From Coprinopsis marcescibilis (taxonomy: Eukaryota; Basidiomycota; Agaricomycetes; Agaricales; Psathyrellaceae), in the NCBI GenBank assembly GCA_004369085.1, contig ML210202.1, positions 98,465-162,464 on the forward strand: a DNA stretch of 64,000 nucleotides, read 5' to 3'. Positions within the stretch are counted from its first letter, which is position 1. Every line of letters begins with the position of its first letter. Positions 1-64,000 of the stretch are shown piece by piece. The notes under the pieces are model-generated. The model searched no databases. It was given only the letters and a program-made list of their open reading frames with translations, and had not been told where the DNA came from. The translations under genes were made by a program, and so were the position numbers.

Positions 1-2221
1 GAAGCCAGGTTGTATATCAGGGACCCCTTCCTTGCGCTCATTGCCATTGTCACGTTCTCCCTCCTTCTCTTTATCCTTATCCTTGCCCTCCTCCGACCCT
101 CCATGAGCGCCATCCTGCCCATTTCCGGTGTGATCAATTGATGACGATACCTCCCCTCCCCGCCTAAACACCGCCAAGCCCCTATACCCAGCCACAAACA
201 CCCATCGCTCTCCAAGCTCCACATACCCAATCTGCCCAACCTGGCTCACATGCCCATCCAGCATACTATCAGTCCACAGCGCAAGCGGGTCGAGCTGAAC
301 ATCTTTCAGCTTCTCCTCCGGTGTTCGTTCCTGTGACCGAGAAACCACATCCTGAGGAGGGGGGTGAGAAATACCGTCCCGGGAAGCGTTCAGTTCGCGT
401 TTCCCTGAGGCGTCCGGTGCATCTCGAGCCAAAGCAGCTGTAGCCGACACGATAGCTGAGTCAGGAGATGAACTCCCCCTGCCCCTCGTCTCCTTGAGTC
501 CTTCAAACCGATCCGCAAATATCGCCTCCTCATCGAAGAGTCCACTCTCGAATGGCGGATAGTGAGGGAAAACGGATTTGTATTCCACTTTCTTCGTATC
601 TTTCTTTGATGTTTGGCTGGATATGGAGGCCGTCTCTCCATGTTCCTCCTCTTCAAACTCTTGTTCGAAAAAAACTATCAGCCAGTCAGTAAAGTCATCG
701 AAGATCCTGGGTACGAGTGGACACACCATGACGGAGTCCTGAATCGCGCTCCCTATTCCTAGTGTCAACCCCATCCCATTCCCCATTTTCATTCTCGCCA
801 ACAGAGTCACTCCCGGCACGCCCTCCTCCGGCACGGTCCTCCCACCACTTCGGGCCCACATAACTCCCCTTCGCCACATTCGCCGGCAACTCAATCCTGA
901 CACCATTGAACGCCCAAACCAATGGCTGAAACAAGATATGCTGCATCCCTTGCACACGCTGCACCTCTTTTCCATTCCGTACATCCCACACGTACGCGCG
1001 ATGGTCGGACGCTGCCAGCAGGTAGGGGTAAACAAAGCGGAAGGCGGAGGTGAAATCTCGGATACTGCTTTGGTTGGTTTGAGGGGCGAGACCGATGCTT
1101 TGAGGGTCATCTATCGTAAACGTCACGCGGGGAACTGGGATGGTGAGGTGCGGTAGGAAGCGGGGGCTGAGTTTGTGTGGTTTACTGGGTTGAGATGCCG
1201 ATGAGGACGCTTGGGGTACTGGCGGTGTAGGAGGGAATACAACGTCTGCTTGACTCGCTGCTTGAAGTTGGGCGGACTGTGGTTTGCATTGCGCTGGTTA
1301 CCAAATTGTCAGGTTGAGACGTTGGAGTGGATGGAAGAAAAACTGACCTTCGATTTCGTTCTCGTCCACTGCAATAGATTCACTTCGCCACACTTCCTTA
1401 CCACCAGTTCCGTTGTTGAATATAATGTACCCATTTTCGTACTCGAGGTGAGCATATGGAACGACATGACCCTGCATCATCATCAGTTCGTGATGAAAAA
1501 AGATATAAACCTACGTACAGAAGGCAAATTCCACAGGGTTTCTCCACTTTCCAGGTCACTAACAACGAGCCCTCCCATATCTTCGCGGCTGGTTGTAATG
1601 AAGAACCCATTCAATTCGTCCACCTTGATTCTATGCACCACAGTCGGCGTTGGCTTGGGTCGTTCATGAGGAGCATCTTCATCTTCCGACCGATTTTGCC
1701 TTGGATAGTATCGTAATACATTCGATGCTGCTTGGCCAGACCACGAGCGATAGATCTCAGCTCGCCGCTTGCCTTCCGGTACCGCATATCAGTATGTGTC
1801 GCATCTACATTGCATAACCCGACTTACAGAACGCCTTCCATCCTATCACTCCATCGTCTGTGCCCACACCAGTAAGGCTTTGCTTGGAATACCATCCGTC
1901 CACTCCACCATCCGTCTCGAATGCCTCTGGGTCCAAAACATCTGGAGAGAGACCATCCCCGTCGTTCTGCCGCACAGCAACCGCACCTCTGGCACCAGGT
2001 GGGACCAATCCATGCAGACGGGCAGCCTTGCGATATATCGTCCCCTCATTAGCACCATACGTTTCCCCAGAAAGATTCCTGAGACTCTTGCATGTTCTTT
2101 GAACGGCTGATATCGCTGGAAGTGGCAAATACGATAAGATCTGAAGTAGTAGCTCTGGGGGGAGTTCCACGAGTTGACTCGTCGGCCTATCAGGACTGGA
2201 TTTCGTAGTTTCTGTTTGCAT
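1..2221 (-). CDS. F-box protein with probable beta-propeller C-terminal part (3' partial)
   Basis: Starts at the ATG at 2221. Residues about 18-46 form an F-box (LVELPPELLLQILSYLPLP, then a VQRTCKSL helix), the segment that binds Skp1 in SCF ubiquitin ligases. The first donor is at 1828/1827. Later exons on the minus strand include a stretch around 1000-1030 reading HRAYVWDVRNGKEVQRV, which looks like a WD40-type blade. Low-complexity acidic and basic segments follow toward position 1, where the gene leaves the window, so the C-terminus is not visible. By family it would act as a substrate receptor in SCF-mediated degradation; the target is unknown. The F-box is clear. The propeller assignment rests on one blade-like motif and is less sure. 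Confidence 0.75.
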
Positions 2222-3984
2222 TTCGTAAATGTGTTGTGAAGAGTCGTTATTTCATGATGATAATGACAGCCAATGAACTTGGTTAACAGTCGAGGCAAGA
2301 GGGAGCCTGCCAAGATGCTCGCAAAATGCGCCATCGCAGCGTGAGACGAAAACCAAGTCTGCACCTATATTACTAAGCCGGCCTGATGCCGGCATCTCTC
2401 ATCGCGATCCAAATCGACTTCGCGGGATCTCTGTCACTGTGGACCATATTCTTTCACCGTGCGTCTCACGTCAGGCATTGTAGTATAGAGGATAACGCAC
2501 CTCTCCCTTCCTCAAACGGTCCCTCGTTCGAGGACGAGAGAAGGTGCTTTTTGTTAATTTTTTGTTCCCTCACCTCTACGGCCGCACTGTGCTGACTTAT
2601 AATCGCGAAAACTCCGAATGTTGAGTGATTATAGCATTTAGCATACATAGTAAAAATAAAAACACTAGTGCCTTTCAAACTTTTGTCATATGTGATTAAA
2701 ATAACCAGGCTCCCCGGTTGGATATATAAATACAGTCCTTCACTGGGTGACTTTCCATAAGGATAATCTCTGAGCGGTGCCAGGCGGAGTGTGAATACGG
2801 CTCCAAATGACAATCTATTCCATTCCGTTTTCCATAAGCAATGAGCAATATAATACTCCGTCTCTACGCTGTATGACACTGTGGATCTGGAGCCTTTCCT
2901 GCTGAGGGCATGAGGAGAGTACGAAGGAAAGAAAGGAGAAAGAGGTTATGACCAAGAAACATGAAAGACGCGCTAATCAACTTGACACGCGTTACATGTA
3001 TCGTTCATACTATTACTAGCCTTAATACGCTGGTCTCAGTGCGAAGGCCTCCGAGGTGCTGGTTGCATGCAACACTTCTCCATGTTCAGGACTACCGTAC
3101 ACAACCCTAAAATAGCGATGGGCACTGTCCTCCGGGGTTAAATCGATAATTATAGCATTCGTGAGAGCCGGGGCAACTCAAAGAGGCAGGTAGGCTTTTA
3201 TTCCAGTCTGTTCGAGGGGGGGGTACCCTACGAACAGATTCTATTTTATTCAGACCCACTTGCCTAGCAACGACATTGATTTCAGGTACGGGGTCCCAGC
3301 GGCATCTCGGCCAGTCCATTTATTATATTCGTAGAAATTCAAAAGTGCTTATGGAAAGTCACCCACTAATAAACAGAAAAGAAAAACATTAGATTATCAA
3401 CAAGTTTCGGACTAGTAGTCGGAGATCAAGGCCCAACTTCCAGGGACAACATGCAACAATTCTCTTCAAACTTATGCTGCACATCGAAAACACTGCTCTG
3501 GATGTTGGGGTAATTATATAGTGAGCTTTTTCGAATATGTACTTTTTTGTAGGGGCAAAACCCGCAAACTTATGTCATCGCCGTTACAGTTCGCAGCGAA
3601 CGAAGCCGAACTTCGCTGTCGCGGCAGTGTCGCTTGTCCATCAAGAAGGCTTAGTAATATGGGTGCAGACTGGGTGTCCGCGTGAGACATTGATGACTCA
3701 TCAGTCCGCGTCTATCGGAGCTTTGCAACGAGCGCCTACCGAGCTCGGTCAGTCGTCGATCAGGATTTCCGATGTTTCAACCTGCTCAAAGATTTGAGAT
3801 TCTTACCGTTTAAAGCAGACAATCTACACGCCAAGCTCAATAGTCACGTCCGATCTGTGGTCGCAGAACACAATTCCCAACGACATTCTTTCCACTGATG
3901 TATACAGAAACGTGAGACGTAACTCGCTGTGAGAACAATCTAAAGTTAACCAAGCGTCCCTCCTAACAGGTCATATCGTTACTG
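2222..3984. other. Intergenic, no gene seen
   Basis: Only short, compositionally weak ORFs are present. A tRNA-like A-box/B-box pair near 2481-2535 and a partial hammerhead-like core near 3660-3710 (minus strand) were examined and rejected. Confidence 0.6.
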
Positions 3985-5927
3985 TTATTCCAGCCCAAAC
4001 CAACCCCCGAGTCGACTCCAAACCTCCTCCCTCGCCCTATTCACACTTTTCTCAAAATCCCTCTTACACGCACAGCATATCTGCAGGGCGATGCCTTCCC
4101 CATCACCATCGGTAATATCGGTCCCATCATTCGCATTCCCTCCTCCTCCTCCTCCGGTTCCTGCACCTGCGCCTACACCACCACCTCCACCATTTTGTGC
4201 ATGCATCGCAGTGGCCGCAGTCCCAGAATACCTAAAGTCCCTTCTGTTAAGCATCCCTTTGGCTTGCAAAAGCGTGTACAACGGATCAGCATCCCGCCCG
4301 CACGCGATCCCTCCCACAGATCTCAAAATGTTAAGCACAATGAAATAAAACGATTCAATGCATTTGTTGCCTGTTTGACCTGACGCATAATAATGCGAAC
4401 CTGAAACAGTATTCAGTAAGCGGGCCAGAAGGGTGTGTGGAAATGCGTAATTGCGGGAACGCGATGAAAATAAGAAGCGAGAAGAAACGTTGAAACAAGA
4501 ATAACAATAAAACGTACGCCATAAACAATCCCGCGCTGGCTCCCTTCCTTCCAACTCCTTTTCCACAAACTCTGAGATATACTTTTGCGCCGCCTCTCGG
4601 CCTTTAAAGGTCCTAATCAACATATCGCGGTTGAGTGTGACACTGCGTTCCTTCACAATATCCCTAGCCTTCACCCTAGTCATGCCATACGCGGACGCCG
4701 CATCGCTGGCCACACTGCCGCCTCCCACACTCCCAGCAGCAACATCCAACGCCAACGCACCCACACTCGTACCACTCATAATCTTGCTCGGGCCATACCT
4801 GCACAAATCATAAAACGCCGCCTTCAAAAAATCGCCCGAATAATCCATCGCGTCGACGCCATCCACAGGCTCAGCTGCACCTGAACCCCCGTCTTTTGCT
4901 CCCGTCGCAGTTTCCGAGGTAGTAGCAGAACTAGGAACCGAGGAAGAGGCTACGCACATGAGCATAAGGCTGACACAGATGAAGCGATTATCGACGTACT
5001 TTCATTCCTACTTCCACCTGACACACACGACCCATCCAAACCAAGCTCCACCGCCAACTCCATGAGGAGAAGAGGGTGACAACACGTCTCCCTCGGCATA
5101 TACCGCCCCTTGTCATCCACCGCCGCCAGTTCCCGTGCATCCCAGCCAGCCAACGTCGAAGGCCAATCAAGCTGCAGCCGTGCAAGGCACAGAGCATGAA
5201 GCGACGGTACGAGGTACTTGGTGCTCAGTCGGAGGACTGCAGATAGTTTGGGAAAGTCGTTGGAGCGGGGGGAGGTAAAATATCTGTGGAAAATTGAGTT
5301 TCGTGAGTGACACGGAGCAGAATAATGTGCGTACAGGCCATCGTATATCGCGCTCAAAAAATAAAACACATCCGAGGGACGGTCGTGAAGCTCCACCCAG
5401 GGACATCCGTCGATAAGATGAGGCGTATTCGTATTGCTCGAACTATTCGAACACCCTCCTCCTCCGACTCCCTCTCCTCCAGCAGACGCCGCACAGCTAA
5501 TTGGCTGAGGGACCATAAATAGATCCCTGAAGACCTCTGATTGTCTCTCTAATTGCCCTTTATGCACCCTGAACGCAGCGCTACCGGCCAACAGCACTAT
5601 ATTCCCATCAGGGAACCAGAAATCCGAGCGGATGAGGCCTTCCCAGCCGCCCCAGGCATGCGTCGGAGCTGCAGCTAGCGTCGTCGATTTATCTGTAGTG
5701 GCTGAAGACGGCGTAGACTTGCTCAGACTTGTTGAATTGGGGCTGGGTGAGACGGTGACGCTGTGGGTGGCGGGCACGTTGCCTGAGGCGATCGACATTG
5801 TGCTCCCTCCAGATTGAGATTGAGAGGATAGGGATAGATATGAGTGCCAAGGTGGCTTTTCGAGGGTTGGAGAGCTCCGTAGTACTTTTGAATTGTTTGT
5901 GGTTGAGACTGGACGGCATATCTCCAA
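3985..5927 (-). CDS. BTB/POZ domain protein with glycine-rich, cysteine-containing C-terminus
   Basis: The N-terminal BTB fold is recognisable from FWFPDGNIVLLAGSAAFRVH, then QSEVFRDLF and WVELHDRPSDVFYFLSAIYDG, the usual Agaricomycete BTB layout. It is followed by a helical region (LSAVLRLSTKYLVPSLHALCLARL). Introns read from frame and splice sites are 5334-5284 (51 nt), 4999-4950 (50 nt) and 4517-4401 (117 nt). The C-terminal exon has a Gly-rich linker and a CCACKRDFEKSVNRAREEVW segment, a Cys-x2-Cys pair also typical of this family's tail. Codons 5' of the in-frame Met near 5798 (MSIASGNVP) are low-complexity, so that Met is a possible alternative start. BTB proteins are usually dimerising adaptors, often for Cul3; the partner is unknown. 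Confidence 0.75.
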
Positions 5928-7034
5928 CTCGTCTGTCCTTGAGCTAAATCCAGTATGAGGCGGACAGGGGTCACGAAATATGCCGGACCAACAGGGGTTC
6001 TCCAGCCATTTGGACGTGTTTGAGTTTAAAAGCAGTCGAGATTACGTCCCAGGGTGTTGTGACAGTGATAGTGATATAAAAAAACTTCCCTGGTAGCTTC
6101 AATATCGTTAGGATAGGTCCAGTAGACGTTGAAAAATGCTTACCCTTCAAATCACCAGCAATGAGATGGTCTAGATTCTGCGGGTGAGTTTGTGCACCTT
6201 GAATTGTGCATACAGATGCAATGGTTCGCATTATCCAAATTCCAAGTTTACGGATTGTTGGAGGACTCCAGAAACCAGCGAAATCAAGACGAGCCCCTGG
6301 CAACCGTGGTTTTCTCACATTTCGGCATCGGTTCGGCAACAATGCATCAGTACCTACTCTTGAGTCGAGACTCTGAGTAGCGTCTTTCCTTGCATCAATT
6401 TTCCCATTTGCTTCCTGGCTAGCGAGGCGCTTTGTTTTATAGTTTTCCAAAAATACAAGTTATGTAGCGTGGCTATCTATGGCATATCGTAATCATCATC
6501 AGACACCGAATACACAGTTTTCCTTCTCCAATCACTAGCAGCCCCTGGCTAGTCTGGGACAACTCCACTGAATTTCGTCCAATTTCAGCAACGTTCATGC
6601 CGCAGAGCCAAAGCTATAAATGTACGCAAATTTCATGCAGAACCTTAAAACCTAAAACCTAAAACACAGCGGAGATGGCCAGGCAGGCCCATTTATACCT
6701 ATCGATTGTCACATATATTGCAGGTGGAGCTGTTGGAAATTGCTAAGTTGCGTGGAATTCGGGTCGAACCATTTTTCTTGTTCAAATCTCTCAATGTGGG
6801 GCCGGATAACATGGGAGTAAAATTAACCTTGCCAACTTTGTGCCAACTAGTGGCAGCCTGCCGGCAGAGTGAATTGGAAACGCTTTGCGTTCGGTTCGCA
6901 CGGGTGGACCAATGTCACTGTCAGCTTCAAACGAACCTCTTCTTAATACTGCTCTCTTTCTTAACGGGCGCCTCGCGTTGCCTTCCGAGTGACATTCCCT
7001 GCTACTTACTTTCTCCAAACCGCTGACATCGGTC
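5928..7034. other. Intergenic, no convincing gene
   Basis: A 159-codon minus ORF (5971-6450) lacks any recognisable domain and is treated as chance. About 6795-7034 is weakly similar to the upstream region of the inverted paralogue at 35.8-36.0 kb, so it is probably the promoter of the next gene. Confidence 0.5.
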
Positions 7035-8781
7035 ATGAACAATGGTGGTCCATCTTCCATAGACTCTGTCTTCCAGTAAGCAGCGACAATACGTTACCAG
7101 AGTGCACTACTCGGACGCTGACACACCTCGTCACAAGGTTAGGTCCCACAGTAAGCTCATGCTGAGAGATATAGTCTTCAAGTGTAACTTGAATAACGCC
7201 TTCCCCAGCTGATAGGATCCCAGCTTGCCTTCTTCTTGTTCGGTGCATTTATAGTACAACTATGTGAGTACCTCTTCGATCACAAATATCCTGTATATCC
7301 CAACCTCCCTCTCCCCGCGTGCATTCAGACCACTACATTACCAACCCATCAGGCACCGAGAAATATTACACCAAGATTCTCGGTTCGTTGGCTACCCCAA
7401 GTTTTGAAGCACATGTCAATTTTCATACTTACAATATATGACACAGTGACTTTCATCACCGTCGCCGAACTACTGAGCATTCTAATCATATGCGACCATG
7501 CCTGGCACGCACTCATACGCAACAAGGCAATCCACGAAAATCACATACTCTCAGTCACAGCACCATTCTACACAATCCTCAACGGGAGCCGTGAGTCATT
7601 GGGCATTGACCTAAGCTGATTGAGCCCGTTTCTGACGTTCTGAACATGTAGTGGGCGTATGCTTCCAGTGGCTTTTCTCATGGTACGGGGCGTGTCTGAA
7701 CCAAACATAGCACTACTGATTCGTCCGATAGGCGAATCTACTCCCTTCGGTCGAATGGCTTTGATTTCGCGGTTGCCGTGGCCGCCGCCGTGGTATGACG
7801 TTCGAGTTTCCATATACAAAAAAATTGACACTCAGTTCACTCACAGATATCCATAGTCCAATTCGGTGCTTCCATCGCAACATGCATGATGGCGAGCTTC
7901 CCTCCTTCTCAAACGCACCCGACGTTCTGATCCCTTGATTTAGTTCTCAATGGCAGGCAACGACTTGAGCAAAGTACACAAACTCGGCATTCCAGTCGGG
8001 GTCTACCTAATCTCGGGTCTCATCTGTGACCTATCTATCTCGATCGCTATGATCTGCCAGGTCTGTCATGATTTGCTTTCGGGCTTATGCTTCCTTTAAT
8101 AAGCCCCAACAAACTGCTCAGTTCCACAGGTATCGACAATGGACACAGTTAAGGGCGACGAAAGTCGTGCTTACAACTCTAATTGTCCATACCATCGAAA
8201 GCGGCATGGTTGTCACATTCCTCGCCCTCGCCAACGTGGTGCTATTTTACACCCGACCACACGACTCAATCCATATCGCCATGTAAGTCTCTCCGTTTCC
8301 CCTTTATTCCACGTGTCGAGTCTCGACTAACACAGGGCATCCGATTATCCCGAATAGCCACTGGTCACTAGGTCGAATGTAAGTCCACCACTTGCCACAG
8401 TTGAGGCTTCATGGCACAAATTCTCATCCTCAGAGTTGCAACAGTTATGCAAACGTCATACTTGCAACCCTGAACAACCGCCATCATCTCCGCAAAATAA
8501 ACCAAGCCCCAGATCACAGTCTTTCCCTCCAAACTAGCATCAGGTTTACGCCTGTAGACAATCACCACCCTTTTACCAACACAGGCGTTTCCAAGTCCCG
8601 TTCGCATGTTATCCACTTGGACTCCGGCATGAAGGAAGAAGAACAGCTTCCTGAATCAGTGTTGCGCAAATACGCCGCCCAGACCCATACCGGCTCACTC
8701 AGTAACAACGTCAGACTTGGAGACCAGGAAGATGGTGATACTCGACACCCTTCCCAAGCCCACCTGGTATCTTCTCGATGA
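7035..8781 (+). CDS. DUF6534-type integral membrane protein (copy 1), possibly frameshifted
   Basis: Multi-pass membrane protein of the Agaricomycete DUF6534 type. Reconstructed exons are 7035-7075, 7138-7150 (13-nt microexon), 7209-7263, 7329-7382, 7447-7590, 7669-7682 (14-nt microexon), then 7847 onward. They give LGPTLIGSQLAFFLFGAFIV, a YYHYI-like loop, VTFITVAELLSILIIC, and FGASIATCMMASF. A later exon gives KVVLTTLIVHTIESGMVVTF and LALANVVLFYTRPHD, and the last gives HWSLGRIYANVILATLNN, the family signature near the last helix, followed by a polar tail. The same exon plan is found in the inverted paralogue at 34.2-35.8 kb. Around 7905-7950 this copy has one base fewer than the paralogue and needs an unusually short intron, so it may be a pseudogene. 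Function unknown. Confidence 0.65.
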
Positions 8782-9082
8782 AGGGGGTTCGCCTCGGGCG
8801 TTCAGAGTACTGCCCATCATAATCAAACGACTTGCCATTTTATTCCCTTGCTTTCACGCTTTCGTCACTTCGCGTTTTCATGCTTTCATTCCTCTCTGCG
8901 TTCTCTATCCGTCACTCTAGCATAGACCCAATAGTAAATACACACGGCCCATAATTCATGTAATCACCGGAGTTACGGTGAAATGGAGAAGTAACAGTGG
9001 CAGAAGCTTATTGTTTCAGGAATCAGTACGGTATTTTCGACCCTAATCCAACATGTAATATACAATCCGAGTTGGGTAACGC
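8782..9082. other. Convergent intergenic gap
   Basis: Short spacer between the 3' ends of the DUF6534-type gene and the XPF gene. No further signal was seen. Confidence 0.5.
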
Positions 9083-12000
9083 CTACTCGCCCTTATGCAA
9101 AAACTCCCAACAGTTCTTCCCCGGTTCATCCCCCAAAATCTCCTTCAAGCCCTCCAAGCTCAGCGCACACAGCTCCTTCACACTCCCCACCTTCCCCATC
9201 ACATATCTCGCATTCTTACTTGTAATCCCCGGTAGGCTCCTCAACAACTCCTCCCCCATCTGATTCTGATTCGCATTAGCGTTCCCACCTACACCCACAT
9301 TGCCATTCAAATCATACTCCCCATTCTCCCCCGCACCAACCGCCACAGCCTTCGCTACATCTGGCTCCGCAAAACCCCTCTTCAAATCCCCAAAAATCTC
9401 AGCGGTAACAAAAGGGCTGCTGCTCCATATGATCCGCAACCGCGGAAAGCTGAGCGTCAACAACACAATTTTACTCTGTACACTTATCTGCGTGTACTTT
9501 GGCGCGTCCTTCTCATCCTTCCTTCCGGAAGAGCCCCCAAACTTGGTGGGATACTTGCCGCTGGGCTTGGCATAGGACTTGAAGTCGGTGACGAGATCCA
9601 ACGAGAACGCTTTGTCTTCTTCAAACTCGATCAGGAGAATCGGGTACTTGTAGTGCACCGACATCAACTCGCACTGCGTGTATCTAGATTGGTAGCAATA
9701 GTGACATATGATCATTGATTAGTATGTTTTGCGACTTCGGGGAAGAAGAAAGGAACGCACAGCCGCCCACTGGTAAAGCTTTGAACCAGATCAGTGAGAC
9801 TCTTCCTCTCGACACACATCTCATCACCAAGGATGTAATCGCCAACCGTTAGAGTGGCAGGTACGACCTTGATATTCGCGGCATGTAGAAGCGAGGGAAG
9901 CGCCGATCTAAACTCTCGGAGATCCACGATGATCTGCATAAATGAATTAGTCGGGTAGTGGAGAAAGGGACGCCGAGGACAAATTAAAACGAAACGCACT
10001 CTCGACTCTTCCTGATTCAATTCCCTCCTCCCACCTGCGAACCTCGTGCTAATCGTCTTGATCATATCGTCGTTCCTCCCCACCCCTTCCCTCCTCTCAT
10101 CTTGAATCGTCATAACCAATGACTATGACATCGTAACCAAACACTTCAGTCCAGAAATCCGAACCAGAAAACGAAATTGACAAGACTTACCCCACGCTCC
10201 CTAATTAATTTCTCAAAGCTCTCCTTCTCCTTCCTCATCGCCGCCAGGTACTTTTGCTCTTCGCACGAATCCCTATACACCATATGATACACCCTAACTG
10301 CCAATCCCTTATGCGAGTTTTTGTATACCTAGGACCACAATATGAGCATCGAATCCAATTAACCAGATCTGAAAAAACGCACCTCGATTCTCCTAATAAA
10401 CTCAAGGCATGGCTCCATCATAACCACGAACCGTGGCTGAACCTCCTCCAAAAGCCTATCGTCGCCATCATCACTATACGCCCTCACGATCACATTTTCC
10501 TCCGGTGTAACCAATCCATAAAATTCGTTAAATTCATCACCGAAACCCCCACCCGTTGAACCAGACGATGTCGCCAGTGTCAGCGAAACGGAAGAGATAT
10601 CCTCGTTATCCACATCCAGGAACGAATCCCCAAGCTGGTTCAAGGTCGCGCTCGGACCCGTGAGGTCGATAACTTCCCTTTGCTCCGTTGCCCACCTAGA
10701 AAATGAAATGACAAGTGAGAAGTTGCTTCGGGAGAAAAACGTGGACAAACGTACAGATCTTCAAAATCCTCTGGACCAATTACCGGTGCAGTCTGACTGA
10801 CTGACCTCCCCGCAGAAGGAGGCGCCCCACCCCTCAGCCTTCTCCGACTTTTATTCTTGTCCGCCCTCTCTTGATCCTTCTTTAAAAGCGCCTCACTGAC
10901 CCCAGGCGTTGGCGTCGCATTTCCACTAACACTAGCACTGATGCTTCCCCCTCCACCACCCACACCCCGTTGCCACATCCCACTCCACGCTTTGCCCCCA
11001 TTTCGGCCATGGGCAGTATTAGTCTCCGAGTCTTTCCCCATCCCGAGCCTTCTTTTCCACCACAAATAACCACCAAGCTTGTCCATCATCATCTTACGCC
11101 CCTTCATCCCTCTCTGCGCACTCAAATTCGCACTAGCTAGGTACTTGGCTATCAACCGCACATCATGCATAGAGGACGTCATAATGAGCGTCGTATTGGT
11201 TCCAGGAATGGGGTCTGTATCACTGGCAATCAAACAGGGACCACGAAAATGGAAGTGAGAGGTACCTACCTTTCCCCTTCCTGACCCTCTCCATCTGCAT
11301 AGTCTCCAGACCCACAATCTCACCCTCAATCTCTTCCATAATCTCAGCCAAAGCATCCCATTTTGGTAGTTCCTCGAGCACAGGATCCATAGCCCTCGGC
11401 AACCATCCAGGGCGTTTCTCCCCTTGCTCATCCAGCACAGCAGCTTTGCCCTTTCCTTTGCCCGTTCCTTTATCCCTAAGAACTCCTTCGCTCTCATCCA
11501 ACACCGCCCAAGCATCCTCGTCGTCCACCAGATCAATCACTTCTTTGTCTTTCGCCGAAGAATTAACGGCCTTGGGCTTAGTCGAAAGCGTATAGCACCT
11601 TCTCCGCGCAAACTCGAAAATGATGTTGGCAGCATCCGTCATCATCCAAGGTGCGTGGTTGATCTTGGTAGCGCCTTTCGCAGTTGTGTTGTCCGCTTCC
11701 CTCAGCGTTTCGAGGTACGCGTGGAACTGGAGTGCATCGTATGAAAGGAGGTAACTGAACGAAGGCGTTAGGATAGAATCTGGGTATCGAGGAAGAAATA
11801 AGGAAGGACGACGAAATTCACCTCAAGAGATTCCTCAATGTTGTCAAATCGCTAACAAGCTGCTTGGTTTTGGGGCCCACTTTATGCCACACAGGGTCCA
11901 GTTGCCTGCGCACGATGATATCAAACTGACGAAAGTAGGCATTATCGATGTTCAGGTCGTCTAATTCGATCTTTTCGAGGCTCAGTTACAGGCCTGAAGT

Positions 12001-12907
12001 CAAGTTCAGGAAATGAACTCACCTTGGTATTCGACCTCTTCAAATCGGCCAAGGTCCCAGTCATGCACTGAATAATTGCATGATGTATCTCAGACATGTT
12101 CTCCGTCATGCCTGGATACAGCTCAACCACATCCGCCACTCTTCGCTCCAGACATTGCTTGATCTCGTCGTGGAACCTACAATACTATCGTCGTCAATAC
12201 TAACGATTTCGAACAGCACAGCCACAAACCTAGGATAGATGTTAACCCTCCTGACCTGCAACTCTTTCATGACGTTCTTTAACGGACTCATCCCACTCGT
12301 TATATGCTCCGGCTGGTCCGTAAAGCCTTTCACGAACCCATCCCTATTCTTCTCCCTAAACAACCGCACAATGAACGCTTCCAAAGCAACCGGCGTCACC
12401 CTACATACCGTTAAGCAATATGTTCAACAATAGTACCCCATAATGCATAGCAATACCAAAGCACTCACCTCTCAGCGTGCAAAACAACCAATCCAGTAAT
12501 CATCTCGACTGGTAGATCCCCCAATAACATATCAACAACCAATATCCTCGACGTCACACTCAAGATGCCTCCTCCTTTGTACAGTTCCTGCCTTCCACCG
12601 CTATTAAGCACCCTCATTCAAGATTGGGGGTTACGACTCACCTCTTTTCCCGCGGAATCTCGTATCCCACAATCCTTAAACCCGGGTTTCGGCACCCCAT
12701 CAAACCCATCTCCTCCCCATACCCAGTCTCCTCCTCTGAGCTGGCCCCAACCAACAGGACCAAGTTCTTCGGCGAGTCGTAAATCTTGAGCAATGTGCAG
12801 ACGACACGTCGCAACCCCAGGCCTCGCGCGAGGACTACAAGGTCACTCGTCGCTGGGTCGTGGATCGCCTCAAGGACGTGTTTGTGAAAGGGTAGGAGTG
12901 TAGACAT
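9083..12907 (-). CDS. RAD1: DNA repair structure-specific endonuclease XPF/ERCC4 (Rad1/Rad16)
   Basis: Catalytic subunit of the XPF-ERCC1 type nuclease, which cuts 5' of lesions in nucleotide excision repair and resolves flap or crosslink intermediates in the nucleus. The start at 12907 gives STLLPFHKHVLEAI, the usual XPF beginning. Helicase-like N-terminal motifs follow in order: GGGILSVTSRILVVDMLLGD, ITGLVVLHAERVTPVALEAF, FVKGFTDQPEHITSG and VMKELQVRRVNIYPRF. The middle exons hold long low-complexity inserts (Gly-rich, Lys-rich). The ERCC4 nuclease domain is intact: IVDLREFRSALPSLL, GDYILGDEMCVERKSLTDLV (the GDXnERKX3D catalytic motif) and SFTSGRL. The C-terminus has tandem helix-hairpin-helix motifs (LRSLPGITSKNARYVMGKVG), the ERCC1-binding region. 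At least ten introns. A decayed copy of part of this locus lies near 20.6-21.3 kb. Confidence 0.95.
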
Positions 12908-14113
12908 GTCGCAGGTCCCTTGCTGTAGTCGTTATTGAGACTATGGTCGCAGTAGACTCATGAATAAATCAAGAAAGCGGCTGGCGCCGTCACCGTTGTG
13001 GTGGTTCAAAGCCAAGTTCCAGACGCGGACAAATCAGCTGGTCATTGCACGCGTCTCTGTCCGAATATTTCGGACCTGTTCGAGTCACAAATGTCTGGGA
13101 TAATTTCTTGACATTCTTTTTAAATATCAAAGCGTGAGGTTGCATTCTGAGGGAAACTGCAGCCTTCACGTTCCTCTACGATCAGAAAATGAGAGTTGTC
13201 TGCTCGATGGGGCTGTGCTAGCAAACATAGGGGCCTGGCCGAGTCCGGAGCCATTGCGCCACTCGAGAACCCACAATCCTACAATTTCAATTCAATTCCA
13301 TGGGATCTGAGCAACTTCCATACCTAGAAGCTGGCGGATATCAAATAAATCTGCTCTAAGACTACATATACAGCTACTACTATATAGCCACTGTTAACAC
13401 GATTTGATGTCGGCGAAAATGGGCTCGCGAGCGAGTCCTCGAAGTGTGTCACCACCTCAAGGCCATTTGGCACTGAATTGCACCATTCAGCGGCACGATA
13501 TGTCTATATCATGTGCCTCATGCCGGTTTGCAAGGAGCGAATAAGGATTCATAGGGTTCCATTAGAACAGTTCATTATATAACTCTCCGAGGTACAAGTG
13601 CTACCCCACATGTACAGCCCTGTCGTGTCGTCGTTAAGTATTACTTACATGCCTCAATGATTGGAATTTTTCTTTATATTCAACCAGAGACAGACCTTAC
13701 ATCCATCATCGTTAGGTCAGCTACGGAGACTAAGGCAGACTTACATTTCTGTGAGGTCTCCATATCAAGATTCAAATAAAGGCGCTCGGAAGCACAGGAA
13801 GCCTAGTAATGTATAGCTGCGATAATCAATAAGCCTACTCCGATGATCGCTCTGTCGAGAGATTTGGGAAGTAGAAGAGAGGTTGTGCTTCAAGTAGAGG
13901 GCAGTACATACCATGGCTACTTATGGAGCTCTTTACGCATTATGCTTTACCTAAGATCACTTCTGGACAGCCTAGTATACGTTGGGCTTTAAAAACCTGG
14001 ATTTCAGGCATACTCTCTCTCAACGCTCTAACTAAACCGACACAGGCAATCCCAGAAGCTGCGCCAATATCGTCCTGGATTCTGTTTAACGAAGGCTACA
14101 GTTAGACTGGGAA
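12908..14113. other. Divergent intergenic region
   Basis: Holds the XPF promoter side and the upstream region of the small secreted protein gene, with a TATA-like tttaaaaacc near 13988. The 60-codon ORF at 13923-14105 overlaps this promoter and is not regarded as a gene. The stretch about 12970-13000 (aagaaagcggctggcgccgt) recurs at about 21280. Confidence 0.5.
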
Positions 14114-14500
14114 ATGAAGATCTCGTCCTCGCTTTTCCGTGCCTGCGTTCTGGTCCTCACCTTGTCAAACGCCATCCTCGCCCAGGACTGGGACTGGGAG
14201 GAACTTTCTGAGCGCGAGGAAAATGACTCCCCAAACACATATCAGCGCGATATCAATTCCGACGACATTGCTGAGGACCTGTTCCACCGGTTGCAATACG
14301 AATCCGAGCTCGCGGCGCGTGCATTAAGACCTGCATGCTTCATGGTTGGCCAAGGGTGCAATGAGCAGCAATGCCGCACCGCAGGAGGTCAGTGTGGGTT
14401 TCGGACCCAGCGCTGCGCCAAGTCTAGAAGGCCTGGTGCTCGCCGTGCACAGTACATCGCCAACTGTGCTGCATGCAGTTGCAGAGGGCGAGGAGTATAG
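14114..14500 (+). CDS. Small secreted cysteine-rich protein
   Basis: Uninterrupted 128-residue ORF. Residues 1-23 are a clear signal peptide (hydrophobic VLVLTLSNAILA, likely cleavage before QDWDW). An acidic pro-like stretch follows to about residue 72. The mature-like C-terminal half is basic and carries eight cysteines in the pattern C-x6-C-x4-C-x6-C-x6-C-x17-C-x2-C-x-C, enough for four disulfides. No family is recognised. Size, Cys content and signal peptide match the loose class of fungal small secreted proteins that act in host interaction, wall binding or antagonism. That class is inferred from architecture only. Confidence 0.7.
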   Translation: MKISSSLFRACVLVLTLSNAILAQDWDWEELSEREENDSPNTYQRDINSDDIAEDLFHRLQYESELAARALRPACFMVGQGCNEQQCRTAGGQCGFRTQRCAKSRRPGARRAQYIANCAACSCRGRGV

Positions 14501-15672
14501 ATGTATATAGCCTACACACTATTCCATAGGATCCGTTCGATGTCAACCGGGGAAGTGAACGTCAGTGTCGGACGCTTGTAGATAGTCCTGGTCCTCCGTA
14601 GGAATAGTAATGTAAATGTCTTATTACGCTTCGGTCTCTCTACAGGATATATCTATAACTTTTCACAGCCGTTGAGATTCGAGATGTTCAAATCATTCGA
14701 CATTTGACTGAGGACTCCCAGATTGATCCAGATTCCCAAAGGAACACGTTTTTCACGACCAGAAATGTAGGATGAATGTCTTCGCCGAATTTTACAACCA
14801 AGTTCCACATTTGCTAGGCTTTACTTGACGCCATTATCCGCTGCTGTCGTATCGTGTTTTGTTCTAGAAGTCTCCTGTTACCACATTCACGTCAAAGATG
14901 GCTATTGGGCTACAATACACGGCATGTTAGGACATCCAGTGTGAATCTCCGCTGCTAAGGATGAAGGAGCCAAATCCCCGGACGTTGAACCCCTGCGCAA
15001 TGTGTAACCTCTGCAGTCAAGCACCTAATCAGCAACTCGCAAGCCTAAGTCTTTATCGCTGCCTGAGTTTTTATCCCTATATCGTCACCAGTACAGTGCT
15101 GGCTGAGGTCTGAGGTCAGCCACTGCTAATAGATAACACATGTAGCTTCCATCTGGCCTGATTTGTCGCCTCCTTTGGGGCCAAATATTCCTTTCAAATA
15201 CAATGCGGCATTCGAGGCAGAGGATTGCCTTTTATCAGTTCTGTGGACATGCCTCGAGGCACGCATTTTATCCGTAAGAACAATCTAGAAGTGTACATCT
15301 CCCTAAATTGCTCAGCTTTGACAGTTCTGGTCGTCTAATTCCCTTTCCCGACAAACTGAAGGAACAGGGCCGTTTATGCTTCCATCTTGTTCTAGAAGAT
15401 TGAACTGGGGTTTAAATGCATTCGTGAGGTGAGTCGTGACCGTTGTCTACACGCTTTGAGCTCTTTCTGAGGTCTCCCAACCGAGTCTCCTGCGCTGGCC
15501 AGAATGCCGTTTACCAACAGTAAGTATCTTCGCCAAAGACCGACCAGGATTGTGATGAATTTAAGGTGCGTCGCATGTTCTATATAGAGATAAACGGCTC
15601 TGAGATGATCCTTACTGCATACCCCGTCGCTATGAACCACAGAAAAGGGCCAGGAACACCATAGTCCAGTTC
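14501..15672. other. Intergenic, no gene seen
   Basis: Only short ORFs. An ATG followed by a good donor (gtaagtat) at about 15504-15520 could be a first exon of the downstream ORF, but the frame link could not be settled. Confidence 0.4.
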
Positions 15673-16413
15673 ATGGACATCCGGCTGACTCCAGGCCGAC
15701 AGCGAGAGAACCTCAAAACAGTTGAAGCGGTACTGTATGCCACGATGGGCTCTCAGCTCAACCAAGGAGACGCTAAACGCGAATATTTGGGGAGGGCTCA
15801 TGGTCATCTGCATGCACTTAGTCGGAGGGAGAAAGGCAAGAAGCGAGCTCAACTACCGGATTTATCAAGGACTGGAGATGAGCGTGAGATGCATGGCTTT
15901 CAGAGAATGGATCGTTCTGTCGGAATAGGTGAGAGTTTCATGACAGTGACACGGGGATCTACAAAATGGCACATTTTGCTAGGGGCATCTCGCAGTGCAC
16001 CTACCACTGCTGGAGGATTAGGTAGAGGTCATCCTCGAAGGGCAATCAGTGAAACCCCGACGAACCTGTCTTCAGTCGCTGCTGAGCAACCCATCTACTC
16101 TGCATCGGAGAGCCAGAACGTGAATGCTCCCGCGACGCAAATCTCAAAAGAAGTCGAGGCTTTCCTGAAAGACTTTGACATCGAATGGCTCCGGAATCGA
16201 TTCCAGAACATTGGATTGGTTGCAGCTAAGCGATTGGAGTGGATTGCGGGGGATGAAAGTCTTCTGGAAGAAGTTATCGTTCAACTTGCCGAACCGTTGG
16301 GTGTAGCCTCGTCATGTGGTAGGAACCTTACTTTAGTTGATCACCAAATGCTGCGCATTGGGTTCAAAACTTTTAATGCTGCGACTATTGGACCCTCACA
16401 GCAAATAGTTTAA
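15673..16413 (+). CDS. Hypothetical protein with possible SAM-like C-terminal helices
   Basis: An open 246-codon ORF, long for this region. The N-terminal third is rich in Arg/Lys and may include intron sequence. The C-terminal part is better behaved: VEAFLKDFDIEWLRNRFQNI, then LEWIAGDESLLEEVIVQL and a final MLRIGFKTF. That spacing of hydrophobic helices resembles SAM-like domains, but the match is weak and no catalytic motif is visible. I do not recognise the gene, and the start is uncertain. Confidence 0.35.
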   Translation: MDIRLTPGRQRENLKTVEAVLYATMGSQLNQGDAKREYLGRAHGHLHALSRREKGKKRAQLPDLSRTGDEREMHGFQRMDRSVGIGESFMTVTRGSTKWHILLGASRSAPTTAGGLGRGHPRRAISETPTNLSSVAAEQPIYSASESQNVNAPATQISKEVEAFLKDFDIEWLRNRFQNIGLVAAKRLEWIAGDESLLEEVIVQLAEPLGVASSCGRNLTLVDHQMLRIGFKTFNAATIGPSQQIV

Positions 16414-16450
16414 AGGCCTATATGTATACAAGGACTCTTCACCTGCCTAC

Positions 16451-16732
16451 TTACAGCAAACTGCAAATCGATGAGATTCTATGTGTGCGCTTCTGTTTGT
16501 GTCAACAACTGAATATAGAAAAGGGCGCCCCTCCATACCGGTGGAGCGGCCTAAATTAACATGTAAGTACCCCCGCCATAGTGTTCTGTTATTACATACT
16601 CAATTGTGGCTCCCAATAAGCTCCCAATGCCCGTCATAGCGGCTTATTTTGGCTCTTGGGCCAAATACATTGCTACAAAAGCGCACACATAGAATTTTAT
16701 GGAGCGGCCCATCGATTTGCAGTTTGCTGTAA
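16451..16732. mobile_element. MITE-like non-autonomous element with terminal inverted repeats
   Basis: A 282-bp segment whose ends are inverted copies. The left end starts TTACAGCAAACTGCAAATCG and the right end is its reverse complement, ending CGATTTGCAGTTTGCTGTAA. The first 23 bp match exactly. Similarity continues (ATTCTATGTGTGCGCTT) after a 13-bp insertion present only in the right arm. The centre has a short palindrome (CTCCATACCGGTGGAG). It has no coding capacity, and no target-site duplication could be fixed with confidence. The transposase superfamily is unknown. Confidence 0.7.
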
Positions 16733-17385
16733 TGTCCTTACTCGGCGTATACTGGTATAGGCGAGTCATCGCTCTTATGTACGGATATGATGACTACATC
16801 AGTGGGAATAATGGGAATAATGGCTGCGCTTGGCTGCGAGAGCGACGGTCGGACGGAGACCCGGACCCCACACTGGACCAAATGCGCTGGTGTGCGAATG
16901 CATTGCCTCCGATAATATTTGTGCACTGCGAACTATAAAATGCGGTCACAGGAGCGAGGATTGTCCCGTGAAAACCCATGCAGCAGCATTTGTAACTTCC
17001 AATCAAGGGTTGAGCATTCTGCCAGGTCCAAGGGAAACATCATCATCCTCCGTATCGCCTCTGAGTCCTTTCGTTTGAGGGGGAAGTTGGGTGGAGGACC
17101 TCAAGCCACGATTCTGACCTAATGCCGATGATCAATTATTCGATGCCGGAAATCCCATCAGCAAGGAACTGATCGGTGATACTAGTCTGGGGAAGAATAT
17201 TCGATTACACCCAAGTACCAGTGAAAGAAATCCTTGAAATACCGCAGCGATAGCGAGTAGTACCACTTGTCAATTGAGAAAGCAGAGAATAAAAGAATTC
17301 CAACGTCGAGAAGTGGCTAGGGAGCAGCCGACATGGATTTTTAAATATTAACTGCGAGAAACACCCTGGGAAGATATTCGGACTT
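16733..17385. other. Intergenic, no gene seen
   Basis: Short ORFs only, on both strands, with no recognisable domain. Confidence 0.5.
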
Positions 17386-18471
17386 CTAAGCAAGGATTGC
17401 ATTGGGACTGCAGCAGATTATATCGTTCGCTGAATATTGTGGGCATAAGATTCCTACATATTTAGAAGAATGAGGGATTGTTGCACCCACCTTCACAGCG
17501 GCCCACTGCACCGCAACCTCCTCAACTCTATCTCTCAACGTCGATTTGCACCCTTCGCATTGCAACCCCTCCTCCAAGTCGGAAAACGATGCTCGTATGA
17601 CATTTATCGGTAAATCTCCCCAAGTCTATCAGCGCAGAGCCCTACGACGAATCTAGCCGATGAAGATCTTACCGATGTGCCCTTCCCACCCAAGATACGC
17701 AGTAGCCAAAGTCCACGCCCTCGCCAACCGTTTCTGGTCCTCATACCCACACGCCCTCGTCACAGGATGCGTCCCCGGCGGGTCCTGAAAGATCGTCTTA
17801 AACGTCTCCTGCCTGCCTATGTGCAACAACATTAGCCTTTTGAGGTAGACGCCACCCATCCTCTGCGCCATCTCGTCAGTAACAGTCGACACCGACAAAG
17901 CCAATGTATACGACGACGACTGAACGGCTAACTCGTGTAGCTGGTAATGAGCAGCGAACGTGTAGATTCGCAGGGGGAGAAGTGGGACGTGCGTGAGCAT
18001 CAGGCTGAACAGCCGTCTTCCAGGGTGGATTTGGGACGCTGGTGAGATATGGTAGAACGCCATTCTATCCACAGCTTCTTCCAATATATCGAAACTGGGC
18101 GCATAGCTTGCGCACGACATATCGTAGAGGGAATGCAAGAGGACGTTAAGCACAGCTGAGGACTCGGGGACATCGATTATGTCGTCCTGGGAAGTGGCAG
18201 AAGCAAAGAACTGGTCGAAGATCCTGGGAGACGATGCTTTCATGATATTAGAGTGCACGTAGAAGAGCACAGTGTCCGACGATCGAAGAATAGCGTCATG
18301 AGTTGCATCATGCGATCCCGGGCGGAAGGATGAGGACACTGACACAACTAGTTCATCGTCACTGCTACGAGACGACACGGAGAGTAATGCTGGGTCCATC
18401 TATGAGTTTTACAGTGGGCGGATGAATGACTTTTAATATCGTGAACGGGCGTTCAGGAAATAACCCACCAT
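17386..18471 (-). CDS. BTB/POZ domain protein, paralogue 1
   Basis: The main exon, from 18399, encodes a BTB domain: FYVHSNIMKASSPRIFDQFF, then DIIDVPESSAVLNVLLHSLY, and helices RIYTFAAHYQLHELAVQSSS and LARAWTLATAYLGWEG. A last exon adds LEEGLQCEGCKSTLRDRVEE, the Cys-x2-Cys tail common to these Agaricomycete BTB proteins. An acceptor lies immediately before 18399, and an ATG at 18471-18469 is followed directly by a donor (gtgggtta). The paralogue at 25-26 kb has the same arrangement, so translation probably starts with a lone ATG before the first intron. By family it is a protein-protein adaptor; no substrate can be named. Confidence 0.75.
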
Positions 18472-20440
18472 AAGGCTAACTGGGGGAAAGGAGCTCAGGG
18501 CTGATGGGGCGGCACGCAGGGTGGGTATGTACATCCCAACTTATGGCACCATGCCCTACTACTTTGGGAGATCCACTGAATTTCATCTCCCTTTAGTCGA
18601 TTCGAGTCTAGACCCCCACACGATAGACAAGCGGCGAGGGAAGAAGGCGGAAGAAGAAGATGGAATGAACGATATGGAACGGTTGTCCCAACTGATTGGT
18701 GCTACTTTGTTGCACCCCTGCGCTTTGGATGATTGTGAATGTTCCCTCAGAGAAGGGATCCTATTTCGTCGTGATTCCTTAACGAGACTAGACGAAAAGG
18801 GCATTGGTGTCTGGTGTCTAGCGTGTGATATGTTCAGGCAAAAATGGAAGCAGCCGAGGGAGGTGTGTTCCACAGTCCTCCTACTGTGAACCACACAGTT
18901 TTATTCTCCATCGGTGACAGAAAATGAAGACCGGTAGGGACACAAGCACTCATCATACGCGACGTCATTAACTAAAGGGCACACGCAAACACCATGGCTA
19001 TGTAGTGTTAAACGGCCATACAGCTTTGCGCCATGGCGTAACGAATCCCTTTGTTTGCGAGGTAATCGGAGGATCTGACAGAGATTTAATCGATGGTACC
19101 GCAGGTCAACTGACAGTGTTATTATATACGGTCCGGCTTGTTTTCGGAGATAGGGAGTACTTGGGTCATCGAACGGGATACCTCTTACACGAAAGACAAG
19201 CGCCGAGGGAGGTGCAAGGAGGGAAAATATGGGAATGAGAACACTTGTCCCGACTGAATGCTGTTGTTTAGTCTAAACAGCGAGCTGGCTTTGGGTGATT
19301 GTGATGTCCCTAGAAATCAGCCCAAAGGAATGGTCGTGATTCCAGAATGGGACGAGGGTACAGGGTGATATAATATATATCGCGTCAACAATAGAACCGA
19401 CGGACGGGTTATGGACGTAGCTACCTGATCTATGCTCAGATTGTCCCGGACCTCGGAGTCTCAGGTAGCAGGACCCATGCAGGTTCTACTTATAACTCGA
19501 GTATCAAGTCTCCGACGCAGTCGAGGGTGGATGTTTCGCAGTTCTCCTCTTTTTATCCGCAGAGCTTTATCCTTCGTCGACAGCGAAAGCAGACACCTAT
19601 GGATACAGCCACTCACCATACAGAATATCAAAAAGACCACGCACCGTGGCGGCCCAACCCGCAAATATAATCTTCAACGCAAAGTCTGGTTATTGCGGGG
19701 CGAGGCATCGGTGAACCCGTACAAACTGGGGGCACGAATGCGGTTTGTGGATGTTAATCAATGCTGCTGTAGCCTGTAGGTCAACTGACAGTATTAGGGC
19801 TGGGATATGCAATACCGTCTACATATATCCAAAAATAAAAATAATGGGCTCTTTATGGATAGAACGGGATCTTCCAGTGGAGCAGGGCTGCATATCAAAT
19901 TCCGAAGTGGGCAATTGGCGTTCTTCTTGTGTCCCACAGAACTGTTCATTAGAGAAGATCCATGTTGGATCTCTTATCAGGAGTACCTCATCTCGTGGTA
20001 ATGCGGGGCGTAAATGGCACCAGCGGAGGGGGAAAGAACCAAATAGTTAGCCAACATAAAATCGTCTCCTCCGGGTTTCTCTCCTTCTTCGCTTCCATAG
20101 AATCATGCCCATACCGCGTCATGTCTGAAGAATCGACGGTCTAGGCCCCAATGCAAGTTTTCGTGCCTCGGGAGATCACTATCAATACTATTTTGACTAT
20201 CCATAAATGACGGGGGAGGTTCAATGACCGTCACCTTGCATGATTGAACCTGAAGAAGGACGCCCAACAGGCCAGCATACAACATAATACAGTTGCAGCT
20301 CGGACGTTGCGCATATCGTGTGCATTTAATAATCTCAAACCGGTTCTCAGCTCCCCAGCCTCCCCTTGTGGCCGCGTGTCGCGCCCCTGGTACAATACCG
20401 CCATGAAGATTCACGAAAAGGAAGTACAGACATAGTACAG
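18472..20440. repeat. Duplicated flank, block A (copy of about 26.0-27.3 kb)
   Basis: Upstream of BTB paralogue 1 the sequence is a diverged direct copy of the region upstream of paralogue 2. Shared landmarks in the same order are a cttatggcacc/tttatggcaccgtg segment with the following ctactttggg/ccactttggg, a tcgattcgagtctaga segment, the ccttcgtcgacagcgaaag region, ggacagaacgggat, and a gcatttaataatctcaaac region near 20320. A piece of the same unit seems repeated again near 19130-19300. ORFs here (for example 18521-18889) look like chance. Confidence 0.6.
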
Positions 20441-20639
20441 ACCGAGTCTTCAATTCAGTGATCGAAAAGATAGGGCTTTGAACGTCCGGGTCTCTAAAGC
20501 ACTACCGCTCGCAGGATATTGGAATTTGGGCCTTTCACGACATTTCCGCGGAAGGCGTGAAAGAATCAAGGGTACATTGGAGCACATCGAGGAACAGTAA
20601 TAGGGCCCGGGGTTTTCCCGGGACAAGCTTTCCGCAGAC

Positions 20640-21340
20640 AAAAACTCATATCTTCTCTCATACTCTAGGCGGCTCAGACGATTTCGGTCTTCGCTCGTGG
20701 AACGACAGAACAGCGTTGTGTAAACGAACTTTGAATGCCTTGTTTACTACGCTGACGATTGCACATTCATTACGTAACCCTGGACCGAACGACTCGGACT
20801 TGCCCAAAAGCCTATCATCGCGAGCCTAGCCTGCGGCATCATCATCCACCTATCCGAACTTCAACGCCAGCGAAAGGGAAGAGATAACCTCATTGTTCAA
20901 ATCGACGAATGCATTGGCAATGAATCAAGGTGTCTTCAGCAGCGCCTCTGAACCAGCAACAGGTACCCGTACTGAAGTCACAAGTGACAAGTCGCATCAG
21001 TGACCTGGTAGTAAATCTGAGGAAGTAGATTGATGGTTGACATTCTACTTTATTCACGAGCTACGCGACACGATAGATAGATAGGATGAATAGACTTTCA
21101 TGTCGTTGGAAGTTCCAGGAATCGACTCTCGAGTCGGGACTCGGTATCACCGACCGTGAAGATACTTACTTGCCTTTACCCATCCAGACCCTCTCTCTAA
21201 CTCCTCATGCAAGGACAAGACGTTCGTGAAAGGGTAATAGGTCCATTGTTGCTGTCGTCGTTTATTCGGGAGTAAGCAAGAAAGCGGCTGGCGCCGTAGC
21301 CGTCAAAGTTCCAGATGGCAATGTCCGAGAGATTTCGGCA
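20640..21340 (-). pseudogene. Decayed partial copy of the XPF locus
   Basis: Several stretches match the XPF gene at 9.1-12.9 kb in the same order and orientation. About 20800-20820 (aaaagcctatcatcgcgag) resembles 10455-10470 (aaaagcctatcgtcgccatc). About 20870-20935 (cagcgaaagggaagagataa) resembles 10585-10640. About 21225-21300 (gtgaaagggtaata and aagaaagcggctggcgccgt) resembles 12885-12995, which is the start codon region and promoter of XPF. The intervening exons are missing or unrecognisable and no frame survives. It is a non-functional relic that ends close to the eL8 gene's 3' side. Confidence 0.55.
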
Positions 21341-21537
21341 GGGAGACGAGTTAGAACTTTAAACGGGTCCGCATCGTCCAGGCGTCGCTGTGATCTTATG
21401 AGCTTGGACTTAGCGCCCAGCCAGGTGATACGACAAGACAAGGACGTGAGCAGGCAAAGTCAAGTAACTCATCACGAAAGCAAATCATACGATTTGATAA
21501 TGTCTGCGAGGGTGATACATGATAGTTACATGGGATT

Positions 21538-22559
21538 TTACAGTTTGCCGAGGTGAGCAGCAGTGGTCGACTGACCAGCTGCCTTGGCACGCTTGCGGAG
21601 CATTTGGGTAGACTTGTTGCCACGGATTCCTCCACCCCATTGGCGACGGTTCTCCTCGTACTTGTCGGAGCTAAGAGAATAACAGTCGATAAACGATTTT
21701 AAGAAAAATAATAGCAACGTACAAGTTGGCCTTGGCGGCAGAAACGAGGGTGGCAAGTTCGCGTTGATCCTCGCTCTTGACGTCCTGGAGGGCGACAACA
21801 GCGGCGGTCTTCTTGTGGACCACTGTCCCGAGCCTGGCCTTGCCCTTGACGATGACGTAGGGGACACCCATCTTGCGGCAAAGAGCAGGGAGGTAGACCA
21901 CCAACTCAATGGGGTCGACGTCGTGGGCGATAATGACGAGGGAAGCCTTCTTGGCCTCGACCAAAGCGACGATGTGGTTCAAGCCGTACTTGGCGAACAA
22001 GGGCTTCTTGGTGTCCTTGACCTCCTTACCCTCTGCGGTGGAAGCGGCGGTGGCGACAAGACGAGCCTTCTTCTCCTGCTTCGACTCGGGGCGGTACTTG
22101 TTGAGGAGCTTGAAGAGCTGGGTGGCGGTGTTCTTGTCGAGGGTGTGGCTGAACTGAGCGATAGCGGGGGGAACCTTGAGACGCTGGTTCAAGATGACCT
22201 TCTGGCGTTGAAGGCGGACATATTCGGGCCACTTGACGAAGCGGGTGAGGTCACGGACGGGCTGAATGTCCTGGCCTATAGACTCAATTCATTAGTTTCA
22301 ACGATATTTAACGGAATATGGAAGGACGCACCAACGCCGAAGTTTTTGGGGGTTGCCTCGAAGAGAGGGTTCTTCTTGGCCTTGGTGGGCTTGCTGGCAC
22401 CGAAAGGAGCAGAAGCGACCTTCTTGGTAGGCTTGACTTTGGGAGGCTGGTCATTGAGACGGAAGTCAGGATCCAGCATCAAAAATGCACAGAAATCGAC
22501 TCCGGAGCTCTAACGTCGTGCAGATATCATCGACCCCAATGTATTGGGACCTCCACCAT
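21538..22559 (-). CDS. RPL8: 60S ribosomal protein eL8 (L8/L7a)
   Basis: Component of the large cytosolic ribosomal subunit. Diagnostic segments are [20 protein letters not shown] and [14 protein letters not shown], then [80 protein letters not shown] and the end [19 protein letters not shown]. The L7Ae-type RNA-binding fold is complete. Introns lie near 22278-22332 and 21671-21722. The first coding exon is probably just ATG at 22559-22557, followed by a donor (gtggaggt), with PPKVKPTKK resuming after an acceptor near 22462. An alternative is the in-frame Met at 22482. Expected to be strongly expressed. Confidence 0.93.
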
Positions 22560-23575
22560 GCTACCGACCCAGCAACTAGGAACTGCCTCATCGCACATGC
22601 AATGAACACACAATAAAGTGCAGATACATAAAACATTTGCTCAGCGTTCCTAGGCCTTGTGCAGGCTTGCGTCGTGGATCTACAGATACATCAGCCATGC
22701 CGCGGGACACGACATCCAAACTGAAACTCACCAATCCATCTCGAAATTGGACTTCAATCGAGACTATTTCCCCACAGACGCTAGAGCTCCATCATCTACG
22801 CAGATATTACTTACCATTTCGACTAAAGGAGGGTCTTGAGGGGAGTAGGACGATGAAGAAGACGGTGCTGGCTACGATTGACAAAAAATCCGTTGACTCT
22901 TGGATGTGGCTGTGCCACAGTTCAGACTCCGCTCGGAGCCGCATTTAGCAACAAAGCCCCTAGTCAGGACGCCTTATTCTCCACTACCTATGCTATCATG
23001 CACCCTTCAACCTCTGAAGATCTGAAATACACTTTTTCACTTCGACGTTCGAAGTTTGAGCACCTCAAGGAACATACGAGAGAATAGAGAGTACCGACCA
23101 ACGCTCGACGGAATGCCTTTCAGATAGGCGAGAAGCTGGTAGTGAACCCAGATTTATCAGCGTTTGCGCAATGCCTCTTCATTTGACTAGGTCGATGGTT
23201 AAGGAGCTTATCGGAACCACTTTTAACCCTACGACGACACATAGGCCTCATTCATCTCGTTTATTCATGCCACAGTCGATAGATGTGAAGAAATCCGCAG
23301 AAGAAATTAACCACAAAGTCCACGAAAAGTCGCTATCCATCACCGACGCCAGACTCCATAATCTCCAGAGGCGCTGAGAGCAGTCTGAGCGTCCCCAGGC
23401 TTTTGCCATGTCCCCACCTGGATAACAAGCCCATTGCTATCGCCTTCCTGTCCAGCGGTGGCGGAAAGCCGAGGTCCCCCAGGTGTGTGCGGCGAAAACG
23501 GTTGCTGCTTGTGGTACAATGGACACCTACTTGGCTTCGAAATCTCACCCCACTGACCAAACGTTGACGTACGTG
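22560..23575. other. Intergenic, no gene seen
   Basis: Between the 5' side of eL8 and the 3' end of ELP6. Several 60-100 codon ORFs lack domains or splice logic. Confidence 0.5.
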
Positions 23576-24530
23576 CTACAACACCCCTTCGCTCGTCCCC
23601 TTCTCAAAATACAGCGGACCAGTGTCCGTCATGCGATATTGTAGCGCCATTCTTCTGGGGATCAATTTCACCTTTTCGCCTTCCGAGTCCCCCGCTAGCG
23701 GCCCTGTGTGCAATGCGATCTATAGATGCGGGAATTAATGCCCGCCGCGTGAAAATTCATGTAGAGCGGACTGACCTCTCCACTAACAGCTCCACTTCTC
23801 CCACTATACATCGGCCTGACGTCCAGATGGTACGACGAAACCTCCAGCAACTTCAAGAACATCTCATCAGGATGGTTCGGTGACGCAACATGATGTCGAA
23901 TGATAAGCGTCGATCCAGCCTATAATTACGCCGTGCGAATGTCAGTTATCAAAAATGCACGGAGAAAAGCAGAATCCATTTGAAGCATTGGAACATCAAC
24001 CCACCTTGAGACATATTGCCCTCAGTTTCCGCACAAACCTCCACACATCCAAAGTCTTGTAGCCCATCCATTCTAGCTCCGCAAGGCTATCCAATATTAC
24101 GAGCGTTTCAGACTCTGTTTCTAGAGCCTTCGCGACGATTTCAACAGGTGAAGCGAACGGCGGGGTCGACGATAGCTCTCTCGAACTTGGAAGAGGTTCC
24201 GAGGCCGTCTCGCCCAAATCCACAAACTGCACCGCTCCTGACGTTACGTGAGTCGATAGATTAACACCCTGAAAGCACTTAATCAGGGACACGGTGAAAG
24301 ACTATAAAACCCGTAGCACTCACGTATTTGATGCCAATGCTCTTCCATCGGCCCAAATCCACGAAAGATGACAGAACCAGGACCTTTGCTCCTGACCCCG
24401 CCGTACCTGGACTGCCAATATCCTTCACAAGCCCAAACACGGCTTGGTAGAGCACGAAATCTCCTGGTGCTGCCAGTTCGTCGGTCACTAACAACACCTT
24501 GGCCTGTGGAACGTTGAACGGCGGTAACAT
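23576..24530 (-). CDS. ELP6: Elongator complex subunit ELP6
   Basis: Member of the RecA-like ELP4-ELP5-ELP6 ring of Elongator, needed for wobble-uridine modification of tRNA. The start at 24530 gives MLPPFNVPQAKVLLVTDELA followed by APGDFVLYQAVFGLVKD, the typical ELP6 opening. The core continues GSGAKVLVLSSFVDLGRWKS and QGVNLSTHVTSGAVQFVDLG. A third segment, LETESETLVILDSLAELEWM, corresponds to the Walker-B-like strand, then GYKTLDVWRFVRKLRAICLK. A last exon includes STLIIRHHVASPNHPDEMFL and ends near 23576 (LQYRMTDTGPLYFEKG). Like other ELP6 proteins it lacks a classical Walker A loop. Upstream in-frame Met codons are ignored because similarity begins at MLPPF. Confidence 0.87.
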
Positions 24531-24946
24531 TTTAGGATCGCGTTTCCAGAGTTGTGGCGAGGTATGGAATGAAATGAAATATACTTGAGGTTTGAGCAGG
24601 TTGGGTGGATGGTGGAAAGAAATCAAGAACTGCGATGAGGACATGACGCCAATGATCAATCGATTTAACGATGCCATCAACGAGAACTTGATCGGTACCT
24701 GTGGCCCCTATGTATAACGATAAAAAGTAGTGCCGCTACATAGTTGACAGCGAGAAAATGGAGAAATAACGAACAACAACACCGAGAACGGCCGCGAAAC
24801 AGATAATACACTTTAAATCGCATGAAACCCTAGGAAGACTTCCCAGACTTTTGACAGACTTTTGAGCAATGAGACTGCATTGGGATTTGAATTTGAGCGG
24901 GCGATCAGATGGTCCTCTGTATAGTATAAAGGTCATCATCTTACAT
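24531..24946. other. ELP6 promoter side
   Basis: Spacer between ELP6 and BTB paralogue 2, both on the minus strand. No other feature was seen. Confidence 0.5.
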
Positions 24947-26000
24947 TCAACCGGAGTTTGTGGTAATGGCACCTACCTTTGCAGCGGCCCACTTAATTGC
25001 AACCTCCTTTATCCTGTTACTCAAAGTCGCTCGGCACCCATTACATTCCAACCCCTCCTGCAGCCCAGAAAACGTCTTTTGCAAGGTATTAATCGGGACA
25101 TCTCCCGAAATCAGCACAACACCCCACGAATCCAGGCGATGATAAACTCACCGATCTTACCCTCCCATACAAGATACGCAGCAGCCAAAGCCCACGCCCT
25201 CGCCAACCTTTTTTGATCGCCAAATCCACACGCCTTCGTCACAGGATGCATCTCCGGCGGCTGAAGAATGATCTTCTTAAACACCTCCTGCCTGTCAATG
25301 TGCAGGAACATCAACCTTTTGAGGTAGACCGCACCCATCCTCCGCGCCATCGCGTCGGTAACTTGCGATACAGAGAAAGCCAATGTATATGAAGACGACC
25401 GAACGGCTAATTCGTGCAACTGGTGATGAGCAGCGAACGCGTAGATACGCAAGGGCAAGAGCGCGGCGTGTGTGAGTAGGAGGCTGAACAGTTGCCTCCC
25501 AGGATGGATTTGCGTCTTCGGGGAGATATTGTAGAACCCCATCCGATCTACAGCTTCTTCCAATAAGTCGAAGCTGGGTGCATAGCTTGCGCACGACAAG
25601 TTGTAGAGGGAATGCAGGATGACATTTAGCACGGCAGAAGACTCGGGGACGTCGATTATGTCGTCCTGAGAAGCAGCGGAAGAAAGGAACTGGTCGAAGA
25701 TCATGGGAGATGATGCTTTCATGACACTAGAGTGCACGTAGAAGAGCACGGAGTCTGAAGTCCGAAAAATGGCGTCATGAGTTGCATCATGCGATCCTGG
25801 GTGAAACGACGAGGAGACAGATACAACTAATTCTTCATCGTTGCCGCCAGCTGAAACTGCGAGTTCTTCGCTTTCCGATCGTTCGCCAGTAGAGCTCTCG
25901 GGAGTGAGGAGCCTTGAGGTTGAGTCTATCTGTAAGGTTTGCGGTGGGTGGATAAATCGCTTGTGATCGCATAACCGTGCTCTGAAAAGCAACCCACCAT
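24947..26000 (-). CDS. BTB/POZ domain protein, paralogue 2
   Basis: Closely similar to the gene at 17.4-18.5 kb. The BTB part reads FYVHSSVMKASSPMIFDQFL and DIIDVPESSAVLNVILHSLY, followed by LPLRIYAFAAHHQLHELAVR and LARAWALAAAYLVWEGKIG. The terminal exon gives LQEGLECNGCRATLSNRIKE and stops at 24947. The ATG at 26000-25998 is followed at once by a donor (gtgggttg), and the acceptor at 25930 restarts the frame with IDSTSRLLTPESS. Compared with paralogue 1 it has about 20 extra N-terminal residues before DEELVVSVSSSF. Both genes share their upstream flank, so the duplication covered the promoter. Probable adaptor protein, function unknown. Confidence 0.75.
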
Positions 26001-27260
26001 GATGCTAACGGGGGTTGAAGAGGATGGGTGCCATACAGGGTGAGCTATCGTGCCCCAATTTATGGCACCGTGTTCTACCACTTTGGGCGATCCAGTGAAT
26101 GCCCCCGCCATATGCCAAGAGAATATTGGGTCGATTCGAGTCTAGACTCCAACAAAAGTCAAGCGCCGAAGGAGGGGGAGATTGGAATGGACGATATGGA
26201 TCATTTGTCATAACAGAATGGTGCGGTTTAACTCCACATGAGCTGCGAAGAAGGTTGTGAAAATCACCCACCAATAAGGAAAGGGACCTGTTGCGTCGTG
26301 ATTCCCGGGACGAGGGGAGCTTGAACGAATGGTGTCGAGAGTGTGATATGGTCGCGGCAAAAATAGAGGCAGTCAAGGCTGGGGTGTTTTACGTCCTTCT
26401 GACTTTATCGGCGCTTTATCCTTCCCCAACAGTGAAAGAAGTCCTGTAAGGATACAACCACTCATCATACGCGACGTCATCAACCAAAGACACACCATTG
26501 GCTAACTCAAAAGGCCACCCAGTCGATATATACATAAGCTTTGAGACGCGGTCAAATGAGTCTCTTATTCCGAGAGCTAAACTGCAGATATGGAAGGTAT
26601 GGTTACTGAGGCGTGAGGTAGGAGGAGCCACATACGTCCGAATGTATGTCGTGGATGTAATTGATGTTTCTTCCCTATTTTATATGTTTTCCTATTTGTT
26701 TTCGGCGATAAGGACTCCTTGGACGGCAGAACGGGATTTTGGAGTGGAGTGGAGGGGCATATTTCAATTACGAAGCAGGCAAAATGGTACGGTCTTCGCT
26801 GTCCACATTCACATTCAAAATGACTGTTCGGTAGAGAAGATCTGATTAGAAGTTAGCGTGGAGGGCATGGTACCCACAGTGCGCAATCAATATTTCTTTA
26901 GTAGGGAAAGGTGGTGCCAAAACAAAATCGACCATTATCCAACAATCGACCGTTTCTCTCTCTTTCTTCGCTTCCCCTGAGTTGGTCCCGTGCCGTGCCA
27001 TACTGTTCGAGTCGGCATTCTATGGCCTGGTGAGGACGAACTTACTATCCACACCATCTCATTATCCGTGAATGACGTTGTGCTCCGCATGCGATACGAA
27101 AATGGCGGGTCAGTGATGCCAATCACAGCGAGTCTCCACAAAAGGAAGCACAGCAGGTCAGGATAGGACAGATGTAATTGAAAGCTCAGCTGATATCCTT
27201 ATCCTATGCATTTAAGAATCGTAATCATTTCTCAGCCGCCCCGTCTGGGGCAATGAGCTA
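26001..27260. repeat. Duplicated flank, block B (copy of 18.5-20.4 kb)
   Basis: Counterpart of block A, in the same orientation relative to its BTB gene and shorter (about 1.26 kb against 1.97 kb). The difference is partly an internal partial repeat in block A. It has no convincing coding sequence. Confidence 0.6.
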
Positions 27261-27674
27261 TTATTAACTATCGATAGTACCTGCTAGTAAGATTGCGCCA
27301 GCAAGGATTATGACAGTGAGATATGTATTGCCGCCTAGACAGTGCAGAGGTGAGAGACAAGAACGCTAGCCGCCACAGGGTTTAAAAGGGCTGCCAGCTA
27401 CAGGGGAGTCAAGCTTCAAGCGAGTCCGCAAGCTGTGCATGCAAGCCTAAACTGGGACAGATCCGTGGAACTCGGCCTATCCACATCTTATCTTATCTCA
27501 GTCGTTGTCTTGGCCGATATCCGATGATCTCACTGCCACTGGCTGAATGACGTCGCTCACTGTGGCCTTTCCAAGGGTTCCACTGCTGCCACTCTGGTGG
27601 AGCCATATAGTTCGAACTAATCCAAGCAAAATGGAGTCCAACAACCTTACTCTGAACTGGAGTGAAAATTCAAG
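27261..27674. other. Probable promoter of the 27.7 kb gene
   Basis: No ORF of note. A short upstream ATG (27631) closes after a few codons just before the start at 27675. Confidence 0.4.
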
Positions 27675-28316
27675 ATGAGCATTACGAATCCTAGTTCTTC
27701 AAGCAACGCAGGCCGCAACACCGGAAACAAAGTTAGGTGAGGGTCTGCAAGCAACTCGCTGATCTTTCTGGTACGACGCTCAACCTTTTGAAAGGGGGAT
27801 ATTTGAAGTTGTGCATGGTGCGTTGTGCAGACGGTCTCCATTCTACTCGCTCAAGTCTCATATTTGACTCAAGGCCTTGGTGACAATATTCGCGGCACAT
27901 TTCTTGGTGCCGTCGACACGATGATGAACCACAACTCCTCGAAAAATGATGAGATCGCTCGCCAGGGTCGATTAGAGATGCAACGAGGTTTGACGAATAT
28001 GCGAAGCGGTCGTACCACCACCACAGCACAGCCTGGTATGGTGCAGTCTACAGCGCCTGGCACTGGACCATGGTCTCCGGCACATGGCGACTTTTATCCC
28101 CAGGACCCACAAGCGCAGTCGCTGTATGCGCCCGCAAGCTATGATAGGAATGCGACAGTGATTAAACCAGCGCCCAACCTTGCGAGCTCAGGTACGCTGT
28201 GTGTGACTCTGATGACGTACATTCAATCTCAAAATCTGGCTCTAGTTGTCACTGGCACTGGAAGAATGCCTGAACCCCAATATGGAACATTTAATCAGTA
28301 CGGCAGGAAAGGGTAA
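27675..28316 (+). CDS. Small conserved basidiomycete protein, tandem copy 1
   Basis: Exon 1 encodes MSITNPSSSSNAGRNTGNKV up to a donor near 27735. After an acceptor at about 27875 the conserved block is GLGDNIRGTFLGAVDTMM, then KNDEIARQGRLEMQRGLTNM, and a Gly/Pro-rich tail. The pattern G(I/L)G(E/D)NIRGT..AVD....NDEIARQGR recurs in the next gene and is one I associate with small uncharacterised basidiomycete proteins; no biochemical role is known to me. A second intron of 54 nt (about 28191-28244) is in frame. A small middle exon may exist between 27735 and 27875. No signal peptide or membrane segment is seen. Confidence 0.6.
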
Positions 28317-28596
28317 TCCTGGGTATGACCAGGTGGTCTTAGCCTATGCTTGCGTGAATGGCATCTAATAGTTTAGTCGTTTTTAAACCATAATCCCCAT
28401 ACTTTCCCTTGCCACGATTTATAATGCCGCATTTTGTTCGTTCGCACTACATAGTCCAGAATGATAGCCTCCCTAGTCATGACATCACAGTCATCTCCAA
28501 GGACGTCACTCTCAACTGAGTGGAGTCAGCGGTAAGACAGACAGATATATACCACCTGTACCATCGTCAAATTCTAGAATAAAACAACTATACCTT
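28317..28596. other. Spacer between tandem copies
   Basis: Terminator/promoter space of the tandem pair, with no other feature seen. Confidence 0.4.
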
Positions 28597-29284
28597 ATGC
28601 AACTTCGACAAGAAACCGGAAGCCCAAATTCCCTCCATGATACGGTTGGGAGCAGAGTCAGGTGAGCCCAATATTGAATGTGCTCAAGGTGGTTAACAAG
28701 GTGTATTAAACTCCCACCGACAGAGGTGCATTCGAGGCCACTCAAGGTATGAATCTTGGTGCCTCCAGGTCGATTTCCTGTGTCTAAACGTACTTTATCT
28801 CATAGGTATCGGTGAGAACATCAGAGGGACAACATTGGTAGCCGTTGACCGGCTGACAGGTCGGAGAGACGGTAGGGAAAACGAAGAGATTGCTCGACAA
28901 GGCCGTCGAAGGACTGCCCAGGGGATTGAAAATATGGGTCAAGGAGGTAGAATGGTTGTCAATAACGAGTATCCAACATTCTCTGATGGTGGTGGGATGA
29001 ATTATTCCTTATCCAGAACCCATGTCGCTCACATCTTCCGACAGGCTCCAACTATCGACAGCAGCATCACAGGGAGAATGATGATGTCTCCGGAATTCCT
29101 GGGTCGGGCTCTCGACCAAGTCATCACAGGGACGATGCTATCTCTGGCCTGCCACAGGGCGAGATTCAGGAACTGCAGGAAACGGCAACGTCTTCTGGGA
29201 CATGCCAGCACGCCAAACCGTTCATCAGACAAACGTATAACTAAAATGCCGCTCTTGTGTATCAACATTGTTGAAGTTAAATAA
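28597..29284 (+). CDS. Small conserved basidiomycete protein, tandem copy 2
   Basis: Exon 1 reads MQLRQETGSPNSLHDTVGSR and ends VR at a donor near 28660, parallel to copy 1. A small exon (GAFEATQ) bridges the frame to GIGENIRGTTLVAVDRLTG, followed by ENEEIARQGRRRTAQGIENM. This is the same block as copy 1 with more substitutions. The 3' half (29000-29284) is open but not alignable to copy 1 and may include intron or untranslated sequence, so the stop is uncertain. Direct tandem duplication is inferred. Confidence 0.5.
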
Positions 29285-29992
29285 ATTACTACACTGTATG
29301 TATAGTATTGACGAAACCCTGACCTGAGTGATGTGGTCTGAGTCTCTAGTATAGCAAGAGATCGATCTATCTTCCGCAATGGAGTTTTGACACATGAGCG
29401 CATCCATCGTAACATGTAACATTGGATGCCCTTTACGACGACCTATGCACCCTGCTACATTCTCCCTCGTCATTTCCCTTGATTCTCTCTGTCTCCTTAC
29501 AGTCGCTTAGCCCTCCATGAAACCTTTTCATCTCAGGTACGAGCGATGAGCACCAAATGAAAGTTATGAAGACGCTAGTAATTCAACACAGATTTAGACT
29601 CGTAGATATTGTTAGCCTGTCTGCGAGATACCCCGAAACGGGCAAAGCGATGCTTCATCCGACGTCGTCACCGCATCCGAATTGCTCCAATTAAGATATA
29701 AAGGCCGTCTTTTTAGATAGGTGGGTAGCCCTGTCATTGTTTCTCATAAGGCGTAAGCACAGCCCGCATAGGTTTCAGAATTTTGGTTTGCACTCTACCA
29801 GACATTGGGTTATGGGTAGTGAATGTTCAATGCAGTTTAGCAAGCGATCCCACACCACATTATCAGTGGAAGTGCGAGCATGGCTCCTAGTACAATTGTA
29901 GCCTTACTTGACCTGGTGTTCCTCTGTGTTCCCGATCCACGTGGCTGCGTGCCACCAGTCTGTGAAGGAGCCGGCGGAGCAGTTACGCTTCC
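29285..29992. other. Convergent intergenic region
   Basis: No gene recognised between the tandem pair and the 3' end of the beta-trefoil gene. Confidence 0.5.
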
Positions 29993-30728
29993 CTAGGAAG
30001 TAGATATAATATCAGTAGACTCGCGCGCCGGTGTTGACTCGAGCGAAGGACCTACTACCGATGCAGACTCGGAAGAACTCGTGCCAGATATGGGCGTCAG
30101 ACCTACTGGTCGTATAAGCCAAAGCTCGTTCTCGGCCATGTCGTAGTGATCATAGAGAATGATCTAGTGTTTATCAGGACCGATTCTCGGAAAAGCGTTG
30201 CGGCTCAGGGCAGGTGCGTACGTGTGCGTGATCCACGGGTTCTCCGCCGGCTATGTTCCAGACTTTGCTGCGATTGGGCCGAACGACTATCTCAGAGTCT
30301 ACTGCGATTCTATGGCGGCGGACGCAGGTGAGGGGGTGAATATGGAGCATGGAGACAGACGTACCTATACCCGCCTTCCTCCGCTTGTATGATGTACCAT
30401 GCTCGTAGTTCCGGTCCTGAAGCGAGGATGGCATCGTCCCCAGGATACGCTACATACATATCATATAACTCATTTCGTATGGTGTAGAGCCTAGGGATAG
30501 ATGTCTGATTTATTTCCCACTGAATAGTAACCAAACGTGGAAGTTATCGTCGCTGGGTCAGAGGTAGGTATTTGCAGGAAGAGGTGATCTACGTACGTGA
30601 TGTGCGGGACTACCGGCGTATGGTCGTCCTCGTACTGGTGTAGCCTCTGCACTGTCCCGGAACAAGAGAAAGAATCTATCGCTCCCAACGAAGGAAGAGA
30701 TGGTGTACGTTCCATTTATAAGTGCCAT
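29993..30728 (-). CDS. Beta-trefoil (ricin-B-lectin-like) protein
   Basis: The start at 30728 gives MALINGTYTISSFVG, the normal opening of fungal beta-trefoil lectins and trefoil protease inhibitors. A second exon gives WEINQTSIPRLYTIRNELYD, continuing MYVAYPGDDAILASG and LRAWYIIQAEEGGYR. Later exons give IAVDSEIVVRPNRSKVWNIA and a C-terminal Ser/Thr-rich stretch ending at 29993. Repeated (Y/W)xI and QxW-like positions fit the threefold repeat, but the classical QxW triplet is only partly kept. There is no signal peptide, as in many cytoplasmic fungal lectins stored for defence. Sugar binding or protease inhibition cannot be told apart from the sequence. Confidence 0.65.
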
Positions 30729-31700
30729 GGTCCACTGGAGAGAGTGAAGGAGAAGGTGTATGGGAGGACGGCAACAGTGATGAGCAGGACCAAAGTACAT
30801 TGCGACATTTATATCTTTATACTATGGACTGGGTGTGAATATCATACGTAGCGTTACAGTCACTATGTATAACGATGCTGTCAAGACTGCTGCTCATCAG
30901 TCACATCAGACAGCGGGAAAGGTTCAAATTGAGTTATGTTCCTTTTATGTGACAAGGGGTTGTTAGATATATGCTAATGGACACAGCTTATGGACAGGAT
31001 CTGCGCTCACTTGGTGTTGTCTAACAGCTGCCATCAGGCGCTGTGGGCGGGACGCTCGGACTCATAACTTTTGACCTCGTTTCTGGACGACCTAGATAGA
31101 GCTTGGGGGGCTTAAGATATGCATTTTTGATAGTTTCAAATCTCTGATATCGGGATTGTATCGGGACCCTTTACATATCTCGTTTGGGATTTGAGGGAAC
31201 GGCACCCTCGATCAGCAAAGAACTTTAAGCGCTTGAGGTTTCGAACCAGGGGTGCAGAAGTACTTACATCAACCCATCAAACAATTTTCAGGGCATGCGC
31301 AGTGCGCACAGCCTTTACCATCAGTGGCATCGATCCATCCGATTCCCAGTCCAGACTCCATCCCACACCTTTGCATTCAACTTTGTCTGGACTCTGGACT
31401 CTGAATTGAGAACAACCTTCACATCGAAAGTTCCATCAACGCTAGAAATTCGGTAAGGCTTCCCGAACTTAGCAGTCCTAGGCCTGTGTCATCACCATTC
31501 TCTTTTCTAATTCCAGACGGAATTGACGGTGCTCACTGCTTTCGATGTATGTCCGTTCCCACCGTAATATATTGATTGACATTGAATAGGACGACGAAGC
31601 CAAGCGGTACTGGTCAGAAAACAGACGCCAAAGTGATACTCAAATAATGCGCCAGACAATAAGAATGTCCAACAAACGGATATCACAACGTTCTTCGGCC
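30729..31700. other. Intergenic, no gene seen
   Basis: Short ORFs only. A TTCGAA-containing B-box-like motif near 31240 (minus strand) has no partner A-box. Confidence 0.5.
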
Positions 31701-33005
31701 CTACAAGCCGAAAAAGTCCATCGCCACAACCTCAGTACCGCTCTCCGGTAACCCATGACCAGCACCCTGACCCGAAAACGTCTCCAGTAACCCATTCCCA
31801 TACACCTGCTTCGTCCACCCCTGCCTCGGGTTCCCCGCAAACGTCCCAGTCGGCGTCTGCGAGATGTTGAAAATGTTAGTCCATTGCTTCATCTGCTCCG
31901 CCAAATTCTTATGATCCAGCGCGAAATCGTTCGTGCCATGCCAGATCTGCATCTTAGGGTACGGGCCTGTGTAGCCTGGGTAGGCGCGCCGGACACGGTC
32001 GCCCCACTCTTGAGGTGAGCGGATTACGGTACCACTCTGGCAAGGGTCTGGCGGGAATTGGGGTGTGTTGGCAGCGAGACAGCCGACTGCAGTCCCGGCC
32101 CAGACTGCACCTGCAGTGAAGAGGTTGGGGTACGTGGCGGCCATGATGTTCGTCATCATTGCGCCAGAGGATGTGCCGGTGACAAAGACTTTCTTGGGGT
32201 CGATGTTCCAGTTTGTTAGGGCGTATTCGACAGCGGATGCGATGCCTGTGCTGTCATCACCCCCGTCGTGTGTGAGGGATGCAGTGCTGGTTATATCCCA
32301 GCAGTTGGAGCTACCTGGGGGGGACTGTCCGTAGAGGACCATGAAACCGCGTTGGTCGGCGTGTTGGCGGAAGCCTGGGAAGCCCGAGAAGTATTGCTGT
32401 TGGGATTCGGTTAGAGGATAGAACAGACGGGGAATATGCAGGCGGTGAGAACGTACAGACGCAGTACCACCGCAAGGGTGCAGAGCGACGAGAAGGCCCG
32501 GGCGGACTTTGACACTGGATGGCTTGTAGACGTACATGCTGATGTTGCTTGGGTTGCGCCCAAAGTTGCTGAGTTGGGTGAGTTGGCCTGCTGGGATGTT
32601 CGGTGCGGGGGTGCTGGTGGCAATTGGTGCTGAGGTTGTGGTTGATACCACTGGGGGCAGGGAGGTGGTTGATACGACAGGGGGTGCGGGGGTCACGGGC
32701 GTTCCTCCGGTGTTCTGACATTGGGAGTACCCTGTTAAATGATGAATTGTGTCGTGAGTATACATATTAACTGGATCATGGACGCGTGAGAGGCGCTGAC
32801 ATTCGTTTACCCTGATGCAGGCTAGACCAGCGTCACATTGGGTGGATCCCTGATAGCCAGTACCTCCGCCTGAAGGTGTTCAGTTCGAATGGATTGATAA
32901 AATGTTGATGCGACACTTACATTGGCCGTACAAAGGAACGGCTGTAACAGACGTAACGATGGAAGCCATTGCGAGGATGCTTGCGAAACGAGGAGTGAGG
33001 ATCAT
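31701..33005 (-). CDS. Secreted carbohydrate esterase family 1 (acetylxylan/feruloyl esterase) with N-terminal CBM1
   Basis: The start at 33005 gives a signal peptide (FASILAMASIVTSVTA). A CBM1 follows, spread over three exons: YGQCGGTGYQGSTQCDAGLA, CIR and GYSQCQ. All four cysteines and the aromatic positions for cellulose binding are present. A Thr/Pro/Ser-rich linker leads to the esterase domain: LLVALHPCGGTAS, FMVLYGQSPPGSSNCWDI and the nucleophile elbow VFVTGTSSGAMMTNIMAATY (G-x-S-x-G). Next come MQIWHGTNDF (acid region) and GQGAGHGLPESG (catalytic His region), ending VAMDFFGL at 31701. It should remove acetyl or feruloyl groups from xylan outside the cell while tethered to cellulose. 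One intron inside the catalytic domain (near 32395-32457) happens to be in frame. Confidence 0.9.
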
Positions 33006-34200
33006 CTTGCAGGTATCTGTAGCAAGAAAACTCGAGAAGGTGGTTCTTCAAGTTTGTTGAAGCTAAGCTCCATGCCTCGTCGCGTTTTTATAGGGTTCAA
33101 AAGTACCTAAGAAGTCACTCATAACCGACTTTGTTCCGAGAACTTCAAGGTCTAATGGTTCGATACACTGCTGCAAGCGTCGATCGACTATAATTACTGC
33201 ATACATGGACACCGGACTCGAAATTCTACTTCAGTGCGCGGTTTTGAGAAGCCCTCCCATCACTCCCATCAGGGCGCTGCGACTTGGCAACCCCAAAAAG
33301 CAGCGGAAATTGGATAGTGCGTGGGATGCGTATGGAGCAATCTGAGCGTACCCATCGCCATCGGGTTGGTACATTGCTACAAATGCCCAATGAGCTACTC
33401 TCCTGTGATCTTCGAGTCCGATTTCCCGTGCGACGGGCCGGCTGAGTCATCCAAGATGAAGCTCCCCGGGCCGTCCTACATGATTTTCCCGCCAAAGGCT
33501 GGCTACTCAATGGCTACTACACCAGACGCCCGACAGGATACCCGACTAAAAACGCGAAGTTGAAATCAGCATGTTGTCAGCGGGACAATTTATCGGTTTT
33601 ACCTCGCTCCCGCATGAACCTTTTTAACAACGCTTTGAAAATCGCATCACAGTTGTGCTCGTACTACGAGACCAATGCGACGCTTCTTTGCTCAACGACA
33701 GGATGGATGCATGTTATATCGGAATGCAGCTTGGTTACATGGATTTGCCACAACGTTGACAGAAGGAGGTGTAGCAACCAATACTAGTAGAACGAGCTTG
33801 GTGCACATATTCCTAGCAGAGCCTGGCTTGGTTGGGTGCTTGAGGTCTTGGCGAATTCTAAGCTGAAAATATATTGCAGGCTGAGAGTCTCATGAAAATG
33901 GTGTGCTTAGGCTTGTAAGGGTGGAGAAGCTTTTAGATTCAAGTTTTGTTGGTTTCTTTGAGATAGAGTATATCAAAAAACGTACATGTTTTGTCCAGTC
34001 TTGGCTGAGTGAGAAAGAGGCCTGGTCAGGTGTACTGTTTGTCAAATGATGGAATTGTTATGGTAGGTATTATTTAATGGGTTAGATGGATTATATCGAC
34101 CTCATGTATTTGGTATACCCTAAAGTGATTATTGACAAATAGCAAATGCAGAGCGGGACAAAAGCATGAAAGGAAGGACAGTGGATGTAAAGCAGACTGA
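33006..34200. other. Intergenic, no gene seen
   Basis: Divergent from the esterase gene. ORFs at 33321-33563 and 33560-33787 lack domains. Confidence 0.5.
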
Positions 34201-35843
34201 TCATGCAGGGGAGGATTCTGAATGCCTGACATGAAACCCATTTGTTGAAGACACCAGGTGAACTGGGGAACAACTATCACCATCATCTTCGACTACTCTA
34301 AGACAGCTACTCCTTAGCGAGTCGGTGCGGGTGGTGTATTTGTGGAATCCTGAACCAGGAAGTTCTTCTTTATCATCCTCTATGATAGAGTCCAACTCAA
34401 TGACATGTGAACGGGACTTGGATGATATGCTTGTGTCAGTCAACGCGTTGCTATAGGCATCAGGCATAAGCCTGATGCTGGTTTGGCGGGAAATGTCTGG
34501 GCTTTGGTCGACTTCGCAAAGCCGATGGCAGTTGTTGAAAGTTGCAAAGATGACGTTTGTATAGCTATAATTTGAGGTTGGACGATGAGAGTTTGTATCT
34601 AGCGAGGCAGCAACTAGAAGCAAAGGATTTACATTCGACTGAGCATCCATTGGCTGTTCGAAATCGTCGAGTCCCCCTGTGTTAGTCATCATGGGAAATG
34701 AAGTGGAGGTAGATGGTTTTACATGGAGATATGCATTGTGTCGTGTGGTCGGGTGTAGAATAACACTAGGTTTACAAGGGCGAGGAGTGTGACGATCATG
34801 CCACTTTCGATGGTATGAACAATAAGAGTTTTGAGTATAACTTTAGTCACTCTTATCATCGTCCCTTGTTGATATCTGGTGAACTGCAGAGCCGGTTCAA
34901 AAAAGCAAAAGCCTGAGTTGAAAGTGTGACAGACCTGACAGATCATCGAGATCAAGATGGATGCGTCGCAGATGAGACTCAAAATGAGGTGGATCCCGAT
35001 GGGAATACCAAGTTTGTGTGACTTTCTCATGTTGTTTCCTGACATTGTGAACTAAATCAGGGGTTAGGAACCAACATCTGCGTTTGTGAAAAAAGAAAAG
35101 CTTGCCATTATGCATGTTGCGATAGCGGCGCCAAACTGGATTACGGATAGCTAATGAGTGGTGTAAAAATCAGTAAGTCATAGGGGCATACCATGAGAAT
35201 AGCCCCTGGAAGCATAATGCTACTACAAAAATGTGCGCAAAGAAGTTAGAAATGGCCTTGATCAGTGTGGATCAAATGCCAAAGGACTTACAGCTCCTGT
35301 TGAGGACTGTGTAGAATGGTGCGGTGGCTGAGAGTCTGTGGTTTTCCTTTATTTCTTTGTTGCTTATGAGTACATGCCAGGCATGGTTGCAAATAATTAG
35401 AATGCTAAGCAGCTCGGCAATGGTGACAAATGTCACTGTGGCATAGGTCGTTAGTATGATGATTAGTATGCTCTGTAACTTGGAGGAAAGAGTGCAGAGT
35501 TGACAAACCCAGGATCTTGGCGTAGCCTTTTTCTGCGACTGACGAGTTGATGATGTAGCTGTCTGAATGCAAGTATTGAGCTGAAGGGGGTCAAAGAATA
35601 TGGAAGAGGTTCTCACATAGTTGTACCAAAAATGCGCCGAACAAGAGGAATGTGAGCTGGGATCCTAGTAGCTGGCGGGGAAGGCATCAGAGCATTTGTC
35701 TACTACATTTCCAAGTATGAGCTTACTGAGGGACCCAACCTGGTGACCGAAGTTGTGTCAGTGACCGACAGGCTCTGGTGACTGGTCTCATCTCCTGCTT
35801 ACTGGAAGACGGGATCTATGGCGGGTGGGGCATCACTTCCCAT
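34201..35843 (-). CDS. DUF6534-type integral membrane protein (copy 2, inverted paralogue)
   Basis: Same exon plan as the plus-strand copy at 7.0-8.8 kb. The ATG at 35843 opens MGSDAPPAIDPVFQ, then come a 13-nt microexon (GTTGGGTCCCTCA) and LLGSQLTFLLFGAFLVQL. Next are a short loop exon, VTFVTIAELLSILIICNHAW and a 14-nt microexon. IQFGAAIATCIMASFSFF follows, then HKLGIPIGIHLILSLICDAS, KVILKTLIVHTIESGMIVTL, VLFYTRPHDTMHIS and WMLSRIYTNVIFATFNN. The polar tail runs to the stop at 34201. About seven hydrophobic segments. The intron after FTNAD must be very short (24-33 nt in the models tried). A retrotransposon sits 166 bp upstream of the start. Function unknown. Confidence 0.7.
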
Positions 35844-36004
35844 GACCGATGTTAGCGACCTGGAGAAAGTTGCACAAACAAACCCGCTTGGAGGGTGACG
35901 CAAAACAGCTATCAAGGCAAGAGGCAGCAGAGTTAAAAAGAACGGGGTTGTGCTGTTGTTGGTTCATTCTTCCCCCATGTTCTCCGCCTCCACATTATGA
36001 CTTG

Positions 36005-36009
36005 ACACT
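36005..36009. repeat. Target-site duplication, left
   Basis: ACACT immediately before the 5' LTR, identical to the five bases after the 3' LTR. Confidence 0.9.
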
Positions 36010-36535
36010 TGTTACACCATCTCCAATGGTGGAACATGAAGACGGATACATATTAACAACAGACAAGTGTCTTGACATACAGATGGATTATTTTCAAAGG
36101 ATAGGATTGTTTGATTACGAGTTGATAGATACCCCTGACTGTCAATCCGGAACTTGGGGGTATTTTTAGGATAGATAAAGAACATGAGGTTATGACGTAG
36201 TATTTTCTTATTTATAGGAAAGATAATGGAAGGAACTTATCGATAATATCTATAAGAGATAAGGATAGTGTATTTAAACTTACCTTATTAGGTAGTTGTA
36301 CTTTAGTTTTGATCTTGTTTCCCTCTGTCACTCAATAGTTAATGAATAAGACTTTTGTTAGTCTTCTCGTCAATGGATCGTCTTACTTGAAAAACCTAAG
36401 AAACTCAATTGTCTTGACATTAGCTTGTCTCAACTCTCTCAGTCAACTCGTTCATCTCGACAATCTTTCGTCTCGACTTAAATCACAAAATATCGACAAA
36501 CGACTAAGGTGTACCATTCGCCTTGCGTCGTAACA
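36010..36535 (+). repeat. 5' LTR
   Basis: 526 bp with 6-bp terminal inverted repeats TGTTAC/GTAACA. It differs from the 3' LTR at about 8 positions, of which about six are CG to TG or CG to CA type, including one site that reads TG here and CA in the other LTR. Confidence 0.95.
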
Positions 36536-37248
36536 GAAGATCGATGTTACGAACACTTATGCTTACTACCATATGCTTACGATATATACCTCATGTATAC
36601 CTTACATTTTTCATTTCGATCATAGTCTTACTCATCCTTACTGCGTATGACTTCATAGTTAGTAAGACTCATTAAAACCACACCTAAACCTCACTGAAAC
36701 CTACATACATACATGAGGCTTACACCTCACCATAACCACATATCTTTTAGTATATAAACCTATGTAGTTCAGTTGATAGTTCTTTACTTCGTTCTTAAGT
36801 GTTATAAGCTACAACTACCACCAATCCAATACCTTTCTAGTGCAAATCCAATTGAACCATCTATTCAAGAAGACTAGTGTTAGTTCATACTCAAGAGTAG
36901 AACTTCCAACGTAGCCACGAATAAGATCATCAACCATAAAAGTCGCTAGAATAGTATTGAAGGACGACACAAAGTATCATTCCGTTTTAGTCCTTAACAA
37001 TCGAAACTACTCAAACACAACCTTGTCGATTGGGACGAGGACCTATTGCCAAAACGGCCAACTACGAACAAACCAGAAATGTCGGACCAACCAGAAGATT
37101 GGCAGAACCACCAACAATATCTGCTCCATACTTGAAAGACACAGATCGATCAGCAATTAAATGATCGATCTCCGATAAAGGAAAACAACGACGGGAATTT
37201 GACCCAACATACAAACAAGACAAACCCGAAACAAATCCGACAGGGCTG
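36536..37248 (+). other. Retrotransposon leader
   Basis: AT-rich untranslated region between the 5' LTR and gag, with no ORF of note. No tRNA-complementary primer binding site was identified. Confidence 0.5.
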
Positions 37249-38424
37249 ATGCCACCAGAACAAGAACAGTTTCAACTAAACCTTGAACCATCAAAAACAA
37301 TCCTCGAACAATACCAAGAAAGTGAACAACAACAACGAGTGCAAGAAATTGCCCTACAAAACTACGAAGAGGAACAGAAACTTGTGAACTATCAACCAGA
37401 AACCATGGCTGAAGAAGGACCATCCGTGCGAAAGACCATGACAAAGAAAGACAAAGACAAAGAAATCAAGGGCATGCGAAAACCCTCCGAATTTGATGGA
37501 AACCGTAACAAGTACGAAGGATGGTTGGAATAAGTCATCCTCTACATCCTGGCAAACCCAGAATGGAGCGACAACAAAAAAATCCTCTTCACCCTCTCAT
37601 ACATGATTGGAGGAACCGCTGCCGATTGGAAGTGAACTTTCATAAACGAAGCTCGACTAGGAGATCAGATCCAACTAGGAACCTGGCCCAACTTTCAGAA
37701 GAAACTCAATGATTCATTCTTTGAAAAAGAACGGGCTGACATCGCTTTCCAACTCAAGAATCTCAAAAAGAAATGGCAAGATTCTGGAGAAGATTTTGTC
37801 AACACGTTTAAAAATAAACTAGCAGAAACCAAATACCGACCAGACCTGACTGATTCCTCCGATCCCGCCAACAAAATCATCACCAATATCTTCAGGAGCA
37901 CTCTCGATGACGTCACTCTCAAGAAAATCTGGAACCGCGCCACCAAACCCAGTCATCTCAAACTGTGGTACGACGCTGTCATCGAAGTATCCAACAATCA
38001 ACGAATGCTCCAACTTATGAAGAAAGGAATCCGATCATTCTCAAATCCCACCACCAAAACAAATGAAGACTATGGAGTTCCGATGGACATCGATGCATTC
38101 AACACGAAGAAACCCTTTGTCCGACTTCCCAAAATGACCGACGCCATCTGAGAGGAATGCATCTGAAAAGGATTGTGCTTCTTTTGCCGCAAGGCAGGAC
38201 ACGCCTTGAACACATGCCCCTCTAAACCGAAAGACGGGAACAAACCCTGAACCACGTGGAAACCCCGAAATGAACCTGGTTCCCCATCTGGAACCAACGA
38301 GACAAAGAAGAAATACACTGGAACCGCGGCTTTCAAATCCGTCCAACAGATCCTTAGTAACATGGATCCCAAAGAGCGAGAGAAATTCAAAGATGAACTC
38401 GAGAAGAATGAGGGTTTTGCCTAA
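37249..38424 (+). pseudogene. gag: Retrotransposon gag with in-frame stops
   Basis: One frame from 37249 to the TAA at 38422-38424, about 391 codons. The capsid-like part includes KKILFTLSYMIGGTAADWK and FFEKERADIAFQLKNLKKKW. Near 38172-38215 a nucleocapsid zinc knuckle reads CFFCRKAGHALNTC (C-x2-C-x4-H-x4-C). Internal stops are TAA at 37531 and TGA at 37633, 38149, 38164 and 38248. Comparison with the usual pattern around the zinc knuckle suggests Arg (CGA) at the TGA sites. The natural end carries a -1 frameshift signal into pol. Confidence 0.85.
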
Positions 38425-38453
38425 GGAGGTCTATACCAACTGTAGCACCTCCT
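38412..38453 (+). promoter_or_regulatory. Programmed -1 ribosomal frameshift signal, gag to pol
   Basis: Slippery heptamer GGGTTTT at 38412-38418, phased as G-GGT-TTT in the gag frame, one codon before the gag stop. After a 5-nt spacer comes a perfect 7-bp stem, AGGAGGT (38424-38430) with ACCTCCT (38447-38453), and a 16-nt loop. The pol frame lies at -1 and is open across this site (after a TGA at 38409). This is the classical layout for Gag-Pol fusion synthesis. Confidence 0.75.
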
Positions 38454-38492
38454 AAGATAGTACGGTCTGTCCTATATGCTGATCCATCCAAT

Positions 38493-41400
38493 ATGACTTT
38501 GATTTTCCCCACAACATTGTCATTCACCGGAAAGAACGGACCCAAAAACGTTGGAACAACCACTCTTGCCAATTGTGGAGCAGACGATCAATTCATCAAT
38601 CAGAACTATGCACGAAAAATAAAAATTCCCCTTACTCGACTCACCACTCCGATCCCCGCACAAAACGTCGATGGTACCCTGAACAAAAATGGTACTATCC
38701 AATTCTACGCAGATGCACACATCATGATTCACAGACGACAATTCAAAGAACGATTTTATGTCACTGGCCTTGGACAGGAAAAGATCATTCTCGGAGCACC
38801 CTGGCTTCGAAAAACAAATCCCTTGATTGATTGGAAAAACGGAACACTCTCTTGGCGAACGAAAGAATTTTCAAGGGTTACCCAAGCTCTCCTTAAATAC
38901 CTTTGAACCAAGAAAACAAAGAAACAAACAGACCCCACACAGGAAGATATCGACACAGCCCTCCTACACAACTTTCAAGGAAAAGAAAGTCCGCACCTTT
39001 GCACAATTTGGATTTGGGCCAAATCAACGATCACACAAGAACTAGCAGTTGCTGAAGACACTTTGGCCCTTACCTTGGGACAACGAATACCGGAAGAATA
39101 TCATGACTATATGGACATTTTCGATAAGAAGAAAGCCGATTGATTTCCTGACTCGAAACCTTGGGATCACAAAATCAAGTTGAAAGACGGCTTCATTCCT
39201 AAATCGTTTAAAACATACAACCTCACCTTAGACGAACAAAAGGAACTGGAGAAGTTTATTCAGGAAAATCTTGTCAAAATGTACATTCGACCCTCGCAAT
39301 CACCAAACGCCGCACCATTCTTTTTCGTAAAAAAGAAACAGATCGTTGAAGATGGAAAGATTAAAACCCCGCTCCAACCTTGTCAAGACTATCGCTATCT
39401 CAACGAATGGACGATCAAAAACGCCTACCCACTTCCACTCATCACCGAACTCCTAGACAAACTAAAAGGAGCGAAGTATTTCACTAAATTGGACGTACGA
39501 TGGGGTTACAACAACATCTGAATCAGAGATGGTGATCAATGGAAGGTGGCATTTAAAACAAATTTGGGACTATTCGAACCGACAGTCATGTTTTTCGGCA
39601 TGTGCAACTCCCCGGCAATATTCCAAGCAATGATGGACCACATTTTCGACAAACTCAAAATGGAAGGACATTGCATTATCATTTACATGGACGACATTCT
39701 CATCTTCACCAAAACCAAGGAAAAGATGATCGAATACATGCGAAAAACCCTCCAAGTGCTAAAGGATAATGACCTTTACTTGAAACCAGAAAAATGCCAA
39801 TTTTGTCAAACTCGCATTGAATACCTCAGCATGATCATCGAAGAAGGACGAATTTCCATGGACCCCAAGAAGGTCGCTGGAATTCAAGACTGGCCCGCCC
39901 CGAAAACCATGAAACAAGTACAATCTTTCCTAGGATTCGGAAACTTTTACTGAAGATTCATTTGCGGATATTCGGAACTGGCAAAATTGATGAACAAACT
40001 CCTTCAGAAAGGGGTATCATTCGAATGGACACCACAACGACAAACGTCATTCGATACCTTGAAGAATCGATTCACTGAACAACCTGTTCTGATCATGCCC
40101 GATTTGGAAAAACCTTTCCAAGTCGAATGCGACGCTTCAAAATATGCAACAGGAGCCGTCCTCACCCAATGCAACGCCAACAGAGCTCGTCATCCAGTTT
40201 CTTTTATATCGAAAACCCTATCACCAACCAAACACAATTACAAGATATACGACCAAGAACTTTTGGCTCTTATACGAGCCTTTACCAAATGGCGTCATTA
40301 CTTAATGGGAGCTCAACATCCGATCGAAGTACTATTGGACCACAAAAATCTCTCCTATTTTTGAGAAACACGAAAACTGAACCGACGACAAGCAAGATGG
40401 TACACATTCCTCACTGAATTCAACTATCGATTCAACTACACACCCAGAAGTAAAATGGTACAGTTGGACGCACTTTCTCGACGACCGGATCACCTCCCTG
40501 AACACGGCGATCATGACAACAAAGATATGATTCTCCTTTCAGAAGAACAATTTCTGAAAGAGGTCAACTTGAACCTGATGAACGTCGACCTACTGGCACA
40601 AATTTTGGATCAACCAGAAGAAAACTTCGATGTCGGAATGGCCAATAAAATCCAAGATCTTTTGAAAGACAAAGACATCCCAACCAAATTATGAAAAGAC
40701 CTGGCAGATTGGCATACGGAATCCAAAGACGGGAAAACAGCACTATTCTCTTGTGGGAAAATGTACATTCCCCAGAATCAAGAACTTTGACGTCAGATTA
40801 TACGCGACCACCACGACCCGATCCTCGCTGGACATCCAGGAGAACTCGAAACCTTTTACAAAGTCAGTCAGAATTACTGGTTCCCCAGCATAAGAGGAGC
40901 CGTACGAGACTACGTCAAAGGATGCGCCACATGTCAACAGTTCAAGATCAATCGTCAACCATTGAAACTGACCCTTATCCCAAACAAATCAACAGGATCA
41001 CATCGACCTTTCGCATTCGTAACAATGGACCTTGTGTCTGGTCTACCACCCATTGAAGAAAACGGGACAACGTACAACTCTATCTTGATCCAGGTGGATC
41101 AAGGACTTACTAAGGGGGTGATTTTCACTCCTTGCAACAAAGAAGTTGATGCTGAAACCACAGCAAAAATGATCATCGACTCAACCTTCAAAAGGTTCAG
41201 TATTCCCGAAAGAATCATATCCAACAGGGGACCAAACTTTGCAGTGAAATCCCACTGGGAAGTTTTGAAGAGACTAGGAATTGACTCTCGACTCTCTACT
41301 GCTTATCACCCCCAAACCGATGGAAATTCCAACCGAGGACTCCAAGAAGTTCAGACATATTTGGGAATTTATTGCGTAAATCACCCCAAAACTTGGAAAG

Positions 41401-42068
41401 ATCACCTCCCTATGCTTGAATTCACATATAACAACCGACGACACGCGGACAACCAGAAGACACCATTTGAATTAATCATGGGACTCCAACCACAAGGCAT
41501 CCCAGAAGCATTTGAACAATCGAACATCCCATCGGTAGAAGAAAGAATGACGGATCTTACCCTATCTTGGAAGGAAGCAATTTCCGCACACAAGCTAGCC
41601 AGAAATCAGATGATCAGCAGATCACAAAATGACGTCAAACCTTTCAAACTTGGCGACAAAGTATGGCTAGAAGCCAAGAACCTCAACTGGCGATACCTTT
41701 CCAACAAGATAAGACCAAAACGGGAAGGACCCTTCGAGATAACAGAAGTCATAGGACCAGTTTCTTATCGCCTTGCCTTACCGGACCAATGGAAAATCCA
41801 TGACATCTTCCACACAATATGATTATCTCCATATACGGAAACCGACATGCACGGACCCTCCCACACCACGCCACCACCCGACCTCATCGATGGACAAGAA
41901 GAATACAAAGTGGAGTTGATTATCAATCACAAAAAGCGAGGGAGAGGTCATCTGTTCCTCGTCCAATGGAAAGGATACCCGTTATCCAAAGCATCATGGG
42001 AACCTCCTTGTCACTTGATCAATGCCACTCGGATCTTGGAAGATTACAAGAAGATACATCGACTATAA
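38493..42068 (+). pseudogene. pol: Retrotransposon pol (PR-RT-RH-IN-chromodomain) with in-frame TGA codons
   Basis: A single frame ending at the TAA at 42066-42068, interrupted only by TGA at 38904, 39141, 39519, 39951, 40362, 40692, 40788 and 41820. Order: protease (TLANCGADDQFINQ); reverse transcriptase ([47 protein letters not shown] intact); RNase H (DASKYATGAVLTQ, KIYDQELLALIRAF); integrase with its zinc module (HHDPILAGHPGE and GCATCQQ) and the catalytic region (VTMDLVSGLPP, ISNRGPNFAV, HPQTDGNSNRG). The chromodomain at about 41900-42060 reads YKVELIINHKKRGRGHLFLV and QWKGYPLSKASWEP. Several catalytic residues are altered: the protease Asp and the second integrase Asp both read Asn. Not expected to make active enzyme. 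Confidence 0.9.
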
Positions 42069-42148
42069 AGACAAGAACAAATCGACGTTAGAACTTCAAT
42101 CCACCCAGATTAAACACCCACTACAAACTCAACAAATGTCTCAAACCA

Positions 42149-43486
42149 ATGAACTCGCCTACTCCAATGAACTCATTGGTCCTATCCCTACTCGACCTGG
42201 ACAATACAATATTGAATATCCAACTAACTCGGACAATGAACTCAAACGAACTACAAACGCTCAATACGCCTCCTACGAACACCCTCTTTATCTCCCTCAT
42301 CGACACGAACATCCCTCAAAAGGAACATCCCCTTCAAAAAGGATTTGACGGAACATACCGAACTGCAAGTACCAAAGAAGAAGAAGAGATAGCCGAATGG
42401 TACTATCGCACCATCGGCTCGGACAAATTCTTCTCGATCCCCATCGATCGATTCGACCCCATGAATGGAGAACAAGACCACTCCGGCAACGTAAAAGCCA
42501 ATACATACATTTCCTTCCAACAATTCGTTTTTCAATGAGAACGACTCTTTGCAAGTATTCAAGATGCGAAGAAAATCCTCCACAACTTGCAACAACAATT
42601 TTCCAATTTGGATTCACTTGGAAGGACGCTTCAAGAATCTTGGGCCTTACTCCTTATGGAATGTGATAAACAACACCAGAAGAAAGCCCAAGATAAGGAG
42701 GAACAAGAATCAGTAAAGTCCAATGATTCTATTGTCAAAATAACCCCTACCTCAATCAAGAAACCATTGCCTCAGAATGCGACACCCCCTCCCGGATTGC
42801 CAGGAACATCAAAACCCAACCAACTTTGAGATGATAATATCTCAAAGTCAACAAATTCTCAAACAAGGACCAATTCCCCGACCCCGACAACCGACACTTG
42901 AACAGCAATCAAAGGAAAAAATGTTGTCCGAGGACCAACTCAAACTCCACACATCTCCACGACACGTTTTTCTCCAATGGTCAAAGGGAGAATGCAGCCG
43001 ACTTCCAAAAGACCCCGCAAAACCATTCTACTATCGGTCGGACTCGCCGACCCAACTTCCACTATCCGAATTGAAGGACATCAACAAGATAGTCGGACGG
43101 ACTCTACTCCGGGACCTTCTACCGTTCAGACATACTCGGACAGACATGTTCCCAATTTCAGAACAACCCGAACCCCTTGACCACCACCCACTCGAAACGG
43201 GAAGAAATTATGTTTTACCTGTCGCTCCGACAAACACCTCAAAGCTCTTTGTCCCCATCAGTACAAATGTCAAACTTGTGGAGAAGAAGCACCCCGACAC
43301 CTCCCATTTGACAACAAATGCAACCTCAACTGACTATACCCCTGCCACCTTAAGGGCTCACGTACTCGGTATAACGACAACGACGTCAACGATTGGGGAT
43401 CACACGCTTACGATTGGGACGAATACGGAAACTATGACAATCACTGAGACTGAATCCAGGAGGCTTCAGATCAAGAACGGGGGTAA
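42149..43486 (+). pseudogene. Extra retrotransposon ORF (ORF3) after integrase, with double zinc-knuckle-like C-terminus
   Basis: A third frame of about 446 codons ends with TAA directly at the 3' LTR boundary. It is broken only by TGA at 42536, 42827, 42899, 43178, 43331, 43445 and 43451. The N-terminal half has an acidic/amphipathic helix region (EEEIAEWYYRTIG, KKILHNLQQQFSNLDSLGRT) compatible with coiled coil. The middle is Pro/Thr/Lys-rich. The C-terminal part has CFTCRSDKHLKALC (C-x2-C-x4-H-x4-C) at about 43210-43251, then CQTCGEEAPRHLPFDNKC (C-x2-C-x6-H-x6-C) at about 43268-43321. This suggests a nucleic-acid-binding accessory protein, separate from gag's own zinc knuckle. An overlapping ORF in another frame (42022-42348) is treated as a shadow. 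Confidence 0.65.
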
Positions 43487-44012
43487 TGTTACACCATCTC
43501 CAATGGTGGAACATGAAGATGGATACATATTAACAACAGACAAGTGTCTTGACATACAGATGGATTATTTTCAAAGGATAGGATTGTTTGATTACGAGTT
43601 GATAGATACCCCTGACTGTCAATCCGGAACTTGGGGGTATTTTTAGGATAGATAAAGAACATGAGGTTATGACGTAGTATTTTCTTATTTATAGGAAAGA
43701 TAATGGAAGGAACTTATCGATAATATCGATAAGAGATAAGGATAGTGTATTTAAACTTACCTTATTAGGTAGTTGTACTTTAGTTTTGATCTTGTTTCCC
43801 TCTGTCACTCAATAGTTAATGAATAAGACTTTTGTTAGTCTTCTCGTCAATGGATCGTCTTACTTGAAAAACCTAAGAAACTCAATTGTCTTGACATTAG
43901 CTCGTCTCAACTCTCTCAGTCAACTCGTTCATCTCGACAATCTTTCATCTCGACTTAAATCACAAACTATCGACAAACGACTAAGGCATACCATTCGCCT
44001 TGCATCGTAACA
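43487..44012 (+). repeat. 3' LTR
   Basis: 526 bp, the same length as the 5' LTR and about 98.5% identical by eye. Ends in GTAACA, followed by the ACACT target duplication. Confidence 0.95.
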
Positions 44013-44017
44013 ACACT
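44013..44017. repeat. Target-site duplication, right
   Basis: ACACT directly after the 3' LTR. Confidence 0.9.
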
Positions 44018-46336
44018 CAATGTTTCTTACCAAAGTACCACCAGGAACCTGACGTTTAAATTTAACCTTTGTTATGTATGTAAGGATGTACATTGACCGC
44101 TGTCAACATTTTTCTTGCTCAATTGGGCCCCCAGACGGTCGATTATGTTACTTCCTCGGTATGTATAGATATGTATTATATTATATTCCACTGCTGTGGA
44201 CGCTGTGACATTTGCATGGCATGCCTTTCGAACCTTTGAAACTCCAGTGGCCTTGGATGGTCCAGCTGCACGATATATCGTCATGGCAAGACAAATGGGG
44301 TCATAAAGCAAGTTGACGGATTGCAAGGCAGCAACGCGAACGATGCAATGCAGAGTCTTGCACAGGACATGCAGGTGCCCCCACTCTGCTTTGAAATGAG
44401 CCACCACCTTGCCGTATCAGCTCGGTCCTCATCTCTTTCTGACACTCTCCTTACCTCTTAAGCACTGATTTTGTGACCCACCCACCACTTCCCTCTTTTC
44501 TTAACCCACATTATTCCCAATTTATCAGTACAGACTCCAGACTGCCCTCAGATCCAATTCAATGGTTACCAATGACCAACCAATGACCCAAACCCTCTCA
44601 TTGTGTTCCAGCTCAGAACATCTATCCCATTATCCATGCACTCCAGGCTTGCCATGCGGAACATTTGTCAAAGATGTTCAATTCCTCAAATCAGACGCCA
44701 TGACTGTCTCAGAATAATACAATGAAATCCTTCATGATCGAAGCACTCTCTCCGTAAATGGAGAGATCTGCAATACCCAACTCTTACATAAATTGTTTCT
44801 TATGCACTCGATGTACATTGCATAAAGTGTCAACAGCCATTTTGGATTGTTTCAATGGTAATATCAAGTTGCAGCATCATCTCCACATTCGACATTGCTA
44901 TTCTCAGCTTTCGCTATTGTTTAACTCTCATTCTCCCTAATTAAGACTGACTGTGCCGCACATGTGCACTTTGACCATCAGACACGTTGAATGACAAGAT
45001 GCTGGAATTCATATGATGTATCTCGAACATTGATCCTCGATGCGCTCACAGTGCTCGAACAACAATCACATACTTTGCCACTTGCGAAATTGCCTCTCCT
45101 AGGCCCATACTTAGTGTCGGTTCACTTCAAAATCGTGATGAGACACTTGATTCGTCGCCCTGCATTGAACAACACTCTGTTAACCACTTCAATTCCAACC
45201 TCTAGATGTACCGTGTACAGCGATGCTTGCATCAGTGATCACCTTATGATTACTACTCCGCGTCCAAAGACACTCACGTTAATCAGCATATGAGTCTCAG
45301 AGAACTCTCTAACGGGAGCAAACCAACAAATTCCTTTGATGTGGCATACAAAGTTGTATGGGTTCTGAAGCAACACCACACTTTATTTGATCAAGGCACT
45401 CTCTTTGCGAATTTGCGCATGGCACAACCAAGTTCACTTCAAAATAAACTTGAGACGGAGACAACGGATTCGCCTCCTCCTCCTCCACGGCTCACGCAAA
45501 AAGCATACTTGTGTGGAGTGGGATTTGAAGGGACCTGGGAATCACATTTACGAAGACTTCCCGCCCACCCGGGCTAGCCGTCTGGCGGTCTCCCTTCTCC
45601 CCACGACCTGGAGATTTGGCTCAAGCCTCCTGCCGGAGCCTCTCCAACCCCAACTACACCACACAAGTGTGTTGGGTGCGCATGATGCCGTTAATCGCAC
45701 CTAGCATTCACTTATCATGGTTCATACTTACCTGATGCCAAATGGACACGGACAAGGACAAAAGCGCAAGATTTGAACCTTGTATTTTTAGCTGGCTCGG
45801 AAGCCAGGTGGCGCTGACATCGGACCTGGCCGTATAACAGAGCGAACACATGCTCCTCGGGAGCCATCGCTGCAGGGGTATGGTGGGAAATGCAGAACAG
45901 ACACACCGCATATTCTCATCAGGTTAAGGTCAGGCCAACTGCATCGCAAGGAAGGTGGACGAAAGTATTCTTGACCGTAATCTGTGTGTCGACAGTGAAA
46001 TAGGTCCACCACAAGTGAATATACTTTAGTGCTGTAATGAGGATTAACCGATGATCAAATCCTGAATGAAGGCGAAAGCATTCAGGTCTCAGGCACACAA
46101 GTGGTGACAGGCTCTTTGACTTCTGCAGGAGTTGATGGCGATCTTTAAGGCGTCTGCGTGCTTTGAGGGCAGTTGGATCTCGATTACAAGACAGGTTCCA
46201 AAAGGCCGTAAGCCATCGTTTACGGTTTGCATCATTGGTAAATGCATGATAAACGACCTATTTAGCATCAGGCGTAGAATGAGCAGTACGTATATGGTAT
46301 GTATGAAAAAGAATAGCCAAGAGGACATCTCTCAGG
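44018..46336. other. Intergenic, no convincing gene
   Basis: Short ORFs without domains. On the minus strand, tRNA-like relics with A- and B-box-like sequences appear at about 45500-45585 and 45760-45830. Neither folds into a proper cloverleaf. Confidence 0.5.
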
Positions 46337-48537
46337 TTAGACAGGCCCGAGCTGGACCAAAGATTTCGTAGTACCGTATCCCTCCGCTAAGGTGAAAGTG
46401 GAGTTAAGAGAAATCTGGTCCAAAAAACACATGATCACTCACGAAGGTGGGTAACAATATCCTTGATGCTGTAGTCAGACAATTTGGCTTTCATGGCAGC
46501 AGGGGAGATGTTCCCGTCCCTCGAAATAAGATGAGCAACCATCCCAGCAACAATGCCAGAAGATATTGACGTGCTAGACTGCAGGCTAGTGGCCTAGAAT
46601 TGGAACAGTTACATATCTTGAAACTCGAACATCGAAGAGTACATTACGTTTGGAACGCCATTATATGGCCTTGGTCCCGCAACCGTGACATCTTGACCTG
46701 GGGCAAAAAAGTCGATTAGGGGCCCATAGTTGGAAAATGTGGACCGGCCGTCGTTAATATCGGTGGCTCCCACGGTTATTACAGAGGGTGAACGACCAGG
46801 AGATGATTTGCAGGAGCAACTGAGATCTTCATTATCGTCGCCAGCAGCTACCTACCATCAAGGCAGAGTCTCAGTAGTTGAGAGCACACGTTCCGGAAAT
46901 TCGACGCACGACAACGTGAATGCCTTGTTCTGTGAGCTGAATAAAGGGTGAGTTGGAGTAGTACCGTACTCGAGCGGTTATTAAGACATACAGCGTCAGC
47001 GGCATTGTCGAGCGGAATCGACGGTCGATACCCTTCGCCGCGAACCCATGGTATCTGGACAACCGAGGGTCGCTTGGAGGCTTGAACCTCTTTGGAAATC
47101 CAGTCGAAGCCCGATATCCTGACGAATAAAAATGAATCAGGGATTTGTGAAATATGCCTTGATAGTTGTGGCGCACATGTGAGCTGCAGTTCCAGCCCTT
47201 GTGGAGCATAAGATCAGCGCGACAACGTATTGACCTTTTTCCTATTGTTGCTTCATACCTGTTTCCCCAAGGATCGTCCTCAAAGACGATAACCTTAATG
47301 ATGTTGGCTTTCTGCGTAGACCCAATTCCGTGAGGAGTGTTCGCAGGTCCTGAGATGTTTCTTAATCATTCTCACCTTGGCCACCCCCCACCGAGTACCA
47401 GCAGCTGCAGAGCTTTATAGGGGTTGGATCCTGTCGGTACATATTTAGGGTGTCTTTCACTCACGCACAGAACGTCCCTTCAACACGATACCCTTCTTGA
47501 TAGTCTCGTCCCCTAAAATGTCATTAGAGTCAAGGATGAGATAATCACAAGGCCGGGGATAGACTTGCGGACTGTATGTGTTCACTCCAAACCGAACCCG
47601 GCCATGGAGGTCGTTCTAAGCCATCATCAGTCCTACGATGAAGTGCTTAACGATGCAGGAAGTCGCACGTTTGCTTCCCAGATACCTTGACAAAGACATT
47701 ATCAATCAGCGAGTACTCTTAACCAGTCTCTTGGAGCTTACCGTTGGCTGCAAGGTAGTTTTAAACATTAATCAAATATCGTGACCCAAACAGTGGAAGA
47801 CTTACTGATGGCGTAGATGTCTACTCCAGTCCCAGCAGCAGTGTCATTGTAAGTATACGCATTATCCACGTTGCTGAGTTGACGAATGCAGCATGAGTAC
47901 TAAGCAAATAGCAGGATACTCGCTTTAAATCGAAGACTCACTCAACCCTGTCTTTGAGTTTTCCTTGAAGCCTTGCGACACCCCAGTTAGCATTGTTTCT
48001 GCGGAATAAACAGCTGGGATTGAGTGGAGCTACAAGAGAGGGGGGAGGTATAATTACTGTGTAACGAGAGCTGCGGCAGAAACTGTGTCTTCGGGTTTCG
48101 ATTCCATGTAGCGAATGATTGTTTCCTTGTTAGACTGAGCCAGAGGGGAGGAACACCTCAATCCAGACGCAGGGGGCGGTGTATATGAGTCCAAAGCGAT
48201 GCTTAGAACGTCCTGAGACCCTCGCAAGGCAGCCAACCCTGCTTCGGTGATTGTGCCTAATGAATAGTAATCTGATTAAAAGGCAAATGGGAGGGCTATG
48301 AAATGAATACGGGCCTGCAAAGCCATTGATGACGTCCCATTCGACGATATCATCGATTTCAGTATCAAGCGTTTGTATCCAGTCCTTTCGGAATACGTTA
48401 GGCTTAAACTGCACGATATATTTGTTGGCGGATGGCCAGCCGGCTGGTTTGACAGGGCTTGAATTCTGTGCTTTAAGACCTAGAGGATGCGCGAACAGGA
48501 CATAGAGGAGAGCAAGTGAGTGCTTCAATAGTGCCAT
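46337..48537 (-). CDS. Subtilisin-like (S8) family protein, probable pseudoenzyme or decaying gene
   Basis: The start at 48537 gives a signal peptide (LALLYVLFAHPLGLKAQ), then an I9-type propeptide (NKYIVQFKPNVFRKDWIQTL, DVINGFAG). The mature start is RNNANWGVARLQGKLKDRV, followed by NVDNAYTYNDTAAGTGVDIY. Later exons give GTRWGVAK and KANIIKVIVF, then SPGRSPSVITVGATDINDG, RSTFSNYGPLIDFFAPG and STSISSGIVAGMVAHLISRD. The family needs Asp, His and Ser. The DTG region reads AITNGI, so Asp is missing. No GHGTH motif was found before the conserved AGT..GVAK. The Ser region reads STSIS instead of GTSMA. Some exon joins near 47600-47760 do not keep frame in my model, so either a pseudoprotease or a pseudogene is possible. 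More than ten introns. Confidence 0.6.
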
Positions 48538-49395
48538 GGGGGCTACTGGAGCGTATCTTGAGCTGTGAATGGACCATACTCTCAGAATATTGGCTCTTAA
48601 AACTATGGACGGTATGTATTAAAGCGGGCCGAGAAACATTCGAAGTTGAGAATCCGAGACTACGCACGCCATTGTAACAAGGTGTTTCCCTCCGCGGCGA
48701 CCTCTCCCCGACAGTCCATGCTATTGAGCTTTGGCGTAAGCTGGGGTGCAAGAAATTCAGTCGTAGACTACATTGACTCGGAAGAAGAAAAGAAGTGGAA
48801 TAGACTACAAGTCCCGACGCTAAGTCCATTCAAAGTCGTGGTAAGGCTTGGGACCTTGCGTGACAGCTAAATCCGAGATTAATCGGCGCAAAATGACAAA
48901 GCAGGGGATACATACCGTAGCGGAGCGCTGGATCTCTCAGACTAGTCCCCCAGAACATTGGTTGCTACCAAAGTCGTGTGTCCAAGGTCCGTATACAAAT
49001 CCAAGGCCTAACGGGCCTTCAGGAAATTGGCCGTAAGATGGTCGTTTTACATATACAGTATTGACACAAGTGGCACCAGTGGCCGGCTGGCCCTGGACCG
49101 TGGTGCTTTGGGATTGTTTAGCAACATCTTCTCCACCAAATATCCGACAGCTTCAATTGTCGTCGAACGGACGATGATGAGTTCACATTGAAGTGCAAGA
49201 AGAGACGTCAATACCTGAGTGGTGAGCGAGACCACTGTCAACTGGGATCATGATCGATTGCTCTTGTTTACACAGAACTTCAAATCACCTGCACTAGTAT
49301 TTGTGATCAGGAATCCAATGTGAGACGACAGCCAGGGCCCAGCAGATGCCTTCTTTCACTTGTAGCCAACTATACCGAGCTGATGCAGATACGTC
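48538..49395. other. Intergenic, no gene recognised
   Basis: Minus-strand reading near 48945-49035 (YGQFPEGPLGLGFVYGPWTH) looks protein-like but could not be joined to a gene model. Confidence 0.35.
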
Positions 49396-50110
49396 GTGTC
49401 AGATAACGAAGGCGATGTAATGCAGGAGGTGGGTGTGTGCACTGGTATCCTCGAAGTACTGGATAAAATCATCGCGTCACCCAAGTTCGTACGTATTCCG
49501 GTTCTTGATTATCTCCCACATGACACCTCTCGTTCTCTCCTCAAGCAATCACTCACGTTTTTGGACGCTTGTATAAGCATGAAGTCAACAGAAGACGCGC
49601 CACCATACGCGAATTGTCGCCTTGTTGAATTGCGAAGCTAGGGGCTGTGGGACCGGTACTCCACTGAATTGGTACGGTGAATGAGCTGGGTAACAGACGA
49701 TCATATTAGGTATGTGTGACATTACCTTGTCCCTCGAAGACCATTCACATCGCAAAGATCCGTGCTTCTTGGAACTCTTCTCGACACTTCGTTCTCCACG
49801 CCAAGACGTATATCTCGAGGTTCCGAGAAAAAGAAGCTCGGAACGTTTGTGGGGATATACAGAGAACAAGGTAAGCCGTCATCGTGCGGCAAGATTCTAT
49901 GTCATGGACAAGCTTAATCTGGACGACGGGTGCAGGTTGCTCCTAGGAAAGGATAACCATATCCCATTAACGATCTGTCAAAAAGGGGTCAGACTTGAGT
50001 CGCAACCTCCCCACGAGCCTCAGCAGGATGTCGACATTTTGTCAAGAAGAAGATCGCCGGACAATACGGCATATCATAGGGGATTCACGTTCAACGCCGA
50101 TTTTAAATAA
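49396..50110 (+). CDS. Hypothetical protein, uncertain gene model
   Basis: Two open stretches, 49396-49641 and 49712-50110, could be joined by an intron at about 49676-49710 (gtgaatgagctgg...ttag). The first reads MSDNEGDVMQEVGVCTGILE with amphipathic helices after it. The second is basic and lacks recognisable motifs. No signal peptide, membrane segment or known domain is seen. It may be a lineage-specific gene or a chance ORF. Confidence 0.2.
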
Positions 50111-50560
50111 TCCTACCGTCATCTCGTTCTTTGCCACTGAAGCAACATACGCTTCTCCACAATCTTCGTTTTTCGCTCGATTGCCTGCGGTCGCGCGATG
50201 GAAAGGTGGAACTCCGCTCTATACCCTGACGCTTATTCCCTTCCGACCGTAGTCTTGGATCATACTGGAGGAAGTAGAAGTTTGATGCCTCGCGTGTGGA
50301 TTGTATTGCCCCAGTACCACCTGAGGAGAGGTCCTTTCTGACTCCATGCGATCACTATGATCATAAGAATTAACTTATGTGTAAACGTCGGGATTTTATC
50401 GATCTCTTGTCGCGAAAATCTTGCGAGGGGCATGACGAGGTTTAAATACTGCTACTTATTTTGTTTGCTCGACAGAAGGACAACTCACAAGTTCCTGCAT
50501 TACCATAACCACTTACCTCACTCCCACTTCGCCCAACTTCATCTCTAATCTCCAGTCATC
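50111..50560. other. Promoter region of the acetate transporter gene
   Basis: A tttaaatactg sequence near 50441 is a possible TATA element about 120 bp before the ATG. A CT-rich leader (ccacttacctcactcccac) follows, usual for strongly expressed fungal genes. Confidence 0.4.
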
Positions 50561-51386
50561 ATGTCTTCCAACGGAAAGAGTACCTCTGTCGAAAAGGTCG
50601 AATACGGTCAGCCACAAACCCCAATGACGCTCCCACCTCCACCACCCATCAACCTGAACATCGGCAACCCAAGTCCTGCGTAAGTTCACCTCGGCGTCTA
50701 ATATATTGCTTCACTAACATTGATCCCAGTGGAATGTTCGCATTCTCTGCCACCATGCTGCTCATGGCACTCTACAACTTGGGCGCCGGTGGGATCACAA
50801 CACCGAACGTCTTGGTTGGTATGCTCGTCTTTGCTGGCGGTATTGCGCAGTTCTTTGTCGCCCTTCTGGAATTCTTGAAAGGCAACTGTCTCTATGCGAC
50901 TTGTATGTATCTTCTATCCCTTTTCAATTTACTCGTCAAACTCACTCGCTTTCAGGCTTCATGACTTTCAGCACATTCTGGGCCAGTTATGCTGCCGTTC
51001 TCATTCCCGGATTTGGCATCGTCCAAGCATTCACCGATCCCTCTGAAATCCCCAGAGCAATTGGCCTTTACCTCTTTGTTTGGTGGATAACGATCACCAT
51101 GCTGTTGATCGCCGTCATCGGAAAGAGTACACTCTTCACCATCCTCCTCGCCTTCGCTTCCACCGCTGTGCTCGTCCTCGCATGTGGCCAATATCTTGAA
51201 CTCGCTGTGTAAGTTCCATTCATATTTTTTAACATTTGTAACCAGTCGACTCATAAAACCTCTTCCAGCCTGGGTGTCGTCGGAAACTCTCTCTTGATTG
51301 TCGTTTCCTCATTAGCATACTACATCGGCCTCGCCATTCTCCTTCTGTCTGAGCCAGGCGCCGTCTTCACCTTGCCCATGTTCTAG
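50561..51386 (+). CDS. GPR1/FUN34/YaaH family acetate transporter
   Basis: Four exons: 50561-50679, 50730-50902, 50956-51208 and 51269-51386, all joins in frame. A polar, Pro-rich N-terminus leads to the family signature NPSPAGMFAFSATMLLMALY, followed by NLGAGGITTPNVLVGMLVFA. Six hydrophobic helices follow, including GGIAQFFVALLEFLKGN, CFMTFSTFWASYAAVLIPGF, IGLYLFVWWITITMLLIAVI, TILLAFASTAVLVLACGQYL and SLLIVVSSLAYYIGLAILLL. Length (about 220 residues) and topology are normal for plasma-membrane acetate/succinate uptake proteins of the Ady2/Ato type. In relatives, expression follows carbon source; nothing in the promoter proves this here. Confidence 0.93.
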
Positions 51387-52716
51387 AGGCAAAAAATCGA
51401 TTCCACGTACTCTAACGCCTGCGACATAAACCCATTTCCTATACATTCATGACATTCGACACAGACCTCACGACATGCAATTATTCGCTCTTCATACCAC
51501 TGTATTACTAGTATTTATTCTGATCTAAAGGGTCAACCGTTGTGTAGCTCTAGATTCCCAATGACATTGTTTGAACACGAATCCACGATTAGTCGAGAAC
51601 AAAAAGAAACAACAAGTTCGATTGAGCAGCCTGGTTACACCACTTGAGGTCAGAGGAAGGCTCGGATCATCGCAAAAGCATCGGGCGCTCCTAAGTTCTA
51701 ACTCAAACATTCAATTCCCGAGCAACGGAGACATACCCCAAAGTGGAGATCACAGCGCGGGGTTGACATCTCAATTCATTGGCTGGTCATTCATTCGGCG
51801 ACGGCAGGGAGTTAACTCGGTACCTTCAAGGTTTACCTTTGAGTTCACAGCGACTCTATTCGTGGAAGGTCCCATGACACTTTCACGAAGCCAAAGAGAC
51901 TTCGGCAATTTTGTCATGAGCATATAGAGGCGTCATCATTCAAGGGGCCCGTTGCTTCTCACTCCGCTTAAAGACCCAGAGACTGGAGTTTTAGGAATAA
52001 GGGAAAGAAGTAAACTAGATGGGACGTCTGTTCTCCGGAGAATCTTGCAAAAGAGTCCGGGCACGCGGCCGTGCGGTGTATCCCATTCACTCACTGAATG
52101 TTCGATAGCGAAAGTGTGACCACTGAAGTGGCCGCGTGCTGACTGAATATAGGAGCACAAGGTCTTGAAGGGCAGTATATAGTAGCGTATGGCGCAATCA
52201 CAGTTGCTATTGAACTCTACGCATGGAACTGTTTTGGTGATTCGGCCTACTCAATGCTAACAGGAAAGTGAAGGAAGATTGAAAATTTATCGTAGAAGAA
52301 CTTCTTGGGTTACACCGGTACGCAGGAGACAGCCCATATCACCCTTTCTCTTTGAAAAGTCAGTTTCAAATGGAAGTTCGAAGTTCGAAGCCGATGATGG
52401 ACCCCCTTGGCCAGGGGCGGTGATCGCTGGCGAAGGGATTCGGGACGAGATGGTATGAAATGATAAAACACAGACGATAATACATGGCGATGAATTAAAA
52501 TTGGGAAACGTAAAAAAGGTATGCATAAGATATGATTAATGTTGGAGTACTTCTTAGCCTTGAAGCAACCATCTTCGGATGAAACAGAACCTTGTCAAAG
52601 ATCAGGAGGGCTAGCCGACTTCCTCCGTTTAATTCTGAGAAGCTGGGGTAACGGTGAACCTATGTAAAAACCAAGTCAACGACCGACTCCACCCGGACCA
52701 ATCAGCCAGCAAAAAC
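51387..52716. other. Convergent intergenic region
   Basis: Between the 3' ends of the transporter and HAM1-like genes. ORFs here (for example 51571-51927) have no domains. Confidence 0.5.
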
Positions 52717-55700
52717 TCACGCATCACTCTTCCAACCTTCGGTTCCCTGCCCAGCAACGTCCGTCTTCTTCTCCACAACCGAATCCTTGTCAGCCGCGCG
52801 GTTGACCCACCCGGCAGGATTGCCGATATTACTCAACAGCGAGTGTCGCTTATCGGAAACAATCTTGAACTGTGATTCCTTACCTAAACCATCCAATTCG
52901 CAATTAGAACAATAGCGAACCAACATCGCGAACGAAAAGAACGCACCAGAAGTAGACGAAGTCGAACTTGATGTCTTGATCGACCCGCCAACCGCACCGC
53001 GCTGGACCTTGATATCCGTAGCTGCATCGGCTTCCTTTGCTTTCGCTTGAGAACGGTTGAACAACTACATGGAGTAAATGGTTAATATCAGAAACATATT
53101 TGCAAAATCCACTAGAAGATGGTGGATGGTAAACAAACATACCTCTTTGAGCACTTCGGTTCGGCTCTCGCCCTCTGTAACCTTGGCATGTTCCATCCTG
53201 TCACGAACACCGACAAGCTGTCCGTCGACGTACTCCAAGCCAGTCTTCAACCCATCCTGAATCGCCTTCTGGATCTGCTTCTTGACGAGACCAGTGGCGA
53301 GCGGTCGGAGGGTCTTGTACAAAAAGTCATGCTTGGAGTCGCGAATGGAGAACTTGAGGTTGTCGACCTTCACGGTAACATCTTGAACGTGGAAGATGGA
53401 TGAGCGGTCACGAGTGGTCGAGACGAGGGTAACATGGGCCTGCAATGGAGTAAGCAGAGTCCAGCGATCAGCGAAACGAAGCATGATAAACGAATGCTGA
53501 ACCGTGCTTACATTAACACCCTCCCCAGATATCAGAACGTCGGCGAGGCCGCTATCCTTCATCTTGGGGATACCGGTCTTCTTTCGATAATAGAAAGCGA
53601 CGTCCCGCATATCGGCCTGTATGTGTTGAAGCGTGAACGTAATCTTATGATGGCCCTCATCTGCAATGCGGAAAATGAGCTATAGATACCCCCAATCGAA
53701 CAACAGTATTAACTTGCCTGGGATAGCATCGTACGGAGAGAACCTGACGTGATTGTGGATATCGAATGAGACAATATTGGGGAAGAGGTTTCGGCCTTGC
53801 AGAGTGAGGTTCTCGATGACGAGGTCCAATGATTCGTCGGTATACTCGATACGGGGGATGGGGATGTATCCGACCTATGTCACCAGCCAATCAGAAACCT
53901 ACCCTAAAAACGGAAAGGGGCAAGAGCATACCTTCTGGATCAGCTGTGGCAAGATCACCTTCCTGATGTCGTTCCAGAGCTCGGGCTTAAACTGCAGTTT
54001 ACCCTCGTTGTCGAATAGAAGATCCTTTGTCAGTCGTGCCCAATCGTCGCCGAATTCCTTGTTCAACTGTAGAAACATAGATCAGCGGGTGTGGAGAGCG
54101 AAACATAAGAAGCACATACGGGGTCTTCACCCATTGCCTTGGCCCAATTACCGATGCTGTTGAACAGGTTGTCGAAGTGACTCTTGTATTTGCCTTCGTA
54201 GAAATGACGACCGGATTCGCGGAGGCGGCGGCCCTGGTTGTCGCAGTCGGGTTCAATAATGTATCCTGGCTCCAACAGAACCTGATATCCCAGTTAGTAC
54301 ACCTCCTAGTATAATAGACAATTCAAAACGACATACCCTTCTCATCCACGCGTCCACAGCCTTGAACCACCCACGGAGCTCTTCATCTCGACGGGTATCA
54401 TCAACAACAACGTCGATCGCGTCGAAAATCATGTCCATAGATGTGTTGTTCGCAAATCGCTCAAGCAAAGTGCGCAATTCAAGAGTCGCCAATTTGACAG
54501 GGTGCGACTACGAAATGTGTTGTCAGTGCTGTACAGCTATATAAGGCTAATCGAGGACCCACTTTGTCTGCAGGAACTTGGTCGCGAACGCGGCTCCCTG
54601 TGGTTTGCTGGATGGATTGAGCGTGATTGACGTATTCTTCCAAATAGCTAAGAAGCCATCGCATGGAAGCTTGGTAGTCGTCATGCTTCTGGCATTCGAG
54701 GATAACCTGGACGATAGTGTTGAGAAAGCGAAAAGGGTCAAGAGATACGAGGCATGCATACCTTCTTTCCGCGGAAAATAAATTGATCCCTGCGTTCTTC
54801 GGGGAAGTACTCCTCGCTTAGGAACTTCTTGCCCCGCTCGAATTTGCCGTTAGCTTGGTCCTTGCGATCTTGAGGAACGCGGTCAGAGAACCCATCCTAG
54901 AGAATGTGCAGTTAGCTTCAATTGCGCTGCAAGCTGCCAACACAAGTCATACCCTGACATTGTCACGAACTTCCCTCATCTTCCCCATGAACCCCTTCTT
55001 CTTCTGCTCTTTTCCTTCCTCATCGCCTTGTTCGTCCATCTCGCGATATTCGTCCGCGTGGTGTGCAGCTTCACCAAGAGCCTCCTTGCCTACATGGGCC
55101 CCTCGCTGCTTAGCACCCTGGTACAGCTGCTGGTTCTCCTGAACTACATCACCCACAGGTTTCCGACCCTCTTGCCCAAACTTATCTTGGTCCTGGACGA
55201 AAGCAGAATCCTCTTTGGGGTGGTGTCGGATCTTCTTGCCGGTGAAAGGGATAGTGCCCTCGAGGACCGGGGTCTCATTAGGCCCAGCAATGCGACCACC
55301 CTCGGTGATGAACTGATCGTTGGGTGCCGATTCGTCTACGTGAGCGAGACGGTCGGCGTCGGGCGAGATGCTTTGAGCAGCCTTTACTGCCCCTTTGGCC
55401 AAGAGATCCCGACCGATGACACTGAAATCGGAAAGGAGCTTCCGGGCCTCACTATTGGTGAGGACGAGAGTGAGCAGAGTGCGGAGATGGCGGACGGCTA
55501 GCCAGGAAGAGAAACGTTAAAGACCACATGGATTTGACGGCAACAAAAAGTAACGTACCGTCTTCGCCGTCCTTCTTCGCCTTATTGCTGTCGACGGTGC
55601 CAGTGGCTGCTTCGGCGACCATGTCGCTGATCTTCACGTTGCTCTCATTGGAGGCACCTTGGGTGTGCCAGACAAAGTTTTGGAAGAGCTCATCGCCATT

Positions 55701-56046
55701 CTTCTCCTTGACCATGAGTTTTGCTGTGCCGACAATATCTTTGACATCTTGTACGAGTTTCTGACCGTCCGGCGATAGCTTCTGGGTCGTGACTGGGGAG
55801 TGTTTCAGAACGTAGTCGAGTGTCCTGTCAATCTGGGCGTTCGATGGAAGTCGGCCCTTTCGGAATGCTTGAATTACACCGTACAATCGAAGCTGACGAC
55901 CACTATTAGCCAAATTCCCCTTGTGGAGGCTGCAGACGTACCTTTCGCTCGACATCTGCGGCCTGGGCGCGTTTGTCGACTGGATCAACAACTGAACCGC
56001 GTTTCGGATGGACGCCTACGTCCTTGGAGGCTTGTGGTAGAGACAT
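52717..56046 (-). CDS. HAM1-like protein (N- and C-terminal HAM1-like domains)
   Basis: Large fungal protein of about 850 residues in about ten exons. The start at 56046 gives MSLPQASKDVGVHPKRGSVV, and after a first intron LRLYGVIQAFRKGRLPSNAQ. The HAM1-like N-terminal domain includes LLSDF..., DGFSDRVPQDRKDQ, RGKKFLSEEYFPEERRDQFI and LEYVNHAQSIQQTTGSR-like helices. The middle and C-terminal part (VGYIPIPRIEYTDESLDLVI, ENLTLQGRNLFPNIVSFDIH, ITFTLQHIQADMRDVAFYYR) looks like a TULIP/LEA-like beta-rich lipid-binding fold, and it ends at 52717 (GTEGWKSDA). I recognise the conserved YFPEERRDQFI block as typical of HAM1-like fungal proteins. A role in membrane or lipid biology is an inference. Confidence 0.75.
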
Positions 56047-57376
56047 GAGTTGAATTCTTTGAAGTTCTTCGGTGAGAAAGATGTGGCTCCTTTATGTCTC
56101 TTCGCCCCTATAAACAAGCAGGACGCTCCACGCCATGACGATGATGCTAGGACGACGTCACATCCATTTAGTTGGCGCCAGACCGTATCATCGCATTGGC
56201 TTGCAAATTAAGGGACCGCGTGACGTCACGAAGGTCCAAACACAGGGAATTGAACCGTTTGAGAGGTCGCGGTGGAGAATCGAGACGAGATGAGATGCCC
56301 AAAGTTAATTGAACTGCTGAGCAGTGGCTCTGATCTCATTGCAGATATTATGATGTCAGATAGCCCAGATTTCTACTAGAAGCCAGCATATCCAACGACC
56401 TGTGGAACAAGTCAGAAAATTCTCGTTTCAAGGTACGAGGAGGGGATGGAGCGCAATTGACGTGTGCATCTTGTTACGTACCTAGAGCTTCTTTTACCCT
56501 TGACCCATACAGCAGTCTGCAACCCTTTCGTTTCGGCGAATTCCATAGCTTTTTCCGTATAAAAGCTGCGCTAGAAGGAAGAAATTATCGTTGATAAGAA
56601 AGTGCCAGACGCTGGTCACTGAATGTAACCCTAACCCCTTGATATACTTTGCGACTGTGCTTTATGCTAAAAATAGTATCAACGCCCGATTTTGAGTCAA
56701 TAGCCAAGCCAAAGCGCTTACGCTAAAGCAAGTGCGAGCAGAGGCTGCAGAGGATAGCCCCAGTCTCATTGATTGGATCCCCATTTGAACGGCACATATA
56801 GCTTCAAGGACACTCGAGTTTAGTACCGATAACATTAACTACCCTGATCCAGACCACATTTGTGCAATCCCGCCCATCAGGCGGGGTTTTTCTCTTTTAG
56901 GAGCCGTGGGTATGCGTCGGGAATCGGGGTCTTAATTGGGAAATGTACAACCTTGTCATCAATGGTCAAACCTGATGGTAGTACTTTTGTTCAAAGAGTG
57001 TTTGATCTGCTTAAAAAGGACTGGATCATTGAACCGTTCCCTGCCATCACTAACCTGATGTGCGCCTGCCTGCCGTCAGTTAATCCCTCTCGCCCTTGTC
57101 GGTAGCCTGACTCCAATGCACCAGCTTCCTAGACGACGACAAGTTACTCTATACCCGCTGGGTCATAGTCATCATTTGATTTGGTCAACCCGGGGTCCAT
57201 GGTAGCAAAGTTAGGTTACGGCCCCGCTTATTCCAAAGCAAAATTACGACCTCGCGGTTCATGGCCAACAGCAAAACTCCACTTCATCAGGGCAACGAGA
57301 AACCCGGTTACAAAGTACTACTGCGCCGCTACTCAAGCAAGGTTATTTATGGCACATCAAACTTCAGACATTCTGC
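56047..57376. other. Divergent intergenic region
   Basis: Separates the HAM1-like gene from the repeat-peptide cluster. ORFs at 56860-57105 and 57181-57485 lack domains and overlap the promoter of the first peptide gene. Confidence 0.5.
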
Positions 57377-57466
57377 CTTAAATACAAGCCAGAACCGTCT
57401 CGAAATGCTCAGTAGCTGGTCTCTCCCAACCCTTTCTTCTACGCTAGACTCGCAGGCCGTGTCTAC
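57377..57466 (+). promoter_or_regulatory. Core promoter and 5'-leader inverted repeat, peptide gene A
   Basis: TATA-like ccttaaatac at about 57377. A conserved agctggtctctcc follows near 57413, then the inverted repeat CTAGAC-N11-GTCTAC at 57444-57466, 59 nt before the ATG. The same order occurs before the other two paralogues. Confidence 0.55.
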
Positions 57467-57524
57467 CTTCGCACCAATCAAATAACAACCAATCTATCCA
57501 ACACCTCTTTACCTCTTGAAAATC

Positions 57525-58150
57525 ATGAAGGCTGCATTCATTGTCTCCGTCTCCGCCGTTACCTTGTCGGCTGTCCTGCCCTCGATTGCTGCCCCCATTC
57601 AATCGTCTGAAGACAGCCTTGTTGAGCGCTCCCCGGAGCCATTCCTCCCATTGCTGTTCAGGGCTGGCGCGTAAGTCTCGGCTCATTCCGCAGCCAATTG
57701 AACAGACCTGCTGACTGCTTGATCGTCAACAGAGGTGTTGTCAACGCCATCTCAAACCGAAGGAGGAAACGCGACCTCGAAGATGCCGACCTGTTCGAAC
57801 GCGAGGTCTACGATTCTGTAGACCTCGCCGAACGTGAGCCATTCTTCCTTCCGGCTCTGGCTGGTTGGTAAGTGCACAGCTCCTCTCACCCTCTCCCCTG
57901 CATCACCGTCTTCACCGGAAGTGCCCGTGACAATAATTTATGTACTTACTAAATTACTCCTTCTACCCTCAGGGTCGCTGGCAAGTTCATCACGAAGAAG
58001 AAGAAGGATAACAAGAAGAAGGAAGAAAAGGTCGAAGAGCGGGACTACGACTATATTCTGGAAGATGTCATCTTGCGCGATTTCTACGACTTCGAACTTG
58101 ACGATATCTCGACCCGAGAGCTCGAGGCAATGCTGGACGAGTTGGATTAA
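57525..58150 (+). CDS. Secreted repeat-peptide precursor A (Kex2-processed type)
   Basis: Exons 57525-57670, 57733-57867 and 57973-58150. Signal peptide MKAAFIVSVSAVTLSAVLPS (cut near IAA|PIQ). Copy 1 of the core follows LVER: SPEPFLPLLF, then RAGAGVVNAISN and the basic site RRRKR. An acidic spacer (DLEDADLFER, DSVDLAER) leads to copy 2: EPFFLPALAGWVAGKFI, followed by a Lys-rich run instead of a clean KR site. The tail YDFELDDISTRELEAMLDEL, ending in Asp, is acidic. Introns fall within both cores, as in the two paralogues downstream. Expected to enter the secretory pathway and be cut by the Golgi Kex2 protease. It is the most divergent member, and peptide activity is unknown. Confidence 0.8.
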
Positions 58151-59320
58151 ACGTAATAGAATTCGGGGCGTGGGTGTAATCATAAATTTAATATCATCAA
58201 ATTCCATATCCATCTGCATTACCAGTGATTGGTAGTGCTAGCCCACACATTGCACAGTGGCCAGAGTGATTTAGGAGACACTCTTTATCGTCAACACTAA
58301 CAATCGATGATTGCGAGATGGGTTTACAATGTGGTCCGTCAGATGGGATATCTGTTCAGCAAGTGTCGAGCCTGCCTGAAGGAGGATGTCGGAACCGATA
58401 TATCCGGACGCTCTGAAATAAATGATGGCAAGGACCATTGTGTCAACATTGCACAGGTACAACCCTTCCGACATTCCGATTGCCACCAGATTTGACTTTT
58501 GAACCACCTGATGAACCCGTGACACTTGATGCCCCGTTGCTATTTCAGCCCTTGCAGCCCGAGATATTATGAAAGCCAAAGATCATGACCAACAAAAGAA
58601 GAGCATGTTTGTGCGTGACGGTGCTGTTCACCCATGGCTGTGAGGAACATCCAACTCTTGTTGATAGTTAAGAATGTGCTTAGCGCAGAGAAAGTGATGA
58701 AGGGAGATAAAGGGGCCATAACCTTGAGATGGCTGAGATGCCTCTATCATTCTAGCACATAGAGACCGTATCTAGTAGAAACATGATGTCTAGATACCCG
58801 ATTGTCTCGAGGGTGGCTCAACAGATGCACATTCGAACACATACTAGGTTACGGAATCGGATACCGCCTCATGTAACAACGAGACGGCTTAGGGTCCCCA
58901 TGCTTCATTGTCGTCGCTCAAGATGCCCTACAGGGAAGACAATATCTGTCAAGCCTTTATAGTGTAAATCAAGACTTCGATGCTGCTGAGTCTGAAGCAC
59001 CAATGCCCTCGGCGGATAGAAACTCTGAGCCAGCCTGGCCAGTCCTACATAGTACACACGCACCTCTATGTCCAAGCCGTACAGCACGGCCCCTAGCCGC
59101 GGCCCATTTAAATCCTGAAACTCGCGCCCAGCGCTAAGTTTAAAACTGAATACACTTCTAGGACAGATTCAAGATGCCGCGCCAATTGATCACCTCTTTC
59201 GATTTTTGATTATCCCATCGACCACATCTCGAGATAATTGACATTGCCGAAAGCTGAGTAGATGGACAGGTCACAGGTGTACTGACCTAATCGCGCAGCA
59301 GTCGGCTATCCCCTCCTCAG
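58151..59320. other. Intergenic between peptide genes A and B
   Basis: About 1.2 kb with no ORF of interest. Confidence 0.5.
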
Positions 59321-59414
59321 CCCTTAAATAAGGACAGACATGGCTACGACTCCTCAGCAGCTGGTCTCTCACTCCCACTCCTACTCACAAGCTAGACACG
59401 CAGGTCGCGTCTTC
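59321..59414 (+). promoter_or_regulatory. Core promoter and 5'-leader inverted repeat, peptide gene B
   Basis: TATA-like cccttaaata at 59321-59330, cagcagctggtctctc near 59356, then CTAGAC-N11-GTCTTC at 59392-59414, 65 nt before the ATG. It matches the leaders of genes A and C. Confidence 0.55.
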
Positions 59415-59478
59415 ATTGTCCAACTAAATCAACTCATCCTCATCACATCTTACCTACCTCACCTTTTAATCTTTAAAC

Positions 59479-60249
59479 ATGAAGGCCGCCGTCATCATCT
59501 CTGCTTCCGCTGTTGTTCTGTCCGCTGTTGTGCCCACCATCGCCGCCCCCATCCAAACTGAGGAGTCTATCGTCGAACGTTCCCCAGAGCCTTTGTTCCC
59601 GTTGCTCTTGTAAGTACATCGCCTATAACCATATCAACCTCTCTTACTAACGACTTCCGACAGTGGCCTTGGATCGTAAGTTTCAGCGCATGCTCGAGTA
59701 TCCACGACCTTCTCACAATGACATCCAGAGCTATCGCAGGCGCCGTCCGCAGGAAGCGCGACCTCTCTGACGCCGGCGAGATCGAAGCCCGCTCAGAATA
59801 CGTAGACTTGGCTGAGCGAGAGCCTCTCTTCCCACTGCTCTTGTAAGTATACTTTGAGATCTGACTGTAGCAGACACAACATTCTAACTCCATTCCAACA
59901 GTGGTCTGGGCTCCGCCATCGCAGGCGCTGTCCGAAGGAAGCGTGACCTTTCTGACTCAGGGATGGAGCTCGACGCCCGTGAATATGCAGACCTGGCCGA
60001 GCGAGAGCCACTCTTCCCGTTGCTCTTGTGAGTCCCCTCCAAATTGCCATAAAGTGAAGTTGATCTAATTTCAAACACCTCAATAGTGGCCTGGGCTCTG
60101 CCATTGCTGGTGCTGTCCGCAGGAAGCGTGATTTGTCGGACGCCGAGCTGGAGCTGCTCGAGCGTGACTATGAGGGCTTTGAAATCCGGGGTTTTATCGA
60201 TGAGCTCGATGCCCGGGAGTTCGAAGGTATCTTGGATGAGCTGGACTAA
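59479..60249 (+). CDS. Secreted repeat-peptide precursor B with three identical cores
   Basis: Exons 59479-59609, 59664-59675 (12-nt microexon), 59729-59842, 59902-60027 and 60087-60249. Signal peptide MKAAVIISASAVVLSAVVPT (cut near IAA|PIQ). Three cores share PLFPLLF plus GLGSAIAGAV, each preceded by a Glu-Arg site and X-Pro dipeptides (VER-SPEP, AER-EP, AER-EP) and closed by RRKR. Spacers start DLSD and are acidic (EIEARSEYVDLAER, MELDAREYADLAER). The tail DELDAREFEGILDELD matches the tails of A and C. An intron cuts every core at the same codon (TT|T, Phe before GLGS). Core residues are identical across copies while spacers vary, as expected when only the released peptide is under strong selection. 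Confidence 0.88.
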
Positions 60250-61024
60250 GTAGTGACCTCGTTTTCACCAGAACGACTTGGGTCAAATAAGTGACTTAAA
60301 TTATTCATATTGATTAATAATTATAATGTCATCGCTTTCCTCAATTACTGTGTACCGAGCCAGGCCAAGGGCATAATAAATGTCTGCAAATACCAGTCAG
60401 GCGCCAGGCCGTTCGGACCACAGAATCGCATGTATTCCAGGTTTGATGGTGTTCTAACTTTATGTCCCACAGTGAAACATTCTTTGTCCCCGACAAAGCA
60501 TGAATGCTCAGAGGTGTATGACACAATGATCCAGTGCCCTCGTTAAAAAGCCTAGGCGCTGTGGTTGCTACGCGCGCTTATACATGTTGGATTACTTTTA
60601 TCGTTCCTTTTTCTATTCGCTGTCATTCCGAAATCCCGTCATTTTAGCCGTCAATATATCATTTCCCATACTTTCTCTGTACACTGCGTAGAGATATATA
60701 AACATTGAAATCACCGACCCTGGAATGGATCGGCACGAAGACCCATAGGTGCAGTCTGGGAGAAGATACCTTCGAGCCTGCAAGCAATACAGACTACGGG
60801 AGTGGAAAGATCCCACCCGAGATCTTCTTGAAGTGTGTCAATGATGATACTGAGTAGCTATCTACCGTTAGTTCCAAGGTTATTTGTTTAATGTCTCAAT
60901 GACCAGGCACTCTCATCCGTGATGCGGTGTATCAAAGTTATGGGGACGAGCCCGCAGCATTACCACACGGACGTCCAGGACCCGCTGATGTAGCTACATT
61001 CTCGCACGGACCAGGTAAAGTCTT
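60250..61024. other. Intergenic between peptide genes B and C
   Basis: No ORF with recognisable features. Confidence 0.5.
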
Positions 61025-61121
61025 CCTTTAAAAAGAGTTGTCGCTTCATATGTAAATTCAGCAGCTGGTCTCTCCCTCTCACTTACACTCTCCCTAATCT
61101 AGACTCGCCGGTCGCGTCTAG
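61025..61121 (+). promoter_or_regulatory. Core promoter and 5'-leader inverted repeat, peptide gene C
   Basis: TATA-like ctttaaaaag near 61025, cagcagctggtctctccct at about 61060, then the perfect repeat CTAGAC-N11-GTCTAG at 61099-61121, 68 nt before the ATG. Confidence 0.55.
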
Positions 61122-61188
61122 TAAACTTAAACCCTTGCTTAACAAGTCAACCCTATACACAGTCCCCTTCACAATATTTTCAGCAGAG

Positions 61189-62200
61189 ATGAAGGCCTCC
61201 ATCCTTACTTCAGCCACCTTCGCGCTTTACAGCGTCGTTCCAGCTCTATCAGCCCCCGTTCATGCTGCAATTCAGCAACGTGAAGTCGAAGTTGAGAACC
61301 GACAGGCAGAGCTGGTTGAACGATCCCCCATGTGGGGTGTATTGCTGTGAGTACCTCATCGCTTTCAATCTATCTCCCACCCACTTTAACCCTCCTTCTC
61401 TACAGCCGCGGGCTTCAGCCAACTATCAACGGGTGCGTCTTGTTCTCATATATTTAGGGAGCCGAGTGTTCAAGTGCGACATTGTAGCATGTTTAAACAA
61501 GCACTGGGACGTAAGCGGGATCTTTCCGATACTGGACTCGACGATGTGTTTGAGAGGGACCTCCGGGTTGAGGATATGGAACGACGCGGAACACTCGAAG
61601 CAGAGCTATATGAGCGATCGCCTATGTGGGGAGTACTGCTGTAAGTACCTCCGTCACTCTGGCAAAAATATATCCTCTTTAACTGTCTTACTCTATGTAG
61701 GCGCGGGCTTCAGCCGACCGTCAATGGGTACGTGAAATGTTTAAGTCAAGGATATAACGCGCGTTGACGGGACATTATAGCATGTTTAAACAGGCATTAG
61801 GCCGAAAGCGCGATCTTTCCGATGCAGGGCTCGACGATGTATTTGAGCGTGACCTCCAGGCTGAGGATATGGAAACACGTGAACTTGACGCAGAGATATT
61901 TGAGCGATCGCCTATGTGGGGGGTACTGCTGTGAGTACATCCATTACCCCGCCTGGTTCCAAATTAATCTCACCTCTCCATTAGCCGTGGCCTCCAGCCA
62001 ACCGTCAACGGGTACGTCTAATATTTCAACTATATGCATGGATGGCGAGCGCTAACGAGGGACATTATAGCATGTTTAAGCAAGCACTGGGACGTAAGCG
62101 TGATCTTTCTGACGCTGGGCTCGATGACATATTTGAGAGGGAGCTCGAGGCTGAGATATATGCTCGGGAAATGTTGGAGTACCTGAACGAAATGGATTGA
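61189..62200 (+). CDS. Secreted repeat-peptide precursor C with three cores, each split by two introns
   Basis: Seven exons: 61189-61346, 61406-61432, 61488-61640, 61701-61727, 61781-61930, 61985-62011 and 62071-62200. The start at 61189 is chosen over an upstream in-frame ATG (61135) because MKASILTSATFALYSVVPAL is a signal peptide like those of A and B. Three cores read SPMWGVLL, RGLQPT(I/V)NG, MFKQALG and end with RKR. Each core follows a Glu-Arg site (LVER, LYER, IFER). In every copy one intron lies after GVLL and another after NG, so RGLQPT(I/V)NG is a 27-nt exon each time. Spacers start DLSD(T/A)GLDD and are acidic. The tail AREMLEYLNEMD parallels A and B. The core is hydrophobic and cationic, so a membrane-active or signalling peptide is possible but unproven. 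Confidence 0.88.
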
Positions 62201-62530
62201 ATATAATATAGAGACTGTATTAAAAAGTGTACAAATTAAAGATTCTACTGTTTTTAACTCCCTCTAAGGCGTGCCTGGCTGAAATTTAAATAGACCAGGC
62301 TTGGACAGCTAAGTACCTTACTTTGGTTGATGACCAGACAGTCACAGATGCGGCGGACGATTCGATGCTCTTAAGAGTAAGCCTTCTGTACGACCAAAGA
62401 AAGAAAAGTTAATACAGTGGCTCCCAAATATCATATGTTTACATGGTAAGTACTTATCCGGTTGATTGCCCGTCGACTTCATATACCAATTACCATGCAT
62501 AACCGCCCAACTCCCTGCAACACCAAATAC
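62201..62530. other. Convergent intergenic gap
   Basis: Between peptide gene C and the 7-TM gene. Nothing else seen. Confidence 0.5.
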
Positions 62531-63681
62531 TCAAACTTCTGTCGTGGTCTGTGTAGCTGATTCTGGTGCAGCGAAATGAAGTGAATGTGTAACCACACTC
62601 TCTCCTGCCTTCCATCCAGGTGCCTTGACCCATGACCGTCCAGTGGCCACGCGGAAGATAATCCACTGCGGCGCCATCTCCTGCATTATTGTTATTAGGC
62701 TTCATTGTCACTAAGCGTACTCGACGGATTGACCTACCACAAAGAAGTTGTATGCAAGCGCAGCGACCCCATAGACCTTGTAAGGCACATCACCCCTCAA
62801 CGGCACAGTGCACGCATAAATGATCCCAAACAGAACCACAGGGGCTGCAGACTCGATTAATATCGCCACGACCCCGAGGTACACTTTAGTGTCGGAGCTT
62901 AGGATCGTTGACTTCAGGGCCTTCCGCATGCGTATCAAGCGGAGGGAAATGGCGGCTGTGATGTAGATGTTGGAACCGAGCTTCAGACAGGTGATCGTCA
63001 TCAGGTACGGCGCGTTTGCGAGGTTCAAAAGCAGCTCCACCGGAATGAACGTGCGGATCATCAACGCTAAGTTTGTATGGTGAGCTTGGAGTACTATAGT
63101 CGGCGGAAGGACGGGAGTTACGCACCTAGCATGGCAAGGTAGGCTAAGCATGGGAATACGATGACTTTGTAGTTCCAGATAATGTAAGTTCGATAGATCT
63201 AGAAGCTCATCAGCGTCAATATAGCAGATTGAGGGCAGCACTCTCAAGCCCTTACTTTTACTTACCAGCAATGCATCGCCTATGAGCACCGAGAACCAAA
63301 ATGAGGCAGCCGCGACGATGGTCGAGGTGGACGAATAGAAAGGAACTGCAGGGGATAGATCTTCCAGGTTGAAACCGACCGCACTGACTATATGATAAGC
63401 AGTCCAGTTATTGCAAACAGCAGAGATAAGACCGAGTGAGCAGAGAACGAAGCTCGCTAGGAGGTACAGAGCTCGTCCCTGTCGCGCCTTCCGTGGCGTC
63501 TCAAAGTACAATATCAGCCCGTAAATGCACATAAAGGCCTGCATTGCTACGAGAGGGGAACGTCAGAAGCAGGAAAGACTCGCTGTGAAGACGGTAAAAA
63601 CACACACGCGGATGCAATTCCAACACCAGCGTTTCCTTGAGTGATGCCCAAGAAATATGCGTTCGTGCTGAGATCGCCCAT
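62531..63681 (-). CDS. Fungal seven-transmembrane protein (uncharacterised Agaricomycete family)
   Basis: Exon 1, from 63681, reads MGDLSTNAYFLGITQGNAGV. Then come AFMCIYGLILYFETPRKARQ (helix), ALYLLASFVLCSLGLISAVC (helix) and STSTIVAAASFWFSVLIGDA. A short exon gives YRTYIIWNYKVIVFPCLAYL, then LGSNIYITAAISLRLIRMRK and VYLGVVAILIESAAPVVLFG. The last intron removes about 62749-62694 and restores the family ending APQWIIFRVATGRSW. A polar tail ends at 62531. Motifs RxYIIWN, ILIESAAP and FRVATGRSW recur in a large Agaricomycete family of 7-TM proteins without known ligand. Confidence 0.78.
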
Positions 63682-64000
63682 TTTTAAGTTGCGTTAGTAC
63701 GATATGGTGCTTCGAGGGTCTAGGGGTCTCCTGCTATTCGCCTCACCACGGAGTTAAATAGACAAGCTACAAAACACATCCCAAACAAAACGTGCCTGCG
63801 ATGTCACGGACAAAATGTGCTCTGTCATCAGCAACGGCAACAAGTCCATTCTCCTCTTCGATGCTAACCATTTGTAGACGATTGAAACATTTCTGCTGCT
63901 AAAGATTGTGGAGCAGACGACATACACATCAGAACAAATTTTGAGTAGATAGCTAAGTTTCTTTCCCTAATAATAGTCTTGAAGGTTGACATGGGCTCTA
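63682..64000. other. Upstream region of the 7-TM gene
   Basis: No coding sequence recognised up to the window end. Confidence 0.5.

What the first reader, a model, noticed from the sequence alone, without database searches (positions are those of the whole stretch)
57525..62200. Cluster of three paralogous secreted repeat-peptide precursors
Seen: three same-strand genes in 4.7 kb, each with a signal peptide, one to three hydrophobic/cationic cores (PLFPLLF with GLGSAIAGAV in B; PMWGVLL, RGLQPTVNG and MFKQALG in C), basic KR-type sites after the cores, acidic spacers and a common tail. Known: fungi make Kex2-processed multi-copy precursors (alpha-factor, Ustilago repellents, KEP/RiPP peptides). 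Inference: this is a basidiomycete family of secreted peptides diversified by tandem duplication. I know of no described family with these cores.
Basis: partly seen in the sequence, partly recalled or inferred. Interest (0 to 1): 0.9.

Follow-up and report, generated by a model that had tools for sequence, protein, structure and literature searches.

The report
Mushroom genes for multi-copy secreted peptides
Three neighbouring mushroom genes each encode a secreted protein that looks built to be cut into short, greasy peptides with a positively charged end, and relatives in other fungi suggest a large, barely studied family that may serve chemical defence.

Summary
The window is Coprinopsis marcescibilis; its three same-strand genes are A 57525-58150, B 59479-60249 and C 61189-62200 (152, 181, 223 aa). 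A and C equal deposited hypothetical proteins; no deposited B was found. Each has a signal-like start, two (A) or three (B, C) cores, acidic spacers and an acidic tail. Correction: C's three motifs are one 27-aa core on three exons, used three times; B's two motifs are likewise one core.

Core copies within B or C differ at 9-13 synonymous codons per pair but 0-1 residue, so the peptide is under selection. All 12 introns are phase 2 and inside cores. All 8 cores follow lone Arg plus X-Pro; this fits Kex2, Ste13 and Kex1 trimming, and kexin and DPPIV-type genes exist.

Relatives occur in other Agaricales and, more distantly, in ascomycetes. A second cluster (contig C193) shares core-splitting introns and a promoter element but lacks the X-Pro.

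Best reading: a new family of Kex2-processed repeat proteins releasing linear, membrane-active, probably defensive peptides. Processing is inferred; activity is untested. The class (KEPs) is known; I found no description of this family.

The parts
57525..58150 (+). Gene A, precursor of 152 aa (exons 57525-57670, 57733-57867, 57973-58150)
   Evidence: splice model; equals deposited FA15DRAFT_694509 = P0003
57630..57772 (+). A core 1 (SPEPFLPLLFRAGAGVVNAISN + RRRKR), split by phase-2 intron 57671-57732
57836..58006 (+). A core 2, diverged (EPFFLPALAGWVAGKFIT + KKKK), split by phase-2 intron 57868-57972; aligns by eye with the third unit of P0004
59479..60249 (+). Gene B, precursor of 181 aa (exons 59479-59609, 59664-59675, 59729-59842, 59902-60027, 60087-60249)
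   Evidence: splice model; cores 2 and 3, which lack the second intron, read the same peptide as spliced core 1
59587..59759 (+). B core 1 EPLFPLLFGLGSAIAGAV + RRKR (preceded by SP) on three exons, one a 12-nt micro-exon (59664-59675)
59820..59944 (+). B core 2, same peptide
60005..60129 (+). B core 3, same peptide
61189..62200 (+). Gene C, precursor of 223 aa (exons 61189-61346, 61406-61432, 61488-61640, 61701-61727, 61781-61930, 61985-62011, 62071-62200)
   Evidence: splice model; equals deposited FA15DRAFT_741830 = P0005
61324..61518 (+). C core 1 SPMWGVLLRGLQPTINGMFKQALG + RKR on three exons (middle exon 27 nt)
61618..61811 (+). C core 2 (V for I, otherwise the same peptide)
61908..62101 (+). 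C core 3, same peptide as core 2
57414..57423 (+). Shared promoter-proximal element AGCTGGTCTC of A, 36 bp after a TATA-like motif
59359..59368 (+). Same element of B, 35 bp after a TATA-like motif
61063..61072 (+). Same element of C, 36 bp after a TATA-like motif

Best explanation
A, B and C encode secretory polyprotein precursors of a new family of Kex2-processed repeat proteins. After the signal peptide is removed, a Golgi kexin cuts after the basic run that ends each core (RRKR, RKR) and after the lone Arg that precedes it; a Ste13-type dipeptidyl aminopeptidase removes the X-Pro dipeptides; a Kex1-type carboxypeptidase trims the basic tail. This would free linear hydrophobic helical peptides of about 16-25 residues, some keeping basic residues; the acidic spacers balance and shield the cores inside the precursor. 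The peptides most likely act on membranes as defence against bacteria, other fungi or animals. Shown: gene structure, selection on the cores, statistics of the sites, family spread, presence of kexin and DPPIV-type genes. Inferred: cleavage, trimming, helix formation, membrane action, defence role.
For: Core copies: 0 residue changes against 9, 11 and 11 synonymous codons in the 3 B pairs; 0-1 against 10, 13 and 13 in the 3 C pairs; core dN/dS about 0-0.02 against 0.12 and 0.40 in the two spacer pairs compared. R-x-P: 232 seen against 64 +/- 7 in shuffles over 79 related proteins, and 29-62 at other spacings. In 18 proteins the 20 residues after R-x-P carry mean charge +2.0 against -3.4 after 188 other lone Arg; 55 of 61 against 37 of 188 are not net negative (Arg beside K/R, in the first 25 or the last 23 residues left out). 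Own genome: kexin P-domain (PF01483) at three places on two contigs, one DPPIV_N gene. For other C. cinerea KEPs, XP/XA removal and apparent cleavage after single Arg were seen in Pichia (PMC9769878). In the wider set 90 of 242 unique cationic acid-free segments are more amphipathic than permutations at p<=0.05 (about 12 expected). The Coprinellus core's only PDB matches are two magainin sequences, E 0.11 and 0.12, not significant alone.
Against: No expression, peptidomic or activity data for these genes. With the basic tail included, the window's cores are not significantly amphipathic (p 0.19-0.78); B and A1 become so only when I delimit the mature peptide by hand (B 0.002, A1 0.0004, C 0.059, A2 0.82). 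The window cores match nothing in the PDB. The X-Pro entry is not universal: 126 of 242 unique cationic segments have R-x-P at their start; the C193 cores and most Clonostachys proteins lack it. In C. cinerea six other KEP knockouts had no phenotype, and synthetic KEP peptides showed no antibacterial activity (PMC9769878). Spacers too are under purifying selection (dN/dS 0.12, 0.40), and paralog cores have dN/dS about 0.37, so there is no sign of an arms race. AlphaFold confidence is low (pLDDT 58).
Confidence: 0.6

Rival explanations
1. The peptides are surface-active structural peptides, like the Rep1 repellents of Ustilago: after Kex2 cleavage the hydrophobic cores assemble on aerial hyphae or fruiting bodies.
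For: Window cores are strongly hydrophobic (mean Eisenberg H 0.77 for the hand-set B core); Rep1 peptides are Kex2-type products that form amyloid-like fibrils (PMC9769878 introduction).
Against: Many relatives' cores are cationic with helical periodicity (strand periodicity was not tested); copy number is only 2-3 here; Rep1 sequence similarity was not tested.
Confidence: 0.2
2. The peptides are secreted signals (alpha-pheromone-like or hormone-like).
For: Same Kex2 plus X-Pro grammar as ascomycete alpha-pheromones and the alpha-like KEPs of basidiomycetes (PMC9769878); near-perfect conservation of copies within B and C.
Against: Cores lack the C-terminal Trp of several basidiomycete STE13-type peptides reported; they are long, hydrophobic and vary greatly between paralogs and species.
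Confidence: 0.1
3. The uncut precursor is the product (an acidic secreted or wall protein with hydrophobic repeats) and the basic sites are incidental.
For: No cleavage shown here; spacers are also under purifying selection; in some weak relatives acidic spacer dominates the protein (P0077).
Against: Selection contrast between cores and spacers, the R-x-P spacing and dibasic runs confined to core ends in B.
Confidence: 0.07

Closest known systems
KEX2-processed repeat proteins (KEPs; Le Marquer 2019 PMC6339444, Umemura 2020 PMC7329392, Vogt 2022 PMC9769878)
   Same: Signal-like start, repeated cores, basic Kex2-type sites, X-Pro dipeptides as in STE13-type KEPs, small secreted precursor in an agaricomycete
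   Different: Cores are hydrophobic and helix-like; each starts after a lone Arg, not a dibasic site; acidic spacers; introns lie inside the cores (whether other KEPs have this was not tested); gene A has fewer than three repeats
CC1G_02745 and CC2G_001735 of Coprinopsis cinerea (hypothetical proteins)
   Same: Relatives of B: 57% identity over 100% of B, E 2e-37; 34% over 93%, E 1.5e-19; same grammar
   Different: Core letters differ; CC1G_02745 is named in the main text of no paper held; CC2G_001735 was looked for in one paper only
Candidalysin precursor Ece1 (Candida albicans)
   Same: Kex2-released cytolytic peptide from a multi-peptide precursor (PMC9769878, PMC7329392); hydrophobic helical nature recalled
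   Different: No sequence comparison was made; in Ece1 the lytic peptide is single, not repeated (PMC7329392 passage)
Magainin precursors of frogs
   Same: The Coprinellus relative's core weakly resembles magainin 2 (E 0.11); multi-copy precursor layout recalled, not tested
   Different: Different kingdom, weak match, probably convergent; the window's own cores do not match

Membership tests
KEP (PMC6339444, PMC7329392) | N-terminal secretion signal | tested here: inconclusive
   Hydrophobic 11-residue peak within the first 20 residues and an A-P junction at residues 22-24 in A, B and C; no signal-peptide predictor was available
KEP | At least three repeats of at least 8 residues between Kex2 sites (criterion of PMC7329392) | tested here: met
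   B and C: three cores each ending RRKR or RKR; counted by eye, the published pipeline was not run. Gene A fails: two cores only
KEP | Kexin in the genome | tested here: met
   PF01483: 4 matches over cut-off at three places on contigs C6 and C2; PMC9769878 speaks of three kex2 genes in C. cinerea and other agaricomycetes
KEP | Peptides actually released | not testable with these tools
   No peptidome
Dikaritin / ustiloxin-type RiPP | UstYa (DUF3328) gene near the precursor | tested here: not met
   8 UstYa matches, on C59, C72 and C280, none on C57 (best candidates only); the window ends at the contig end, so the far downstream side is not covered
STE13-type (alpha-pheromone-like) processing | X-Pro/X-Ala dipeptides after the Kex2 site | tested here: met
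   All 8 cores of A, B and C start R-x-P, two of them (A core 1, B core 1) with a double X-P (sequences); the preceding site is a lone Arg, not dibasic
alpha-type pheromone | Pheromone activity, receptor | not testable with these tools
   -
Cationic amphipathic antimicrobial peptide | Cationic amphipathic helix | tested here: inconclusive
   Wider set: 90 of 242 unique segments at p<=0.05. Window cores: none at p<=0.05; two of four (B, A1) with hand-set ends
Cationic amphipathic antimicrobial peptide | Antimicrobial activity | not tested
   bench only

The most novel reading that the evidence does not exclude
The window shows one corner of a large, cross-phylum fungal superfamily of gene-encoded helical defence peptides: polyproteins of hydrophobic or cationic cores masked by acidic spacers and freed at a lone Arg by kexin, in many members followed by Ste13 trimming. 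In its Coprinopsis core group every core is split by a phase-2 intron, so that symmetric exons can be duplicated, lost or reshuffled to make new peptides. It would be the fungal counterpart of amphibian and insect multi-copy helical peptide precursors.
Probability: 0.25. Interest if true: 0.85.

Novelty: new variant of a known kind. Interest (0 to 1): 0.62.

Why it matters
KEPs are widespread in fungi but most have no known function. Here the selection pattern says which part is the product, the sites predict peptide ends, and a close relative sits in Coprinopsis cinerea, a genetic model with published KEP peptidomics and CRISPR (PMC9769878). If the peptides are membrane-active, mushrooms have a large gene-encoded helical peptide arsenal that cysteine-based searches for defensin-like peptides would miss. 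The core-splitting phase-2 introns also offer a testable route for making new peptides by exon duplication and splicing.

Tried and rejected
Pfam hits of the precursors (PEP-CTERM just above its cut-off in B, 22.8 against 20.7 bits; Metchnikowin, Cas_Cmr5, Fumarate_red_D, FdhE_N and others below theirs) were rejected as composition or short-motif matches; gene A had none. A 'fumarate reductase subunit D' label on P0001 and a 'PS II complex 12 kDa' label on P0002 were rejected as automatic labels. CC-AMP1, which I had recalled as a Coprinopsis peptide, is a Capsicum peptide: dropped. An RNA hairpin in the 5' leader was suggested by eye, but 5 of 5 leaders fold no better than shuffles (z -0.31 to 1.0): dropped. 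The AlphaFold model was too weak for a fold search, so none was run. Element CAGCTGGTCTC is not enriched genome-wide (34 against 31 for its reversed control); only its place before family genes matters. Positive selection between paralog cores: not seen. The idea that every family core is split by an intron fails for P0049, whose only intron (phase 2) lies after residue 30, outside its cores. The idea that X-Pro marks the whole set fails for g1 of C193, for 4 of 6 Clonostachys proteins (0 R-x-P; the other two have 1 and 2) and for P0070. In distant hits the acidic low-complexity spacer is a worry: a profile of the six close members scored 78 of 78 proteins above the best of 20 block-shuffles each (four of the 78 were rows of that profile and P0005 is the same protein as a fifth), but some margins are small (P0072 2.3 against 0.7 bits) and P0070 scores no better than its own reversal (6.4 against 6.9). 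Common descent for the weakest (P0063, P0070, P0072, P0076, P0077) and for the ascomycetes is not proven. A script to place P0070's introns found no solution.
Full report
What is there. The window is contig C57:98465-162464 of a 36.3 Mb assembly; C57 is 162464 bases long, so the window ends at the contig end. It is Coprinopsis marcescibilis, because genes A and C equal proteins deposited under that name from a contig of that length (P0003, P0005). Gene models have only GT-AG introns: A 57525-58150, B 59479-60249, C 61189-62200. No identical B protein appeared among the hits; that it escaped annotation because of its 12-nt micro-exon is my guess. The splice model of B has an internal check: its second and third cores lack the second intron and read the same peptide that core 1 reads after splicing.

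Anatomy. Each precursor starts with a hydrophobic signal-like stretch ending in A-P, then units of: acidic spacer, lone Arg, X-Pro (once, or twice in A core 1 and B core 1), hydrophobic core, basic run. The next spacer begins DLSD or DLED, except after A's second core; the tail ends DELD (A, B) or NEMD (C). B's dibasic runs occur only at the ends of its three cores; C has one further RR, A two Lys runs. All 12 introns of A, B and C are phase 2 and all 12 lie inside cores, none in signal, spacer or tail; they are not independent, since units were duplicated. The repeat unit is therefore a symmetric exon: duplicating or skipping it keeps the frame and always rejoins a front half-core with a back half-core (inference).

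Selection. Pairs of core copies differ at 9, 11 and 11 codons (B, 22 codons) and 10, 13 and 13 codons (C, 27 codons) without changing the residue, with 0 residue changes in B and 0-1 in C; dS is 0.7-1.9 and dN at most 0.022. The two spacer pairs compared show 4 of 19 and 8 of 32 codons with changed residues, dN/dS about 0.12 and 0.40: weaker but still purifying. In none of six core pairs did any of 20000 random mutation sets of the same size reach as few residue changes as observed (uniform mutation, no transition bias). The copies are thus old, translated and held to one peptide. Between paralogs the cores differ in residue at 12 of 22 (B-C) and 10 of 22 (A-B) codons, against 12 of 22 and 6 of 23 in the signal regions, with core dN/dS about 0.37: no evidence for positive selection.

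Family. One search with B gave 4 proteins, an alignment of six gave 17 at E<=1, and one of fourteen gave 70 at E<=0.1; together 78 distinct ids. About 8000 candidates were scored in each search, so these are lower bounds. The alignment of fourteen held three members that had only E 0.012-0.25 (P0015, P0016, P0017), so the E-values of their near relatives lean on that choice, and 6 of its 14 rows are not themselves in the list. Close relatives (E<1e-17) with a named source are C. cinerea and Coprinellus; wider ones are Cyclocybe, Flammula and, weakly, Agrocybe (E 0.23), Ephemerocybe (2e-5) and Tricholoma (0.009), and the ascomycetes Clonostachys and Cercospora zeae-maydis. Four relatives (P0001, P0004, P0006, P0010) are intron-free frames of 182-260 aa on contigs under 1 kb, which suggests spliced transcripts; their source could not be opened, so this is inference. 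A profile of the six close members scores 78 of 78 above 20 local-composition shuffles each, 77 of 78 above their own reversal (the exception is P0070). Over 79 proteins (78 plus B), R-x-P occurs 232 times against 64 +/- 7 in 500 shuffles (maximum 90), and R and P at other spacings 29-62 times; 70 of 78 proteins hold at least one. The proteins are related, so these are not independent events. Of 242 unique cationic acid-free segments, 126 have R-x-P and 186 have an Arg at their start. Acid-free runs of 14 residues or more number 312 against 118 +/- 8 in shuffles. 57 of 79 end in [ED][LM]D. In P0055 (Cercospora) several cores follow R-DAEADP, an X-Ala/X-Pro ladder like that of alpha-factor (sequence; R-x-A 11 times, R-x-P none; reading mine).

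A second cluster in the same genome. Searching with the Coprinellus protein P0008 gave contig C193 (one match, E 8e-4). There g1 (L032 minus strand, 269 aa, ends MDELD) carries five copies of FIG[KR]IFxGVxxxLGF-RR, each split by a phase-2 intron, 5 of 5 introns. Its cores follow a lone Arg but no X-Pro. They are less uniform: 0-5 residue changes per pair over 18 codons. A second gene g2 lies beside it on the same strand; I did not finish its splice model. Two further, weaker relatives lie on C43 (P0049) and C261 (P0070). P0049 has a single intron outside its cores, against the intron rule; in P0070 two exon matches meet at residue 103, inside its one cationic core, phase not determined. Direct searches with B and C found no other copies over E 0.001; three weak hits (C75, C59, C62; E 0.005-0.16) lie in open frames of 678-1414 aa that I did not examine.

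Promoter. AGCTGGTCTC occurs three times in the window, once 111-126 bp before each ATG (0.18 expected), and also before g1 and g2. In these five genes a TATA-like motif sits 32-36 bp before it (the TATA patterns were chosen after reading the sequences), which places the element near the transcription start (inference). Its core AGCTGGTC is not found in the fetched stretches around P0049 and P0070. Genome-wide CAGCTGGTCTC is no more common than its control (34 against 31); 4 of the 34 are those of B, C, g1 and g2, and the other 30 were not examined.

How it probably works. Kexin P-domains are at three places on two contigs, and one DPPIV_N gene is present; Kex1 was not searched. Vogt et al. (PMC9769878; abstract, introduction, two of three parts of the results, discussion and passages seen) report for other C. 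cinerea KEPs products that appear to come from cleavage after single Arg, removal of XA/XP dipeptides in Pichia, and tissue-specific peptides; six kep knockouts had no phenotype, and synthetic peptides showed no antibacterial activity. Their 22-31 putative C. cinerea KEPs are in a supplement that I could not read, so CC1G_02745 may be among them. UstYa matches are on other contigs, so a cyclised RiPP is unlikely, though the region beyond the contig end is unseen. The acid spacers would neutralise the cores in transit (inference). For the action I favour membranes: wider-set cores are amphipathic beyond permutation (90 of 242 unique segments at p<=0.05, 32 at p<=0.01), and the Coprinellus core's only PDB matches are magainins (E 0.11). 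The window's own cores are more hydrophobic and fail that test (p 0.19-0.78). With hand-set ends, 13 of 16 family cores reach p<=0.05; the other three are a C193 core (0.057), C (0.059) and A2 (0.82). Those ends were set after the first test had failed, and should be weighed so.

Literature. Ten searches found the KEP papers; no listing showed a description of this family, and CC1G_02745 is in the main text of no paper held. Le Marquer 2019: abstract, first of two parts of the results and one further section read; Umemura 2020: passages; PMC13324453 and PMC11591084: passages only. Subscription papers and supplements are not covered.

Neighbourhood. Of 36 frames of 150 aa or more in the window, 20 were scanned with Pfam and 6 had a match: a HAM1-like gene (two frames within 53065-56015, minus), a GPR1/FUN34-type frame (50509-50964), a retroelement-type integrase (40791-41822), an L7Ae-type ribosomal protein frame (21671-22288) and an esterase or peptidase frame with a CBM1 stretch (31701-32879). 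None is an obvious peptide-tailoring enzyme. Downstream of C a minus-strand frame (62711-63562) has no Pfam match.

Verdict. Observation confirmed, interpretation supported and sharpened. A new family within a known class, with an unusual combination: lone-Arg X-Pro entry, acidic spacers, core-splitting phase-2 introns, a shared promoter element. The peptide product is well supported; its activity is a hypothesis.

Noticed in passing
L032 (contig C193:49309-52425, minus strand) and L063: Second cluster of relatives in the same genome: g1 with five FIG[KR]IFxGVxxxLGF-RR cores, each split by a phase-2 intron, and a diverged neighbour g2 whose splice model I did not finish.
   Followed up: partly
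window 57414-57423, 59359-59368, 61063-61072; L032 upstream of g1 and g2: Element AGCTGGTCTC 32-36 bp after a TATA-like motif in five family genes on two contigs; possible start-site or regulatory element.
   Followed up: partly
window 59664-59675: 12-nt micro-exon inside B core 1; C has a 27-nt middle exon in each core. All are in frame if skipped, so splice variants with shorter cores are possible.
   Followed up: no
window 61059-61130 and matching stretches of A and B: Near-palindrome CTAGAC..GTCTAG (exact ends in C) about 35 bp after the element; as RNA it folds no better than shuffles, but it could be a DNA-binding site.
   Followed up: partly
P0055 (Cercospora zeae-maydis), P0018, P0019, P0021, P0024, P0032, P0044 (Clonostachys): Ascomycete precursors with a similar layout; P0055 has DAEADP ladders before several cores, Clonostachys cores follow a lone Arg mostly without X-Pro. 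Common descent or convergence is open.
   Followed up: partly
P0062 (Cyclocybe aegerita): UniRef calls this relative 'Antimicrobial peptide'; the basis of the name is unknown.
   Followed up: no
window 62711-63562, minus strand: Hydrophobic frame, possibly a multi-pass membrane protein, without a Pfam match, next to gene C.
   Followed up: no
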